Assembly: GCA_902635515.1 (NCBI GenBank)
Contig: CACPOD010000005.1
Span: 1 to 64,000, forward strand
Direction: 5' to 3'
Source of the DNA: an uncultured Pelagibacteraceae bacterium
Lineage (GTDB): Bacteria > Pseudomonadota > Alphaproteobacteria > Pelagibacterales > Pelagibacteraceae
DNA length: 64,000 nt
A program made the position numbers and the translations under genes. The notes beneath the pieces were generated by a model that worked only from the letters and a program-made list of their open reading frames with translations, had not been told where the DNA came from and did no database searches. Below are positions 1-64,000 of this stretch, piece by piece (position 1 is the stretch's first letter; the number at the start of each line of letters is the position of its first letter).

Positions 1-136
1 GAATATTAAAATTGAATTTAAAAATAAATATAATTTAAATAAAAATAATTATTGGATTGATCCAACAAAGCTTCAAAATTATACACTGCCAACATTTACA
101 AAAAAGATAGTTAAATTTTTAGAAAGTCATAAATGA
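1..136 (+). CDS. mutY: C-terminal end of probable A/G-specific adenine glycosylase (partial)
   Basis: This is an open frame running from the left edge to a TGA that overlaps the ATG of the next gene (ATGA). Only 44 residues are visible. The segment W-I-D-P-T-K-L-Q-N-Y-T-L-P-T-F-T-K-K resembles the end of the MutY C-terminal (MutT-like) domain, where a Trp-rich stretch is followed by a Y-x-LPTxxKK pattern. MutY removes adenine opposite 8-oxoguanine. Position beside ccrM and rnhB fits some alphaproteobacterial gene orders. The identity rests on a short tail and is tentative; the start and catalytic domain lie outside the window. Confidence 0.5.
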   Translation, partial: NIKIEFKNKYNLNKNNYWIDPTKLQNYTLPTFTKKIVKFLESHK

Positions 137-1275
137 AAAAAATTGCAATAATTGGTGCTGGAATTTCTGGTTTGTATATTGCCAATTTATTCAAAGATCA
201 TAAGGATTATCAGGTCACGATTTATGAAAAAAGGAATTCAATAGAAATGGAAGAAGGTTATGGAATTCAGTTGTCGGTAAATAGCGTAAAGCTTTTAAAT
301 AAAATAGGCTTCACTTCTTTCACTGAAGAAGAAAAATTTAATCCAAAAAAAATTGATTTTTATGAAATTAAAAATTCAAAAAAAATTTGTGACTTAGACA
401 TTTCAAAATTTAATTCCGAAGATTGCAAATACACAACATTGAAAAGATCAAAATTGCTTCAATTTTTAAAAAAACAAATAAACGAAGATATGATTAAATA
501 TAACCACAATATTGAACAGATTGTTTACGATAAAGATTCAATAAAATTAACATTTGATAAAAATAATATAACTTGCGATTACTTAATTATTTCAGATGGT
601 GTGTTTTCTAAAGGGAAGTTATTAATTTCAGCCAATAAATCAAAACCAATTTACAATGATACGATTGCTATTAGGGGCACTCTATCTAGAGAAAATTTTC
701 AAAATATAAATGAAGAAAATATTTCTTTGTTTTTAGGACCAAATTTTCATTATGTTATTTATCCAATTAATAATGATAAAAAATTAAATTTTATTGGCAT
801 TTTAAAACATAAATTAAATTCAAATGAGCAAGAGAACTATAATCTTTTTACCGAGAGTTCTTTTATAAAAAATATTAAATTTAAATTATCTCAAAAAGTT
901 TCTCAAAGTTTTTTGGAAAGTCTTCAAAATATTAAATTATTTCCAATATTTGTAAGTAAAAACTTATATAATCCTCCAAAAAATATATTCCTTATAGGAG
1001 ATGCATTTTTTGCTTTTTCACCTTCATTTGCGCAGGGAGCTTCCCAATCAATTGAGGGTGCTAATGAATTATATGAATGTTTAATAAATAATAATAATTT
1101 TTATGATATCAGATTAAAGAGAGTAAAAATGATTAACAGTAGATCTAATTTCAATCAATTTGCCTTCCATTTATCAAATCCAATTATGATCATATTTAGA
1201 AATATTTTTTTAAAACTTTTAACTAAAAATAAAAAATTTTTAGAGAGTTATTTGGGTAAAATTTATAAAAGTTAA
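133..1275 (+). CDS. FAD-dependent monooxygenase (UbiH / salicylate-hydroxylase-like)
   Basis: A 380-residue group A flavoprotein monooxygenase. An N-terminal dinucleotide-binding motif GAGISG is at residues 8-13. An acidic residue ends the second strand (I-Y-E-K). A D-G motif lies near residue 154, and the second FAD motif GDAFFAFSPSFAQGAS lies near residue 291. The segment G-Y-G-I-Q-L-S-V-N resembles salicylate-hydroxylase-type enzymes. Such enzymes hydroxylate aromatic rings using NAD(P)H and O2; the substrate cannot be read here, and a role in ubiquinone ring hydroxylation is only one possibility. It starts inside the stop of the preceding gene, suggesting cotranscription, and its TAA is shared with the convergent ccrM stop. 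Confidence 0.75.
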   Translation: MKKIAIIGAGISGLYIANLFKDHKDYQVTIYEKRNSIEMEEGYGIQLSVNSVKLLNKIGFTSFTEEEKFNPKKIDFYEIKNSKKICDLDISKFNSEDCKYTTLKRSKLLQFLKKQINEDMIKYNHNIEQIVYDKDSIKLTFDKNNITCDYLIISDGVFSKGKLLISANKSKPIYNDTIAIRGTLSRENFQNINEENISLFLGPNFHYVIYPINNDKKLNFIGILKHKLNSNEQENYNLFTESSFIKNIKFKLSQKVSQSFLESLQNIKLFPIFVSKNLYNPPKNIFLIGDAFFAFSPSFAQGASQSIEGANELYECLINNNNFYDIRLKRVKMINSRSNFNQFAFHLSNPIMIIFRNIFLKLLTKNKKFLESYLGKIYKS

Positions 1276-2342
1276 TTTTTAGAAATTAATCTTTGTCTTA
1301 GATAATCAATAGGATAAGTTCGTCCATTTATATCACAGTGCCAAAAAGTCCATCCGTTGCAACTTTCAGCTCCTAAAATAGTAGCTGCAACCTTGTGTAT
1401 AGAACCCTCTGCTTGATTATGTTTTATACTACCATCAGCCATAATTCTGGCTGTTATTTTTTTCTTATTATCAAAAATATTAGTTCCAGGTTTAATTATT
1501 CCAAGCTCAACTAATGAACCAAAAGGAATTCTTGGTTTTGATCTATTATTTTTTAGCGTATCTAATAAGTCGTCCTCAATAGGCTTTGTAGCTTTTAAGC
1601 GTTGCTCAGCAGCTTTAAAATAATTTTTTTCCTTTTCTATTCCAAAATAATTTCTTCCTAGTTTTTTTGCTACTGTAGCTGTTGTTCCTGATCCTAAAAA
1701 AGGATCAAGTATGAGGTCATTTTTATTAGATGTAGCTAGTAAAATTCTATGTAATAGTGCTTCTGGTTTTTGTGTAGAGTGAATTTTTTTTCCATTTTTT
1801 TTAAGTCTTTCAGAACCATTGCATATTGGAAGATCCCAATTAGATCTCATTTGCAAATCATCATTTAAACATTTTAAAGATTGATAATTAAATGTGTATT
1901 TTGATTTTTCACTTTTAGAAGCCCATATTAAAGTTTCATGAGCGTTAGTAAAACGTGTACCCCTAAAGTTTGGCATTGGATTATTTTTATTCCAAATAAC
2001 ATCGTTTAAAATCCAGAAACCTAAATTTTGTATTGCCGTGCCAACTCTAAAAATATTATGGTAGCTTCCTATAACCCAAATAGCTCCATCTTTTTTTAAA
2101 ATTCTTTTACATTCACTAAGCCATTCATAAGTGAAATCATCATATTTTTTAAAATTTTCAAATTGATCCCACTTATCATTTACCGCACTAACCTTTGATC
2201 TATCCGGTCTTGTTAATTCACTTTTTAATTGTAAGTTGTAAGGAGGGTCAGCAAAAATTAAATCAAAAGTTTCACGTGGAATTTTTTTTAATTCTTCGAG
2301 ACTATCTCCATTAATTATTTTATTTTTGAAATCAGTTTTCAT
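1272..2342 (-). CDS. ccrM: Adenine-specific DNA methyltransferase, CcrM type (GANTC)
   Basis: A 356-residue beta-class N6-adenine methyltransferase. The catalytic motif D-P-P-Y is at residues 32-35, and the S-adenosylmethionine motif L-D-P-F-L-G-S-G-T-T lies near residue 216, giving the beta-class motif order. A C-terminal extension of about 85 residues ending in W-T-F-W-H-C-D-I-N-G-R-T is typical of CcrM rather than shorter orphan enzymes. CcrM methylates adenine in GANTC and ties replication to cell-cycle transcription in alphaproteobacteria. Its stop shares a TTAA with the convergent monooxygenase gene. The 104-bp leader upstream contains two GANTC sites (see the regulatory entry). Confidence 0.93.
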   Translation of the reverse strand: MKTDFKNKIINGDSLEELKKIPRETFDLIFADPPYNLQLKSELTRPDRSKVSAVNDKWDQFENFKKYDDFTYEWLSECKRILKKDGAIWVIGSYHNIFRVGTAIQNLGFWILNDVIWNKNNPMPNFRGTRFTNAHETLIWASKSEKSKYTFNYQSLKCLNDDLQMRSNWDLPICNGSERLKKNGKKIHSTQKPEALLHRILLATSNKNDLILDPFLGSGTTATVAKKLGRNYFGIEKEKNYFKAAEQRLKATKPIEDDLLDTLKNNRSKPRIPFGSLVELGIIKPGTNIFDNKKKITARIMADGSIKHNQAEGSIHKVAATILGAESCNGWTFWHCDINGRTYPIDYLRQRLISKN

Positions 2343-2446
2343 TTGTAAAAATTAATTAGACTCCAAATGGATTTTACGGTCAACCTGAGATTGAAAAATT
2401 TGGATTCGATTAGTGTTTCTAAATTACAAGGTAACTAGATGTAGTG
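2343..2446 (-). promoter_or_regulatory. ccrM leader region with two GANTC sites
   Basis: The 104-bp gap between the ccrM start and the rnhB stop contains GACTC at 2359-2363 and GATTC at 2403-2407. These are 17 and 61 bp upstream of the ccrM ATG, and both match the recognition sequence of the enzyme itself. In Caulobacter the ccrM leader carries GANTC sites whose methylation reduces transcription. Similar self-control is inferred here. No convincing CtrA box (TTAA-N7-TTAA) or clear -35/-10 pair was found. Confidence 0.4.
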
Positions 2447-3010
2447 TTAACTTATTTTATATATTGGTGAAAAAGTTTTTCTATGATGTTTAGTAATACC
2501 TAATTTTTTCAAAGCTTTTAAGTGCTGTTTTGTTCCGTACCCAAAGTTTTTATCCCAGTCATAACCTTTATTTTTTTTTGACAAGGTGGTTATAAATTTA
2601 TCCCTTGATACTTTCGCAATTATAGAAGCTGCCGAAATAGAGGGGATTTTTTTATCTCCTTTAATAACTGATTTTAAATTATAATTTTCTAATTCTGGAG
2701 TTTTGTTTCCATCTATCAGAACGTGTGTTGGTTTTTTCTTAAGTTTTTTTATAGCTCTTTTCATAGCCAGCAAACTTGCTTGAAGTATATTCAGCTTTTC
2801 TATTTCTTTAACAGAAGCTTTGCCTATGGACCAAGTAGAATTTTTTTTTATATATGTACATAGATACTCTCTCTCTTTTTTACTTAATGATTTTGAATCT
2901 TTTAATAATTTTGAATTAATTGATTTTTTTAAAATTACTGCTGAAGCATAAACAGGCCCAATTAAACTTCCTCTACCAACCTCATCAACCCCAGCAATTA
3001 TTTTCATCAA
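2447..3010 (-). CDS. rnhB: Ribonuclease HII
   Basis: A 187-residue RNase HII that cuts the RNA strand of RNA-DNA hybrids and incises at single ribonucleotides in DNA. The N-terminal signature G-V-D-E-V-G-R-G (residues 7-14) supplies the first two acidic metal ligands. A further D lies in V-L-I-D-G-N, and S-I-I-A-K-V-S-R-D-K carries the last. Length fits the family. The start overlaps the stop of the upstream uracil-DNA glycosylase-like gene by 4 nt (ATGA), so the two are likely translationally coupled. Two ATG codons are adjacent (3010 and 3007); the first is used here. Confidence 0.95.
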   Translation of the reverse strand: MMKIIAGVDEVGRGSLIGPVYASAVILKKSINSKLLKDSKSLSKKEREYLCTYIKKNSTWSIGKASVKEIEKLNILQASLLAMKRAIKKLKKKPTHVLIDGNKTPELENYNLKSVIKGDKKIPSISAASIIAKVSRDKFITTLSKKNKGYDWDKNFGYGTKQHLKALKKLGITKHHRKTFSPIYKIS

Positions 3011-3726
3011 AATTTTAAATTCAGATCTTTGATTTTGTCTCTAATTTTCTTTAAATCTTCCCATGAGTGTTTTTTATTTTCTGGAAAACGGATTAAATAA
3101 GATGGATTAAAAGTTATCATTAAAAGGAATGTTTTGTTTTTTAAAATCACTTCCTTCCAATGTCCTCTTTCATTAGTTATTTTTTCACTTATTCCTGTTA
3201 CAGCCTCCATTGCCGAACTACCCATCAAAACAATAATCTTTGGGTTTATAATCGATATATGCTCCTTCAAAAATACTGAGTATCTTTTAATTTCAGTTGA
3301 GGTTGGTTTTCTGTCATCAGGTGGTCTAAAATTGATTGCATAACTAGTGTAAATATTTTGTCTCTTAATATTGATAGCTATAAGCATTTTGTTAAGAAGT
3401 TCGCCAACTTCACCTTTAAATGGGACACCCAATTTTTCTTCTTCAGCCCCAGGAGATTCTCCAATTAACATTAAAGGGCTATTTATATTTCCCTCACCTA
3501 AAATGATTTTGTTTGAATTTTCTTTCAATTTACAATTTTCAATTGAATTTATTTGATCTTTTAAATTTTTAAGTAATTCTTCTTTATTAATTTGCAGGGT
3601 GTCATTGTCCGTTTCTAAAATATTAAATCTATTTATTGGCTTATCTGCGAATATAAATTTTGGCTCAATAGTATTAATTAGTTCTTGGTTTAATTTGGTA
3701 TTTTGATTTATCACTTTTTTAGTCAT
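3007..3726 (-). CDS. Family 4-like uracil-DNA glycosylase lacking most Fe-S cysteines
   Basis: A 239-residue protein of the UDG superfamily. Motif 1 is G-E-S-P-G-A-E-E-E near residue 94, followed by G-V-P-F-K-G and N-F-R-P-P-D-D-R-K-P-T, as in family 4 enzymes. These remove uracil from DNA. Classical members bind a 4Fe-4S cluster through four cysteines; here the whole protein contains only one cysteine (C65). The second catalytic segment, usually H-P-S/A-Y-L, reads N-P-S-Y-L near residue 208. It may be a cluster-free alphaproteobacterial variant, or have altered activity. The start lies only 11 bp from the divergent TPR gene start. Confidence 0.8.
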   Translation of the reverse strand: MTKKVINQNTKLNQELINTIEPKFIFADKPINRFNILETDNDTLQINKEELLKNLKDQINSIENCKLKENSNKIILGEGNINSPLMLIGESPGAEEEKLGVPFKGEVGELLNKMLIAINIKRQNIYTSYAINFRPPDDRKPTSTEIKRYSVFLKEHISIINPKIIVLMGSSAMEAVTGISEKITNERGHWKEVILKNKTFLLMITFNPSYLIRFPENKKHSWEDLKKIRDKIKDLNLKF

Positions 3727-3737
3727 AGTATGGTTTC

Positions 3738-5423
3738 ATGTTCCTAAAATTTTTAAAATTAGTACTATTAATATTCATATCTTATCAGACACCTTTGTAT
3801 TCTAAAAGTGCTACTTTTAATGATTTCAACTCAAGAAATTTATCAAATTATTTTTCTGGAATTGTTGCATTTGAAAATCGAGATAATTCTGAAGCTTTAA
3901 AATTTTTTAACTTAACCAAAGTATTAATTAACAAACATGACAGTTATTTAAAAAGATATGTTAACTCTTTAGTTTTAGATAACAAAGTGCCTCAAGCAAT
4001 TAATGTATTAAATAATAATGCAAACAAATCTAATTCAGATTTTTATGATGCTTATATAATTTTAATAATTGATAGTTTAAAAAAAAATAACTTTAAAAAG
4101 GCTGACGAATATTTAACAAAAAGTTTAAAATTTCAAGATGAAGATAGGATAAACCTAGTTATATTTGAAACTTTAAAACAGTACATTTATACATTTAAGA
4201 ATAAAAAAATATTAGACAACAAAAAAAATTTTGGGAATCTGTCTCTTATAGCTGAAACATTCCAAAGATGTTATATTGAAGATAAAAGAACCTCATCATT
4301 TTTTCTTAATTTAATAAATAATCAACGAGGTGATTATTCAAGATACATTTTCTTTTATCTTAATCATTTAATTGACAATGATAAATTAAATGAAGCAAGA
4401 TTAGTTGTTGAGCAAATTGATTATATAAATTCAACACTTTTACTTTCACAAAGTAAAAGTTGGGTAGACAAAGAAAAATTCGATGATTTTGGAAAAATTT
4501 TTTCATGCAAAGATCATAATGATCTTGTAAGTGAGTTTTTATTTTTAATCTCTAATCTTTATTCTTCTCAAGATAATTTTGAAAAATCGAATTTTTATTT
4601 AAATTTGTCAAACTATTTAAATCCTAAGTTTGAATTTAATCTGTCATTGGTTGCAGAAAATTTTTATCTTAATGATGAATTTGATAAAGTACAAAGAATC
4701 TTAAAAAACTTTAAAAAAGAAGATGAATTTTATTATTGGTTTAGATTAAAAAAAGAAGCTCAAATAATAATTCAAGAGCAGGATTATGAAAATGGAATTA
4801 AATATATAGATTCAAAATTTAATAAAATTGAAAATCCAAATATAAAAATGATTTTTGATTTAGCTAATTTTTATAAAAATTCTAAAAATTATGAAAAGGC
4901 AATAGATCGTTATACAGAAATTATTTTAACACTGGATGACAATTCACTAATTAAATCAGATGTATTGTATCGTAGAGGTGGTAGCTATGAAAGAATGGGT
5001 AATTATGAAAAGTCAGATGAAGATTTATTGCACGCACTTAAAATTGATCCTAGTGATGCATATATTTTGAATTACCTTGCTTACTCTTGGTTAGAACGTG
5101 ATTATAAAATTAATGAAGCAATGGATATGTTGAAAACAGCATATGATTTAAAAAGCAATGATCCATATATTATTGATTCAATTGGATGGGCTTATTTTTT
5201 AATAGAGGATTATGTAGAAGCTGAAAAGTATTTAAAAAGAGCTGTAGAATTAATGCCAGATGACCCAATCGTGAATGATCATTATGGAGACATTTTATGG
5301 AAATTAAATCGAAAAATTCAAGCAAGATATTTTTGGAACAACGTATTAAGTTTTGATGACACCGAAGATGATATGATAGAAAAAATCAATATTAAAGTAA
5401 TTGAGGGTCTTAAAAATTCCTAA
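3738..5423 (+). CDS. Secreted or membrane-anchored TPR repeat protein
   Basis: A 561-residue protein starting with a hydrophobic signal-like segment (F-L-K-L-V-L-L-I-F-I-S-Y), so it is probably exported to the periplasm or anchored in a membrane. The remainder is helical. Clear tetratricopeptide repeats occupy roughly residues 410-540, including A-L-K-I-D-P-S-D-A-Y and A-V-E-L-M-P-D-D-P. TPRs mediate protein-protein contacts, and no catalytic motif is seen. The gene's TAA is directly followed by the ispE ATG, so the two form an operon. A TPR protein upstream of ispE recurs in alphaproteobacteria. The precise role is unknown. Confidence 0.8.
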   Translation: MFLKFLKLVLLIFISYQTPLYSKSATFNDFNSRNLSNYFSGIVAFENRDNSEALKFFNLTKVLINKHDSYLKRYVNSLVLDNKVPQAINVLNNNANKSNSDFYDAYIILIIDSLKKNNFKKADEYLTKSLKFQDEDRINLVIFETLKQYIYTFKNKKILDNKKNFGNLSLIAETFQRCYIEDKRTSSFFLNLINNQRGDYSRYIFFYLNHLIDNDKLNEARLVVEQIDYINSTLLLSQSKSWVDKEKFDDFGKIFSCKDHNDLVSEFLFLISNLYSSQDNFEKSNFYLNLSNYLNPKFEFNLSLVAENFYLNDEFDKVQRILKNFKKEDEFYYWFRLKKEAQIIIQEQDYENGIKYIDSKFNKIENPNIKMIFDLANFYKNSKNYEKAIDRYTEIILTLDDNSLIKSDVLYRRGGSYERMGNYEKSDEDLLHALKIDPSDAYILNYLAYSWLERDYKINEAMDMLKTAYDLKSNDPYIIDSIGWAYFLIEDYVEAEKYLKRAVELMPDDPIVNDHYGDILWKLNRKIQARYFWNNVLSFDDTEDDMIEKINIKVIEGLKNS

Positions 5424-6269
5424 ATGAAAATTAATAAAATTAAATCTAATGCAAAGTTAAATTTAGCACTAAATATCACTGGAAAAAAAAAGGTTTTACA
5501 TAAAATTGAAAGCATAATTGGTTTCATAGATTTACATGATGTTATTTCAATCAATCAACATGATGGAAAAAAACATCACATTTCTTTTTATGGAAAGTTT
5601 TCTAAAAATATTGGAAAAAAAAATACTGTTCAAAAATTATTTCAAATACTAGATAAAGAAAATTTATTAAAAAATAAAAAATTTAAAGTTAAAATTAAAA
5701 AATTAATCCCTCAAGAAGCTGGGTTGGGTGGGGGATCGATGAACGCAGCTAGTGTGTTTAATTATCTGGTTAAAAAAAAAATTATTAATCCTAATCATCA
5801 AAAAACTCAAAGTATCTGTGACTTGGTTGGTTCCGATGTTATTCTGGGAACCATTTCATCTAGCTGTGTATTGTCATCAGGTGGTAGAATAAAAAAGATT
5901 TATAATACTCCAAAATATTACTCTACTTTAGTAAAGCCTGATTTTGGGTGCTCAACTAAAAAAATATACTCTTCTGTTCGAAAGTATACAAAATCAAAAT
6001 ATAACAAACCTAAAAAAAACATGTTTGGAATAAAATATTTGATTGATCAACAAAATGCCCTTGAAACAATAGCATTTAAAAAATATCCAAAACTTAAAAA
6101 AATAAAGTTGTTCTTAGAAAGTACAAATAATCCATTATTTGTAAGAATGACTGGTTCAGGATCAACAATTGTTGCCTATTATAATTCATTAAAGAGTTGT
6201 AAATTGGCAAAAGCTAAATTTAAAAGAAAATATAAAAATTATTGGTGTGTTACAGCAAAAACTATATGA
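5424..6269 (+). CDS. ispE: 4-diphosphocytidyl-2-C-methyl-D-erythritol kinase
   Basis: A 281-residue GHMP kinase that phosphorylates CDP-methylerythritol in the non-mevalonate (MEP) isoprenoid pathway, supplying precursors for ubiquinone and undecaprenyl phosphate. The glycine-rich ATP-binding motif P-x-x-A-G-L-G-G-G-S-M-N-A-A lies near residue 95. The N-terminal K-S-N-A-K-L-N-L-A-L segment and the C-terminal M-T-G-S-G-S-T glycine loop match IspE. The length is the usual one. It begins at the nucleotide after the TPR gene stop. tRNA-Gln follows 33 bp downstream on the same strand. Confidence 0.95.
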   Translation: MKINKIKSNAKLNLALNITGKKKVLHKIESIIGFIDLHDVISINQHDGKKHHISFYGKFSKNIGKKNTVQKLFQILDKENLLKNKKFKVKIKKLIPQEAGLGGGSMNAASVFNYLVKKKIINPNHQKTQSICDLVGSDVILGTISSSCVLSSGGRIKKIYNTPKYYSTLVKPDFGCSTKKIYSSVRKYTKSKYNKPKKNMFGIKYLIDQQNALETIAFKKYPKLKKIKLFLESTNNPLFVRMTGSGSTIVAYYNSLKSCKLAKAKFKRKYKNYWCVTAKTI

Positions 6270-6302
6270 ATTTTATATTTTTATGTTATAGGAAGCTAGT
6301 AT

Positions 6303-6376
6303 TGGGGCGTAGCCAAGCGGTAAGGCACGGGTTTTTGGTACCTGCATCCTAGGTTCGAATCCTAGCGCCCCAGCCA
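6303..6376 (+). tRNA. tRNA-Gln (anticodon TTG)
   Basis: A 74-nt cloverleaf. Acceptor TGGGGCG (6303-6309) pairs with CGCCCCA (6366-6372), followed by discriminator G and an encoded CCA (6374-6376). The anticodon stem CGGGT/ACCTG (one G-T pair) closes the loop TTTTGGT with anticodon TTG, reading CAA and, by wobble, CAG. The D loop contains GG and the T loop is a normal TTCGAAT. The CCA end is only 3 nt from the ATG of the CCA-adding enzyme gene. Confidence 0.97.
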
Positions 6377-6379
6377 TTT

Positions 6380-7654
6380 ATGAAAAATTTTTTAGATAAA
6401 TTTTTTTCCCGATCAAAAAATCTTGATTATATCAGTCAAAATTTAAAACAAATTACTTTAACAACACCCACAAATAAAATTTTTGAAGCAATTAATAATT
6501 TTTCAGAGAAAAGTGAACTCAGATATGTGGGTGGGTGTGTAAGAAAAGTGATAAAAAAAGAAAATGTTGATGATATTGACCTAGCAACAAATTTAACTCC
6601 CCCGGAGGTTTGTGAGGCTCTTAAAAATAAACAAATAAGTTATTATGAAACAGGAATTGAACACGGAACTATAACCGCGATAATTGACGAATATAAATAT
6701 GAAATTACTTCTTTAAGGAAAGACGTCTCAACTGATGGAAGGCATGCTGAAGTAGAATTCTCTTTAGATTGGAAGGAAGATGCCTCTAGAAGGGATTTTA
6801 CTATCAATTCAATTTATGCAGATGGCGATGGTAATTTATTTGATCCATTTAATGGTAAAAAAGATTTAGAGGAGGGTCATATTAACTTTATTGGCAATGC
6901 GGAAAAAAGAATTCAAGAGGATTATTTACGTATTTTGAGGTATTTAAGATTTTATTTAAATTACTCAAATCATAAGCACCAGCCAAAAATAATAAAAAAT
7001 ATAAAAAAAAATATTGATGGAATTTCAAATATATCATCTGAAAGATTAATCGATGAACTTAAAAAAATAACTAGTTCAAATGGATTTTTAAAACTCTTTA
7101 AAGATAAAGAAAGTTTAGAACTCGTAGAAATAATTTTCCCTCAATTTAAGAATATTAAAAATTTTAAAAAACAAAATTCTTATGCTGCAGAGAATTTTTT
7201 AAAAATTGACTTTATATTCTTAATTGCACTTTTAGTTATTGATGGGACTGATAATGCTGACTATTTTCTTTATAAATTTAAAATATCAAACAAAGATAAG
7301 AAAAGATTAAAATTAATAGATCTTTTTTACAGAGAAAAAGTAACTTTAAACAACTTTTCAGAGAAAAACTTGAATAAATTTTTTTATTTTAATGGGCGAC
7401 AGGCTGTAATAGATATAATTAATTTTAAAATCTTTATCTCAAATAAAGTAGAGAAAAAACTAATCAAATTATTAGATACTTATAAAGAGAAAGTAATTCC
7501 AACTTTGCCAATAGGGGCTGATTTATTAATGTCTAAATTTCAAATCCCTGAGGGTAAAACCTTAGGTAATAAATTAAAAATGATAGAAAAAACTTGGGTT
7601 CAAAACGGATTTCAAATTTCAGATAAGCAGGTACAACAAATAGTTAAAAGTTAA
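6380..7654 (+). CDS. cca: CCA tRNA nucleotidyltransferase / poly(A) polymerase family protein
   Basis: A 424-residue class II nucleotidyltransferase that adds or repairs the 3' CCA of tRNAs. The motif V-G-G-C-V-R is near residue 49 and the metal-binding D-I-D-L-A-T near residue 70. [10 protein letters not shown] is near residue 135 and the ERRxxE-type region (S-S-E-R-L-I-D-E-L) is present. The usual G-G-x-V-R-D reads G-G-C-V-R-K. No other Met precedes the catalytic motif, so the ATG at 6380 is well supported, yet no Shine-Dalgarno is visible because the tRNA-Gln acceptor occupies that space. The 3' end overlaps the convergent greA stop by TTAA. Confidence 0.92.
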
Positions 7655-8127
7655 ATATATTTAACGTCTTTAATTTCAAAATTTTTTACACCAGAGGGTG
7701 TATTTATTTCAACTAAATCACTTTTATTTTTTCCAATCAAACCTTTGCCAATTGGTGATTGAAAGAAAATTAGTTTTTGTTTTAAATCTGCCTCATCTCT
7801 TCCAACAATTTTATAATTAATTTTTTCACCAGTATCTAAATCCTCTAAATAAACTGTAGATCCAAAAATTACTTTTCCTTCATTATTTAGTTTTGTAACA
7901 TCAATAACATTTGCTCTTGCAATAATATCGTTAATTTCTGTAATTCTTCCCTCGTTATGAGATTGTTCTTCTTTAGCTGCATGATATTCAGCATTTTCTT
8001 TAAGGTCTCCATGGGATCTCGCTTCAGCAATTGCAGCTACTATCTCAGGTCTTTTTTTTTCTTTTAAAAAAACTAATTCTTCTTTTAGTTTATTTAATCC
8101 GTTTAATGTTATTGGCTCTTTATCCAT
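7651..8127 (-). CDS. greA: Transcription elongation factor GreA
   Basis: A 158-residue GreA that rescues backtracked RNA polymerase by stimulating transcript cleavage. The N-terminal coiled coil carries the [14 protein letters not shown] signature with the acidic tip residues. The C-terminal FKBP-like domain has [10 protein letters not shown]. The ATG at 8127 (M-D-K-E-P-I-T) is chosen over one 21 nt upstream because it gives the family length and avoids overlapping hemF. It follows hemF in the same direction. Its TAA is shared with the convergent cca stop through a TTAA. Confidence 0.95.
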
Positions 8128-8131
8128 TTTT

Positions 8132-8959
8132 TTATTTCCATTTTGCAACCGGAGGTAATGACATCAAAATTCCTTCAACATTACCACCAGTTTGTAGCCC
8201 AAATTTTGTTCCTCTATCGTAAAGCAAATTAAATTCTGCGTATCGACCTCTTTTAATATACTGAAACTCTTTATCTTTTAAAGTCCATTTTCTTTTTAAT
8301 TTTTTTTTAATTATTTCATTAAATAGCATTTGAAATGTAACACCAACATCTCTGACAAATTTAAAGTCATTTTCAAAATTATCATTTTTATAGTCAAAAA
8401 ATATTCCACCTATACCCCTTGCCTCTTTTCTGTGAGGTAGATAAAAATATTCATCACACCACTTTTTATATTTTTTATAATAATTTTTATTATGTCTATC
8501 GCACATTGCCTTTAATATTTTATGAAAGTTTTGCCTCTCTTTTTCATCTTTTATTGCTGGGGTTATATCCATTCCTCCACCAAACCAATTCTTTGTTGTA
8601 CAAATAAATCTGGTATTAAAATGCATTGCAGGAATATGGGGATTTTGCATGTGCATAACTATTGATATTCCTGATGCCCAAAATTTAGGATCTTTGCTTG
8701 CCCCTGGTATATTCTCTTGAAATTGCTTAGGAAATTTTCCATAAACTTTAGAAAAATTTACTCCTACTTTTTCAAAAATTTTTCCACTTTTAAGAATTCT
8801 ATATTCACCACCACCCTCATCTTTTTTATTGCTTCTTTTCCAAGAAGTTGATTCAAAATTTACTTTATTTTTCTCAATTTTTAAAATGTCGTCGCACATT
8901 GCATTTTGTAAAAGCTTAAACCAGTTACTCGCTAAGTCTTTTTTGATTGAAATATCCAT
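8132..8959 (-). CDS. hemF: Oxygen-dependent coproporphyrinogen III oxidase
   Basis: A 275-residue HemF that converts coproporphyrinogen III to protoporphyrinogen IX with O2 in haem synthesis. Family signatures are seen: W-K-R/S-N with E-G-G-G, the segment H-F-N-T-R-F near the middle, [10 protein letters not shown], and the C-terminal [18 protein letters not shown]. HemF is homodimeric and cytoplasmic. Its presence indicates aerobic haem synthesis. trmL ends 1 nt before the hemF start codon region, so hemF is probably cotranscribed with trmL and greA. Confidence 0.96.
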
Positions 8960-8960
8960 T

Positions 8961-9434
8961 TTATATTAATTCTATTTGACGCAAACTTTCTGCCAAAACA
9001 ATGGCAACAGACGATGCAATATTAAGAGATCTTACTTGGCTATTCATTGGTATTTTTAAACGATTTTTAATAATTTTATGAACCTCTTCGGGTACCCCAG
9101 CACTTTCTCTTCCAAACAAAATAGTATCATCAGGCTTAAATTTAAATTTAGTATAATTTATTGAACCCTTAGTTGTCATCAATACGATTCTTTGTTTCTT
9201 CTTTGCCTCAAAAAATTTTTCAGAACTTTGATAAAATTTTATTTGACTATAGTCCATATAGTCCATAACCACTCTTTTAAATCGTTTATCTGATAATATA
9301 AAGCCACATGGTTCAATTATTTCTAGTTTAGCACCCAAACAAGCACAAGTTCTTATGATTGCAGCAGTATTCTGAGGTATATCAGGCTCATACAAAGCTA
9401 TTTTGGGTCCTAAAATTGTTGAATTATGTGTCAT
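8961..9434 (-). CDS. trmL: tRNA (cytidine(34)-2'-O)-methyltransferase
   Basis: A 157-residue SPOUT-class methyltransferase. The N-terminal I-A-L-Y-E-P-D-I-P-Q-N-T-A-A-I-I-R-T matches TrmL (YibK). The C-terminal trefoil-knot signature includes L-F-G-R-E-S-A-G-V-P and R-S-L-N-I-A-S-S-V-A-I. TrmL methylates the wobble nucleotide of certain tRNA-Leu species. It heads a minus-strand run with hemF and greA. It is divergent from petA, separated by about 92 bp. Confidence 0.92.
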   Translation of the reverse strand: MTHNSTILGPKIALYEPDIPQNTAAIIRTCACLGAKLEIIEPCGFILSDKRFKRVVMDYMDYSQIKFYQSSEKFFEAKKKQRIVLMTTKGSINYTKFKFKPDDTILFGRESAGVPEEVHKIIKNRLKIPMNSQVRSLNIASSVAIVLAESLRQIELI

Positions 9435-9526
9435 TCTTTCAGTAGTAAAATAATTATTTTATATTATATGAATTCGTATATTAACTATTTTAAATCAAAA
9501 AGAGATAATAATAAAAGCTACTAAAA
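9435..9526. promoter_or_regulatory. Divergent trmL / petA intergenic region
   Basis: A 92-bp AT-rich gap that should carry promoters for both trmL and the petABC operon. A perfect 14-bp AT palindrome, AAAATAATTATTTT, spans 9447-9460, followed by TATATTATATG-like -10 candidates. Low complexity makes any assignment weak. No strong -35 or known operator is seen. Confidence 0.3.
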
Positions 9527-10036
9527 GTGTCTGAAAAAAAAACAAAAAGAAGAGATTTTTTATTTACAGCTACCACAGCTGTAGGAGCTGTTGGTGCAGC
9601 TGCAGTGGTGTGGCCAATGATAGATCAAATGAATCCAGACGCTTCAGTTAAAGCATTAGCTAGTACAGAGGTTGATGTAAGTTCTTTAACACCTGGAAAT
9701 ACATTGACTGTTTTATGGAGAGGCAAACCAGTCTTTATAAGAAGAAGAACTCAAGAAGAAATTGATGAGGCAAGAGCCGTAAAGATGGAGGATTTAATTC
9801 ATCCAGAAAAAGATGAAGATAGAGCAAAAAACCCTGAGTGGCTTGTTATGTTAGGTGTATGTACACACCTTGGATGTGTACCTCTAAATGATAAGGGTGA
9901 TTATAATGGGTGGTTCTGTCCATGTCATGGATCTCATTATGATACTTCTGGAAGAATTAGAAAAGGACCAGCACCTTGGAATATGGAAGTGCCTAAATAT
10001 GAATTCGTTGATGCAAACACAATTAAAATTGGATAA
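9527..10036 (+). CDS. petA: Ubiquinol-cytochrome c reductase Rieske iron-sulfur subunit
   Basis: A 169-residue Rieske protein of the cytochrome bc1 complex. The cluster-binding boxes C-T-H-L-G-C (near residue 112) and C-P-C-H-G-S-H (near residue 131) are intact. The N-terminus [10 protein letters not shown] is a Tat-like signal followed by a hydrophobic membrane anchor ([11 protein letters not shown]). The start is a GTG at 9527, giving M-S-E-K-K-T-K-R-R. It passes electrons from ubiquinol to cytochrome c1 on the periplasmic face. petB follows after 5 nt; petC completes the operon. Confidence 0.97.
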
Positions 10037-10041
10037 AGAAA

Positions 10042-11304
10042 ATGAGTGACCACGATTACAGACCAAAATCGAAGGTAGGACAATGGTTTAATGATCGATT
10101 GCCACTATTAACTCTTGCAAATCATTTAACAGATTATCCGACTCCTAAAAATTTAAATTATTGGTGGACATTTGGTGGAATTTTAACTTTTTGCTTAATC
10201 ACTCAAATTGTTACCGGATTAACTCTTGCAATGCATTACATTGCTCACGCAGATATGGCTTTTGAGAGTGTTGAGCACATCATGCGTGATGTCAATTATG
10301 GTTGGTTAATTAGATACATTCATGCAAATGGTGCATCTATGTTTTTCTTAGCAGTCTACATTCATATTTTCAGGTCATTATTTTATGGTTCTTACAAAGC
10401 ACCAAGAGAAATAATTTGGATAATTGGAATAATTATTTACTTGCTAATGATGGCGGCTGCATTTATGGGCTATGTACTGCCTTGGGGACAAATGAGCTTT
10501 TGGGGAGCAACTGTAATCACAAATTTATTTAGTGCTATTCCATTAGTAGGAGAGGGTATTGTCACTTGGTTGTGGGGAGGTTATTCAGTCGACAACCCTA
10601 CGTTAACTAGATTTTTTACTTTGCATTATTTAATTCCATTTTTAATTTTAGGATTAGTTGTTTTACATATATGGGCTTTACATGTTCCTGGAAACAACAA
10701 TCCAGTTGGAATAGATATAAAAAAACCTTCTAAAGATACTGTACCTTTCCATCCTTACATAGTAATTAAAGATGGTTTTGCTTTATTAATGTTCATGATT
10801 GTGTTTGCTTTCTTTGTATTCTACGCACCAAATATTTTAGGTCACGCAGATAATTATATCGAGGCAAACCCAATGGTAACACCAGCACACATTGTTCCTG
10901 AATGGTATCTCTTACCTTTTTATGCAATATTAAGATCAGTTCCTGATAAATTGCTAGGAGTTGTAGCTATGTTATCTGCAATATTAATCTTAGCGGTTTT
11001 ACCTTGGTTAGATACGTCAAAAATAAGATCTGCGGTATTCAGACCTTTATATAAACAATTTTACTGGATACTAGTTGCTGATGTTTTGATACTTGGTTAT
11101 GTGGGTGCGATGCCAGCTGAGGGACTTTACTTGTTGATAGCACGAGTTGCAACAGCGTATTACTTTTTGCATTTTTTAGTTATTCTTCCTGTTCTAGGCT
11201 TTAAAGAAAAAACTTTACCAGTGCCTCTAAGTATTACCGAACCTGTTCTAGGTGGTTCACCAAATCTAGCTGCCGCCAGAAATAAAGAAAGTAAAATAGA
11301 ATAA
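10042..11304 (+). CDS. petB: Cytochrome b of the bc1 complex
   Basis: A 420-residue integral membrane cytochrome b with about eight helices. The four haem-ligand histidines occur as two pairs spaced 14 residues apart: near residues 93 and 107 (Y-I-H-A-N-G ... Y-I-H-I-F) and near 195 and 209 (L-H-Y-L ... L-H-I-W). The quinol-oxidation motif P-E-W-Y is present ([10 protein letters not shown]). The protein forms the Qo and Qi sites of complex III. It lies 5 nt after petA and 1 nt before petC, a typical fbcFBC arrangement. Confidence 0.97.
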
Positions 11305-11305
11305 G

Positions 11306-12085
11306 GTGAAAAATTTATTTAAATTATTTTCTATAATAATCTTAATTATTACTTTAAATCCAAATTCTTTTGCTGCTGAAAAAGTAGAATATCTAAAAAC
11401 TGACTGGAGTTTTAAGGGTCTATTTGGAAAATTTGATAGAGCTTCTCTTCAAAGAGGTTATCAAGTTTATACTGAAGTATGTGCTTCATGTCATTCGATG
11501 AAGTATTTAAGTTATAGAAATTTAGCAGAGCCAGGAGGGCCAGAATTCTCCGAAGCTCAAGCTAAAGCTATAGCAGCTTCATTTGAAGTAACTGATGGTC
11601 CAAATTCAGATGGTGAAATGTTTATAAGACCAGGTAAATTATCTGATAAATTTGTAATGCCATATGACAATGTAAAAGCTGCCCAAGCGGCAAATGGTGG
11701 TGCATACCCTCCAGACATGTCTGTTTTGGTTAAAGCTCGAGGTGGTGGAGTTGATTACATATATTCTTTATTACAAGGATATGAAGAAGCTCCTAGCAAC
11801 GTATCTTTAGATGACGGAGTTTATTACAACAAATATATGTATGGTAATAAAATTAGAATGGCTGCTCCATTATCAGATGGATTAGTAGAGTATGGTGACG
11901 GAACAAATGCAACAGTAGAACAGATGTCAAAAGATGTAACGACCTTCTTAATGTGGTCAGCTGAACCTCATTTAGAATCTCGACATCAGATGGGCTTTAA
12001 AGCGATTGTTTATTTAATTATTTTAACTGTTTTAGTTTATTTTAGTATGAAAAGAATCTGGTCACGTGTTGAATCTGAAGTTTAA
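11306..12085 (+). CDS. petC: Cytochrome c1 of the bc1 complex
   Basis: A 259-residue cytochrome c1 with a GTG start. A cleavable signal peptide ends near S-F-A-A. The haem c motif C-A-S-C-H is at residues 59-63, and the likely axial Met is in M-A-A-P-L near residue 185. A C-terminal membrane anchor (A-I-V-Y-L-I-I-L-T-V-L-V-Y-F) lies near residue 235. It accepts electrons from the Rieske protein and passes them to soluble or membrane cytochrome c. The last 24 nt overlap the convergent ychF gene. Confidence 0.97.
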   Translation: MKNLFKLFSIIILIITLNPNSFAAEKVEYLKTDWSFKGLFGKFDRASLQRGYQVYTEVCASCHSMKYLSYRNLAEPGGPEFSEAQAKAIAASFEVTDGPNSDGEMFIRPGKLSDKFVMPYDNVKAAQAANGGAYPPDMSVLVKARGGGVDYIYSLLQGYEEAPSNVSLDDGVYYNKYMYGNKIRMAAPLSDGLVEYGDGTNATVEQMSKDVTTFLMWSAEPHLESRHQMGFKAIVYLIILTVLVYFSMKRIWSRVESEV

Positions 12086-13135
12086 TACATCTCCATCTTT
12101 AACAATATAGTCTTTACCCTCTAATCTCATTTTTCCGTTAGCCTTAGAATTTACCCATCCATTATTGGCTACAAAATCCTCATAAGATATAGTTTCAGCT
12201 CTAATGAAACCTTTTTCAAAATCTGTATGAATCTCTCCTGCAGCTTTAGGTGCAGTACAATTTTTTTGTATTGTCCACGCTCTTGTTTCTTCAGGTCCAG
12301 AGGTAAAATATGTATCAAGTTCTAATATTTTATACCCCTTTTGAATTAACATACTTAAACCTGTATCTTTTAAACCAATCATATCCATATAATTTTTTTT
12401 TTCATCCTCTGCTAATTCATTTATTTGGTTTTCTATGTCTGCAGAAACAATAAGAGTGTTATCTTTTCCAAATTTTTCTATAAAGTTATTAGTATATTTA
12501 TTTCCATTCTTTACGCTTTGTTCATCTACATTACAAACAAAGATCTTTGGTTTTATTGATAAAAGACCACTTTGATTAAGTTGTTTTGTATCAAATTGAG
12601 AATTTAGTATTGATATATCTTTATCATTGTTAATGCAGTCTAATGCAATCTCTAAAATCTTTAGCTGGTCTTTGTCCACGTTTTTTTTATTATTTTTTTC
12701 AAGTCTTTTTTGTATAGATTCTAGGTCAGCTAGCATCATCTCAGTTTCAATGATCTCAAGATCTCGTATAGGGTCAACGTCAGGATTAACATTTTGAATA
12801 TCGTCTGAGTCAAAGCATCTAATCATATGAATAACTGCATCAACTTCCCTTATATGGGACAGAAATTTATTGCCTAATCCTTCACCTTTAGATGCACCTT
12901 TTACAAGACCAGCTATATCCACAAATGAAATAGTTGTATTTATTGTTTTTTTTGATTTTGAAACTTCTGATAATTTGTTCAATCTTTCATCTGGAACGGG
13001 GACTACTCCCACATTGGGATCTATCGTACAAAATGGAAAATTTGCAGCTTGGGCTTTGCTTGAATTTGTAAGTGCGTTGAAGAGTGTAGATTTACCCACA
13101 TTAGGCAAACCAACAATTCCACATTTAAAACTCAT
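12062..13135 (-). CDS. ychF: Obg-like P-loop ATPase YchF
   Basis: A 357-residue YchF/OLA1-family protein. The P-loop G-L-P-N-V-G-K-S-T is at residues 9-17, the G3-like D-I-A-G-L-V-K-G-A-S-K-G-E-G is near residue 70, and the G4 position reads N-V-D-E, a change that gives the family its ATP preference. A C-terminal TGS domain (F-T-S-G-P-E-E-T-R-A-W) follows. YchF binds ribosomes and affects translation and stress responses. It is coupled to pth through a TAATG-type overlap, and its 3' end overlaps petC by 24 nt. Confidence 0.96.
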   Translation of the reverse strand: MSFKCGIVGLPNVGKSTLFNALTNSSKAQAANFPFCTIDPNVGVVPVPDERLNKLSEVSKSKKTINTTISFVDIAGLVKGASKGEGLGNKFLSHIREVDAVIHMIRCFDSDDIQNVNPDVDPIRDLEIIETEMMLADLESIQKRLEKNNKKNVDKDQLKILEIALDCINNDKDISILNSQFDTKQLNQSGLLSIKPKIFVCNVDEQSVKNGNKYTNNFIEKFGKDNTLIVSADIENQINELAEDEKKNYMDMIGLKDTGLSMLIQKGYKILELDTYFTSGPEETRAWTIQKNCTAPKAAGEIHTDFEKGFIRAETISYEDFVANNGWVNSKANGKMRLEGKDYIVKDGDVLNFRFNT

Positions 13136-13695
13136 TACTTATTATTTACAGTGCTAGAGAATAAATCTAATTTTTTGTCGATAAGTATTGAAATAGAATC
13201 TGTGATGTTATTGGTAATTTTTTCCAATCCAAGCATTTCATCTTCATCAAAATTTTGAAGAACAAAATCACTAACTTCCATTTTATCTTTTGGTTTACCA
13301 ATTCCTATTCGCACTCTTGAATAATCTTTGCCAATAAACTTATCTATTGATGCAATTCCGTTATGTCCTGCGTCAGAGCCACCAAATTTTGCTTTTATTT
13401 TTCCAAAATCTACATCTAGATCGTCATGAAAAACGATAACATCCTCAGCATCTATTTTGAAATATTCAATTAATTCTCTAATACAAATTCCAGAATTATT
13501 CATAAATGTTAAAGGTTTAATAGCGTAAACTTTTTGATCTCCTACATTACCAGTTGTAAGAAGTCCTTTAAATTTTGGTTTTTGTTTTGAAAGTCCGAAT
13601 TTTTTATTTATTGCATCTATGATTTTGAAACCAATATTGTGTCTATTGTTTTCACTGTCTGGGGTTGGATTGCCTAATCCTACAAGTAGAAGCAT
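13135..13695 (-). CDS. pth: Peptidyl-tRNA hydrolase
   Basis: A 186-residue Pth that releases tRNA from prematurely dropped peptidyl-tRNAs. The N-terminal G-L-G-N-P and N-N-R-H-N-I-G-F carry the catalytic His and Asn. H-D-D-L-D and G-G-S-D-A-G-H-N-G are the substrate-binding motifs; G-x-S-D-A-G-H-N-G is nearly invariant. It lies between rplY and ychF, an order common in proteobacteria, and the stop overlaps the ychF start. Confidence 0.97.
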   Translation of the reverse strand: MLLLVGLGNPTPDSENNRHNIGFKIIDAINKKFGLSKQKPKFKGLLTTGNVGDQKVYAIKPLTFMNNSGICIRELIEYFKIDAEDVIVFHDDLDVDFGKIKAKFGGSDAGHNGIASIDKFIGKDYSRVRIGIGKPKDKMEVSDFVLQNFDEDEMLGLEKITNNITDSISILIDKKLDLFSSTVNNK

Positions 13696-13736
13696 AAAAT
13701 ATTAGTATTGGAGGATAAAATTCAATTTTAATTAAC

Positions 13737-14450
13737 TTATTTTTTTTCTTCAGCAGGTTTTTTGTCTTCACCTTCTTTTTTATCACCTTCAGCCGCTGGT
13801 TTCTCTCCACCTTCAGCTGCTGCCGCTTCTGTTCCTTCAGCACCTTCTCCCTCAGCCGCCTCAGCTTCTGCAGGCTTTTCAGGTTCTTTCATAACTGTTG
13901 GAGCTGCTAGAGTTGCAATTACGAAATCTCTTCCTTGAATAGTAGGAGTGACGTCACTGTCAAGATTTATAGAAGAAATCTTAAAACTCTCTCCAATATC
14001 AACTCCATCAAGGTCTATTACAAGATTTTCAGGAATTTTTTCACTTGGACATTTTAGCTCAACTTTTCTTCTTACAATGTTTAAAACTCCGCCTCTTTTC
14101 AAACCAGGAGATTTTTCATGATTCAAAAATTTTACTGGAACTTCAATTCTAACTTTTATTCCTGCAACTATTCTTAGAAAGTCTACATGAATTGGTTCAT
14201 CTGAAATAATGTCATATTTTATTTCTCTTGGAAGAGCTTTTTGAGTTTTGCCATCAACATTTAAATTTATGATACTTGATAAAAAATTTTCATTTTCAAT
14301 TAGTGATTTAAGTACCTTTTTAGATATTGAAATCTTTTCGTTTTGAGCTTCACCGCCATAAATTATCGCGGGCACATTACCGTTATCCCTCAGCGAATTA
14401 AGCTCACCTTTAGTTTTTGTAGTTCTGATGTTAGCGTCTAATGAATTCAT
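13737..14450 (-). CDS. rplY: 50S ribosomal protein L25/general stress protein Ctc
   Basis: A 237-residue long-form L25 (Ctc type). The N-terminal 5S-rRNA-binding domain includes G-N-V-P-A-I-I-Y-G-G and is followed by the TL5-like beta domain (E-V-P-V-K-F-L-N-H-E-K-S-P-G-L-K-R-G-G). The last 48 or so residues are a low-complexity tail rich in Ala, Glu, Gly and Lys, noticeably more GC-rich than surrounding DNA. Such tails occur in alphaproteobacterial L25. It binds 5S rRNA in the central protuberance. It sits upstream of pth on the same strand. Confidence 0.95.
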   Translation of the reverse strand: MNSLDANIRTTKTKGELNSLRDNGNVPAIIYGGEAQNEKISISKKVLKSLIENENFLSSIINLNVDGKTQKALPREIKYDIISDEPIHVDFLRIVAGIKVRIEVPVKFLNHEKSPGLKRGGVLNIVRRKVELKCPSEKIPENLVIDLDGVDIGESFKISSINLDSDVTPTIQGRDFVIATLAAPTVMKEPEKPAEAEAAEGEGAEGTEAAAAEGGEKPAAEGDKKEGEDKKPAEEKK

Positions 14451-14495
14451 AAAAACAAGGGTTTTTATCTCAAGTTCCTTAATAACTCAAGGTAT

Positions 14496-15428
14496 TTATT
14501 TGAATAAATCTGATACTGAAGTTGAATTAGATATTCTTTTAATTGCTTCACCCATAAGACCTGAAATTGACAGAACTTCAATGTTTTTAGCACCTTTAAC
14601 TCTGTTCATGTTATCAATTGTATCAGTTATTACTAAATTTTTAATTACTGATTTTTTAATTTTATTTACAGCTTCTCCACTAAGTACACCGTGAGTAATG
14701 TAAACATAAACTTCTTTGGCACCTCGATCTTTAAGAGCCTTAGCTGCGTTTACAATTGTACCACCTGAATCGATTATATCGTCAACAAGAATACAAGTTT
14801 TTCCTTTAACGTCTCCAATAATATTCATTACTTGAGATTGACCTGGCTTTGGTCTTCTTTTATCTACAATTGCTAGTCCAACATTTAAAATCTTTCCTAG
14901 TGCTCTAGCTCTCTCAGTACCACCAACATCTGGTGCAACACAAATTAGATTTTTACTTTTTATCTTTTTTTTTACATGTCTTGCAAAAATAGGTGTTGCG
15001 AACAAGTTATCTACTGGAATATCAAAAAATCCTTGAATTTGTCCTGCATGCAAATCAACAGTAACAACTCTATCTGCTCCTGCTTTAGTAATTAGATTTG
15101 AGACAAGTTTTGCTGAAATTGAGGTTCTTGGTGCAACTTTTCTATCTTGTCTAGCATAACCAAAGTACGGAATAACAGCAGTAATATTTTTTGCTGACGA
15201 TCTCTTTAGTGCATCAATACATAGTAGTAATTCCATTAGGTTATCATTTGCAGGAGATGAAACAGATTGAATTAAAAAAATACTATTACCTCTAATATTT
15301 TCATTTATTTCCACATAGATTTCTCCATCAGAAAAATTTCTAATACTAGAGTTTACTAATTTAGATTTCAGATATTTAGCAATACTCTTGCTTAATGGTT
15401 TGTTGCTATTTCCGGATAATAATTTCAT
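14496..15428 (-). CDS. prs: Ribose-phosphate pyrophosphokinase
   Basis: A 310-residue PRPP synthetase making phosphoribosyl pyrophosphate from ribose-5-phosphate and ATP for nucleotides, His and Trp. [10 protein letters not shown] is near residue 34, the catalytic-loop [15 protein letters not shown] is near residue 125, and the PRPP-binding loop [14 protein letters not shown] is near residue 215. Length is canonical for class I. It precedes rplY by 45 bp on the minus strand. Confidence 0.97.
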
Positions 15429-15437
15429 TAAAAAAGC

Positions 15438-16196
15438 CTAATAAAGCATAATTATTGAAATATTTCTACCATAATCATCATGATTTAGCCTTAACGCTCT
15501 TCTTGCACTAAAAAAATTATTATTAATATCAAATGTATCAATATTTAAAGACTCAATATTTTTTATTTTATTCTTTAAAAGACAAGATTTTACATATTTA
15601 GGTAAATCAAAATAAAGCTTTTTGTACTTAACTTTAAAAAATTTATTATTTTTTTTATCCTTTTTTATAAATTTTCTTTTAAAATCCTGTTTGACTTCAT
15701 AATTTTTAGCTGAGATAGCAGGTCCGATAGCTGCAGTAATATTTTTAGGATTAGATCCTTTTTTGATCATAAATTGGATTACTTTGCTAATTATATCTTT
15801 GTATGCACCTTTCCACCCTGCATGAATTGCAGCAACTAATTTTGTTCTTTCATCACAGATTAAAATCGGCACACAGTCAGCAGTTAAAACACCAATTGGT
15901 ATGTTTTTTTGGTTTGTAATTACTGCGTCTGCTTTTGGTTTTGATCTAAATTTATTTTTTTTATTAATATAAACAAACTTATTACTATGTATTTGATGAA
16001 GTAAAAAAATACTCTTAGCAGTACTTTTTATTTTTTTTTTAACTATTTGTAAATTTTTTTTAATATCTGAGGGATTATCTTTAGAACCAGGACCACAATT
16101 TAAACTTTTATAAATTTTTTTTGATTTACCACCAGTTTTATTAAAAAAACCATGTTTAATTATTTTTATTTTCGAAAGTTTTTTTGATTTTATCAA
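15438..16196 (-). CDS. pgeF: Laccase-domain (PgeF/YfiH) protein
   Basis: A 252-residue member of the YfiH/polyphenol oxidase family. The metal-site signature T-A-D-C-V-P-I-L-I-C is followed by A-A-I-H-A-G-W-K-G and G-P-A-I-S. Family members act as purine nucleoside phosphorylases / adenosine deaminases, and PgeF in E. coli edits mis-incorporated L-Ser in the muropeptide precursor. Which role applies here is unknown. It overlaps the upstream methyltransferase gene by 4 nt and precedes prs by 9 nt. Confidence 0.88.
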   Translation of the reverse strand: MIKSKKLSKIKIIKHGFFNKTGGKSKKIYKSLNCGPGSKDNPSDIKKNLQIVKKKIKSTAKSIFLLHQIHSNKFVYINKKNKFRSKPKADAVITNQKNIPIGVLTADCVPILICDERTKLVAAIHAGWKGAYKDIISKVIQFMIKKGSNPKNITAAIGPAISAKNYEVKQDFKRKFIKKDKKNNKFFKVKYKKLYFDLPKYVKSCLLKNKIKNIESLNIDTFDINNNFFSARRALRLNHDDYGRNISIIMLY

Positions 16197-17245
16197 TTTT
16201 GAAAACCTGTCTTAAAATTGTTTCTCTTATTTTTTACAAGCATGACTTTGAACAATTCACCCATTTGATTTTCATCTATTAAACGTCTTACTCTATAAAA
16301 TAAATCTGCTTTTTTAGAAAATGCTATATTTTTGCTGATTATTTCTGCTCTTTGGAGAATACCCATATTTGTTAAAAATTTTTTTTGATTTGTAAAAATT
16401 GAATTAACTTCTTTAAACTGATTTATAAATTTTTCAAAGGAATGAAAGTTTATATTGTAAGTAATATCAGAGTCTCCAATATTTTCTAAAACGTTAGAAT
16501 ATTTGTGATTATTTACTGCCTGAAGAGTTTCATGCATTTTGCTATCTGCATAACCATAATCAATGACTAACATTCCTCCATCATTTTTTTGTATTAAGTC
16601 ACAAATTGTTCTTAAATATTTAAATGCATCTGGAGAATATTCTATAATGTTCTGATTTTTTGATATTTTGAAATTAAGATGTTTTTCAATTGTTTCTATA
16701 TCAATTTTTTCTTCTTTAAATTCAGCTTTGTTTGGATCATTCAAATTCACAAATCTTTCAAACCAACTATCTTTTTTTTTAAAAAATTGTTTGATCGGTA
16801 TGGCATCAAAAAATTCATTAGCTAAAAAAATTGTTGGGTTTGAGTTTATTTTGTCAATTTTTTTTAACCATGAAAATCTTTTTGAATTTAAATTTTTTTT
16901 TTGTTCATTTAATAAAAAATCACTTTTTTCATGAATTACAAAATTGCAGGCATTGTAACAATCTGGAAAATTTATAAGTGTTTCATCTATGACTTTCATC
17001 ATTTCACCATTTCCAGCTCCTAATTCTAGCAAATTAAATTTTTTAGGAGAGCCAATGCTTTTCCAAAAAGTAATCGTCCAAATTGCAATAATTTCTGAAA
17101 ATAATCTTGTGATATTAGGAGCGGTAATAAAGTCTCCATCTTCACCAAAAGGATTTTTTTTCATATAAAAACCTTTGTCCTTATCGTAAAGAGCAAAATT
17201 TATAAATTGATCTAATGGTAAATTATTTGTTTTAGTGAGTTTCAT
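16193..17245 (-). CDS. SAM-dependent methyltransferase, MidA/NDUFAF7 family
   Basis: A 350-residue protein of the DUF185 (MidA/NDUFAF7) family. The signature F-G-E-D-G-D-F-I-T-A-P is near residue 33, the SAM-binding L-L-E-L-G-A-G-N-G-E-M-M is near residue 70, and A-N-E-F-F-D-A-I-P is near residue 130. In mitochondria NDUFAF7 dimethylates an arginine of a complex I subunit and is needed for assembly. Complex I assembly here is an inference from that homology. It overlaps lgt by 14 nt and pgeF by 4 nt, so lgt, this gene, pgeF and prs form one run. Confidence 0.88.
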   Translation of the reverse strand: MKLTKTNNLPLDQFINFALYDKDKGFYMKKNPFGEDGDFITAPNITRLFSEIIAIWTITFWKSIGSPKKFNLLELGAGNGEMMKVIDETLINFPDCYNACNFVIHEKSDFLLNEQKKNLNSKRFSWLKKIDKINSNPTIFLANEFFDAIPIKQFFKKKDSWFERFVNLNDPNKAEFKEEKIDIETIEKHLNFKISKNQNIIEYSPDAFKYLRTICDLIQKNDGGMLVIDYGYADSKMHETLQAVNNHKYSNVLENIGDSDITYNINFHSFEKFINQFKEVNSIFTNQKKFLTNMGILQRAEIISKNIAFSKKADLFYRVRRLIDENQMGELFKVMLVKNKRNNFKTGFQN

Positions 17246-18002
17246 ATTTTAAATAAAATAAGATTACTCCTGATATTATAAATATTAAACTTACTACTTG
17301 CCCCATCGTTAAGTTTAAAAGTATATAACCAATCTGTTCATCTGGTGCTCTATAAAATTCAACAATAAATCTAAAGATTGAGTAAATTATTAAAAATAAT
17401 CCCGAAATCACACCAGGCTTGTTTGAAAATTTATTTTTAAAATAAATTAATAATAAAAATAAAAATAAACCTTCTAATAGCGCTTCATATAATTGCGAGG
17501 GATGCCTGGGAAGATTATCTACCTGAACAAATGTTACTGCCCAGGGCACATTAGTTATAGTTCCATACAACTCTGAATTTATAAAGTTTGCTATTCGTCC
17601 AAAAAATAATCCAACTGGAGCTACTAAAGCGACAATATCCAAATATAAGAATGGGTTTTGATTATTTTTTTTAGCAAAAAATATAGATGCGAAAATAACT
17701 CCAATTAAACCACCATGGAAAGACATTCCTCCTTGCCAAATTTTAAATATATCTAATGGATTATTTATATAAAAACTTAAATTATAAATAATAATATAAC
17801 CAAGTCTTCCTCCTAAAATTATACCTATAATTAAATAAGTTAAATAATCATCAAATTTATTTTTAACCTCTATATCTTGGATAAATAATTTTTTTGCGAG
17901 AATCCAGCCTAATATAATTCCAAATATATAAGCTAAAGAATACCATCTGATTTCTAAAGAAAATATTTCTAAAGCTACTGGGTCAAAATTATTAATGAAC
18001 AT
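17232..18002 (-). CDS. lgt: Prolipoprotein diacylglyceryl transferase
   Basis: A 256-residue multispanning membrane enzyme that transfers diacylglycerol from phosphatidylglycerol to the lipobox cysteine of prolipoproteins. The family segment G-G-R-L-G-Y is near residue 66, M-S-F-H-G-G-L-I-G (carrying the essential His) is near residue 96, and the signature G-R-I-A-N-F-I-N-S-E-L-Y-G is near residue 138. R-H-P-S-Q-L-Y-E-A-L lies further on. At least seven hydrophobic segments are visible. It is divergent from ubiK. Confidence 0.97.
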   Translation of the reverse strand: MFINNFDPVALEIFSLEIRWYSLAYIFGIILGWILAKKLFIQDIEVKNKFDDYLTYLIIGIILGGRLGYIIIYNLSFYINNPLDIFKIWQGGMSFHGGLIGVIFASIFFAKKNNQNPFLYLDIVALVAPVGLFFGRIANFINSELYGTITNVPWAVTFVQVDNLPRHPSQLYEALLEGLFLFLLLIYFKNKFSNKPGVISGLFLIIYSIFRFIVEFYRAPDEQIGYILLNLTMGQVVSLIFIISGVILFYLKYETH

Positions 18003-18034
18003 TTATAATAATACTTATAATGTATATCTTAAAT

Positions 18035-18286
18035 ATGAAAAATTCGAAATTTATAATTGATAAGTTTGCTAAATTAATAGAGCAGGGACTAGTATCTTCA
18101 AAAGACTTAACTACTGAATTATTAAATATCTTAAAATCCAAAAGAGATGAGTTTGTTTTTAAAATGAAACTTACCAGTAAAGATGAGTTTGAAGTACTCT
18201 CAAAACGTGTTGAGAATCTCGAAAATAAAATTAATAAACTTGATAAAAAAAAAATAAAAAAAGTTAAACAGGCAAGAAAACTTTAA
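18035..18286 (+). CDS. ubiK: Ubiquinone biosynthesis accessory factor UbiK (BMFP domain)
   Basis: An 83-residue protein of the UbiK/YqiC family. An N-terminal amphipathic segment is followed by a C-terminal coiled coil (E-V-L-S-K-R-V-E-N-L-E-N-K-I) and a Lys-rich tail, matching the trimeric membrane-fusogenic family. UbiK supports aerobic ubiquinone assembly with UbiJ. The ATG at 18035 is preferred over one at 18020 because it gives the usual length; the difference is 5 residues. The 3' end overlaps the convergent histidine kinase gene by 23 nt. Confidence 0.8.
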   Translation: MKNSKFIIDKFAKLIEQGLVSSKDLTTELLNILKSKRDEFVFKMKLTSKDEFEVLSKRVENLENKINKLDKKKIKKVKQARKL

Positions 18287-19592
18287 CTCTTAAACCATCC
18301 ATTTTTGATTTTTCTAACATTATATTTCCTCCATGAGATTTGATAATGTCTGATGAAATTGATAAGCCAAGACCAACACTTGATTTAGATTCTGCTCGAC
18401 CCTTATCTATTTTATAGAAAGGTTTAAATACATTTTCATACTCATCTTTTGGTATTCCAGGACCATCATCATCAATAATAATGAATAAGTTTGTATTTTT
18501 TTTACTTAAGCTAATTTCAACTTTATTTGCATATTTCAGTGAATTATCAATTAGATTATTAAGACACCTATTAATTAAATTTTTCCTGCCATTAAAGTAA
18601 ATTCTTGGCGTTAAGTTTTGTGAAATATTTTCGTTATTATATTTTTCAATAACTTCTGAAATTAATTCAGATAGATTAAACATTTCATCTTTTTCAACAT
18701 ATGATGAGCTGGTGAATTGCAAATATTCATTTAGCATTTTCTCCATTTCATTGATGTCTTCAGTCAATTTATTAACAGTTTCTTTATCTTTTATAAAAGC
18801 TAATTGTAGTTTCATCCTTGTTAAGGGTGTCCTTAAATCATGACTTATTCCAGATAACATTTCTGTTCTTTGATTTAAGTGTCTTTCAATTCTCTTTCTC
18901 ATTTTATCAAATTCATGTCCTGCTTGTCTTATTTCAAGGGCTCCAGAAGGTTTGAACTCTTCAATATTTTCTCCTTTACCAAACCTTTCAGCCGCACGAG
19001 CTAGATTTGTGATTGGTCTAGTTTGATTTTTTAAAAATATTAGAGAAATGATCACCATTATAATTGCAGGTACTGTGATCCAAAGTGCAAATATTCTTGC
19101 TGAAGAACTTGCAACTCTATCTTTAGGCACTAAAAATTTAAAATAACCATCTTCGTATTTAATTCTTAAATCAATTAATTCTTTATAACTTGTTGTATCA
19201 AACCAGTATTCATCTAATCCAAATTTAGATTTTAGTTCTCTTCTTAAAGTTCTATCTATAGGACTAAACCATCTTTCAGTATCTGTATTTTGTAATTTTT
19301 CGTTATTGGTGAACTCAATATTTAAATCTAAAAATATGGAAAAAAGGTCTAGCAACTCTTGTTTATTTTCTTGCTCACTTTCATAGACTTCAATAAATGT
19401 ACTAATTTCATTTACCAAGGTTCTTGTCATACCTTTGTTTGTTTTGATCCAAAGGCTATCAAAAAAAACAATTGTAATTACTAGTTGTAAAACCAAAACT
19501 GGAATAGCAACTATAAGGAGTGCTCTATAAAATAATCTTTTTGGTAATATTTTTTTTAAATAATCACTCAATCCAGAGAACATATCCTGCAC
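18264..19592 (-). CDS. Transmembrane sensor histidine kinase (EnvZ/PetS-like)
   Basis: A 442-residue kinase. TM1 is at residues 24-44, a periplasmic sensor spans 45-165, TM2 is near 168-187, then a HAMP segment. The H box G-I-S-H-D-L-R-T-P-L has phospho-acceptor H251. The N box is N-N-L-I-D-N-S-L-K-Y-A, and the glycine boxes D-D-D-G-P-G-I-P and G-L-G-L-S-I-S bind ATP. It should phosphorylate the OmpR-type regulator encoded upstream, whose gene it overlaps by 29 nt. The signal sensed is unknown. EnvZ-like architecture is clear; orthology to EnvZ is not. Confidence 0.9.
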   Translation of the reverse strand: MQDMFSGLSDYLKKILPKRLFYRALLIVAIPVLVLQLVITIVFFDSLWIKTNKGMTRTLVNEISTFIEVYESEQENKQELLDLFSIFLDLNIEFTNNEKLQNTDTERWFSPIDRTLRRELKSKFGLDEYWFDTTSYKELIDLRIKYEDGYFKFLVPKDRVASSSARIFALWITVPAIIMVIISLIFLKNQTRPITNLARAAERFGKGENIEEFKPSGALEIRQAGHEFDKMRKRIERHLNQRTEMLSGISHDLRTPLTRMKLQLAFIKDKETVNKLTEDINEMEKMLNEYLQFTSSSYVEKDEMFNLSELISEVIEKYNNENISQNLTPRIYFNGRKNLINRCLNNLIDNSLKYANKVEISLSKKNTNLFIIIDDDGPGIPKDEYENVFKPFYKIDKGRAESKSSVGLGLSISSDIIKSHGGNIMLEKSKMDGLRVKVFLPV

Positions 19593-20241
19593 CTCTTATT
19601 GTTTGCAAAAATTTTGGATTTTTTGGATCAATTTCAATTTTTTTTCTAAGCCGAGTAATAATAACATCTATTGATCTCTCCTTATCTAAATTGATTAATT
19701 GACCAATATCTTCCCTAGAAAATGTTTTGCCTGGGTTATTAATCATTTTTTCTAAAATCGTTTTTTCCGTTGCATTAATCTTAAATTCTTTATCACTTTT
19801 GAATATTAAAAGTTTATTCAAATCAATTTTCACATTTGCAAATTCTATAACCCTTTTCTGATCTGTTTTGATAGTTTTATTTAATATGTTCTGTATTCTT
19901 AAAATTAATTCTTTTGGTTCAAATGGTTTCGGTAAATAATCATCAGCACCAATCTCTAACCCCTCAACTCTTTCACTTGCTTCACCTTTGGCAGTGAGAA
20001 GTATTACTGGTGTATCTAATTTTTTTTTATTTTCTTTTAAAAATTCAAGTCCACTTTTACCAGGCATCATGATATCTAAAACTATTAAATCAAACTTAAT
20101 TATTTTTATTTTCTCTGATGCATTTTCTGCATTTTCAGCAGTAGTGACTAAAAATTTATTTTCATTTAAATACTTTTTTACAAGAGATCTAATTCCATCA
20201 TCATCATCAACCACTAGTATATGTGCAATAAACTTATCCAT
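19564..20241 (-). CDS. OmpR-family response regulator (PetR-like)
   Basis: A 225-residue response regulator. The receiver has the acidic pair D12-D13 region, phospho-acceptor D56 (L-D-I-M-M-P), T83 and K105 (L-P-K-P-F). A C-terminal winged helix includes R-S-I-D-V-I-I-T-R-L-R-K-K-I and ends in I-R-G-A-G-Y. It lies between a MarR-type regulator and a histidine kinase with overlaps at both ends. This MarR-OmpR order resembles petP-petR of Rhodobacter capsulatus, where both affect cytochrome bc1 and growth. Assignment as PetR is inferred from context, not proven. Confidence 0.9.
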   Translation of the reverse strand: MDKFIAHILVVDDDDGIRSLVKKYLNENKFLVTTAENAENASEKIKIIKFDLIVLDIMMPGKSGLEFLKENKKKLDTPVILLTAKGEASERVEGLEIGADDYLPKPFEPKELILRIQNILNKTIKTDQKRVIEFANVKIDLNKLLIFKSDKEFKINATEKTILEKMINNPGKTFSREDIGQLINLDKERSIDVIITRLRKKIEIDPKNPKFLQTIRGAGYVLWIE

Positions 20242-20671
20242 TAATTATTTTACTTAGTACATTATCAAAATTAATAACTTCTTCAGAACTTGAATTTAGC
20301 AAAGCATTATAAATTCTCTTTTTTTGTAAATTGAAAATTTCATTAAAAATTTTTTTACCTTTATCATTAAGAAAAACATGCTTTACTCTAGTATCTTGGT
20401 CATCTTTTTTAAAAATGACGATTTCAAGTTTAATCAAATCTTTGAGAACACGATTTAAGCTTTGTTTTGTTACTTTTAATCTCTTAAGCAGCTCAGAAAT
20501 TGAGATCCCCTCATACATTGACAGTAAATGAATTACTTTATGGTGTGCTAAACCAATTGAATATCTATCTAATATTTTTTTAGAGTCAGAAAAGGTTTCT
20601 CTATAGCTTACGAATAGTTTTTCAATTAGATCTTTAAGCTGGTCATCTTTTAAATATAAAAGTTCTTTCAT
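20234..20671 (-). CDS. MarR-family transcriptional regulator (PetP-like)
   Basis: A winged-helix MarR regulator. I-S-I-S-E-L-L-K-R-L-K-V-T-K-Q-S-L-N-R-V is the recognition helix region, and the wing K-K-D-D-Q-D-T-R-V-K-H carries the usual D-x-R. The ATG at 20671 (M-K-E-L-L-Y-L) gives 145 residues. An ATG at 20719 would add 16 mostly hydrophobic residues (M-K-N-I-F-V-S-L-I-C) that are atypical, so it is less likely. The gene overlaps the response regulator by 8 nt and faces ilvE divergently; context resembles petP. Confidence 0.8.
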   Translation of the reverse strand: MKELLYLKDDQLKDLIEKLFVSYRETFSDSKKILDRYSIGLAHHKVIHLLSMYEGISISELLKRLKVTKQSLNRVLKDLIKLEIVIFKKDDQDTRVKHVFLNDKGKKIFNEIFNLQKKRIYNALLNSSSEEVINFDNVLSKIING

Positions 20672-20744
20672 AATAGGTAAGTTATATTGACATATTAAAG
20701 ATACAAAGATATTTTTCATTTATAAATTAAAAAAATTTTCACAC

Positions 20745-21626
20745 ATGATACCTTACGACAAGCGATCTGGAAAAATATGGTACAACAACGAATTAGTTGA
20801 TTGGGCTGACGTTAAACTACATGTTTTAAGCCATGGTATGCACTACGCCAGTTGTGTATTTGAGGGCGAGAGAGTTTATGACGGTTCAATTTTCAAATTA
20901 GAAGAGCACACGGCTAGATTTTTTCATTCTGCGAGAAGAATGGGTTTTGAAATTCCATATACAGAAGAAGAAATCAATAATGCATCCAATAAAATTATAG
21001 TAACCCAAAAAGTAGAAAATGGTTATGTAAGACCTGTTGCTTGGAGAGGTAGTGAGATGATGGCTATTTCTGCGCAACAAACAAAAATACATGTTGCGAT
21101 TGCAACATGGGAATGGGGATCATATTTTGATCCTAAACTTAAAGTAGAAGGAATAAGATTAAATATTTCGAATTGGAGAAGACCAGCGCCTAATACAATA
21201 CCATGGGATACCAAGGCGTCAGGTCTTTACATGATTTGTACACTTTCAAAACATGAGGCAGAAAAGCAAGGATATACAGATTCTTTAATGCTTGATCACG
21301 AAGGAAATATTGCTGAAGCAACTGGTGCAAATATTTTTTTCAAAGATAAAAATGGAGAAATTCATACTCCAATACCAGATTCTTTTTTAGATGGTATTAC
21401 AAGAAGAACCGTAATTGGAATTGCAAAATCAAAAAATATAAAAGTGCATGAAAGAAAAATTAGTCCTACCGAATTACCTAATTTTGTTGGATGTTTCTTA
21501 ACAGGAACAGCAGCAGAGGTAACACCAGTTTCTTGTATTGCTGAAAATCAATTTAAAGTTTGTGATATTATTATTGATTTGAATGAAAGTTATCAGGCAT
21601 TAGTTAGGAAGAAAAAAGCAGCTTAG
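20745..21626 (+). CDS. ilvE: Branched-chain amino acid aminotransferase
   Basis: A 293-residue class IV PLP aminotransferase that interconverts Leu, Ile and Val with their keto acids. It opens with the typical G-K-I-W-Y-N-N-E-L-V-D-W and H-Y-A-S-C-V-F-E-G-E-R. The PLP lysine lies in W-D-T-K-A-S-G-L-Y near residue 160, and the family signature L-D-H-E-G-N-I-A-E-A-T-G-A-N-I-F-F is near residue 184. Length fits short IlvE. It is divergent from the MarR gene and its TAG stop overlaps the convergent pgsA stop. Confidence 0.94.
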   Translation: MIPYDKRSGKIWYNNELVDWADVKLHVLSHGMHYASCVFEGERVYDGSIFKLEEHTARFFHSARRMGFEIPYTEEEINNASNKIIVTQKVENGYVRPVAWRGSEMMAISAQQTKIHVAIATWEWGSYFDPKLKVEGIRLNISNWRRPAPNTIPWDTKASGLYMICTLSKHEAEKQGYTDSLMLDHEGNIAEATGANIFFKDKNGEIHTPIPDSFLDGITRRTVIGIAKSKNIKVHERKISPTELPNFVGCFLTGTAAEVTPVSCIAENQFKVCDIIIDLNESYQALVRKKKAA

Positions 21627-22207
21627 TCTTTACTATCCTCAGACATAGCGTGATCAATACCTTTTCGCATATAATCATATGCAGTAAAAAGTGTTAAAGC
21701 AGCGGATAACCACAAAAGAATTATACCTATAGTTTGAGCATTATAATCTTGGAAATTAATTATTTTATTTCCAGTATCTCCAGATAATAAAAGAGCTATC
21801 GATACCATTTGTAATACTGTTTTAAGTTTAGCAAGGTTTGAAACAGGAAGTTTTATTTTTCCCTTTGCTAAAAATTCTCTCAAACCTGAAATTAAAATTT
21901 CTCTTGTCAGAATTATGATTGCTGCAATCACCTCATAATTTCTGATTGTTCCATCCATAACCAGAAGTATTAATGCTGTAGCAACAATGATTTTATCAGC
22001 TATAGGATCTAATAATTCACCCAGTTTTGACTCTACTCCAAACATTCTAGCCAACATACCATCTAAAAAGTCTGTAAATGATGCAATAATAAATAATATT
22101 AAAGCAGTAAGATCACCATAAAATCCTGGAAGATAAAAAGCTAAAACAAAAAAGGGAACAATTATTATTCGCCCTATCGTTAATATGTTTGGAATTTTTT
22201 TTAACAT
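21623..22207 (-). CDS. pgsA: CDP-diacylglycerol-glycerol-3-phosphate 3-phosphatidyltransferase
   Basis: A 194-residue membrane phosphatidyltransferase making phosphatidylglycerophosphate, the first step to phosphatidylglycerol and cardiolipin. The CDP-alcohol signature D-x2-D-G-x2-A-R-x8-G-x3-D-x3-D is intact (D-F-L-D-G-M-L-A-R ... G-E-L-L-D-P-I-A-D). Several hydrophobic helices are visible. It lies directly downstream of uvrC with a 2-nt gap, an old association seen in other proteobacteria. Confidence 0.95.
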   Translation of the reverse strand: MLKKIPNILTIGRIIIVPFFVLAFYLPGFYGDLTALILFIIASFTDFLDGMLARMFGVESKLGELLDPIADKIIVATALILLVMDGTIRNYEVIAAIIILTREILISGLREFLAKGKIKLPVSNLAKLKTVLQMVSIALLLSGDTGNKIINFQDYNAQTIGIILLWLSAALTLFTAYDYMRKGIDHAMSEDSKD

Positions 22208-22209
22208 AA

Positions 22210-24045
22210 TTATTCGTGAAAAAAGTTATATATCTTTTTTGCTACTTTTTCCTCAACACCTTCTACAGATTTAATTTCATCCAAGCTAGCAGACTCAACC
22301 GATCTTGCAGATCCAAAATGGTTCAATAAAGCTCTTTTTCTTATAGCTCCAATTCCCTCTATTTGATCTAACAGAGACTTGCTGATACCTTTTTTTCTCT
22401 TTGCTCTGTGAGCGCTTATAGCAAATCTATGTGATTCATCTCTTATTCTTTGAAGAAAAAATAGGGTAGGGTCATTTCTTGAGAATTTATATTCTTTGCC
22501 ATTGTGAAAAAAAGTTTCATTTCCACTATTTCTAAATTTACCTTTTGCTATTGCAATAATTGGAATGTCGTGAAGTCCCAATTCATTAAGACTCTCTCTA
22601 GCGACTGAATATTGACCTTTTCCCCCATCAACTAAGACTAAATCTGGAAAAGCAAGGTAATTATCTTTTTCTTGAACTGCTCTTTTGAACCTTCTATTTA
22701 ATACCTCTCTCATCATTCCATAATCATCTTGCTCATTTTTTTTATGCTTAATATTAAATTTTCTATATCTTTTTTTGATAAAGCCTTCATCGCCGTAGGC
22801 TATTAAAGCGCCAACACTATTTGTGCCTTGAATATGACTATTATCATAAACCTCGATTAAATTTATATTGGTTTCTAAATTAAATTTTTTAGCTACTGCA
22901 TCGAACAATTCTTTATTATTCTGACTTTCATAAAGTTTTCTATTTAGACTATCCTTTGCGTTTTTAATTGCTTGATTAATTACTTTTAGTTTTGATCCTT
23001 TTTTCGCAACTGAAATATTTATTTGTTTACCTTCTTTTTGTGTCAGTGTTTTTTCAATTAGTGCTTTTTCCTTTATTTCTTCTGAAAGGATAACCGATGA
23101 AGGAACACTTTTATTTTCATAAAATTGAGAAACAAATGAATTAAGGATTTCACTAAACTTTTCATCTGGATCGTGTTTAGGGAAAAAAGCTTGATTGCCC
23201 CAATTTTGTTTTGATCTATAAAAAAATACTTGAATACAAGTTTTTCCAGACTCTTTATATCCAGCAATAACATCTGCCTCAACTAAGTTTGCTTCATTAA
23301 TTCTCTGCGAAGATTGAATGATGTTTAATGCTTTAATTCTATCTCTTAAAATTACAGCTTTTTCAAAATCAAGATCCTCACTTGCCTTTTCCATTTGGTT
23401 AGAAAGATTTTTTTGAATTTTCCTAGATTTGCCTGAAACAAATTCAATAGCATCTTCTACTGTTTGATTGTATTCCTCTTTTTTTACATATCCTACACAA
23501 GGTCCAGAACATCTTTTTATTTGATATAAAATACAAGGTCTTTCTCTGTTTTTGAAAACGGTGTCATCACAAACTCTTAAATGAAAAATTTTTTGTATCA
23601 TTTTAATTGTCCAATTAGCTGAACCAGCAGAGGCAAAAGGTCCAAAGTAAAAACCTTCTTTTGTTTTTTTTCCTCTATGTCTTTTTATTTGAGGCCATTT
23701 ATCTTTATTACCAATAAATATGAATGGAAATGACTTATCATCACGTAAAAGGATATTAAATTTTGGTTTATATTTTTTAATTAAATTTGCTTCTAGTAAT
23801 AAAGCTTCACTTTCATTAGATGTTGTTGTTATCTCTAATTTTCTTGTTTGAGACAACATTCGTTCAGTTCTAATTATATGATTTTTTTCTGCAACATAAC
23901 TCTTTAATCTATTCGGTAAATTTTTTGCTTTACCTACATAAAGAATTTCATTCTTTTCATTAAGCATTCTGTATACGCCTGGAAGTTTTGGGACTAGAGG
24001 TAGCTCTTTTTTGATTACTTCTTTTCCTATTTCAGAGCTTATCAT
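22210..24045 (-). CDS. uvrC: Excinuclease ABC subunit C
   Basis: UvrC makes both incisions in nucleotide excision repair. The N-terminal GIY-YIG nuclease domain has P-G-V-Y-R-M near residue 24 and [13 protein letters not shown] motif is near residue 200 ([14 protein letters not shown]), the RNase H-like domain has [11 protein letters not shown], and two helix-hairpin-helix units end the protein. The ATG at 24045 (M-I-S-S-E-I-G) gives 611 residues and overlaps folB by 14 nt; an upstream ATG at 24075 would add 10 residues. uvrB lies three genes upstream in the same run. Confidence 0.96.
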
Positions 24046-24457
24046 GGCTTCTCTTTTTGGTAATTTGAATACCAACAGATGAACACTGTTTTAAAATTTC
24101 TAATTTTTCAATTTTCAACATTATTTTAGCAATCCTTTTGTCTTTAAATAATTCGTCAAAAACAGCTTCTGCTAAAGTTTCTAGGAAATTATAATGTTTC
24201 TTTTTTACAAGTTTCGTAATTAATTTTACTATAGTTCCATAATTAACAATGGATTTGATATCTTTATCGCTTGAAGGTTTTTTGTCTTCATAGTCTATTT
24301 CAAGACTAAATTTAACTTTTTGTGGTTTTTCTTTTTCAAAATCGTAATAACCAAGTTTTAAATCTAAGATTAATTCGTTAATTAGGATTTTTTTCTCATA
24401 ATTAAATAAGCTTTTATTTTTATCTATTTTGACAATTTTTAAATTGTTCTTTTTCAT
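24032..24457 (-). CDS. folB: Dihydroneopterin aldolase
   Basis: A 141-residue FolB-family protein. The core has the expected fold markers: [14 protein letters not shown] near residue 37, V-N-Y-G-T-I-V near residue 67 and the Glu-containing L-E-T-L-A-E-A-V near residue 88. FolB cleaves dihydroneopterin to 6-hydroxymethyl-dihydropterin in folate synthesis. A basic N-terminal extension of about 25 residues precedes the core, and the usual catalytic K-P near the end reads E-K-L. It overlaps the upstream SDR gene by 4 nt, linking two pterin enzymes. Confidence 0.85.
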
Positions 24458-25187
24458 TCTTTACCCATTACATCTGGTGTTTGCCAGTTAAGATTTTGAC
24501 CACTATCAATAGCTAAAACTTGGCCAGTAATAGATATATTTTTAATAAAAAAGTCAACAGCATTACATATTTGTTCCACATCAACTTGTCTTTTAAGAGG
24601 TGTTGCTAAATATTGCTTTTTGAAATGTTTTTCAGATTGTCTTTGATTTTTTATAGTGGGTCCAGGTGCAATTGCGTTTACTCTTATATTTGGAGCTAAA
24701 CTCATAGCGCTAGTTTTTGTTAAAGTATACAAACCAGTTTTGCTAAGAGTGTATGAAAAAAAGTAAGGAGTTAATTTGAACACTCTTTGATCAATAATAT
24801 TTATAATATTATTATTTTTGCCTTTAACATTTTTAGCAAATTCTTTCGTCAATAGTGCAGGCGCTCTTAAATTGGTTCTTAAATGTTTACTCCAACTATC
24901 CAATGAAAAATTTTCTAATTTATCATTTTCAAATAAGGAGGCATTGTTAACAAGACAATCAAAATTTTTTAGTTTTGATTTTGCAAATTTAATTATTTTT
25001 TTTATATCAGTTTCTTTGCTTAAATTACCTTTAACTAAGTATACTTTTGTGCCTTTGCTAGATAACTCTTTTTTTAATTTTTCTGCTTTTAATTTTGATT
25101 TATTATAATGGATTAAGATTTCAATATTTGGACCAGATAACTTTCTTGCAATTGCAGCACCCATTCGAGTAGCTCCACCAGTAATAA

Positions 25188-25206
<19 letters not shown>
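24454..25206 (-). CDS. folM: Pteridine-reductase-type short-chain dehydrogenase (FolM/PTR1-like)
   Basis: A 250-residue SDR. Its cofactor motif is T-G-x3-R-x-G (T9, G10, R14, G16) rather than the usual T-G-x3-G-x-G. The catalytic set is D139, Y152 and K156, where Asp replaces the common Ser. Both changes are hallmarks of pteridine reductase PTR1 and FolM, which reduce dihydropterin or dihydrofolate with NADPH. Adjacency to folB with a 4-nt overlap supports a folate role. It overlaps uvrB by 19 nt upstream. Substrate choice between dihydrofolate and dihydromonapterin is unknown. Confidence 0.8.
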
Positions 25207-28597
<3,391 letters not shown>

Positions 28598-28598
<1 letters not shown>

Positions 28599-29251
28599 TG
28601 AAAACAGCCCTAGTGTTTGGTTCATCGGGTTTAGTTGGCGGGCATCTTGTTAATCAACTTATCCTGAATTCAAATTATTCAAAAATAAAGATTTTTGTTC
28701 GTTCAAAAATAGAACTTATTAATCCAAAAATTGAAATTATTGATACTAATTTTAATGATTTAGAAAAGTATAGAAATGATATTAAAGGTGAAGACTGTTT
28801 TTTTTGTATTGGTACAACAAGAAAAAATTCACCTAATAAAAATGAATATGAAAGAGTTGAACTTAATATTCCTAGACAAATTGCCCAAATCGCTAAATCA
28901 AATTCAATTAAATCATTTTTTTTCGTTTCATCTGGTTATGCAGATCCAAAAAGTTCAGGTGATTATTTAAAATTCAAAGGATTAGTTGAACAAGAAATTA
29001 AAAATCTAAATTTTGATAAAATTGGGATCATGAGACCATCCTTTTTATTGGGAAATAGAAAAGAAAAAAGAATAGGTGAAAAATTTGGTATAATATTATT
29101 TAAATTGTTAACTCCAATATTAGTTGGGCCTTTAAAAAAAATGAGACCAATAAGGGCAGAAATAGTCGCCAAAGCAATGGTAAAATTAGCAAATGAAAAT
29201 ATTAATCAAAGTATATTTGAATCAAATGAGATTGCTGAATTAGTGAGATAG
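28598..29251 (+). CDS. NAD(P)-binding oxidoreductase, HTATIP2-like
   Basis: A 217-residue atypical short-chain dehydrogenase / NmrA-like protein. The N-terminal Rossmann motif G-S-S-G-L-V-G-G-H-L is at residues 8-17, with F-C-I-G-T-T-R near residue 70 and F-F-V-S-S-G-Y-A near residue 107, followed by I-M-R-P-S-F-L-L-G. This matches the HTATIP2/TIP30-like family of NADP-binding proteins, whose bacterial substrates are unknown. It is translationally coupled to the aminotransferase gene and overlaps convergent trxB by 12 nt. Confidence 0.78.
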
Positions 29252-30184
29252 GAATTTTTCAGCTTCTAATGCTGCCATACAACCCATTCCTGCAGCTGTA
29301 ACGGCTTGTCTAAATGTTTTGTCTTTAACATCTCCCGCAGCATAAACTCCAGGAATATTTGTTTCAGTAGAATCTGGTTTAGTAATTAAATAACCTTCAT
29401 TATCCATCTTAAGTTGATCTTTGAATAATGAAGTTGCTGGATCATGTCCTATAGCGATAAATAATCCATCTAGTTTTAATTCTTCAGTTTTATCTGTTTT
29501 TAAATTTTTAATTTTAATACCTTTAACATTTTTAGGCTCTTGATCGCCCAATACGTCTTCAACAACAGAGTCCCAAATAATTTCTATTTTTTTATTTTCC
29601 ATTAGTTTTTTTTGAAGCATTTTTTCAGCTCTCAAACTATCTCTTCTATGAATTAATTTAACTTTGGATGCAAACTTTGTAAGGAACATCGCTTCTTCAA
29701 CAGCAGCATTACCTCCTCCAACAACTGCAACCTCTTTATCTTTGAAGAAAAAACCATCACACGTAGCGCACGCAGAAACACCAAATCCTCTAAATTCTTG
29801 TTCAGATTTCAGATTTAACCATCTGGCCTGAGCCCCTGTAGAAATAATTATACTGTCAGCAGTATATTTTTGTCCACTATCGCCTATAGCTTCAAACGGA
29901 GTAGATTTTAAATTTACCGAACCAATATGATCTTCAATCATTTCAGTTCCAACTGCTTTTGCTTGTTCTTTCATTTGATCCATCAACCATGGACCTTGAA
30001 TAACTTCAGCAAATCCTGGAAAATTTTCAACATCAGTAGTTGTTGTTAATTGACCACCAGGTTCAGAACCATAAACTAAAATTGGATTTAACATCGCTCG
30101 AGCCGCATAAACTGCTGCTGTATATCCGGCAGGACCAGATCCAATTATTAACACTTTTGTGTGTTTAGTTGGATTTTGACTCAT
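29240..30184 (-). CDS. trxB: Thioredoxin-disulfide reductase
   Basis: A 314-residue flavoenzyme reducing thioredoxin with NADPH. The FAD motif G-S-G-P-A-G-Y-T-A is at residues 15-23, the redox-active C-A-T-C-D-G is near residue 140, the NADPH motif G-G-G-N-A-A-V-E-E is near residue 157, and the C-terminal FAD motif A-A-G-D-V-K is near residue 285. Length and layout match low-molecular-weight TrxB. The start lies 21 bp from the divergent ELM1-like gene. Confidence 0.96.
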   Translation of the reverse strand: MSQNPTKHTKVLIIGSGPAGYTAAVYAARAMLNPILVYGSEPGGQLTTTTDVENFPGFAEVIQGPWLMDQMKEQAKAVGTEMIEDHIGSVNLKSTPFEAIGDSGQKYTADSIIISTGAQARWLNLKSEQEFRGFGVSACATCDGFFFKDKEVAVVGGGNAAVEEAMFLTKFASKVKLIHRRDSLRAEKMLQKKLMENKKIEIIWDSVVEDVLGDQEPKNVKGIKIKNLKTDKTEELKLDGLFIAIGHDPATSLFKDQLKMDNEGYLITKPDSTETNIPGVYAAGDVKDKTFRQAVTAAGMGCMAALEAEKFLSH

Positions 30185-30205
30185 ATGAGAGCTATATAGT
30201 GATTA

Positions 30206-31150
30206 ATGTCTAAATTAAAAGGTTTATTATTAACTCAAGGAATGCATGGCATGATAAGCCAGGCAGAAGGTTTAGCAAAAGCTTTAGATATTGATTTTAC
30301 ACACCATAAGGTTGAACTAAATAATTTTTGGAAAATTGTTCCACCAAAATTAACACCAGTATCACAAAACGTTTATAAAAAAATAAACGAGTCTAATTTT
30401 GATGTAATTATCTCATGTGGAAGAAAAAGCGTGATTCCCTCAATCCACTTAAAAAGTATTTCAAAAAAAAAAGTTTTAAATATTCATATTCAAGATCCAA
30501 AGGTGGATTTTAATCATTTTGACTTTATTGTTGCTCCCGAACATGATGGGATAAGCGGTACAAATGTAATTAAAACAAAAGGTGCAATTCACTATTTAAC
30601 GGAAAATGAAATTGAAGAAAATAGAAGTTATTTAAATTCATATATCAAACAGGATAATAGAAAAGTTTGGTGTTTGATAATGGGTGGTCCTACAAAATAT
30701 TATGACTACTCAACAAAAAATATGAAGCATATCTTTTCAATTTTTTACAAATTATTGAAAAAACATGATTTTCAACTTGTGGTCATACCTTCAATGAGAA
30801 CACCATTAAATACTATACATTATGCAAAAGAGTTTTTTGGAGAAAATCACACTGTGATTATGAATGTTGATAAAAAAGCTTATCTTTCAGCTTTAGCTAT
30901 TTCGGAAAATATAGTTGTTACTTGCGACTCTAGCTCAATGATATCGGAAGCTGCTTTGACTGGAAAACCAATTTATGTTGCTAATATTTTACCAAAAAGA
31001 AAAGACGTCAGATTTCAGAATTTTAGAAATTTATTTAGAGAATTAAATATTATTAGAAACTTAGGTGAAGAAATTGAAAATTGGAACTATCAAAAATTAG
31101 ATGAAACGAATAGAGTAGCAAAAATTATTAAAGAAAAAATTCAATCATAA
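30206..31150 (+). CDS. ELM1-family (mitochondrial fission ELM1-like) protein
   Basis: A 314-residue member of the ELM1/DUF1022 family, named for a plant mitochondrial-fission factor and also present in alphaproteobacteria. Visible markers are L-T-Q-G-M-H-G-M-I-S-Q-A-E-G-L-A near the N-terminus, I-I-S-C-G-R-K-S near residue 70, N-I-H-I-Q-D-P near residue 95, and T-C-D-S-S-S-M-I-S-E-A near residue 235. The C-terminal half resembles GT-B glycosyltransferase folds, but no donor or acceptor is known. The stop overlaps the next gene (TAATG), pairing it with a 2OG oxygenase. Confidence 0.8.
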   Translation: MSKLKGLLLTQGMHGMISQAEGLAKALDIDFTHHKVELNNFWKIVPPKLTPVSQNVYKKINESNFDVIISCGRKSVIPSIHLKSISKKKVLNIHIQDPKVDFNHFDFIVAPEHDGISGTNVIKTKGAIHYLTENEIEENRSYLNSYIKQDNRKVWCLIMGGPTKYYDYSTKNMKHIFSIFYKLLKKHDFQLVVIPSMRTPLNTIHYAKEFFGENHTVIMNVDKKAYLSALAISENIVVTCDSSSMISEAALTGKPIYVANILPKRKDVRFQNFRNLFRELNIIRNLGEEIENWNYQKLDETNRVAKIIKEKIQS

Positions 31151-31815
31151 TGTCATTTTTAAATTCAATTAAAAATAATTCAAAACAACATAGCTTCCCT
31201 TTTGATCACTGGGAGTATAGTGATGCTTTGTCCGAAGCGGCAATTGATGAAATAGTTAAAGCCGACATTCCTGATGTCAGCAAACACAATCTTAATTATG
31301 ATGGAACAAGAGCAATAGATGGTGGAGCTGCAGAATTTAGAAAAGGCATAGCTTCAGGTGGACAAGCGATAAAGTTTAGATGTTTTATTAATAAAGAAAA
31401 CTCATCTAAATTTCCAAATTTAGTAAAATTTATAAATGAACTTCAATCTAAAGAAACATATGAAACAATTTCTAAAATGATAAATAAAGATTTATCTAAT
31501 TCCTATGTCAGGGTTGAGGTTATATGTGATAGAGAGGGTTTTTGGTTAAAACCTCATTGCGATATAAAAGAAAAACTTATGTCAGGCTTAATATTTGTTA
31601 ATAAAACAAATGAGTCTGAGGATTTAGGAACTGATTTTTATAATGAAAAATTAGAAAAGGTTAAGACACTTCCTTACAAACATAATTATGGTTATCTTTT
31701 TTCTAGCGGACCAAACACTTGGCATGGGATGGAGAAGAAAAAGATCGTTAAAGAAAGACGATGTATTCAAGTAAATTATGTTACCTTTGAAACTGATTGG
31801 AAAGTAAATTCTTAA
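31150..31815 (+). CDS. 2-oxoglutarate/Fe(II)-dependent oxygenase-like protein
   Basis: A 221-residue protein with the double-stranded beta-helix iron triad: H136-x-D138 in L-K-P-H-C-D-I-K, and a distal His in T-W-H-G-M near residue 192, followed by R-R-C-I-Q-V-N-Y with a candidate 2-oxoglutarate-binding Arg. Such enzymes hydroxylate proteins, sugars or small molecules using O2. The substrate is unknown. Coupling to the ELM1-like gene suggests a shared pathway, perhaps modification of a surface molecule. The stop is shared with convergent carB through TTAA. Confidence 0.75.
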
Positions 31816-34800
31816 ATGTCCTGAAGAGAAGTCACTTCTAATTTTTTTGTTTTTAGCGATCTAATTGCCTCTAAACATGCCTGAGCAGTGGACATATTAG
31901 TGCAATAAGGAACTTTATTCTTAAGCGTTGCTCTTCTTAAAGCTATTGCATCGCTTAATCTATGTTCACTATTTCCACCTCCAGTATTTATTACTAATGC
32001 AATTTTTTTAGAGTCTAAAACATCAACTATGTGAGGTGATCCAGTGCTTACTTTATTTATAATTTTACATTTCATCCCATGCTTTCGAATATATTCTGCA
32101 GTTCCTCTAGTTGCACATAATGTAAACTTAAGTTTAAGAAGTTCTTTAGCTAAATCTATTCCTTCATCTTTGTGACTATCTTTGAGAGATATAAAAGCTA
32201 ATCCTTGTTTTGGTAATGAGTTAGCTGCTGCGATCTGACTTTTTGCAAAAGCCATTCCAAAGTTTTTATCAAATCCCATAACTTCTCCAGTGGACTTCAT
32301 TTCAGGTCCTAACAACAAATCACTGTTTGGAAATTTATTAAATGGAAATACAGCTTCTTTAACTGCGTACATATCTTTAGATTTATCTTTTAAATTAAAC
32401 TTAGATAATTTTTCACCAGCCATTACTCTTGATGCAATTTTAGCTAGGGGCAATCCTTTTGCTTTTGACACAAAAGGTACTGTTCGACTTGCTCTAGGAT
32501 TTACTTCAATCACATAAATTTCATCTTTTTTAATTGCAAACTGTATATTCATGAAACCTTTTACATTTAAAGCTATAGCAAGTTTTTTAGTTTGTTTTTC
32601 TATTTCTTTAAGAAGATATGGTTTAATTGAAACAGGTGGTAAACTACAAGCTGAGTCTCCTGAATGGATTCCTGCTTCTTCGATATGTTGCATAATTCCT
32701 GCAACGTGAACCTGTTTTCCGTCCGATATGGCATCCACATCTACTTCCATTGCATGATCAATAAATTTGTCAATCAAAATTGGATTTTCCTCTGCGGCTT
32801 TAAATGCCTCTTCAACAAATTTTTTAAGCTGATTTTTTTCATGAACAATTTCCATTGCTCTTCCACCTAGAACATATGAAGGTCTTACCATTAATGGTAA
32901 TCCTATTTTGTCTGCAATTTTAATTGCCTGATTAAATGTTTTTGCAATTCCACTTTCTGCTTGTTTTAGTTTTAATTTATTTAATAAATTTCTAAATCTA
33001 TCTCTATCCTCTGCTAAATCTATAGAAGTATATTGGGTTCCTAAAATTGGAAGCTTGTTATCGTGCAAAAATTTAGCAAGTTTAATTGGAGTTTGGCCTC
33101 CAAACTGAGCTATTACTCCTATCAGATTTCCTTTTTCTTGTTCTTTTTTAATTATGTTAAAAACATATTCTTCTTTTAAAGGTTCAAAGTATAATCGATC
33201 ACTCGTATCATAGTCTGTTGATACTGTTTCAGGGTTACAATTAACCATAATAGTCTCAAAACCTGCGTCTTTTAATGAAAAACTTGCCTGACAACAGCAA
33301 TAATCAAACTCAATTCCTTGACCAATTCTATTTGGTCCTCCTCCAAGAATAATTATTTTTTTCTTATTGGATGGATCGGCTTCACATTCTGAGTTGATTG
33401 AAAAATTTCTTTGATATGTTGAATACATATAAGGCGTAAACGATTTGAATTCAGCCGCACAAGTATCTACTTTTTTATAAACTGGAAGTATTTTAAGCGC
33501 TGATCTTTTTTTTCTAACAACGTCTTCAGAAGTTTTAGTTAATTCCGAAAGTTTTTTATCTGAAAATCCTATTGATTTTATTCTATTAAATTCTGCAAAA
33601 TTCCTAGGAAGTCCTTTAATTTTTAATTGCATTTCACAATCAACTATCTCTTTAATTTGTTCTAAAAACCAAGGATCAATTTTGGATAAATTATATATTT
33701 TCTTTAAATTTATTTTTTTTCTAATTGCTTCAGCAACTAGCAATATCTTATTTGGAATAGTTTCTTTAAGCCTCTTTTCAATTTGCTTTTTATTTAAATC
33801 AAAAATTCTGTCCAAACCTGAAAAACCAGTTTCAAGAGATACCAAAGCCTTTTGTAAAGACTCTTTAAAGTTTCTTCCAATAGCCATTGCTTCACCTACC
33901 GATTTCATTGATGTCCCTAAAGTTGCAGGAGAATTAGAAAATTTTTCAAATGTAAATCTTGGAATCTTAGTCACAACATAATCTATACTTGGTTCAAATG
34001 ATGCAGGAGTAACTTTAGTTATTTCATTTTTTAATTCATCCAGAGTATAACCAACCGCTAATTTTGCAGCTACTTTTGCAATTGGAAATCCAGTTGCTTT
34101 TGATGCAAGTGCTGATGATCTTGACACACGTGGATTCATTTCAATGACAACCATTCGACCATTTTTAGGATTGATAGCAAACTGAACATTTGATCCTCCA
34201 GTTTCAACTCCAATTTTTCTCAAACATGCAATAGATGCATTTCTCATTACCTGGTATTCTTTATCTGTAAGTGTAAGAGCTGGTGCAATTGTAACCGAGT
34301 CACCCGTATGAATTCCCATTGGATCTATATTTTCGATCGAGCAAATGATGATACAGTTATCTTTCTTATCTCTTACAACCTCCATTTCAAATTCTTTCCA
34401 GCCCTCTAAACATTCCTCTACAAGAACTTGGCTTACTGGCGATTCATGCAATCCATTTTTAACAATCTTAAAATAATCTTTTCTAGTTTTGGCTATTCCC
34501 CCACCAAGCCCACCAAGTGTAAAAGCAGGTCTTATAATTGCAGGTAAACCAATTTTTTTTAATACTTTGGATGCTTGATTATTATTATTTACGATTTCTG
34601 ATTTTGGTAAATCTAAACCAATATCTATCATATTTTTTCTAAATTTCTTTCTATCCTCGGCATTAGAAATTGCTTTAGAATTTGCTCCTATCAACTCAAT
34701 TTTGTATTTTTTTAGAATTCCTTTTTTCTCTGCTTCCATTGCAAGGTTAAGCGCAGTTTGCCCTCCCATTGTTGGAAGAATTGCATCGGGTTTTTCTTTC

Positions 34801-35036
34801 TTTAGAATTTTTTCTAATACATCTAGTGTAATTGGTTCAATATAAGTTTTATCCGCAACATCAGGGTCAGTCATTATTGTTGCAGGATTTGAATTTATTA
34901 AAACTACTTTATAACCCTCATCTTTAAGAGCTTTACATGCTTGTGTCCCTGAATAATCAAATTCACATGCTTGTCCTATAATTATTGGACCAGCTCCTAC
35001 AACTAATATGTTTTTAATATCTTTTCTTTTTGGCAT
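31812..35036 (-). CDS. carB: Carbamoyl-phosphate synthase large subunit
   Basis: A 1074-residue CarB that makes carbamoyl phosphate from bicarbonate, ammonia (from CarA) and two ATP, feeding arginine and pyrimidine synthesis. Two homologous ATP-grasp halves are seen, opening with [20 protein letters not shown] and [21 protein letters not shown]-terminal MGS-like allosteric domain has A-T-R-G-T-A-E-Y and N-T-G-G-G. It overlaps carA by 23 nt. Confidence 0.97.
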
Positions 35037-36210
35037 TTTTTTTCATGTTGTTAATAAATTCTTGAAACAAATAAACACTATCTTGAGGTCCTGGATTAGA
35101 CTCTGGATGATATTGAACTGAAAATACTGGTTTATTCTTTAGTTTGATACCTTCAATACTATTATCAAATAAAGATTTATGTGTGACCTCAATATTTTTT
35201 GGTAATGTTTCTTTAACTACTTCAAATCCATGGTTTTGACTTGTTATCTCAACATTATCATGAATTAAATTTTTAACAGGGTGATTTGCTCCTCTGTGAC
35301 CAAGTTTCATTTTTTTTGTTTTACCACCTAATGCCAATGCTAAAATTTGATGACCCAAACAAATACCAAATATCGGTAAATTTTTTTTAATTAGATCTTT
35401 AATAATTTCTATAGCATATTTCCCTGTTGCAGCTGGATCACCAGGACCATTTGATAAAAATATTCCATTTGGTTTCAAAGCTAAAATTTTGTGGGCACTA
35501 GTTTTACAGGAGACAACTGTAACTTTACAGTTGAAGTCAGAGAAATATCTTAAGATGTTTTTTTTAATTCCATAATCAATTGCAACAACATGAAATGAGT
35601 TTTTATTATTTTTTTTATATCCAAGTTCTTTTTTCCATGTTTTAAGACCCTTCCAAATATAATTTTTCTGGGTTGAAACTACTTCTGCAAGATCAAGATT
35701 TTTTAATCCACTCCATTTTATTGTAGAGTTGATCAATTTATTAATACTAAATTTTCCTTTTTTTGAATAACTAATAGTACCTTTGGGGGCGCCTTTGTCT
35801 CTTATAAAATTTGTTAGGCTTCTGGTGTCTAAGCCAGTAATACCAACAATTTTATTTTTCTTTAGCCAAGTATCTAAATGTAGGAATGATCTGTAATTTG
35901 AAGGTGAAGTTATTTCAGAATTAATTATCACTCCTCTTGCCCATATTTTATCAGACTCATGATCCTCTTTATTAGTTCCAACATTTCCAATATGAGGAAA
36001 GGTAAAATTAATAATTTGACCTGCGTATGATGGATCGGAGATGATTTCTTGATAGCCTGTTAATGATGTATTAAAGCAAACTTCGCCTGTGGCTTCTCCC
36101 TGGTAACCAATTCCAATTCCTTTGAATACCTTTTTATTTTCGAGAACTAAAACGCCTGTATTGATTTGAGATTTTATTTTTGAGTTAGTTTTTTCTAATT
36201 TTTTGTTCAA
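35014..36210 (-). CDS. carA: Carbamoyl-phosphate synthase small subunit
   Basis: A 398-residue glutaminase subunit supplying ammonia to CarB. The N-terminal domain has F-K-G-I-G-I-G and [13 protein letters not shown]. The class I amidotransferase domain has the nucleophile Cys in G-I-C-L-G-H-Q near residue 278 and the H-P-E-S dyad near the C-terminus ([10 protein letters not shown]). carA is first in the minus-strand carA-carB operon. Its 126-bp upstream region is shared with the divergent yqeY gene. Confidence 0.97.
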
Positions 36211-36336
36211 TTACAACTCATAAGTTAAAGGTTAATACAATAATTGCTTTATTATCGCAACAGAGATGTAATATAAAATTGTAAAAAAACAATTTTTCTT
36301 TTGAAGAATTTTTTCTTTAAAGTAGATTAAAAAATT
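36211..36336. promoter_or_regulatory. Divergent carA / yqeY intergenic region
   Basis: A 126-bp AT-rich gap between divergent starts, expected to hold the carAB promoter and the promoter of the yqeY-dnaG-rpoD operon. A perfect inverted repeat, AAAATTGT (36275-36282) and ACAATTTT (36289-36296), is separated by six A residues. It could be an operator or a weak AT-only hairpin; in DNA this AT-rich it may also be chance. No PyrR or ArgR site is recognised. Confidence 0.3.
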
Positions 36337-36798
36337 ATGTCATTAAAACAGACCATCGAAAACGATTATAAAAACTCATTAAAGTCTAAAGATAAAAATA
36401 AAATATCAACCTATAGGTTAATATTATCTTCTATTAAGGATTTGGACATTGTTAACAGATCAGGCCCTAACAAAAAGGAAACTGATGATGAGGACATTAA
36501 GAAACTTTTAAAAAAAATGGTTAAGCAACGAGCCGAATCAATCGATATTTATAAAAAAAATAATAGAACAGATCTTTTAGAGGTTGAGCAAAATGAATAT
36601 GATATTTTAACAAGTTTTCTACCAAAGCAACTTAGCGAAGAGGAAACCAAGAAAATTTGTGTAGATGTTATTTCAAAAATTGGAGCAAATTCATTGAAGG
36701 ATATGGGAAAAGTTATGGGTGAACTAAAAAAAACTCACGCAGACGAAATTGATTTTTCTAAAGCAGGATCAATGATTAAAGAATTGTTGAACAAATAA
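36337..36798 (+). CDS. yqeY: GatB/YqeY domain-containing protein
   Basis: A 153-residue YqeY-family protein. It has the N-terminal helical segment S-L-K-Q-T-I-E-N-D-Y-K-N-S-L-K-S-K-D, and Q-R-A-E-S-I-D-I-Y in the middle. The C-terminal helical bundle resembles the tail of GatB (L-K-D-M-G-K-V-M-G-E-L-K). The domain binds tRNA in GatB, but the role of free YqeY is not settled. The TAATG overlap with dnaG and the order yqeY-dnaG-rpoD is conserved in alphaproteobacteria. Confidence 0.9.
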   Translation: MSLKQTIENDYKNSLKSKDKNKISTYRLILSSIKDLDIVNRSGPNKKETDDEDIKKLLKKMVKQRAESIDIYKKNNRTDLLEVEQNEYDILTSFLPKQLSEEETKKICVDVISKIGANSLKDMGKVMGELKKTHADEIDFSKAGSMIKELLNK

Positions 36799-38573
36799 TG
36801 AAATATCCAAAAGAGTATCTTGATGAAATTAAAAATAGGTTGAAAGTTTCAACAGTAGTATCAAAAACTGTTTCCTTAAAAAAAAGAGGCAAAGAATTTG
36901 TAGGTTTGTCACCCTTCAAAAGTGAAAAAACACCGTCATTCACTGTGAATGATGAAAAGGAATTTTATCATTGTTTTGCCAGCTCTGAACATGGCAATAT
37001 TTTTGATTTTGTAATGAAAACTCAAAACTTAAAATTTGGAGAGGCAGTTAAATACTTGGCTCAATTAGCAGGAATGCAACCTTATATGTTTTCAAAACTA
37101 GATGAAGAAAGAGAAAAAAAGTGGAATGAGTATAAATCCATTTTTAATCAATATGTTGAATTTTATCATAATGAACTTTTAAAAAATGAAAATTATTCAA
37201 TTGCTAGAGATTATTTAAAAAATAGATCACTAGGTAAAGATGAAGTAAAAAAATTTAAAATAGGATACATAGAAAAAAATCCGAATTTTTTTGAAAAATT
37301 AAAACAAGATTATAGTGAACAAACACTAGTCGAGACTGGTTTGTTCTATTTAGATGAAAAAAAAAAAATTTATGTCGAAAGATTTAGAGGTCGATTAATA
37401 TTTCCAATCAATAATATTTCAGGTCAACCAATAGCATTAGGTGGAAGAATAATTGAAAATTTAGATTACTTAGCTAAATATATAAATTCACCCGAAACTA
37501 ACTTTTTTAAAAAAGGATCAAATTTATATAATTTAGATTTAGCAAGAAAACTTTCTAATAAAGTTGATCACATTTATCTGGTTGAGGGATATATGGATGT
37601 AGTAGGTCTAAGTAAAAATGGAATAGATAATGCAGTAGCAAATCTTGGTACGTCTTTAACCGAAAAGCAAATTTTAACTTTAAACCAATTTTTTGAAGAT
37701 ATAATAATATGTTTTGATGGTGATGAAAGTGGATATAAAGCTGCTGTTAGAGCTGCTGAAAATTCAATAAAGGAACTAAAACCTGAAAAACAAATTTCAT
37801 TTTTGTTTCTTCCAGATAAAGAAGACCCAGATAGTTATGTAAATAAAAATGGCAAGGCTGATTTTGTAGATTTTACAAAGCAGAGCAAATTATCAATTCA
37901 TCAATTTATTTTTAGTCATTATAAAAAACAAACTAAAAACAATCCATCATCGATGGCTATTTTTGAGAAAAAACTAAGAGAAATTGCAAATACAATTAAA
38001 GATAATTTTATAAAAAAATATGTTTTAGAATACTTTTTAGAAAAAATTGCTGAACTAACACCACATTCCAATCAAAATAATAAAAGATTTTACACAAAAA
38101 AAACAAAATCTTTAGAGAGTACAAAAAAATATTTTAATGAAAGCCAGTCTTTGACTGGAGTTGAATTAAAAGAGTTTTCTTTACTATACTTGGTAATAAA
38201 TAAATTAGATTTGTTGCAAGCAAATATTCATTTGATTGAAAATATTAATTTATTTACTGAGTTTAATAAAAAAATTTTTAAAACGATTGTTGAAAAATTA
38301 AAATATGGTTCACAAATTACAATTGAAGATCTTAACTTGGATGTTCAGTTAGTAGAAAAAATAAACAAATTTGCTCCGATCAAATATATTCTAAAAAATC
38401 AATCTGATGATGATAAAAAAATAATAGAATTATTAGAGGACATTTCTAGAGATTTGATGAATTATGATCTTGAGTTCAGAATTCAGGAACTAGAATCGAA
38501 GTTTTCGGTGGATATGAGCGAGTCTACTTTTAATGAGTTAAAAGAGCTGAAAAAAAAGCAGAATCTCCATTAA
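36798..38573 (+). CDS. dnaG: DNA primase with altered N-terminal zinc motif
   Basis: A 591-residue primase that makes RNA primers at the replication fork. The TOPRIM domain has L-V-E-G-Y-M-D-V-V near residue 270 and C-F-D-G-D-E-S-G near residue 308. The N-terminal CHC2 region is recognisable (P-F-K-S-E-K-T-P-S-F-T-V), but of the four zinc ligands only C59 remains; the other positions are S38, K41 and S62. A C-terminal helicase-binding-like region follows. It sits between yqeY and rpoD, the macromolecular synthesis arrangement. Confidence 0.95.
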   Translation: MKYPKEYLDEIKNRLKVSTVVSKTVSLKKRGKEFVGLSPFKSEKTPSFTVNDEKEFYHCFASSEHGNIFDFVMKTQNLKFGEAVKYLAQLAGMQPYMFSKLDEEREKKWNEYKSIFNQYVEFYHNELLKNENYSIARDYLKNRSLGKDEVKKFKIGYIEKNPNFFEKLKQDYSEQTLVETGLFYLDEKKKIYVERFRGRLIFPINNISGQPIALGGRIIENLDYLAKYINSPETNFFKKGSNLYNLDLARKLSNKVDHIYLVEGYMDVVGLSKNGIDNAVANLGTSLTEKQILTLNQFFEDIIICFDGDESGYKAAVRAAENSIKELKPEKQISFLFLPDKEDPDSYVNKNGKADFVDFTKQSKLSIHQFIFSHYKKQTKNNPSSMAIFEKKLREIANTIKDNFIKKYVLEYFLEKIAELTPHSNQNNKRFYTKKTKSLESTKKYFNESQSLTGVELKEFSLLYLVINKLDLLQANIHLIENINLFTEFNKKIFKTIVEKLKYGSQITIEDLNLDVQLVEKINKFAPIKYILKNQSDDDKKIIELLEDISRDLMNYDLEFRIQELESKFSVDMSESTFNELKELKKKQNLH

Positions 38574-38640
38574 ACTGACTAAATTAGTAATGGATTTTTA
38601 TACAATTGACATTATATAAGACATCCTAATTCAAATTACT

Positions 38641-40464
38641 GTGGAAAGAATAATTACAAAATCATTTGCTAGACTTATGGGTCGTGGTACTCATAGAGGC
38701 TTCATAACTCATGAAGAACTGAGTAAGTCGTTAGGAAAAAGAAATCTTTCAGATGAAAATTTAGCTCAGGCATTTATTCATATTTTAGATGAAAATATTT
38801 CACTAGTAGAAAAAAAATCTGATTTTAAAGTTTTAAGAAAAAAAGAAAATTCAAATAAAGAAGAAGGTAAAACAATAGAAAAAAGTGACGATCCTATTCG
38901 TATGTATCTCAGAGAAATGGGTGGAGTTGAGTTACTTTCAAGAGAAGGTGAAATAGCAATTGCTAAAAGAATAGAAGCTGGAAAAGATGTAATGTTAATT
39001 GCACTTTCTCAAAGTCCAATTACAGCTCAACAATTTTTTGAATGGAATGAGCAGTTACATAAGGATGAAATTCTTGTTAGAGAAATTATTGATATTGATA
39101 CAAATTATATGGAAGATGAGTCAACCGGTCCAAGCGCTAAGCAAAAAAATGCAGGAGAGTCAGATAAGGAGGAAGGTTCTTCAGATGAGGATGATGATTT
39201 TAATCCAACTTTAGCAGCAATGGAGACTGAAATAAAACCTAAAGTTTTAAAAACAATAAACGTGCTTACAAAAGAGTATTCTAAGTTAATTAAATATCAA
39301 AAAGAAAAACTTGAATGCATTTTAAATTCTCAAAATTTTTCTCCAGCAAAAGAGAAAGGATATGAAAAAATTGTTAATGATATTTTGGAAAATATTAAAT
39401 CTTTGCAATTATCCCCGTCAGTTTTGGAAGATTTAGTTCAAAAACATTATGTAGAGAATAAAAAAATTATTTCATTGGAAGGAAATCTTTTAAGACTTGC
39501 TATGGATCATAAAATTTCAAGGAACGAGTTTATTAAATTTTATGTAGGAAACGAAATTAATCCAAATCTCAGAAAGTTTTTGGATACAAACTCAATATGG
39601 AAACAATTTTTTAGCAAATATAAAGATGAGTTTAAAAATATTCGGGAAAGATTAATTGAAATAAGTCATAAACTTGGAATTTCAGTTACTGATTTTAAAA
39701 AATTGGTTAGCAGAATTCAAAAGGGTGAAAAAGAGTCAAGAATTGCAAAAAAAGAAATGGTTGAAGCAAACTTGAGGTTAGTTATTTCAATTGCTAAAAA
39801 ATATACAAATAGAGGTCTACAGTTTCTAGATTTAATTCAGGAGGGAAATATCGGATTAATGAAAGCAGTAGATAAGTTTGAATATAGAAGAGGCTATAAA
39901 TTTTCAACTTATGCAACTTGGTGGATTAGACAAGCGATTACTAGATCAATTGCTGACCAAGCAAGAACAATTAGAATACCTGTACACATGATTGAAACAA
40001 TCAATAAGATAGTTAGAACTCAAAGATTAATTTTAAGTGAATTTGGTAGAGAAGCTACTCCAGAGGAATTAGCTAAAAAATTAAGAATGCCATTGGATAA
40101 AGTGCGAAAAGTTCTAAAAATTTCTAAAGAACCCGTTTCGTTAGAAAAACCAGTGGGAGATGAAGAAGATAGTAGTTTAGGAGATTTCATTGAGGATACA
40201 AAAGCTTTAGCCCCACTAGAACAGGCTATTAAATCAAATTTAGGTGAAGCTACAACTAAAATTTTATCTACGCTTACGCCTAGAGAGGAAAGAGTTTTAA
40301 GAATGAGATTTGGTGTAGGAATGAACACTGATCATACATTAGAGGAAGTAGGGCTGCAGTTTTCTGTAACAAGGGAGAGAATCAGACAAATTGAGGCAAA
40401 GGCACTTAGAAAGCTGAAACACCCTAGTAGATCAAAACAACTAAAAAGTTTTTTAGAAAGTTAA
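38641..40464 (+). CDS. rpoD: RNA polymerase sigma factor RpoD (sigma-70)
   Basis: A 607-residue primary sigma factor starting at GTG. Region 1.2 is [12 protein letters not shown] near residue 82. Region 2 has [11 protein letters not shown] and [19 protein letters not shown], with the -10-binding segment [14 protein letters not shown]. Region 4 ends with [17 protein letters not shown] less conserved acidic insert (residues about 165-195) lies between 1.2 and 2. It follows dnaG by 67 bp and precedes tRNA-Val by 3 bp. Confidence 0.97.
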
Positions 40465-40467
40465 TTT

Positions 40468-40542
40468 GGGCCGTTAGCTCAATAGTAGAGTACTGCATTG
40501 ACATTGCAGGGGTAGTTGGAGCGTAACCAACACGGCCCACCA
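40468..40542 (+). tRNA. tRNA-Val (anticodon GAC) with atypical D/T loops
   Basis: A 75-nt cloverleaf directly after rpoD. Acceptor GGGCCGT (40468-40474) pairs fully with ACGGCCC (40532-40538), followed by discriminator A and encoded CCA. The anticodon stem CTGCA/TGCAG closes loop TTGACAT, anticodon GAC (40500-40502). The T stem GTTGG/CCAAC is perfect, but the T loop is AGCGTAA rather than TTCRANY. The D loop AATAGTA lacks the G18-G19 pair (reads A-G), and position 48 is A. Stems argue for a folded RNA; the altered elbow may mean a degenerate or lineage-specific tRNA. Confidence 0.88.
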
Positions 40543-40575
40543 CATTTGGATTTTGTATCAAACAGTAAAATTAAT

Positions 40576-41277
40576 TTATTTTATAATTCTCCATTTAACA
40601 AGATGATAAATGTAGGAGAAAAAATGATACCACTGCACTTTTTTTCCTTCTCCATAATTTCTAGAATTAATTGTAACAGGAACTTCAAAAATATTTATTT
40701 TTTTATTTCTTGATAATTTGGCTGTTATTTCTGGTTCTATTTCAAAACCATTTGAGGTTATGTTAAGATTTTTGATTACTTCTTTTTTAAAAACTTTATA
40801 GCCTGTTGATATATCTGTAAAAATTTTATTATATAATAAATTTGTTGTGAATGTAATTATCAAGTTTGCAATATAGTTTGGAAAACCAACAATTTTAGTT
40901 GCTTTTGCCCTTGTTAGTCTTGAGCCGTATACAACATCAGCATTATAATCAAAAAAAGGCTCTAAAAGCACACCATAATCCTTTGGAGAATATTCCAAGT
41001 CCCCATCCTGAAATAAAATAATATCACCAGAAGCTTCTTTAAGCGCATTTTTTATATTTGCACCTTTTCCCTCGTTTTTGTCTTTATAAAGTATTTTAAC
41101 CTTTTCTTTTTTAATTTGTTTTAAAATACTTATTGTTCCATCATTCGAATTATTATCAGAAACAATCACTTCTAAATCCATATTTCTAATATCTGCTTTA
41201 AGTACAGACTCGATACAAGATTGTATTGTGTCCTTTTCATTATATACCGGTATCAAAACTGATAATTTTTTATACAT
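40576..41277 (-). CDS. Family 2 glycosyltransferase (polyprenyl-phosphate sugar synthase-like)
   Basis: A 233-residue GT-A glycosyltransferase. It opens with L-S-V-L-I-P-V-Y-N-E-K-D-T-I near residue 5, has V-S-D-N-N-S-N-D-G-T near residue 40, the metal-binding D-G-D-L-E-Y near residue 92 and a late Y-G-E-G-K-K-V-Q-W motif. These match the DPM1-like group, which transfers a sugar from a nucleotide donor to a polyprenyl phosphate. No membrane helices of the GtrB type are evident. It lies downstream of a GT-C-like membrane protein, which could use the lipid-linked sugar; this pairing is inferred. Confidence 0.82.
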   Translation of the reverse strand: MYKKLSVLIPVYNEKDTIQSCIESVLKADIRNMDLEVIVSDNNSNDGTISILKQIKKEKVKILYKDKNEGKGANIKNALKEASGDIILFQDGDLEYSPKDYGVLLEPFFDYNADVVYGSRLTRAKATKIVGFPNYIANLIITFTTNLLYNKIFTDISTGYKVFKKEVIKNLNITSNGFEIEPEITAKLSRNKKINIFEVPVTINSRNYGEGKKVQWYHFFSYIYHLVKWRIIK

Positions 41278-41304
41278 AATTTAATTTATTATATTCAAAT
41301 AATT

Positions 41305-42630
41305 TTATAGTTTTACAATTTTATTTTTAAATAGTACTGAAAACATCAAAATATAGAACCCTGATGTTTGTAGCAGCAATCTATCTAAACTTGCAGCTAA
41401 ATACCATTCAATATCATAAGGAGTTGTTAAAAACACTCCAAATATAAATATAAAATTTAAAATTAAAAAAACAAAAAAAATTCTTAAAAGTTTTATTTTT
41501 TTAAAATTATAGATACAAATAATTAAACCTATTAAATTAATTAACCAAATAGGATACTTAAAAAAACTATTGATTGAGTAATAACAAATGTAATAAACTT
41601 TATTAACAAAACTAATAAAATCCATATTAAAAATAAACTCATAATCAATTTCAAACTGTAGTATTGTATCCTCTTTTAGAATTACAAGAAAAATATAAGA
41701 TTTTAAAACCATTGATAAAATGACCATAATTACTAGAAAGTAACTATTTAATTTTTTTTTAGTTTTAGTTTTTATTTTATTTTCATAGAAGAAAAAAATT
41801 AAAATTATAAAAATAGAATATATTAATCCCTCATTTTTTATCCATGGAAGTAATACTCCAGTAAAAACAAAACATATGTGGAATAATTTATCATTTATTT
41901 TATTGTAATAGTTATTAATTAAAAATGTCGCAAAGATTGTTATCAATGAAAAAATTAAATAGTCTTGATAACCTCCAAGCTTATCGTCATAAGTACACAT
42001 AAATAGAAACACTATTAACAATACTTTTTTTAATTCTTGAAGTTTTTTAAATGAGAAAGCGATCCCAAATAATGAAACTATATAAATGTAATCATAAAAT
42101 AATCTTCCCAAATATTCATATTTCATCCAGGAGTTTTTCCAAAAAAAAGCCCATATGTATGAGCCTAAATGGGGGTAATGATTAAAAACATTTTTTTCAA
42201 CTGAATAATTATTTATTTCAAAAAAATAACCTCCATTAAAGAAGAAATTTACTTTTTCTTTCCATAAAAATCCATCCCAACCCAACTCTACTTTATAAGC
42301 TGTGTTGAAAAAAATACATATTAAAAAAAAAATAAATATTATATTTAATAATGAAATTGAGAATTTTTTTTCAAAAATATTCTTAATACAAAAAATAAAA
42401 AAAATAAAATACAAACAAAAAATAAATAAGAAAATATTTTCAATGCTTATTTTTAAAAAAGAACATACAAGAAGTAAAAACATTAATAGCAAAGAGTTAA
42501 GACTTATAGATTCAATAAAATTTATATTAGTAAAGTTATTATTTTTTATAATTAAGAATCTATTAACGGGTAAGGATGTAAAAATAAAAAATAATATTAT
42601 TTGAAAAAAAATTAGTAAAATTTCATTCAT
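41305..42630 (-). CDS. Multispanning membrane protein, possible GT-C glycosyltransferase
   Basis: A 441-residue protein with about ten or more hydrophobic helices and little else of high complexity. After the third helix a loop reads G-W-D-G-F-L-W-K-E-K, and further H-Y-P-H-L-G-S-Y-I-W-A-F-F-W. An acidic residue in the first large loop followed by a H-Y-P-type segment is the layout of GT-C enzymes, which use polyprenyl-linked sugars. This assignment is inferred; no close family is recognised. It overlaps the small upstream gene by 4 nt and is 27 bp from the GT2 gene, forming a three-gene operon. Confidence 0.6.
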   Translation of the reverse strand: MNEILLIFFQIILFFIFTSLPVNRFLIIKNNNFTNINFIESISLNSLLLMFLLLVCSFLKISIENIFLFIFCLYFIFFIFCIKNIFEKKFSISLLNIIFIFFLICIFFNTAYKVELGWDGFLWKEKVNFFFNGGYFFEINNYSVEKNVFNHYPHLGSYIWAFFWKNSWMKYEYLGRLFYDYIYIVSLFGIAFSFKKLQELKKVLLIVFLFMCTYDDKLGGYQDYLIFSLITIFATFLINNYYNKINDKLFHICFVFTGVLLPWIKNEGLIYSIFIILIFFFYENKIKTKTKKKLNSYFLVIMVILSMVLKSYIFLVILKEDTILQFEIDYEFIFNMDFISFVNKVYYICYYSINSFFKYPIWLINLIGLIICIYNFKKIKLLRIFFVFLILNFIFIFGVFLTTPYDIEWYLAASLDRLLLQTSGFYILMFSVLFKNKIVKL

Positions 42631-43034
42631 TTTTTTTTATAAAAATAACAGTTATTTAAACTTTCAATCAGTTCATAATCTTTAATATTAATATTAATTT
42701 TTTTTATATCGTTTTTATTTTTTAAATTTAATAAAATTAAATTTTCTTTTTTATTGTCTATTTTTAAATCCTCAAATATTGTTTTTATTGGTGGCATACT
42801 CTCAAAACTCTTAATAAAAACTTTTTTTTCATCAAGGTAATTATTTTTTATTTTTTTAATAAATCCATAAGACCATTTTTCACAACCAAAACCGTAGGTC
42901 CTCATCATTCTTTCATCAACTTTCCTAATTTGAATCGAATAAATATTGTAAAATAAATTAGTAAATACTGATAAAATTATAAATATAGCAACTATATATA
43001 TATTTTTTTTTACAAAATTAATTATAAGTTTCAT
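42627..43034 (-). CDS. Small single-pass membrane protein of unknown function
   Basis: A 135-residue protein with one N-terminal membrane segment (I-Y-I-V-A-I-F-I-I-L-S-V-F) followed by a Lys- and Asn-rich soluble part, probably periplasmic. Two cysteines occur, in G-F-G-C-E-K-W and N-N-C-Y-F-Y. No family is recognised. Its stop overlaps the start of the GT-C-like gene by 4 nt, so it probably acts with that protein. It could be a separated periplasmic domain of a GT-C enzyme, but this is speculation. Confidence 0.6.
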   Translation of the reverse strand: MKLIINFVKKNIYIVAIFIILSVFTNLFYNIYSIQIRKVDERMMRTYGFGCEKWSYGFIKKIKNNYLDEKKVFIKSFESMPPIKTIFEDLKIDNKKENLILLNLKNKNDIKKININIKDYELIESLNNCYFYKKK

Positions 43035-43147
43035 ATTTACTGATATGATTATAGGAGTATTAGTAAAATTAAAATGTTTAATTAGTATTTATTTTTGTTT
43101 TAAAAAAAACTAAAAATGAAACATAATTCAGATATTAATACTTTTTT

Positions 43148-43711
43148 ATGAATAAATTAAGTAATGATGAAATTCTAAATAAAAAAAAAGAAGCACAGGA
43201 ATTATTTAAAAAACATTCGTTTAAAAAAGTTATCGATCTATTAAATCAAATAATTTTGGAAGATCATCAGAGAGATCATATGTCTTTTTTTTTACTTGGA
43301 ACTTCATATCTTTACGAAAGAAACCTAAAACTTGCAGAAAAAAATTTAAAGATTTCTATAGATCAAAATAAAAATTATTATAATTCTAACCACAATCTTG
43401 GTGTGACTTTTCAACTTAATGGTAATTATAATGAAGCTTTAAAGTTTTTTAAAAAAGCTCATCAATTAAATTCAAAAAACTTAGGAACCTTGAACCATAT
43501 TGCTCAATGTTATGAAAGATTAAAATCTTTTGATGAGTCAAAGAAATACTATAATAAAGTAGTAGAATTTGAACCAAAAAACAAAATAGCTTTAAAAGGA
43601 TTATCAAGAATATTAATTAAATTTGGTTTCCATAAACAAGGATTAGATTATCTTCAGAAATCTGCTGGTTTGATAAGATTTTCAAAAGAAGGATTTAAAA
43701 TAATTTCATGA
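43148..43711 (+). CDS. TPR repeat protein
   Basis: A 187-residue protein made almost wholly of tetratricopeptide repeats, with no signal peptide. Repeats include Y-Y-N-S-N-H-N-L-G-V-T-F-Q-L-N-G-N-Y, A-L-K-F-F-K-K-A-H-Q-L-N-S and S-K-K-Y-Y-N-K-V-V-E-F-E-P. It overlaps the next gene, a 2OG-Fe(II) oxygenase, by 4 nt. TPR-oxygenase pairs usually mean the TPR part presents a partner or substrate; the partner here is unknown. A 113-bp divergent region separates it from the membrane protein at 42.6-43.0 kb. Confidence 0.78.
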   Translation: MNKLSNDEILNKKKEAQELFKKHSFKKVIDLLNQIILEDHQRDHMSFFLLGTSYLYERNLKLAEKNLKISIDQNKNYYNSNHNLGVTFQLNGNYNEALKFFKKAHQLNSKNLGTLNHIAQCYERLKSFDESKKYYNKVVEFEPKNKIALKGLSRILIKFGFHKQGLDYLQKSAGLIRFSKEGFKIIS

Positions 43712-44310
43712 AAAGATTAACTTTAGAAACAAATAAAATTAATTTCATAGGCTATTGGCAACTTTCAAATGATGTTCTTTTTGAAAAAATTATAGATTTT
43801 TTTGAAACAAATAGGCATCTTCATAGCCAGGGTGTTAGAGATAAAGGAGTAAATTTATCTGAAAAAAAAACAACAGATCTAACTATTGATCCTATAGATT
43901 TAGTTGAGAAAAACTATTCAATATTTAATGTTTATTTCAAAGAGTTATTTAATTGTTATAATGATTATAAAAAACAATGGCCATTTGTAGAGGAAAATTT
44001 TGGTGTACTTGATATACCTAGCTTTAATATCCAAAGATATTTACCAGGAGACCATTTTTCTAAAATTCACACTGAAAGGTCATCCACTTCCACTTCGCAT
44101 AGAGTTTTTGCTTGGATGACTTATTTAAATGATTTAGAGAAAAATTCTGGTGGATCTACTAAATTTAATCATTTTGATATTTCATTTCAGCCTAAAAAAG
44201 GCCAAACATTAATTTGGCCTGCTGAATGGACACATTCACATCATGGGGATGTGATTAAGTTAGGAGTGAAATATATTATTACTGGTTGGATGTGTTTTCC
44301 TTTTAATTAA
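43708..44310 (+). CDS. 2OG-Fe(II) oxygenase (prolyl 4-hydroxylase-like, HxE variant)
   Basis: A 200-residue oxygenase of the prolyl-4-hydroxylase-like superfamily. The core reads Y-L-P-G-D-H-F-S-K-I-H-T-E-R, with iron ligands H121 and E123 in place of the usual H-x-D. M-T-Y-L-N-D and G-G-S-T-K-F follow, then W-P-A-E-W-T-H-S-H-H-G-D with the distal His (176, 178 or 179) and K-Y-I-I-T-G-W at the end, where Lys likely binds 2-oxoglutarate. A similar H-x-E pattern is familiar from marine relatives. It probably hydroxylates a protein or sugar; the substrate is unknown. It is coupled to the TPR gene. Confidence 0.78.
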   Translation: MKRLTLETNKINFIGYWQLSNDVLFEKIIDFFETNRHLHSQGVRDKGVNLSEKKTTDLTIDPIDLVEKNYSIFNVYFKELFNCYNDYKKQWPFVEENFGVLDIPSFNIQRYLPGDHFSKIHTERSSTSTSHRVFAWMTYLNDLEKNSGGSTKFNHFDISFQPKKGQTLIWPAEWTHSHHGDVIKLGVKYIITGWMCFPFN

Positions 44311-44362
44311 ATTTACAAAACTTGATCACGCTTTAAAAATAATATACAGGTGATATTAATTT

Positions 44363-44439
44363 GGGCCTGTAGCTCAGTTGGTTAGAGCAGTACACTCATA
44401 ATGTATTGGTCCCAGGTTCGAGTCCTGGCGGGCCCACCA
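44363..44439 (+). tRNA. tRNA with CAT anticodon (elongator Met or Ile2)
   Basis: A 77-nt cloverleaf. Acceptor GGGCCTG (44363-44369) pairs with CGGGCCC (44429-44435, one T-G pair), followed by A and encoded CCA. The anticodon stem GTACA/TGTAT holds loop CTCATAA, anticodon CAT. The D loop (AGTTGGTTA) and T loop (TTCGAGT) are normal. It lacks initiator features such as three G-C pairs in the anticodon stem. Choice between elongator Met and lysidine-modified Ile2 cannot be made securely by eye. Confidence 0.95.
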
Positions 44440-44452
44440 AGGAAAGTTGTAT

Positions 44453-45289
44453 TTGACAGATAAGTACTTTAAAATTAGTTTTTTTGCTCTTATTCTACTT
44501 ACACTACTTTTATTAACTGAAGGTTTTTTTTATTATTTTTCCATAAAATTATCAAATTTTTGTTTTGAGACTTTTAGTTTCCATAAAAATTGTCCAGGTG
44601 AAATTTTATCCGATAAATTCAATATAATTTATGAAAAAAAAACAGGTTTTAACCCTTTAATCTGGGATGAAAATGCTTTTATTGAAACTTTACAGATTAT
44701 ACTTCTTTCTATCTCGATTTTTTATTTTTATAAAATTTTAAAAAGTAAAATAATTTATAAGTTTAAAAAAAAAATAAACTATATTTTTATTTTATATTTT
44801 GTATTTCTTCTATATTATTTTTTTGAAGAAATATCTTGGGGCCAGCATTTTTTTAGATGGACAAGTCCCGATTTTTTTATTGCACACAACAATCAAAAAG
44901 AAACAAATTTACACAACATATCAAACTTACTAGATCAAGTACCAAGGTCTTTATTATCAATTTGGTGTGCGTTGTCTTTTGTTATTATAAAATTACCTTA
45001 CTTACATAAGTTAAATAAATTTTACCCCTACTTTATATTTCCATCTAAGCATTTGAAAAAAATTAGCTTATTTTTAATAATTTTTTTGCTTCCAGATTTA
45101 ACCGCTGATTTTTTGGGGATAGAAGTTGATAATAAAACCACTATCAAAATAAATAAAGCAGATATTTATTATTTTTTTACTTTAAATTTTATTAGACTTT
45201 CTGAATTTCAAGAATTACTTTTTACGTATTATATATGTTTTCATTCTATATATTTAAAAAAATATATATTTAATAAATTTAGTTGTTAG
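44453..45289 (+). CDS. Uncharacterised membrane protein with EEISWGQ and NLHN motifs
   Basis: A 278-residue protein with about six hydrophobic helices. A conserved-looking loop has E-E-I-S-W-G-Q-H near residue 125 and N-N-Q-K-E-T-N-L-H-N-I-S near residue 146. I believe similar E-E-I-S-W-G-Q...N-L-H-N proteins occur in other bacteria without known function. TTG at 44453 is chosen as start because AGGAAAG (44440-44446) is well spaced from it; a TTG at 44447 is too close. The gene begins 13 nt after the CCA of the CAT tRNA. Its 3' end overlaps convergent mlaC by 11 nt. Confidence 0.7.
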   Translation: MTDKYFKISFFALILLTLLLLTEGFFYYFSIKLSNFCFETFSFHKNCPGEILSDKFNIIYEKKTGFNPLIWDENAFIETLQIILLSISIFYFYKILKSKIIYKFKKKINYIFILYFVFLLYYFFEEISWGQHFFRWTSPDFFIAHNNQKETNLHNISNLLDQVPRSLLSIWCALSFVIIKLPYLHKLNKFYPYFIFPSKHLKKISLFLIIFLLPDLTADFLGIEVDNKTTIKINKADIYYFFTLNFIRLSEFQELLFTYYICFHSIYLKKYIFNKFSC

Positions 45290-45869
45290 AAAATTCTTCT
45301 AATGTTTTAAAAAGAATATCTATATTTCCGTTGTTAGAGTTCAAAATGGATGAAAATTCTTCCTTTTGTGTTCTTGCTAAGCTAAGACCCTCTATAATCA
45401 AATCACGTATTAAAGGATTGTTTGGATTTTTTGTATATATTCTCCAATCGATTTTTACTTCAGGTCTTTCAGATGTAGCAATTAATATACTATTTACAAT
45501 TGTATAATTTTTATTTAATACCTCTTTGCCTGTGACTTCAATTTCTGGGTTTGTATATTCGGCCAATCTGCTAGAAAAACTTTTTAAAAAATACTTTTCA
45601 AATAGTTCTGAATATTTTTCTTTTTGTTTATTATCTAAATTTTTTCTAGCTGATCCTAATGAGTAAAAACCAACACCTGTAATATCAACTGTCTCCTTAG
45701 CTATAGATTTTAATTCATTTATTTTTTCTTCTTTTGATATATTTGTGGATAATATCTGAGATGCTCTGTTTACTGTTGATTGAACAAAAACATCTGGTTC
45801 CAATGAAAAACTACTCGTGAATATAGAATTTAAAAAAAAGACTATAATTAGAATTTTTTTAAAATTCAT
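45279..45869 (-). CDS. mlaC: Periplasmic phospholipid-binding protein MlaC
   Basis: A 196-residue MlaC/Ttg2D-family protein. A signal peptide (I-L-I-I-V-F-F-L-N-S-I-F-T-S-S-F-S) precedes the mature domain. D-I-T-G-V-G-F-Y-S-L-G, near residue 58, corresponds to the D-x-x-x-x-x-x-x-L-G pattern, and V-K-I-D-W-R-I-Y and I-R-D-L-I-I-E-G-L-S are also family-like. MlaC shuttles phospholipids between the outer-membrane MlaA complex and the inner-membrane MlaFEDB transporter. It lies 14 bp downstream of mlaA on the same strand; mlaDEF genes are not in the window. Confidence 0.9.
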   Translation of the reverse strand: MNFKKILIIVFFLNSIFTSSFSLEPDVFVQSTVNRASQILSTNISKEEKINELKSIAKETVDITGVGFYSLGSARKNLDNKQKEKYSELFEKYFLKSFSSRLAEYTNPEIEVTGKEVLNKNYTIVNSILIATSERPEVKIDWRIYTKNPNNPLIRDLIIEGLSLARTQKEEFSSILNSNNGNIDILFKTLEEFSNN

Positions 45870-45883
45870 TTTTTAATATTGAA

Positions 45884-46678
45884 TTACTGAGTTTCTATTT
45901 CTTCCCAATCACTATCGTCTTGGGTCTCAATAACTTTATTTGTATTTAGAATTTTTTGCTGTCTATCTTGCAAATATAAACTTTTTACTGATGCATAAAA
46001 ATCAATAGAGTTTTGCTCTAAATTTTCAATAGCATCAAAATTCTTTGCTCTAAAATCTATTCCAGAAGTAAGTTTAGAAGCATAATAATCAAAATCACTA
46101 AAGTATTGTGTGTCATTGTTAACAGTTACGTTATACCAAGCATCACCTCCTACAAAATTTACTACAGAGGCAGTAGTATCTCTTAAAGTGCTAGGTCCTA
46201 AAACTGGTAATACCAAATAACAACCAGGTCCTATCCCCATAGTTGCAAGTGATTGACCGTAATCCTCTTTTTCATATTCTGGGAACCCTAAATATTCAGC
46301 AACATTTATAAAACCTAAAATTCCTACAGTTGTGTTAATAATAAATCTACCTGAATTAATTCCTGCTTTTTTAAATTCACCTTGAAGTACATTATTTGGT
46401 ATTGTCAATAAATTTGATAAATTTTCTAGAGAGTTGCTGACTCCAGATTTTACAGGAGAAGGCAAAACTCTGTATGCACTTGCAACAGGTTTGAATATTG
46501 CTCCATCTAATGCTTGGTTAAAAGCAAATGTAGCTCGATTGATAGATTCAAAACAGTCTTTAACTTCAGCAGGCTGATTTTTTTTTATAATCAGTTCACC
46601 ATCAGAACCAGCATTCGCATTAAATCCTGAAATTAAAACTGTGATAAGAACTATAATTAATTTTCTAAACATAAGCAT
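45884..46678 (-). CDS. mlaA: MlaA (VacJ) family outer-membrane lipid-asymmetry protein without lipobox
   Basis: A 264-residue MlaA-family protein. Core signatures are F-E-S-I-N-R-A-T-F-A-F-N, N-L-L-T-I-P-N-N-V-L-Q-G, G-R-F-I-I-N-T-T-V-G-I-L-G and E-D-Y-G-Q-S-L-A-T-M-G-I-G-P-G, followed by P-V-L-G-P-S. MlaA removes misplaced phospholipids from the outer leaflet of the outer membrane. Unlike the E. coli lipoprotein, the signal peptide ends F-N-A-N-A-G with no lipobox cysteine, so signal peptidase I cleavage after about residue 23 is predicted. It is first of the mlaA-mlaC pair. Confidence 0.93.
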   Translation of the reverse strand: MLMFRKLIIVLITVLISGFNANAGSDGELIIKKNQPAEVKDCFESINRATFAFNQALDGAIFKPVASAYRVLPSPVKSGVSNSLENLSNLLTIPNNVLQGEFKKAGINSGRFIINTTVGILGFINVAEYLGFPEYEKEDYGQSLATMGIGPGCYLVLPVLGPSTLRDTTASVVNFVGGDAWYNVTVNNDTQYFSDFDYYASKLTSGIDFRAKNFDAIENLEQNSIDFYASVKSLYLQDRQQKILNTNKVIETQDDSDWEEIETQ

Positions 46679-46771
46679 CTGTATAATATATAAAAATCAA
46701 ATGTAAATTAACAATTATTTTATGAAAATGACAATAAAATGTCGACAAAGTAGCTAAATTTGACATCCAAA

Positions 46772-47506
46772 ATGAGTATAAATACAACCTTGAATTATTC
46801 CCCTAATTTTGATGAAAAAAAAAGAAAATTTAAACAAATTAAATTTATAATTTTTCACTACACTGGAATGAAAAATGAAAAAGATGCAATTAAACGTCTT
46901 ACTGATGATAAATCAAATGTTAGCAGTCATTATTTTATAAAAAATAATGGAGAAGTAATAACTTTAGTTCCAGAATTATACACAAGTTGGCATGCTGGAA
47001 TATCGTCTTGGCAAAATTATAAATCAATTAATAAATACTCTATTGGTATAGAAATAAGCAATCCAGGGCACGATAATAAGTATAAAAAATTTTCAAAAAA
47101 ACAAATTCACTCAGTACTTAAACTAAGCAAATATTTAATTAAAAAATATAAAATTAAAATTAAATTTATTTTAGGACATTCCGATATTGCTCCCTTTAGA
47201 AAAAAGGACCCTGGTGAAAAGTTTCCTTGGAGATATTTATCAAAAAATAAAGTTGGTTTGTGGCATGATTTAAATGAAAAAAAACTTTTTAAAACAAGAG
47301 AAATAAAAGTTGATAAATATGACGAAATTAATTTTCTTAAAAATTTATATAAAATTGGTTATTTAAGGGTATTAAATAAAGATAACAAAAATATCAAATT
47401 ACTCACAAAAGCTTTCCAAAGAAGATTTAGACAGGATTTAGTAAATGGAAAAATTGATGAAGAATGTTTATTGATCAGTAAAAATATAGCAAAAAAATTC
47501 AAATAA
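46772..47506 (+). CDS. ampD: N-acetylmuramoyl-L-alanine amidase, AmpD type
   Basis: An amidase_2 protein (244 residues from the ATG at 46772; a TTG at 46760 would add four). Zinc ligands and catalytic residues are seen in I-I-F-H-Y-T-G-M near residue 30 and in L-G-H-S-D-I-A-P-F-R-K-K-D-P-G near residue 135. W-H-A-G-I-S and I-G-I-E-I-S-N-P-G are family markers. A C-terminal helical domain resembles a peptidoglycan-binding module. No signal peptide is visible, so it likely recycles 1,6-anhydro-muropeptides in the cytoplasm. It is divergent from mlaA. Confidence 0.9.
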   Translation: MSINTTLNYSPNFDEKKRKFKQIKFIIFHYTGMKNEKDAIKRLTDDKSNVSSHYFIKNNGEVITLVPELYTSWHAGISSWQNYKSINKYSIGIEISNPGHDNKYKKFSKKQIHSVLKLSKYLIKKYKIKIKFILGHSDIAPFRKKDPGEKFPWRYLSKNKVGLWHDLNEKKLFKTREIKVDKYDEINFLKNLYKIGYLRVLNKDNKNIKLLTKAFQRRFRQDLVNGKIDEECLLISKNIAKKFK

Positions 47507-47542
47507 TATTCCTTGAAAATAAAAACTAAAGTAATAAATTGT

Positions 47543-47906
47543 AGTTGCCAGATAAATGATTTATCGCTTTAATTTATTTTAAAGAGGAAAGTCCGGGCTC
47601 TACAAGGACACAGTGCCAGGTAATACCTGGCGGGGGAAACCCTAGGGATAGTGCCACAGAAAATAAACCGCCATAACATGGCAAGGGTGAAAAGGTGTGG
47701 TAAGAGCGCACCGGTTCTATTGGTAACAATGAACGCTGGAAAACCCCACTGGGAGCAAGACTAAGTAGAGATGACATTGTTGAAAAACTAAAAGCCGTCC
47801 TTGGCTAGTCATCAGGGTTAGTTGCTTGAGCTTAAGAGTGATCTTAAGCCTAGACAAATGATAAGTTTAAATGACAGAACCCGGCTTATAGTTTATCTGG
47901 CACTTC
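47543..47906 (+). ncRNA. rnpB: RNase P RNA, bacterial type A
   Basis: The catalytic RNA of RNase P, which matures tRNA 5' ends. The P1 helix pairs GCCAGATAAA (47547-47556) with TTTATCTGGC (47892-47901). The universally conserved P4-strand region GAGGAAAGTCCGGGC is at 47584-47598 and its 3' partner ACAGAACCCGGCTTATA at 47874-47890. A perfect 8-bp hairpin GCTTAAGA/TCTTAAGC with a GTGA (GNRA) tetraloop at 47830-47849 fits P18, which docks on P8. Ends are estimated from P1 to within a few bases. Confidence 0.96.
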
Positions 47907-48083
47907 AAATAAAAATATCTCTATAAGTTTCTTAGTTTGTTCTCATTTTATAAGTACCAATGTCTATTTTCTTTATTATTAAAACGATAACAGTACTAAA
48001 ATAATAGGTATTGACGTCTAGTTGTAAAACCCATAATATCCCATAAATTCCCATTTATGTGGGAATAAAGGAATTTATGTTTT
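47907..48083 (+). promoter_or_regulatory. rnpB-mraZ intergenic region with dcw promoter
   Basis: This 177-bp gap separates RNase P RNA from the division/cell-wall operon. Its left half is AT-rich and no clear intrinsic terminator for rnpB is seen. Its right half carries the mraZ promoter and operator described separately. No open reading frame of interest is found. Confidence 0.6.
48011..48064 (+). promoter_or_regulatory. mraZ (dcw operon) promoter overlapping MraZ-type operator
   Basis: A sigma70-like promoter: TTGACG (48011-48016), a 17-bp spacer, and TAATAT (48034-48039). Overlapping it are three CCCAT units at 48030, 48040 and 48050, exactly 10 bp apart, equal to ATGGG on the minus strand, then TGGGA on the plus strand at 48060. 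MraZ from E. coli binds TGGGN direct repeats with 5-bp spacers, also a 10-bp period, upstream of its own gene. The match in sequence, phase and location supports autorepression. The transcription start would fall near 48046, inside the repeats. Confidence 0.75.
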
Positions 48084-48542
48084 ATGTTTTTATCAACATA
48101 CGAAAACAAATTAGACAAAAAAGGGAGAGTATCTGTGCCTGCTAGTTTTAGGTCACATTTATCCAACTTAGGTTACAATGGCGTTATTTGTTATCCGTCC
48201 TTTAATAACTCATCTATAGAAGCATGTTCCCAAGATAGAATTGAAAAAATTTCTTCAGCAATTGACTCTTTAAATCCCTTTGAGGAAAAAAGAGATTATT
48301 TTGCAACATCAATATTAGCAGAAAGTATAAATTTACAATTTGATAGTGAGGGTAGAATTTCACTTTCATCAAAATTATTAAAACATGCAAAAATAAAAAA
48401 TAGCATGTTGTTTGTTGGTCAAGGCCAAACATTTCAAATATGGGAACCAACAGCATTTGAAAAATTTAAGATAACAGCGAGAAAAAAAGCAAATATTAAT
48501 CGTGGTAATCTTAAATGGGAGCTTCAACATAACAAACAATAG
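48084..48542 (+). CDS. mraZ: Transcriptional regulator MraZ
   Basis: A 152-residue MraZ with two AbrB-like half-domains. The D-x-x-x-R motifs are seen in L-D-K-K-G-R-V-S-V-P near residue 12 and F-D-S-E-G-R-I-S-L near residue 88. MraZ forms a ring and represses the dcw operon by binding repeats in its promoter, which are present just upstream. It is the first gene of the operon; ftsZ follows after 10 bp, preceded by an AGGGGAT ribosome-binding site. Length is typical. Confidence 0.95.
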   Translation: MFLSTYENKLDKKGRVSVPASFRSHLSNLGYNGVICYPSFNNSSIEACSQDRIEKISSAIDSLNPFEEKRDYFATSILAESINLQFDSEGRISLSSKLLKHAKIKNSMLFVGQGQTFQIWEPTAFEKFKITARKKANINRGNLKWELQHNKQ

Positions 48543-48552
48543 GGGATAAAAG

Positions 48553-50034
48553 ATGACAATTAACTTTAAAGCACCAGAGATAAAAGAGCTACAGCCACGA
48601 CTACTAGTTTTAGGAGTTGGTGGAGCTGGCGGAAATGCAATTAACGAAATGATAGAAAATAATCTACAAGGAGTAGAATTTATTGCAGTAAATACTGATG
48701 CTCAAGATTTGAAGCTTAGTAAAGCAAAAACAAGAATTCAAATTGGTTTAAATTTAACAAAAGGTTTAGGAGCAGGTGCAAAACTTGATATTGGTCAGGC
48801 TGCTGCTGATGAATCTTTAAATGAAATTGTAAATACACTTCAAGGTGCAAATATGGTTTTTATTGCAGCTGGTATGGGTGGTGGAACGGGCACTGGTGCT
48901 GCTCATGTCATCGCAAGGGCTGCTAAAGAATTAAATATCTTAACTGTAGGTGTTGTGACTCTTCCGTTTTTATATGAAGGCCCCTCTAGAATGAGAAGAG
49001 CACAACAAGGTTTAGAAGAGTTAAGAAAACATGTTGATACAATAATTGTTATTCCTAACCAAAACTTATTTAAAATAGCTAACGAACAGACAACTTTTGA
49101 AGAGTCATTTAACCTTTCAAATAATGTTTTGATGCATGGTGTTCAAAGTATAACTGATTTGATGGTTAGACCCGGTTTGATCAACTTAGATTTTGCTGAT
49201 GTTGAAACTGTAATGGCAGCAATGGGTAAAGCTATGATGGGAACTGGAGAAGCTGAAGGAGAAGGTAGAGCTCTAAAAGCTGCAGAGATGGCAATCAGCA
49301 ATCCACTAATAGACGACTATACTTTAAAAGGTGCAAAAGGTTTATTGGTAAATATTACTGGTGGTAAAGATCTTAAACTTTTTGAAGTTGATGAAGCTGT
49401 AAATAAAGTAAGAGCTGAAGTTGATCCTGAAGCGGAGTTAATTATTGGTGCAATCACTGATACGGAGCTAGATGGAAAAATGAGAGTTTCAATTGTTGCT
49501 ACCTCTTTAGATGGGCAACAGCCAGAATCAAAATCTGTTGTAAATATGGTTCATAGAATTCAAAACCGTAATCCAGGTTACTCTGATTTTTCAAACATGG
49601 GATCATCTCAATCTTTTAATTTTTCAAATACAACAGCATCAAATCCCATTACACATGGTGCGAATGCTTTAAAGCTTGAAAATGAGATTATCCAAGAACA
49701 ACAAACTGAAAGTTCTCACAATCAAATGATGAATGAGGAAGTTGTTCAAAATACTAGCATGGAAAGTGAAAGTATAGTTGAAGATAATTCAGTTAATGAA
49801 ATGGAAAAATCTTTTGCACAAGAGGCTATGGAAACTCCCCATGAAGATCATCAAGATATTAACAACGAAGAAGAAATCTCTAATGATTTAAAAGAATTCG
49901 GAGTTGACTCAGATGCACCAGATTTATTTAGTTCAGAATCTGATAATTCAAGCCCTGAAGATTTATTGACTTCAAATGAAGAGGAAGAAGATGATCTTGA
50001 GATACCAGCATTCTTAAGAAGACAAAAAAATTAA
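48553..50034 (+). CDS. ftsZ: Cell division GTPase FtsZ
   Basis: A 493-residue tubulin homologue forming the Z ring. The nucleotide-binding [10 protein letters not shown] is near residue 24 and the tubulin signature [10 protein letters not shown] near residue 107. N-T-D-A-Q-D is near residue 48, and the T7 loop N-L-D-F-A-D-V-E is near residue 215. A long acidic, disordered linker (about residues 330-478) is followed by the conserved tail [12 protein letters not shown] that binds FtsA and other partners. Its position between mraZ and rsmH is unusual, since it normally follows ftsA at the operon end. Confidence 0.97.
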
Positions 50035-50052
50035 TGGTCTTCCAAGAGATAA

Positions 50053-51063
50053 ATGGACGCCACCATAGTACCGAAAATGCAAAAGCATTATCCGGTACTG
50101 CTAAAAGAAATTATTAGCGTTATTTCCCCTCAACATGGTGGCACATTTATTGATTGTACCTTCGGCCAAGGTGGTTATTCCAAAAAAATTTTAGATTTTA
50201 AAAATACAAGAGTAATAGCTATTGATAGAGACATAGAGAGTGAAAAAATCGCCAATCAATTAAAAGAAAACTTTGAAGATAGATTTATTTTTAAAAATAT
50301 AAAATTTAGTCAATTAAGTAATTTAAAGCTTAAAAATGAAAATATAAGAGGTGTAATTTTTGATCTTGGATACTCTTATGCTCAAATAAAAGATCCAAAA
50401 AAAGGGTTGTCATTCGATGCCAGCGGTAAATTAAATATGCAACTGGGATTAAATACTTTTTCAGCAGAAGATGCAATTAATAAACTAGACGGAAAAGAAT
50501 TAGAAAAAATTTTTAAATTTTTTGGAGATGAAAAAGAAGCAAAATACATTGCTCGTAATATTATAAAAGAAAGATCTAAAAATAAAATCGACACCACATC
50601 TTTAGTTGAAATTATTGATAAATCAAAAAAAAGAAAAAATTTTAAAGTTAATAATGCGACCAAGGTTTTTCAGGCCCTTAGAATATTTGTAAATAAAGAA
50701 ATAAGTGAGTTAATTTTTGGACTTATTAATGCCTCTAAAGTTTTAAAAAAAGGTGGTGTTTTGGGGGTAGTTACATTTAACTCTTTAGAGGATAAAATAG
50801 TAAAATATTTTTTTAAAAGTCTATCTGAAAATAAAAGTATTTCACGATATAGCCCAGTTATTGAACAAGTAGATACACTTTTTAACTTAATTCAAAAAAA
50901 GCCAATAAAACCTTCAGATGAGGAGGTAAATGAAAATCCACCATCTAGATCTGCTAAATTTAGATATGCGATAAAAAAAAAAGATTTTTATAATTTTGAT
51001 ACCGATATAGAGGAGCAATTCAGAAATTATTTTGAAATTGAAAATTATGGAGACAAACTATGA
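50053..51063 (+). CDS. rsmH: 16S rRNA (cytosine(1402)-N4)-methyltransferase
   Basis: A 336-residue RsmH (MraW) that methylates C1402 in the ribosomal decoding centre. [10 protein letters not shown] opens the domain, the SAM motif [10 protein letters not shown] is near residue 35, with F-D-L-G-Y-S near residue 105, A-L-R-I-F-V-N-K-E near residue 215, F-N-S-L-E-D near residue 245 and N-P-P-S-R-S-A-K near the end. Start at 50053 is used; an ATG at 50077 lies within a strong hairpin and would remove eight residues. It overlaps ftsL by 4 nt. Confidence 0.95.
50067..50099 (+). repeat. Two-part hairpin at the 5' end of rsmH
   Basis: A perfect 7-bp outer stem AGTACCG (50067-50073) / CGGTACT (50093-50099) encloses a 5-bp inner stem AATGC/GCATT (50076-50080 and 50085-50089) with an AAAA loop. 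The second possible rsmH start codon (50077-50079) lies in the inner stem. The GC content of the outer stem stands out in this AT-rich DNA. It could modulate rsmH translation or mark an old ftsZ-rsmH junction; the function is not known. Confidence 0.5.
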
Positions 51064-51365
51064 AAAAGTTTGCTTTAGCAATAGCGATTTTTTTTTTAGT
51101 TCTCTCAACTGCAATAATAAAAAATACGACTAAACAGATTGAAGATGAAATATTTACAGCAAAAGAGAATATTAGAATTTTAAAGACTGAATTTGAAAAT
51201 GTATCCTTGGAGTATGATTATTTAAGTTCCTCAGAAAGGTTACTTGAATATCAGTCTCAGTATTTTGAGGATGAGTTAATTCAAAAAAATATAAACGACA
51301 TAAGTGTCTACAATATTTCAAATGATGTAAATAAAATCCAAAATTTTAAAATTATTAAAGAGTAA
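51060..51365 (+). CDS. ftsL: Cell division protein FtsL-like
   Basis: A 101-residue bitopic protein with a short cytoplasmic N-terminus, one membrane helix ([12 protein letters not shown]) and a periplasmic coiled-coil region ([18 protein letters not shown]). FtsL sequences diverge widely; the call rests on size, topology and position between rsmH and ftsI. With FtsB and FtsQ it would activate the FtsWI septal synthase. It overlaps rsmH by 4 nt and ftsI by 1 nt. Confidence 0.8.
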
Positions 51366-53056
51366 TGAAAGATAATAAATCGAAATTAACTATAGAGGAT
51401 TATAAAAGTGATTTTACATTTAAGAAAAAAGAAAATGGATTAAATATTCAATTTAATCGTGTAGCTTTTATTTTCTTTGTTTTTTTTATCATATATTTAA
51501 TTTACACAATACACCTAGTTCACTTAGGTTCACGAAAGAGTAAATTAGAAAACATCAACAATCTTCCTGAATCTAAAAATCAGCTTTATCGAGCAGACAT
51601 CATAGATATTAATGGAAATTATTTAGCTAAGACAGTTAAATCGATTGATATTGGTTTAAAAACTTCAGATATAATTAATGAAAAAAAATTACTTCTAAGT
51701 TTAAATATTATTTTTCCTGATAAAAATTTTGATGAAATTAAAAAAAAAATAAAAACTAAGAAATTTTTTTATTTAGAGAAGAAAATTTCAGAGGAAAATT
51801 ATGAAAAAATAATGAAATTAGGAGACAAATCTTTAGTTCCAGAGGAAAGAGTTTTAAGAATGTATCCACAAAAAAATCTTTTTAGTCATGTTTTAGGTCA
51901 GATAGATGATGACAATAATGGTATTTCTGGATTAGAAAAATCGTTAAATGATGAACTTAGAAAATCAAAACAGTCAATTAAACTTACCTTAGATAAAGAT
52001 ATTCAATTTTTAATTAGAAAAGAATTAATTAAATATCAGGAAATTTTTAAAAGCAAAGGTAGTGCTGCCATTTTAATGGATGTTAATAATGGTAATATTT
52101 TATCTTTAGTTTCTTTGCCTGATTTCAATCCAAATGAAAGACAAAATATTACAGATGTAAATTATATTAACAGGGTAACTAAAGGAACATATGAACTTGG
52201 ATCTGTATTTAAAGCCTTTACATATGCAAATGCTCTTAACGAAAAATTAATAGAACCTGAAACAGAATTTTTAAATTTACCCAAATCAATTAAATGTGAC
52301 AAATACAGAATAGGTGAGTACGACAATGAAATACCATCAGATTTAACTGCAGAGCAAATTCTAGTTAGATCTGGAAATATAGGATCAGTAAAAATTGCCC
52401 AAAAAGTTGGCTCAGAAAAATTTAAATTATTTTTAGAAAAAGTTGGTGTGTTAAGTGATATAGATTTTGATATTGAGGAAGTTGCTCCTCAAAAAAATTA
52501 TGAATTTGGAAAATGTAGATTGGCTACAGCTTCTTTTGGGCATGGAATAGCAACTACAATTCTTCAATTAGCGAAAGGTTATTCTATTTTATCAAATGGA
52601 GGTTATGAAATTAAGCCAACATTAATTTATAAAGAAAATAATTTTAATAAAAAAAATAAAAGAATATTAAACAGGGGAATTTCAGAACAAGTTGTTAGCG
52701 CATTAAGAAAAATTGTAAATACTGAGGAAGGGACAGCTAAATTTGCAGATGTTCAAAATTATGAAATTGGTGGAAAAACAGGAACTGCTGACCAACCTGA
52801 GGGAGGGGCATATTCTGAGGCAAAAATAAATACTTTTGCTTCCATTTTTCCCACATCAAATCCACAATTTGTTTTTATTGTAATGCTAGATACTCCAAAA
52901 AAATCTGAAGATTATTATTATAAGTATAGACATCGAAAAGGAGGGTGGAAGGGTACACTTTATAATACTGCTGGCTGGACCTCAGTAGAGGTAGCTGGAA
53001 AAGTTATAGATAAAATTGGGCCTATTTTAGCCACAAAATATATAGAGGTTAATTAA
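51365..53056 (+). CDS. ftsI: Peptidoglycan D,D-transpeptidase FtsI (PBP3)
   Basis: A 563-residue class B penicillin-binding protein making septal cross-links. A cytoplasmic segment and one membrane helix (V-A-F-I-F-F-V-F-F-I-I-Y) precede the pedestal domain. The transpeptidase has the S-x-x-K motif S280-V-F-K, the S-G-N motif near residue 336 and K-T-G-T near residue 471. It works with FtsW, encoded later in the operon. It starts within the ftsL stop (TAATG), and the fused murE-murF gene follows after 2 nt. Confidence 0.96.
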   Translation: MKDNKSKLTIEDYKSDFTFKKKENGLNIQFNRVAFIFFVFFIIYLIYTIHLVHLGSRKSKLENINNLPESKNQLYRADIIDINGNYLAKTVKSIDIGLKTSDIINEKKLLLSLNIIFPDKNFDEIKKKIKTKKFFYLEKKISEENYEKIMKLGDKSLVPEERVLRMYPQKNLFSHVLGQIDDDNNGISGLEKSLNDELRKSKQSIKLTLDKDIQFLIRKELIKYQEIFKSKGSAAILMDVNNGNILSLVSLPDFNPNERQNITDVNYINRVTKGTYELGSVFKAFTYANALNEKLIEPETEFLNLPKSIKCDKYRIGEYDNEIPSDLTAEQILVRSGNIGSVKIAQKVGSEKFKLFLEKVGVLSDIDFDIEEVAPQKNYEFGKCRLATASFGHGIATTILQLAKGYSILSNGGYEIKPTLIYKENNFNKKNKRILNRGISEQVVSALRKIVNTEEGTAKFADVQNYEIGGKTGTADQPEGGAYSEAKINTFASIFPTSNPQFVFIVMLDTPKKSEDYYYKYRHRKGGWKGTLYNTAGWTSVEVAGKVIDKIGPILATKYIEVN

Positions 53057-53058
53057 TT

Positions 53059-55902
53059 ATGCTTCTAGGAGACTACTTTCATAACATTAATGAAAATTTT
53101 AGAAATTTTTCTTTTTCAGGAATTTCATTTGATACTAAGAGTATTAAAAAAAATAATATTTTTTTTGCAATCAAAGGAAATACTATTGATGGTAATAAAT
53201 TTATACCTAAAGCGATTAAAAAAGGATCTAAAATTATCGTAACTGAAAAAAAAGTAAATCAATTCCAAAATGGAATTTTATATATTCATACAAAAAATAT
53301 AAGAAAATTATTAGCTGAAACTGCTTTTAAAATTTATAATAAAAAACCAAAAAATTTAATTGCAGTTACAGGCACAAATGGAAAATCTTCAGTTGCTGAT
53401 TTTTATTATCAAATATTAAAATTAAATAATAAAAGGGTTGCTTCAATCGGTACATTAGGTGTTAAATCAAAAAGAATTAATTTGAATTTATCTAATACCA
53501 CAATAGATCCAATTAAATTGGCTAAAATTTTGAGTAAATTAAAAACTCAAAAAATAGATCATGTAATTATGGAAGCCTCAAGTCATGGTTTAAAACAAAA
53601 TAGATTAGATGGTTTAAAGTTTAATTCGGGTATATTTACTAATTTATCCCAGGATCATCTTGATTATCATGTAAATTTAAAAAATTATTTAAAAGCTAAA
53701 CTGTATTTATTTGAAAATCTAATCCAAAAAAGAGGCAATGTAATTACAGATCAATTAATACCGGAGTTTAAAAACATAAAAAAAATTGCAATTAATAAGA
53801 AATTAAAATTGCATACACTTAATGATGAGAAAAATAATCTAAAGCTTTTATCTCATAACTTTAAAGGAGAGGGTCAATTTCTTAGAATTAAATTAAATAG
53901 CTCTATAAGAGATATAAATTTAAATTTAATTGGAAAAATTCAATTAAAAAATGTTTTAATGGCAATAATTGCAGCAAAATATAGCGGTATTAGTTTAGAT
54001 AAAATTTTAAATACAATTCCAAAATTAAAACCAATTGAGGGAAGGTTTGAAAAAATTGGTAAAATTAAAAATCAATCAAAAGTAATTCTGGATTATGCTC
54101 ATACGCCTGATGCTTTAAAAACGTGTCTTTTAAACCTAAGAGAACAATTTCCTAATAAAGCAATAACAGTGCTATTCGGTTGTGGCGGAAATAGAGATCA
54201 AAATAAAAGATCAAAAATGGGAAAAATAGCCAGTAGTTTTGCAGATAGTATCATTCTTACAAATGATAACCCTAGATTTGAAAATCCTCAAAAAATAATA
54301 AGAGATATAAAAAAAGGTATTAAAAAAAAAAGAATTATCGAAATTTCTAATAGAGCAATAGCAATAAAACTAGCCATTCATGATTTGAATTCAGGTGATA
54401 TTTTGTTAGTTGCTGGAAAAGGCCATGAGAAAATTCAAGATATTGGAAATAAGAAAATTTTCTTTTCAGATAGAAAAGTAATTCTAAACGCTATTAAGAA
54501 TAAAAATAATACTTTATCGAATAATTTAAAATTAAATGTGATTAAAGAGGCAGTTAAAATTAAAAAATTATCTCCATCCACATCTTTAAAAACGGCAAGA
54601 ATTAATTCTCAAGAAGTTACTAAAAACGATATTTTTTTTGCAATTAGAGGTAAAAAAAATGATGGTAATAAATATGTTGCACAATCATTCAAAAGAAAAG
54701 CATCGTTAGCTGTAGTAAACAAAATTCAAAATAAATTAAATAAAAGTCGTCAGATTAAAGTGAAAAATACTTTAAAATTCCTAACAAATATTTCAAAAAA
54801 TTTTAGAAAAAGTATTGATACAAATATTATAGCTATTACAGGTAGTTGTGGCAAAACTACACTTAAAGAATTGCTGGGCAATGTATTAAGTAAAATTTCG
54901 AAAGTGAGTATTTCTCCAAAATCTTATAATAATAAATTTGGAGTCCCTTTGAGTCTTTTTAATTTAAACCAAAATGATCAATTTGGAATTTTGGAAGTTG
55001 GAATGGATAAAAAAGGTGAAATTGATTATTTATCAAAAGTAATAGCACCAGATGTTGGAGTAATAACAAATATAAATTATGCACATGCTAAAAATTTTAA
55101 AAATATTAAACAGATTGCTTTGGCAAAATCTGAAATTATTAACAACATAAAACCTTATGGTTATGTTGTATTAAATGCAGACGATAACTTTTTTCAATTG
55201 CATAAAAAAATTGCCAAAGAAAATAAAATTAAAGTTGTTTCTTTTGGTATTAAAAGTCGGAAAGCAGATATTAAATTAATTAATATAAAGAACTTTGCAA
55301 AAAAATTTAGAATTATTGTTAGATCAAATAATAAAAAAAAGTATTTCACATTATCTAACGATTTTCAAAACAATATATACAATACACTTTCTGCTTTAGC
55401 AGTTATTAGTATTTATAAAAATATATTTAAACTTAATGAAAATATTTTTCTCAATTTCAAAATTCCAGGAGGAAGGGGAGATCATTGTGAATTAAAAATT
55501 GATAATAAAAAAATTAATTTAATTGATCAAAGTTATAATTCAAATCCTCTATCATTAAAATCAGCAATAAAAAATTTTGATAAAATAAACTCAAAAAAAT
55601 CAAATAAATATATATTAATTGGTGACATGTTAGAGCTGGGTAGTCACTCTAAAAAACTTCATAAATCTATTGCTCCAATAATTAATCAAACCAAGATAGA
55701 TAAGGTATTTGTTAAAGGAAAATTGGCTTCAATTATATTTGAAAATATCTCAAAAGCTAAAAAGGGCAGGATTTTATTAAACAATTCTCAAATTATTGAA
55801 TTGATTAGAAATGATTTAAATAATAATGATTATTTAATGATTAAAGCCTCACTTGCGACAGGATTCAATGACATAGTAAAAGATCTGAAAGGATTACATT
55901 AG
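53059..55902 (+). CDS. murE-murF: Fused MurE-MurF: UDP-MurNAc-tripeptide synthetase and MurF ligase
   Basis: One uninterrupted 947-residue frame contains two Mur ligases. Residues 1 to about 480 are MurE, with ATP loop G-T-N-G-K-S near residue 105 and D-N-P-R near residue 402, the motif for meso-diaminopimelate. Residues about 490-947 are MurF, with ATP loop G-S-C-G-K-T-T near residue 595 and N-S-N-P near residue 825. Together they add meso-DAP and then D-Ala-D-Ala to the UDP-MurNAc peptide. Little linker is present. Separate genes are the norm; a fusion is known in Bordetella. A TAG/GTG overlap leads into mraY. Confidence 0.95.
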   Translation: MLLGDYFHNINENFRNFSFSGISFDTKSIKKNNIFFAIKGNTIDGNKFIPKAIKKGSKIIVTEKKVNQFQNGILYIHTKNIRKLLAETAFKIYNKKPKNLIAVTGTNGKSSVADFYYQILKLNNKRVASIGTLGVKSKRINLNLSNTTIDPIKLAKILSKLKTQKIDHVIMEASSHGLKQNRLDGLKFNSGIFTNLSQDHLDYHVNLKNYLKAKLYLFENLIQKRGNVITDQLIPEFKNIKKIAINKKLKLHTLNDEKNNLKLLSHNFKGEGQFLRIKLNSSIRDINLNLIGKIQLKNVLMAIIAAKYSGISLDKILNTIPKLKPIEGRFEKIGKIKNQSKVILDYAHTPDALKTCLLNLREQFPNKAITVLFGCGGNRDQNKRSKMGKIASSFADSIILTNDNPRFENPQKIIRDIKKGIKKKRIIEISNRAIAIKLAIHDLNSGDILLVAGKGHEKIQDIGNKKIFFSDRKVILNAIKNKNNTLSNNLKLNVIKEAVKIKKLSPSTSLKTARINSQEVTKNDIFFAIRGKKNDGNKYVAQSFKRKASLAVVNKIQNKLNKSRQIKVKNTLKFLTNISKNFRKSIDTNIIAITGSCGKTTLKELLGNVLSKISKVSISPKSYNNKFGVPLSLFNLNQNDQFGILEVGMDKKGEIDYLSKVIAPDVGVITNINYAHAKNFKNIKQIALAKSEIINNIKPYGYVVLNADDNFFQLHKKIAKENKIKVVSFGIKSRKADIKLINIKNFAKKFRIIVRSNNKKKYFTLSNDFQNNIYNTLSALAVISIYKNIFKLNENIFLNFKIPGGRGDHCELKIDNKKINLIDQSYNSNPLSLKSAIKNFDKINSKKSNKYILIGDMLELGSHSKKLHKSIAPIINQTKIDKVFVKGKLASIIFENISKAKKGRILLNNSQIIELIRNDLNNNDYLMIKASLATGFNDIVKDLKGLH

Positions 55903-56987
55903 TGCTTTATCAATTTTTATTAAACTTTGTTGATACTTTTAGTTTTTTAAATGTATTTAAATATTTAACTTTTAGAACAGGTTTATCTTTTTTTACCTCA
56001 TTGGTTATTGTGCTGATTATTGGAGGTCCTTTTATTAAATTTTTTTCAAAACAAAAAATTTTAAATCCAATCCGGGACGATGGACCTGAAGATCATATAG
56101 TTAAAAAAATTGGTACACCAACAATGGGAGGTTTAATAATTTTATTCGGCTTATTGGTATCAGTAATATTTTGGGCAGATTTATCAAATATTAATATTTT
56201 ATTTTGTATCTACATAGCAATTACTTTTGGTTTGTTGGGAGCATATGATGACTTTAAAAAGATTAAATATAGCAACTCATCAGGAATTTCTTCAAAGTTC
56301 AAAATAACTTCACAAATAATTTTAGCAATTATTGGTGTAAGTTTTTTTGTTTATTTAAACGATTATCAAGATTTAAATAATTTATATTTTCCATTCTTTA
56401 AAAATTTAATTATAAACCTTGGATGGTTTTTTATACCATTTGCAATATTTGTAATTATTGGTTCGTCAAATGCTGTTAACCTTACAGATGGATTAGATGG
56501 TCTAGCAACAGTGCCTGTAATATTAGTTGCGGCATGTTTTGCTTTTATAAGTTATGTTACTGGAAACATAGTATTTTCAAATTATTTACAAATTCCCTAC
56601 ATAGAAGGAACAGGAGAAGTATCAATCTTTTGTGGGGCAATTATTGGCTCTTGTTTAGGATTTTTATGGTTTAATGCTCCACCTGCTAAAATTTTTATGG
56701 GTGACACAGGCTCATTATCTCTTGGAGGATCTTTAGGTGCAGTAGGAATTATCACAAAGCATGAAATTGTTTTAGCTATTACTGGTGGTCTTTTTGTACT
56801 AGAGGCAGTTTCAGTAATGGTTCAGGTAATTTCATTTAAACTTACAGGCAAAAGAATTTTTAAAATGGCACCCATTCATCATCATTTTGAGAAAAAAGGA
56901 TGGCCGGAGTCTACAGTTGTGATTAGGTTTTGGATTATCTCAATAATTTTAGCAATGATTGGTTTGGCTACCTTAAAATTAAGATAA
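55902..56987 (+). CDS. mraY: Phospho-N-acetylmuramoyl-pentapeptide transferase
   Basis: A 361-residue, about ten-helix membrane enzyme that makes lipid I from UDP-MurNAc-pentapeptide and undecaprenyl phosphate. Signatures are K-I-G-T-P-T-M-G-G near residue 68, the acidic pair G-A-Y-D-D-F near residue 112, N-L-T-D-G-L-D-G near residue 196, F-M-G-D-T-G-S near residue 268 and the C-terminal P-I-H-H-H-F-E-K-K-G-W. The GTG start overlaps the preceding stop by 1 nt, and its stop overlaps murD. Confidence 0.97.
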   Translation: MLYQFLLNFVDTFSFLNVFKYLTFRTGLSFFTSLVIVLIIGGPFIKFFSKQKILNPIRDDGPEDHIVKKIGTPTMGGLIILFGLLVSVIFWADLSNINILFCIYIAITFGLLGAYDDFKKIKYSNSSGISSKFKITSQIILAIIGVSFFVYLNDYQDLNNLYFPFFKNLIINLGWFFIPFAIFVIIGSSNAVNLTDGLDGLATVPVILVAACFAFISYVTGNIVFSNYLQIPYIEGTGEVSIFCGAIIGSCLGFLWFNAPPAKIFMGDTGSLSLGGSLGAVGIITKHEIVLAITGGLFVLEAVSVMVQVISFKLTGKRIFKMAPIHHHFEKKGWPESTVVIRFWIISIILAMIGLATLKLR

Positions 56988-58285
56988 TGAAAATGTTTAA
57001 CAATATTTTTTTAAGAAAAAAAATATTAGTTTATGGTTTAGGAAAGAGCGGCATTTCATCTTACAAGTTTTTAAAAAACAAGTCTGATGTTTATTTATTT
57101 GATGACAATAAAAAAATTAATTTAAGATATAAAAAAAAATTAATTAGATTTGAACAAATTCAAAAAATAAATTTTGATAGAATTATTATTAGTCCTGGAA
57201 TTGATATCTCAAATTGTAAATTATCAAAATTTTTAAAGAAAAATTTTAAAAAAATTCATACCGACCTTGATGTGTTGTTTTCATTTTATAACAATGAAAG
57301 TATTACTATTACGGGAACTAATGGTAAATCTACAACTGCAAAAATTTTACATGATGCTTTAATCGATCAAAAAAGAGACTCAAGACTTATTGGAAATATA
57401 GGTAATCCAGCATTATCAGAAAAAAATATTACAAAAAAAACAATCTTTGTAATAGAGGCTTCTTCATATCAGCTAGATTACAGCAGTGTATTTAGATCAA
57501 AATATGCGATAATTTTAAATATAACTGCAGATCACATTGAAAGACATAAAAGTTTAAAGAATTATGTAAATGCAAAATTTAAACTATTAAAATCTCAAAT
57601 AAGAGGATCTTTTGCATACGTTAAAAAAGAGGATGAATTTATAACTAAAAAATTAAATAAAAATAAATATAGTTCAAAAATCTACAGAGTGCAGACTTCT
57701 AGTATAGATAAAAAGTTTAATAAAATTACTAATAAATATTTTTTATCTGATGGCAATAAAGAAAATTTATCATTTATATTAAAAATTGCTTCAAGATTAA
57801 AACTTAATTACAAAAAATTAATTAAAACCATTAATAAATTTAAAGGCCTAGATTTCAGACAACAAATTATATTTGATAAAAAAAATCTTACAATAATTAA
57901 CGACTCTAAATCTACAAGCTTTGCTTCCTCGGAAAATATCTTAAAAAATTTAAATGATACATATTGGATCTTAGGAGGAATTCCCAAAAAGGGAGATAAA
58001 TTTAAACTTTCAAAAATAAAGTGTAAAAATATTAAAGCTTATATCTTTGGATCACATCATAGAGAATTTATAAAAATTTTAAATAATAGATTAAGAATTA
58101 AAAATTTTAAAAATTTAGAAGAAACTCTAAAAGTTATTTTTTCAGAAATTAATACCCAACAACCTAAAAAAAATATTATCTTTTTCAGTCCAGCTGGAGC
58201 TTCATTTGATAGTTTTAAAAATTTTGAAGACAGAGGGCATTATTTTAATCAAATAATTAAAAAGTATAAAAATGCAAAGCGATAG
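56987..58285 (+). CDS. murD: UDP-N-acetylmuramoylalanine-D-glutamate ligase
   Basis: A 432-residue Mur ligase that adds D-Glu to UDP-MurNAc-L-Ala. The N-terminal Rossmann segment L-V-Y-G-L-G-K-S-G-I-S, ATP loop G-T-N-G-K-S-T-T near residue 110, E-A-S-S-Y-Q-L near residue 162 and N-D-S-K-S-T near residue 304 identify it. The ATG at 56987 (M-K-M-F-N-N) overlaps the mraY stop; an in-frame upstream ATG would lie inside mraY and is not used. The 3' end overlaps ftsW by 14 nt. Confidence 0.95.
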   Translation: MKMFNNIFLRKKILVYGLGKSGISSYKFLKNKSDVYLFDDNKKINLRYKKKLIRFEQIQKINFDRIIISPGIDISNCKLSKFLKKNFKKIHTDLDVLFSFYNNESITITGTNGKSTTAKILHDALIDQKRDSRLIGNIGNPALSEKNITKKTIFVIEASSYQLDYSSVFRSKYAIILNITADHIERHKSLKNYVNAKFKLLKSQIRGSFAYVKKEDEFITKKLNKNKYSSKIYRVQTSSIDKKFNKITNKYFLSDGNKENLSFILKIASRLKLNYKKLIKTINKFKGLDFRQQIIFDKKNLTIINDSKSTSFASSENILKNLNDTYWILGGIPKKGDKFKLSKIKCKNIKAYIFGSHHREFIKILNNRLRIKNFKNLEETLKVIFSEINTQQPKKNIIFFSPAGASFDSFKNFEDRGHYFNQIIKKYKNAKR

Positions 58286-59393
58286 TATTGTATACAAATT
58301 TTATTATCAATGGTGGAAAAATATAGATAAATCTATTTTTTTTCTAATAAGTTTATTGTTTGTTATTGGATTATTTTTTTCTTTAGTATCAACTTCTCTA
58401 ATAGCCTCTGATAAGTTAGATACCAACAGTTATTTCTTCTTTTTTAAACATTTGATTTATGTGTTAATTGGAATATCTCTTATTTTTATATTTTCCTCAT
58501 TAAATTCCGATCAATTATATAAATACTCTATTTTTCTTTTTTTTATTTCACTTATTTCTTTATTTTTAGTGCCATTCATTGGTATTGAGGTTAAAGGATC
58601 TAAAAGATGGATAGACTTATTTATTTTACCAAGATTTCAGCCCATAGAGGTTTTAAAACCATTTTTGGTAATAATTTTAGCAACTATTTTTTGTGATATT
58701 AAATTAAATATTTTATTTAAGTATTTGATATCTATTATTTTAATATCAATTATTTCTTTACTTTTAATAGCCCAACCAGATATTGGCCAAACTTTATTAG
58801 TAGTATTTTGTTGGGCAGCTCTTATTTTCACATCAGGCATTAATATATATATTCTTTTAGCAATATTTATTGCTGGTGCATCTTTGCTTGCTTATCTTAT
58901 TATTTTTGTTCCTAAATTTGATTATATCCAAGGACGAATTTTTTCTTTTTTTAATAGAGAAACAGGTACTCATAATTTTCAATCTGATAAAGCAATAGAG
59001 TCAATTACAAGTGGAGGTTTTTTTGGAAAAGGTATAGGTGAAGGAGTTCTTAAAAATAGAGTTCCAGAAGCCCACACTGATTACATTATTTCAGTAATTT
59101 CTGAGGAGTTTGGTGTTGTTGCCATAATGTTAATATTATTATTGTTTTTGATCTTAATTTATATGGTTTTTAAAAAAATAAATTTTGAGACAAATGATAA
59201 AGCTAAACTTATTTTAATCGGATCTGTTAGTTTAATATTAATGCAGGCCACAATTCATATTGGAGTTAATATAAGATTATTTCCAACCACTGGAATGACT
59301 TTACCTTTTTTAAGTTATGGTGGTTCATCAATAATAAGTACATCAATATTAGCTGGTATAATTTTAAATTTAACAAAAAGAAAAATAACTTAA
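58272..59393 (+). CDS. ftsW: Septal peptidoglycan glycosyltransferase FtsW
   Basis: A 373-residue SEDS protein with about ten membrane helices. It polymerises lipid II at the septum with FtsI. Typical segments are V-K-G-S-K-R-W-I-D-L near residue 105, A-Q-P-D-I-G-Q-T near residue 165, the catalytic-loop A-H-T-D-Y-I-I-S-V-I-S-E-E-F-G near residue 262 and F-P-T-T-G-M-T-L-P-F-L-S-Y-G-G near residue 335. It overlaps murD by 14 nt and precedes murG by 3 nt. Confidence 0.95.
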   Translation: MQSDSIVYKFYYQWWKNIDKSIFFLISLLFVIGLFFSLVSTSLIASDKLDTNSYFFFFKHLIYVLIGISLIFIFSSLNSDQLYKYSIFLFFISLISLFLVPFIGIEVKGSKRWIDLFILPRFQPIEVLKPFLVIILATIFCDIKLNILFKYLISIILISIISLLLIAQPDIGQTLLVVFCWAALIFTSGINIYILLAIFIAGASLLAYLIIFVPKFDYIQGRIFSFFNRETGTHNFQSDKAIESITSGGFFGKGIGEGVLKNRVPEAHTDYIISVISEEFGVVAIMLILLLFLILIYMVFKKINFETNDKAKLILIGSVSLILMQATIHIGVNIRLFPTTGMTLPFLSYGGSSIISTSILAGIILNLTKRKIT

Positions 59394-59396
59394 TAA

Positions 59397-60461
59397 ATGA
59401 AAACAAAAGTCTTAATTTCCACAGGTGGATCTGGAGGTCACGTAATACCAGCAATTACAATTTATAATCATTTAAAGAATACTCATGAAACCTTGATTTC
59501 TTCTGATAAAAGAGGTCTTGCATATTTAGATAAGAATTATAAAGCATTTGTAATCAACACTCCAAAATTAAATAATTATTTTTTACTTCCTTTTTCATTT
59601 TTAAAAATATTATTTCTAACTATTAAATCTTTTTTTCTTTTAAAAAAAAATAATATTTCAATTTTAATTTCTACAGGTGGCTATATGTCTTTACCACTAT
59701 GTTTAGCAGCAAAAATATTGAGCATTAATATTTTTTTAATTGAACCAAATATGGTTCTTGGAAGAGCAAATAAATTTTTTTTAAATTTTTCAAGAAAACT
59801 AATATGTTATTCAAAGAATTTAATTAATTTACCATCTGGAATTAATCACAAATTAACTACTATTAAACCTCTTATAAGAAAAGAATATTATGAAACCAGT
59901 GGGTATCAAAATAATGATAATTTATTCACAATTATAATAATAGGGGGTAGTCAAGGTGCAAAAATCTTTGACGAGCTCTTAAATAAATCTTTTGCGAGTA
60001 TAGCAAAACAGGTTTCTATAAAAATTATTCATCAAACTAGTGAGAAAAATATTAATTTTTTAAAAAATTTTTACTCTCAAAATAATATTGAAAGTACTGT
60101 TTTTAGTTTTGATCACAATCTTAATGAAGTTTTAAAACAGGGAGATTTATGTATAACAAGAGCGGGCGCGTCTAGTTTAGCTGAACTATCTATATTGAAT
60201 ATTCCATTTGTAGCAATACCACTTCCGTCATCAAAAGATAATCATCAGTATGAAAATGCTAAATACTACAAGGAACAGGATTGTTGTTGGATAATTGATC
60301 AAAAGAATTTTGATGACCAAAAATTTGAGAAATTTTTAATGGAATTGATAAATAAAAGTCAAGATTACACGACAAAAAAAAACAATTTACAGAAATTAAA
60401 TTATCAAAATACATGGAATAATGTTAATCAAAAAATATTAAAAATTATTAATGAAAATTAA
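59397..60461 (+). CDS. murG: Lipid II synthase MurG (GlcNAc transferase)
   Basis: A 354-residue GT28 enzyme adding GlcNAc from UDP-GlcNAc to lipid I. The N-terminal loop S-T-G-G-S-G-G-H-V-I-P-A is at residues 8-19. S-T-G-G-Y-M-S-L-P is near residue 95, I-I-G-G-S-Q-G-A near residue 180, and the donor-binding T-R-A-G-A-S-S-L-A-E-L near residue 255. It is a peripheral inner-membrane protein. It overlaps murC by 11 nt. Confidence 0.96.
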   Translation: MKTKVLISTGGSGGHVIPAITIYNHLKNTHETLISSDKRGLAYLDKNYKAFVINTPKLNNYFLLPFSFLKILFLTIKSFFLLKKNNISILISTGGYMSLPLCLAAKILSINIFLIEPNMVLGRANKFFLNFSRKLICYSKNLINLPSGINHKLTTIKPLIRKEYYETSGYQNNDNLFTIIIIGGSQGAKIFDELLNKSFASIAKQVSIKIIHQTSEKNINFLKNFYSQNNIESTVFSFDHNLNEVLKQGDLCITRAGASSLAELSILNIPFVAIPLPSSKDNHQYENAKYYKEQDCCWIIDQKNFDDQKFEKFLMELINKSQDYTTKKNNLQKLNYQNTWNNVNQKILKIINEN

Positions 60462-61848
60462 ATTAGCAAAAACAGAACTGATACATTTCGTTGGAATAGG
60501 TGGAATAGGTATGAGTGGCTTAGCACTAATAATGAAAGGTAAAGGTTTTAAAGTTCAAGGAAGCGATATAGCAAATAATAAAAATATTGAAAGATTAAGA
60601 AAAGAAAAAATAAAAGTTTTCATTGGACATAAGAAACAAAATATAGAAAAGGGTACTATCCTAGTCATATCTTCAGCTATTAAAAAAAATAATCCTGAGC
60701 TTCTTGCGGCAAAAATAAAGCAATTACCAATTTATAAAAGAGGCGAAATGTTAGCCAACATTGTCTCTTTAACAAAGAATATTGTAGTTGTTGGTTCGCA
60801 CGGCAAAACTACAACAACATCATTGATAGCTTCTATATTTCAAGAGACAAAAATTGATCCTACAATAATCAATGGTGGAGTCATAAACTCAATAAATAAT
60901 TCTGCAAAGCTTGGAAAAAGTGATTGGTCTATATTAGAGGCAGACGAGTCTGATGGAAGTTTTGTTTTTATACCTCCTACATATTCAATCATCACTAATA
61001 TAGATCGAGAGCATATGGATTATTATGGCACTATGGATAAACTAAATAAATATTTTGAAAATTTTGTAAACAAGGTTCCTTCATTTGGAAAATCATTTAT
61101 TTGTTTAGATGATAAAAATAACAAAAATTTAATTAAAAGTATTAAAAACAAAAACTTTTATACATATGGCTTAGATACAAAATCAAATTTTTGTATTAAA
61201 AATATAAAACAATTAAAAGAGTATTCTGAGTTTGACTTAAATATAAAATTACCTAACAAAAAAAATCAATTGATTAAAAAATTTAAAATTCCTTTATTAG
61301 GAATACATAATATTAAGAATTCTGTAGCTGCAGCAGCATTAGCGTTAACAGTAGGTCTTCCAATCAAAAATATTAAAAAAGGACTTAAAAATTTTAAAGG
61401 AGTTCAAAGAAGATTTAATAAAATTTTCAATTTTAATAATGTAGATTTTTATGATGATTATGCCCACCATCCTACTGAAATCAAAGAAGTACTGGATGGT
61501 GTAAAAAAAGTTTATAAAGATTATGAGAAGATATGTATTTTCCAACCACATAGAATATCAAGACTAAAAGATTTAAAAAAAGAATTTACTTTTGCTTTTA
61601 AAAATGCAGATAAAGTAATTTTGTTTCCAATTTATACTGCTGGAGAAAAATTAAAGCTTGGATTTAGTTATATAAATTTTGCGAGAGAGATTATTAAATA
61701 CTCTAGAGTTCAGCTATTTTTAGTAGATGATAAATTTCAATTAGCAAAATTTATTAAAGCAAACATATATGGAAAAAAAATAGTTATAGGAATGGGCGCA
61801 GGGACTATTTCAAGTTGGATGCGAGAATTACCAAAATTGTTATCATGA
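60451..61848 (+). CDS. murC: UDP-N-acetylmuramate-L-alanine ligase
   Basis: A 465-residue Mur ligase adding L-Ala to UDP-MurNAc, the first step of the stem peptide. F-V-G-I-G-G-I-G-M-S-G-L-A is near residue 13, the ATP loop G-S-H-G-K-T-T-T-T near residue 115, E-A-D-E-S-D-G-S near residue 165, and D-D-Y-A-H-H-P-T-E near residue 335. F-Q-P-H-R-x-S-R follows near residue 370. The stop overlaps the murB start by 4 nt. Confidence 0.96.
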   Translation: MKIKLAKTELIHFVGIGGIGMSGLALIMKGKGFKVQGSDIANNKNIERLRKEKIKVFIGHKKQNIEKGTILVISSAIKKNNPELLAAKIKQLPIYKRGEMLANIVSLTKNIVVVGSHGKTTTTSLIASIFQETKIDPTIINGGVINSINNSAKLGKSDWSILEADESDGSFVFIPPTYSIITNIDREHMDYYGTMDKLNKYFENFVNKVPSFGKSFICLDDKNNKNLIKSIKNKNFYTYGLDTKSNFCIKNIKQLKEYSEFDLNIKLPNKKNQLIKKFKIPLLGIHNIKNSVAAAALALTVGLPIKNIKKGLKNFKGVQRRFNKIFNFNNVDFYDDYAHHPTEIKEVLDGVKKVYKDYEKICIFQPHRISRLKDLKKEFTFAFKNADKVILFPIYTAGEKLKLGFSYINFAREIIKYSRVQLFLVDDKFQLAKFIKANIYGKKIVIGMGAGTISSWMRELPKLLS

Positions 61849-62750
61849 AAATTGATTTAAAAGAGTTAATTCCTGAATTTAATAATAATTTAAAATTAGA
61901 TTATGATCTTAAAAAAAAAAATTGGTTTAACATAGGAGGTAAAACCAAAGCTTTTTATAAAGCAGATAATTTAAAAGAATTAATAAAATTTCTTAAAAAA
62001 ATCCAAAATCACGAAAAGATATTTGTGTTAGGGGCAGGTTCAAATACATTAATTTCTGATAAACAATTTAATGGTGTTGTAATTAAGCTTTCAAAAAATT
62101 TTAACAATATTTCTTTGTTTAATAATGAAATCATAATAGCAGGAAGTGCTGTTACTGATAAATCATTATCTGATTTTGCAATGGATAACAGTTTAGGAGG
62201 TTTTGAGTTTTTATCTTGTATACCTGGAACTGTTGGAGGTGGAATCAAAATGAATGCAGGTTGTTTTGAAAGGGAGTTTAAAGATATTTTAGTTTCTATT
62301 CAGGCAATAGATAAATTCGGAAAAGTTATAACTATCCCGGCAAAGGAAATAAATTTCAAATATAGAGACAGTAGTTTGTCAGATGAGCTTATTTTTTTGA
62401 GTGCTTCTTTCAAAGGGTTTAAAAAAAATAAAGATTTAATTCAGAACGAAATGAAAATAATGAAAGAAAAAAAAGAAAAAGCTCAACCAACTAGAATCAA
62501 AACTAGTGGAAGCACATTTAAAAACCCTATAAATCAATCAAATAAGAAAGTTTGGCAATTAATTAAAGAGTCTGTACCACTTGAAAAATCATTTGGGGAT
62601 GCCTCAATTTCTGAAAAACACTGTAATTTTTTTGTAAACAAAGGTAATGCTAAGTTTGAAGATATGAAAAAATTAATAAATTTTGTATCTGATAGTGTCT
62701 TTAAAAAAACAGGTATTAAATTAGAAACAGAAATAAAAATTTTAGAATAA
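61845..62750 (+). CDS. murB: UDP-N-acetylenolpyruvoylglucosamine reductase
   Basis: A 301-residue FAD-dependent reductase making UDP-MurNAc. The FAD-binding G-A-G-S-N-T-L-I-S-D is near residue 63, I-P-G-T-V-G-G-G-I-K-M-N-A-G-C near residue 128, Y-R-D-S-S-L near residue 173, and the catalytic Ser in T-S-G-S-T-F-K-N-P near residue 222. The ATG at 61845 (M-K-I-D-L) uses the common ATGA overlap with murC; a start 30 nt earlier is possible but less likely. Confidence 0.95.
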   Translation: MKIDLKELIPEFNNNLKLDYDLKKKNWFNIGGKTKAFYKADNLKELIKFLKKIQNHEKIFVLGAGSNTLISDKQFNGVVIKLSKNFNNISLFNNEIIIAGSAVTDKSLSDFAMDNSLGGFEFLSCIPGTVGGGIKMNAGCFEREFKDILVSIQAIDKFGKVITIPAKEINFKYRDSSLSDELIFLSASFKGFKKNKDLIQNEMKIMKEKKEKAQPTRIKTSGSTFKNPINQSNKKVWQLIKESVPLEKSFGDASISEKHCNFFVNKGNAKFEDMKKLINFVSDSVFKKTGIKLETEIKILE

Positions 62751-62751
62751 A

Positions 62752-63666
62752 TTGAAAAAAAAAGTACTTATACTATCAGGTGGAATTTCTAAAGAGAGAT
62801 TAATTAGTCTTGATACAGGAAATCAAGTTTTTAAAGAATTAAAAAAAAATGGTTATAGAGTAAAAATTTCTGAACCAGATAATAATTTAGAAAAAAATAT
62901 AAAAATATTTAAGCCCAAGGTGATCTTTAATGCTTTACATGGTCAATTTGGAGAGGATGGATATATTCAAACTATATTAGATAAATTTAAAATTCCATAT
63001 ACTCATTCTGGTGTAATAGCATCTTCAATAGCTATGGATAAAGAAATTTCAAAAAAATTATTTATTAAAAATAAAATTAAAACCCCAAAATTTTTTACAT
63101 ATTCTTATGATATTGCAAAATCTAATTTAATAAAGAAAATCAACAAAAACTTAAGTTTTCCAGTTGTAATTAAACCTTTGAATGAAGGCTCAAGTGTAAA
63201 TGTCTATATAAGCAGTAAAAAGACTTTAGATAAGATTCTTTACAAACTGAAAGTTTATAAAAAAGTATTAATTGAAGAATTTATTGGAGGAAGAGAAATA
63301 CAAGTTGCGATTATGGGTGATAAAAAATTAGGAGCAATTGAACTCAAACCCAAAAGAAAATTTTATGATTACCAAGCAAAATATGACTCAAAATCTAAAA
63401 CACAACATATTATCCCTGTAGATTTACCTAAATCAAAGTTTAATAAGGTAATGGATATAGCTTATAAAGCTCATAAAATTATTGGCTGCAGAGGAGTAAC
63501 CAGGTCAGATTTTAAATTTTTCAATGGAAATTTTTATTTACTAGAACTTAATACACAGCCAGGAATGACCAAATTATCATTAGTGCCAGAAATAGCATTA
63601 TACAAAGGTATAAGCTTTTTAAAATTAATTGAATGGATGTTGAAAGATGCATCAAAGAAAAAATAA
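62752..63666 (+). CDS. ddl: D-alanine-D-alanine ligase
   Basis: A 304-residue ATP-grasp enzyme supplying D-Ala-D-Ala to MurF. It starts at a TTG one nucleotide after the murB stop. L-S-G-G-I-S-K-E-R is near the N-terminus, N-A-L-H-G-Q-F-G-E-D-G near residue 60, P-V-V-I-K-P-L-N-E-G-S-S near residue 137, and the C-terminal E-L-N-T-Q-P-G-M-T carries metal ligands. The 3' end overlaps ftsQ by 20 nt. Confidence 0.95.
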   Translation: MKKKVLILSGGISKERLISLDTGNQVFKELKKNGYRVKISEPDNNLEKNIKIFKPKVIFNALHGQFGEDGYIQTILDKFKIPYTHSGVIASSIAMDKEISKKLFIKNKIKTPKFFTYSYDIAKSNLIKKINKNLSFPVVIKPLNEGSSVNVYISSKKTLDKILYKLKVYKKVLIEEFIGGREIQVAIMGDKKLGAIELKPKRKFYDYQAKYDSKSKTQHIIPVDLPKSKFNKVMDIAYKAHKIIGCRGVTRSDFKFFNGNFYLLELNTQPGMTKLSLVPEIALYKGISFLKLIEWMLKDASKKK

Positions 63667-64000
63667 AAAAATTCTAATTTATTTTTTTTTATTAATAATT
63701 GTTTCGTCAATTGGTAACAACAAAATTAATAATTATAAATTTAAAAAAATAGAAAATATAAATATTTTTGGATTAGATGAAAAAAATAATCAAATTCTTT
63801 TGAATAAGTTGAAAAATTTGAATTTAGGAAATATTTTCTTTATCAATAAAAAAAAAATTGAAAAATTGATTAATTCAAACTCTTTAATTGAGAGCTATAT
63901 AGTATTTAAAGAATATCCATCTACATTAAACATTAAAATTGATAAAACTAATTTTTTTGCAAAAATAAATGATAATGGTAAAAATTATCTCATTGGATCA
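63647..64000 (+). CDS. ftsQ: Cell division protein FtsQ (partial, 5' part)
   Basis: An open frame from ATG at 63647 to the window edge, 118 residues so far. A basic N-terminus (M-H-Q-R-K-N-K-K) precedes one membrane helix (I-L-I-Y-F-F-L-L-I-I-V-S-S). A POTRA-like segment follows, with I-E-N-I-N-I-F-G-L near residue 38 and S-L-I-E-S-Y-I-V-F-K-E-Y-P-S-T-L near residue 83. This is the FtsQ layout, and ddl-ftsQ is the standard order. The rest, and any ftsA, lie beyond the window. Confidence 0.88.
   Translation, partial: MHQRKNKKILIYFFLLIIVSSIGNNKINNYKFKKIENINIFGLDEKNNQILLNKLKNLNLGNIFFINKKKIEKLINSNSLIESYIVFKEYPSTLNIKIDKTNFFAKINDNGKNYLIGS

Follow-up and report, generated by a model that had tools for sequence, protein, structure and literature searches.

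Standard teaching holds two contacts of the tRNA elbow, G18-psi55 and U54-A58, to be almost invariant. The eukaryotic initiator tRNA has A60 and keeps U55 and G18, and the staphylococcal peptidoglycan tRNA-Gly, which is dedicated to cell-wall synthesis, has altered contacts between the D and T loops. Suppressor tRNAs are said to have been selected from D- and T-loop libraries in work by Zagryadskaya in 2003, Doyon in 2004 and Kotlova in 2007, and Zagryadskaya and co-workers reportedly found that G54-G58 works in such selected suppressors. The review PMC7912444 describes an elbow in which U54-A58 stacks on G53-C61, nucleotides 59 and 60 are flipped out and G18 is stacked between 57 and 58, and gives A54, with A54-A58, for the eukaryotic initiator. 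According to an excerpt of PMC4810234, the face of G19-C56 is read by the ribosomal L1 stalk and by RNase P, and some metazoan mitochondrial tRNAs are without elbow structure.

Among the matches listed in a literature search that reaches few subscription journals, no title concerns SAR11 tRNA elbows or A18/G55. A study of SAR11 tRNA signatures (PMC3937112) does not mention T-loop, A54, T-arm, U55, tRNAVal or elbow in the text available to us, and an excerpt of it states that sequences with unusual secondary structures were removed by the authors. Here we describe a tRNA-Val(GAC) gene with a rewired elbow in a stretch of 64,000 nucleotides (hereafter the window) from an uncultured Pelagibacteraceae bacterium, and compare it with tRNAs of related genomes and phages. 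We assign the genome to SAR11 through its MurA, which matches records of Pelagibacteraceae and Ca. Pelagibacter.

The tRNA-Val(GAC) gene and its site behind rpoD

The features of the locus are as follows.

38641..40464, + strand: rpoD (sigma-70) open reading frame, with its stop codon 3 bases 5' of the tRNA-Val
40468..40542, + strand: tRNA-Val(GAC) with rewired elbow and encoded CCA (sequence, ARAGORN, Rfam)
40481..40487, + strand: D loop AATAGTA, read as A14 A15 U16 A18 G19 U20 A21
40484, + strand: A18 instead of G18, within the D loop
40498..40504, + strand: anticodon loop TTGACAT with anticodon GAC
40510..40514, + strand: variable loop GGGTA, its A48 opposite A15 without a Levitt pair
40520..40526, + strand: T loop AGCGTAA, read as A54 G55 C56 G57 U58 A59 A60, not UUCRANY
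40540..40542, + strand: encoded CCA

The gene (40468-40542) reads GGGCCGT TA GCTC AATAGTA GAGT A from the acceptor to the D arm, CTGCA TTGACAT TGCAG GGGTA through the anticodon arm and variable loop, and GTTGG AGCGTAA CCAAC ACGGCCC A CCA from the T arm to the 3' end. A sequence-only reading of this DNA had described four paired stems with CCA and anticodon GAC and had proposed Infernal-type scoring; indeed, the 21 stem pairs are all present (10-25 as G-T), ARAGORN calls tRNA-Val(gac) at the same coordinates, and the score against the Rfam tRNA family RF00005 is 53.6 bits, above the gathering score of 29, which places the gene in that family. The odd loop bases it had listed are likewise in the sequence: by Sprinzl numbering, with the D loop numbered by alignment to normal SAR11 Val tRNAs, the gene has A at 54, G at 55, T at 58, A at 60, A at 18, G at 19, C at 56 and A at both 15 and 48. 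A canonical elbow, defined by UUCRANY together with G18G19, is replaced here by AGCGTAA with A18G19. The R15-Y48 Levitt pair gives way to A15/A48, unlike in the variant Phe and Thr tRNAs described below, which retain G15/C48. The canonical outer pair G19-C56 is present and, as had been claimed, is the sole canonical one among the contacts noted in that reading.

BLAST searches with the 75 bases found a match in 114 of 151 genomes of the same genus: in 95, the window's own included, all bases are unchanged, and 19 match less closely. Many of the 37 genomes without a match are incomplete. A sequencing error or a local mutation is ruled out by the 95 identical copies. The T loop AGCGTAA is common to the orthologues, and the Val genes of diverged relatives differ in their stems and mostly retain the loops, a few having a normal elbow. 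Across 15 distinct A18/G55 Val sequences both sides have changed in 13 of the 21 stem pairs without a single unpaired cell, the D stem being invariant. The relaxed constraint of a pseudogene is not found in a gene with such identity and such compensatory stem changes.

Orthologues downstream of rpoD had been named as a check, normal loops there being taken for a sign of local mutation or error. They are mostly rewired: among Val loci fetched with flanks, duplicates removed, rpoD lies 1-21 bases upstream of 57 of 83 rewired genes (17 are without rpoD, and in 9 the stretch is too short). However, rpoD also precedes five of the six normal-elbow genes, four at 1-8 bases and one at 252. Since rpoD stands upstream of both types, normal and rewired elbows alternate at one site, and a normal tRNA-Val behind rpoD reflects a switch between elbow types that are each complete and should not be taken for a local mutation. 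A general Val pattern matched 196 of 248 genomes in a search of the order; among the matches listed, the 23 rows of the group f2 are all normal (AGTGGTA ... TTC), and rows of the own genus are nearly all rewired, a few being normal. The window tRNA-Val is thus a real, conserved and rewired tRNA, which is not decaying and is a member of a larger set.

Rewired elbows and linked changes in SAR11 tRNAs

To survey this set we used a cloverleaf scanner that makes no selection on T-loop letters or positions 18 and 19 and requires an encoded CCA and good stems. It returned 406 matches in 1.28 Mb of retrieved loci, some of which overlap, and none in 0.95 Mb of mononucleotide-shuffled sequence; its set is incomplete because of the CCA and stem requirements, and ARAGORN added 17 distinct sequences. 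Rewired elbows occur in the SAR11 tRNAs for Val, Phe, His and Thr, and for Tyr in the sister genus g4. The window's own genome has tRNA-His with T loop AGCGTTA and A18, tRNA-Phe with TGCGATT and A18, and tRNA-Thr(GGT) with TTAGATT and U19, giving U19-A56. In relatives, Thr(GGT) also occurs with TGCAAGT and A18, with GTCAGTA or ATCATTA and GG, and with TTTGATT and A19 (giving A19-U56), and His with GGCAGAA and A18. No odd elbow was found in 26 other anticodons, each with 1-5 distinct sequences, in loci L001-L210.

Genome-wide, the odd tRNAs are Val, Phe and Thr among the 32 tRNAs, all read, of the complete genome G012 of the own genus, Val and Tyr among 30 in the complete g4 genome G346, and Phe alone among 28 in G236 (g5, 98% complete); the 33 tRNAs of G209 (g3, 99% complete) include no odd elbow. 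The rewired tRNA-Phe of G012 and G236 and the rewired tRNA-Tyr of G346 are single-copy and essential. Because those of G012 and G346 are single-copy in complete genomes, their elbows must, with near certainty, serve translation; the rewired Val and His tRNAs likely do so as well. The window's draft genome (29 tRNAs, 83% complete) yielded one tRNA-His, the rewired one. In the same draft, tRNA-Val(TAC), tRNA-Asp and a third tRNA-Met were not found, probably owing to an assembly gap, since Val(TAC) and Asp are neighbours in G012, a complete relative (L088).

The Phe G55 pattern has matches in 207 of 397 genomes of the order, exclusively in genera g1, g5 and g6. Across 386 Alphaproteobacteria genomes it matched in 62, three of which are Pelagibacterales with the tRNA. 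From each of 20 of the 59 others one match was retrieved (mostly chosen for G at base 53), and neither Rfam nor ARAGORN recognised a tRNA in any of them; the rest were assessed by their letters as listed, and the exclusion is accordingly a partial one, covering one isoacceptor. One genome of the same genus has a further match to the pattern, at G439:C3:50376-50404, whose stem differs and which may be a tRNA or chance.

The Thr(GGT), Phe and His tRNAs stand within 5 kb of one another (L130:4319-9401) in a neighbourhood of murA, hisD and hisS, where they frequently switch type between relatives, like a tRNA exchange site. The tRNA-His (L130:9328-9401) lies directly upstream of hisS and overlaps a mechanically called ORF that starts at TTG, upstream of a later ATG.

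The changes at the elbow positions are linked. Among 212 distinct SAR11 tRNAs from the scanner, positions 18/55 are G/T in 175 and A/G in 37, without mixing (one of the 37, Tyr of L295, was registered by hand, its A18 set by alignment to the normal Tyr loop). Positions 54/58/60 are T/A/Y (Y being T or C) in 174, A/T/A in 21 and G/G/A in 17, which accounts for every row, and 19/56 is G/C apart from one T/A and one A/T. These rows are related, and the counts are not counts of independent events; it is safer to count isoacceptors, of which five in SAR11 show A18/G55 and three the 54-58-60 change. Moreover, the T arms of Val and His are sometimes identical (GTAGGAGCGTAACCTAC), so that gene conversion may have spread loops among some isoacceptors, which would then not be independent. 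An intermediate tRNA-Val in G370, which has A18/G55 together with normal T54-A58, indicates that the 18-55 and 54-58 modules can change separately.

The 17 ARAGORN-only sequences obey the 18-55 rule as well (two with G55 and AG, 15 with T55 and GG), and three of them violate the 54-58-60 rule, which in its strict form is true of the 212 scanner rows and had to be given up for the enlarged set. The exceptions are a Phe gene that occurs in two forms, in L163, L185, L188 and L165, with T loop TTCGTTT (T/T/T), and His with ATCGTGG (A/T/G) in L184. The TTCGTTT tRNA-Phe (L163:9135-9209 and the other three loci) has a quite different body and GG in its D loop, sits at the usual Phe site, and fits none of the linked 54-58-60 types, nor the normal one. 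A Watson-Crick pair 20-55 extending 19-56 was also considered, but the sequences neither require nor show it: most G55 tRNAs have U or C at position 20 and two distinct Val sequences have A, and U or C stands there in normal tRNAs too. Taken as a whole, the rewired elbow looks like a different working elbow, not like breakage.

Phage tRNAs, modification enzymes and alternative explanations

Similar loops occur in viruses. Viral contigs chosen by T-arm patterns gave 59 loci with 432 distinct tRNAs (ARAGORN), of which 33 combine a D-loop AG with G55 (22 contain the search words, 11 do not); GG with G55 was found in none of the 432. Positions 54/58/60 are freer there than in SAR11, including, for example, A/A/A in five, T/A/A in six and T/A/G in four. 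Twelve phage regions, chosen by similarity and hence not suited to deriving a rate, hold 183 distinct tRNAs: two have A18/G55 (Leu and Val of Brevundimonas phage Kikimora), three have A54/U58/A60 (the tRNA-Phe of Bacillus BM15, Klebsiella KB57 and Pseudomonas Boevelstad) and three have A19-U56 or U19-A56. As exceptions to the linkage, a few phage D loops without GG occur together with T55 (e.g. L450 Met, KB57 Pro). The tRNA-Phe of Klebsiella phage vB_KpnM_KB57 (L472:5976-6047) has T loop ATCGTTA and bears the annotation 'tRNA-Pseudo-GAA'; its stems pair and its CCA is encoded, and the same elbow type in the tRNA-Phe of two other phages suggests that it works.

Could the rewired elbows have been brought in, or be maintained, by phage tRNA exchange, perhaps through their evasion of enzymes that recognise a normal elbow? 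Viral contigs and named phages have the same loop solutions, even in tRNA-Val(GAC), where AGCGTAA occurs in L461, L463 and L466, and TGCGATT in Brevundimonas phage Kikimora. Furthermore, a viral tRNA-Thr(GGT) at L459:12331-12405 (contig IMGVR_UViG_3300044491_003096) is one D-loop base from that of SAR11 locus L197, which we regard as a hint of exchange, whichever way it went; the viral tRNA array around it has ORFs of G+C-rich appearance. Elbow states are also patchy on a MurA tree (81 loci, one gene, a quick method and midpoint rooting), requiring at least 7 changes for Phe (64 rows scored), 8 for His (68) and 11 for Thr (73). However, the bodies of the viral Val(GAC) genes differ from that of the window gene, of which the viral sequence searches returned no copy despite the shared T loop; both Val elbow types sit behind rpoD; and the phage tRNAs seen are mostly normal. 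We consider this explanation possible though rather doubtful, and any advantage of such elbows to phages is speculation.

A second explanation starts from the modification enzymes. TruB (TIGR00431), the psi55 synthase, was not found in any of 34 genomes of the own genus (g1), five of g5 and four of g6, nor in the single genomes of g7 (86% complete) and g9 (83% complete). It is present in 5/5 genomes of g4, 4/4 of g2, 4/4 of g3, 1/1 of g8 and 7/10 of f2, the three misses being genomes 54-79% complete; the search gave a signal in all 14 control genomes, over the cut-off in 10. In the window's genome (G000:C2, L402) and in G012, rbfA-rpsO-pnp are contiguous and truB is absent from the operon, which reads rbfA-truB-rpsO-pnp in G346 and G209. 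For U54 the search covered the TrmA and TrmFO families. TrmFO exceeded the cut-off in none of 69 genomes (control: 7 of 14); weaker matches in 66, nearly all to one stretch of ORFs of ~620-650 amino acids, are taken for MnmG. TrmA exceeded it in none of 29, with weak matches in three (control: 1 of 14).

If the loss of psi55 and m5U54 had made the loop bases nearly neutral, the variants would be drift without replacement contacts. This would suit the enzyme absences of the own genus, the restriction of the Phe G55 matches to g1, g5 and g6, whose sampled members are without TruB, and the few loops outside any linked rule (TTCGTTT, ATCGTGG). It is at odds with the confinement of nearly all variants to a few discrete linked combinations and with the normal elbows of the 26 other anticodons. 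Mollicutes without TruB keep U55, which again speaks against drift. SAR11 is not alone in this respect, since an excerpt of PMC4014445 reports TruB missing in some Mollicutes. The g4 genomes G346 and G292 have truB and yet carry a G55 Val, G346 a G55 Tyr as well. We consequently judge drift an unlikely explanation. The g4 genomes also rule out truB loss as a strict precondition; together with the single g7 and g9 genomes, which have neither truB nor a Phe G55 match, they leave enzyme loss best seen as permissive, and the link between rewired elbows and modification as a loose one. The reduced modification raised by the sequence-only reading hence stands for this molecule, which lacks U54 and U55 in a genus where truB was not found and TrmA and TrmFO stay under the cut-off, and falls as a sole cause.

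That the gene might encode a tRNA specialised for work outside translation, as the staphylococcal cell-wall tRNA-Gly is, would fit the altered elbow and the second tRNA-Val of the complete relative. Nevertheless, the same rewiring in the sole tRNA-Phe or tRNA-Tyr of complete genomes and the intact elongator frame make it very improbable; the look for a partner gene covered the neighbouring ORFs. Weakest is the earlier proposal of a decaying gene, which would drift because tRNA-Val(UAC) reads the GUN codons (G012 does have a normal-elbow Val(TAC)): it is hardly tenable, being refuted by the identity in 95/151 genomes, the compensatory stem changes and the rewiring of non-redundant, single-copy Phe and Tyr tRNAs.

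A probable substitute elbow and its relation to known systems

We consider it probable that the tRNA-Val(GAC) is a working elongator that keeps its L shape through alternative, covarying elbow contacts, a reading that draws on the observed sequence, conservation, covariation and gene absence. The new elbow that had earlier been offered as one option is supported by conservation, by stem covariation and by the linked 18-55 and 54-58-60 changes in several isoacceptors. An A18-G55 contact would stand in place of G18-psi55, and A54-U58 (G54-G58 in relatives) in place of the U54-A58 trans Watson-Crick/Hoogsteen pair, a replacement nearly always accompanied by A60 where a pyrimidine is usual. The Watson-Crick pair on the outside, 19-56, is retained as a pair. 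What follows on the geometry of the new contacts is inferred, as are the use in translation and the part played by the lost modifications. A54-U58 or G54-G58 may form an equivalent pair, perhaps with exchanged edges, and A60 would follow because position 60 packs against the altered 54-58 pair. A18, still a purine, could hold the stacked position while G55 contacts it; such a purine-purine pairing would count against our explanation. The absence of TruB in the own genus and the sampled g5 and g6, with no TrmA or TrmFO over the cut-off in the order, probably loosened selection for U54 and U55 but was no strict precondition.

SAR11 core tRNAs (Val, Phe, His, Thr and, in g4, Tyr) and some phage tRNAs share this small set of solutions. 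Going further, we lean slightly towards the view that nature holds at least three interchangeable elbow modules (A18-G55; A54-U58 or G54-G58 with A60; U19-A56 or A19-U56), which recur in many isoacceptors, among essential tRNAs of SAR11 as well as phage tRNAs, and that this genus has dispensed with the known T54 and psi55 enzymes, leaving TPsiC arms without T or psi. Conserved tRNAs of an abundant ocean bacterium with covarying substitutes amount to a natural solution set for testing what an elbow needs, and lineages with and without psi55 synthase make the purpose of psi55 and T54 testable by comparison. In practice, rewired tRNA genes risk being labelled 'odd' or 'pseudo', like the phage tRNA-Phe with ATCGTTA.

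Set against the canonical bacterial elongator tRNA-Val(GAC) of RF00005, the window tRNA shares the cloverleaf, the anticodon, G19-C56, G53-C61, U8, A14 and the encoded CCA. It differs in lacking G18, U54, U55, A58, Y60 and the 15-48 Levitt pair, and offers no substrate base to TruB or the m5U54 enzymes. With the eukaryotic initiator it has in common A54 in place of U54, and A60; the initiator keeps A58, whereas SAR11 has A-U or G-G at 54-58 and A-G at 18-55. As in the metazoan mitochondrial tRNAs without elbow structure, the usual elbow has been departed from; in SAR11, however, the helices are intact and the usual bases are replaced by covarying others. Like the staphylococcal tRNA-Gly it is a bacterial tRNA with altered D/T contacts, but there is no sign of a cell-wall role for SAR11 Val. 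In the library suppressors, G54-G58 and other purine pairs can reportedly replace U54-A58; those, however, are laboratory selections, whereas the SAR11 variants are natural, conserved and present in essential tRNAs.
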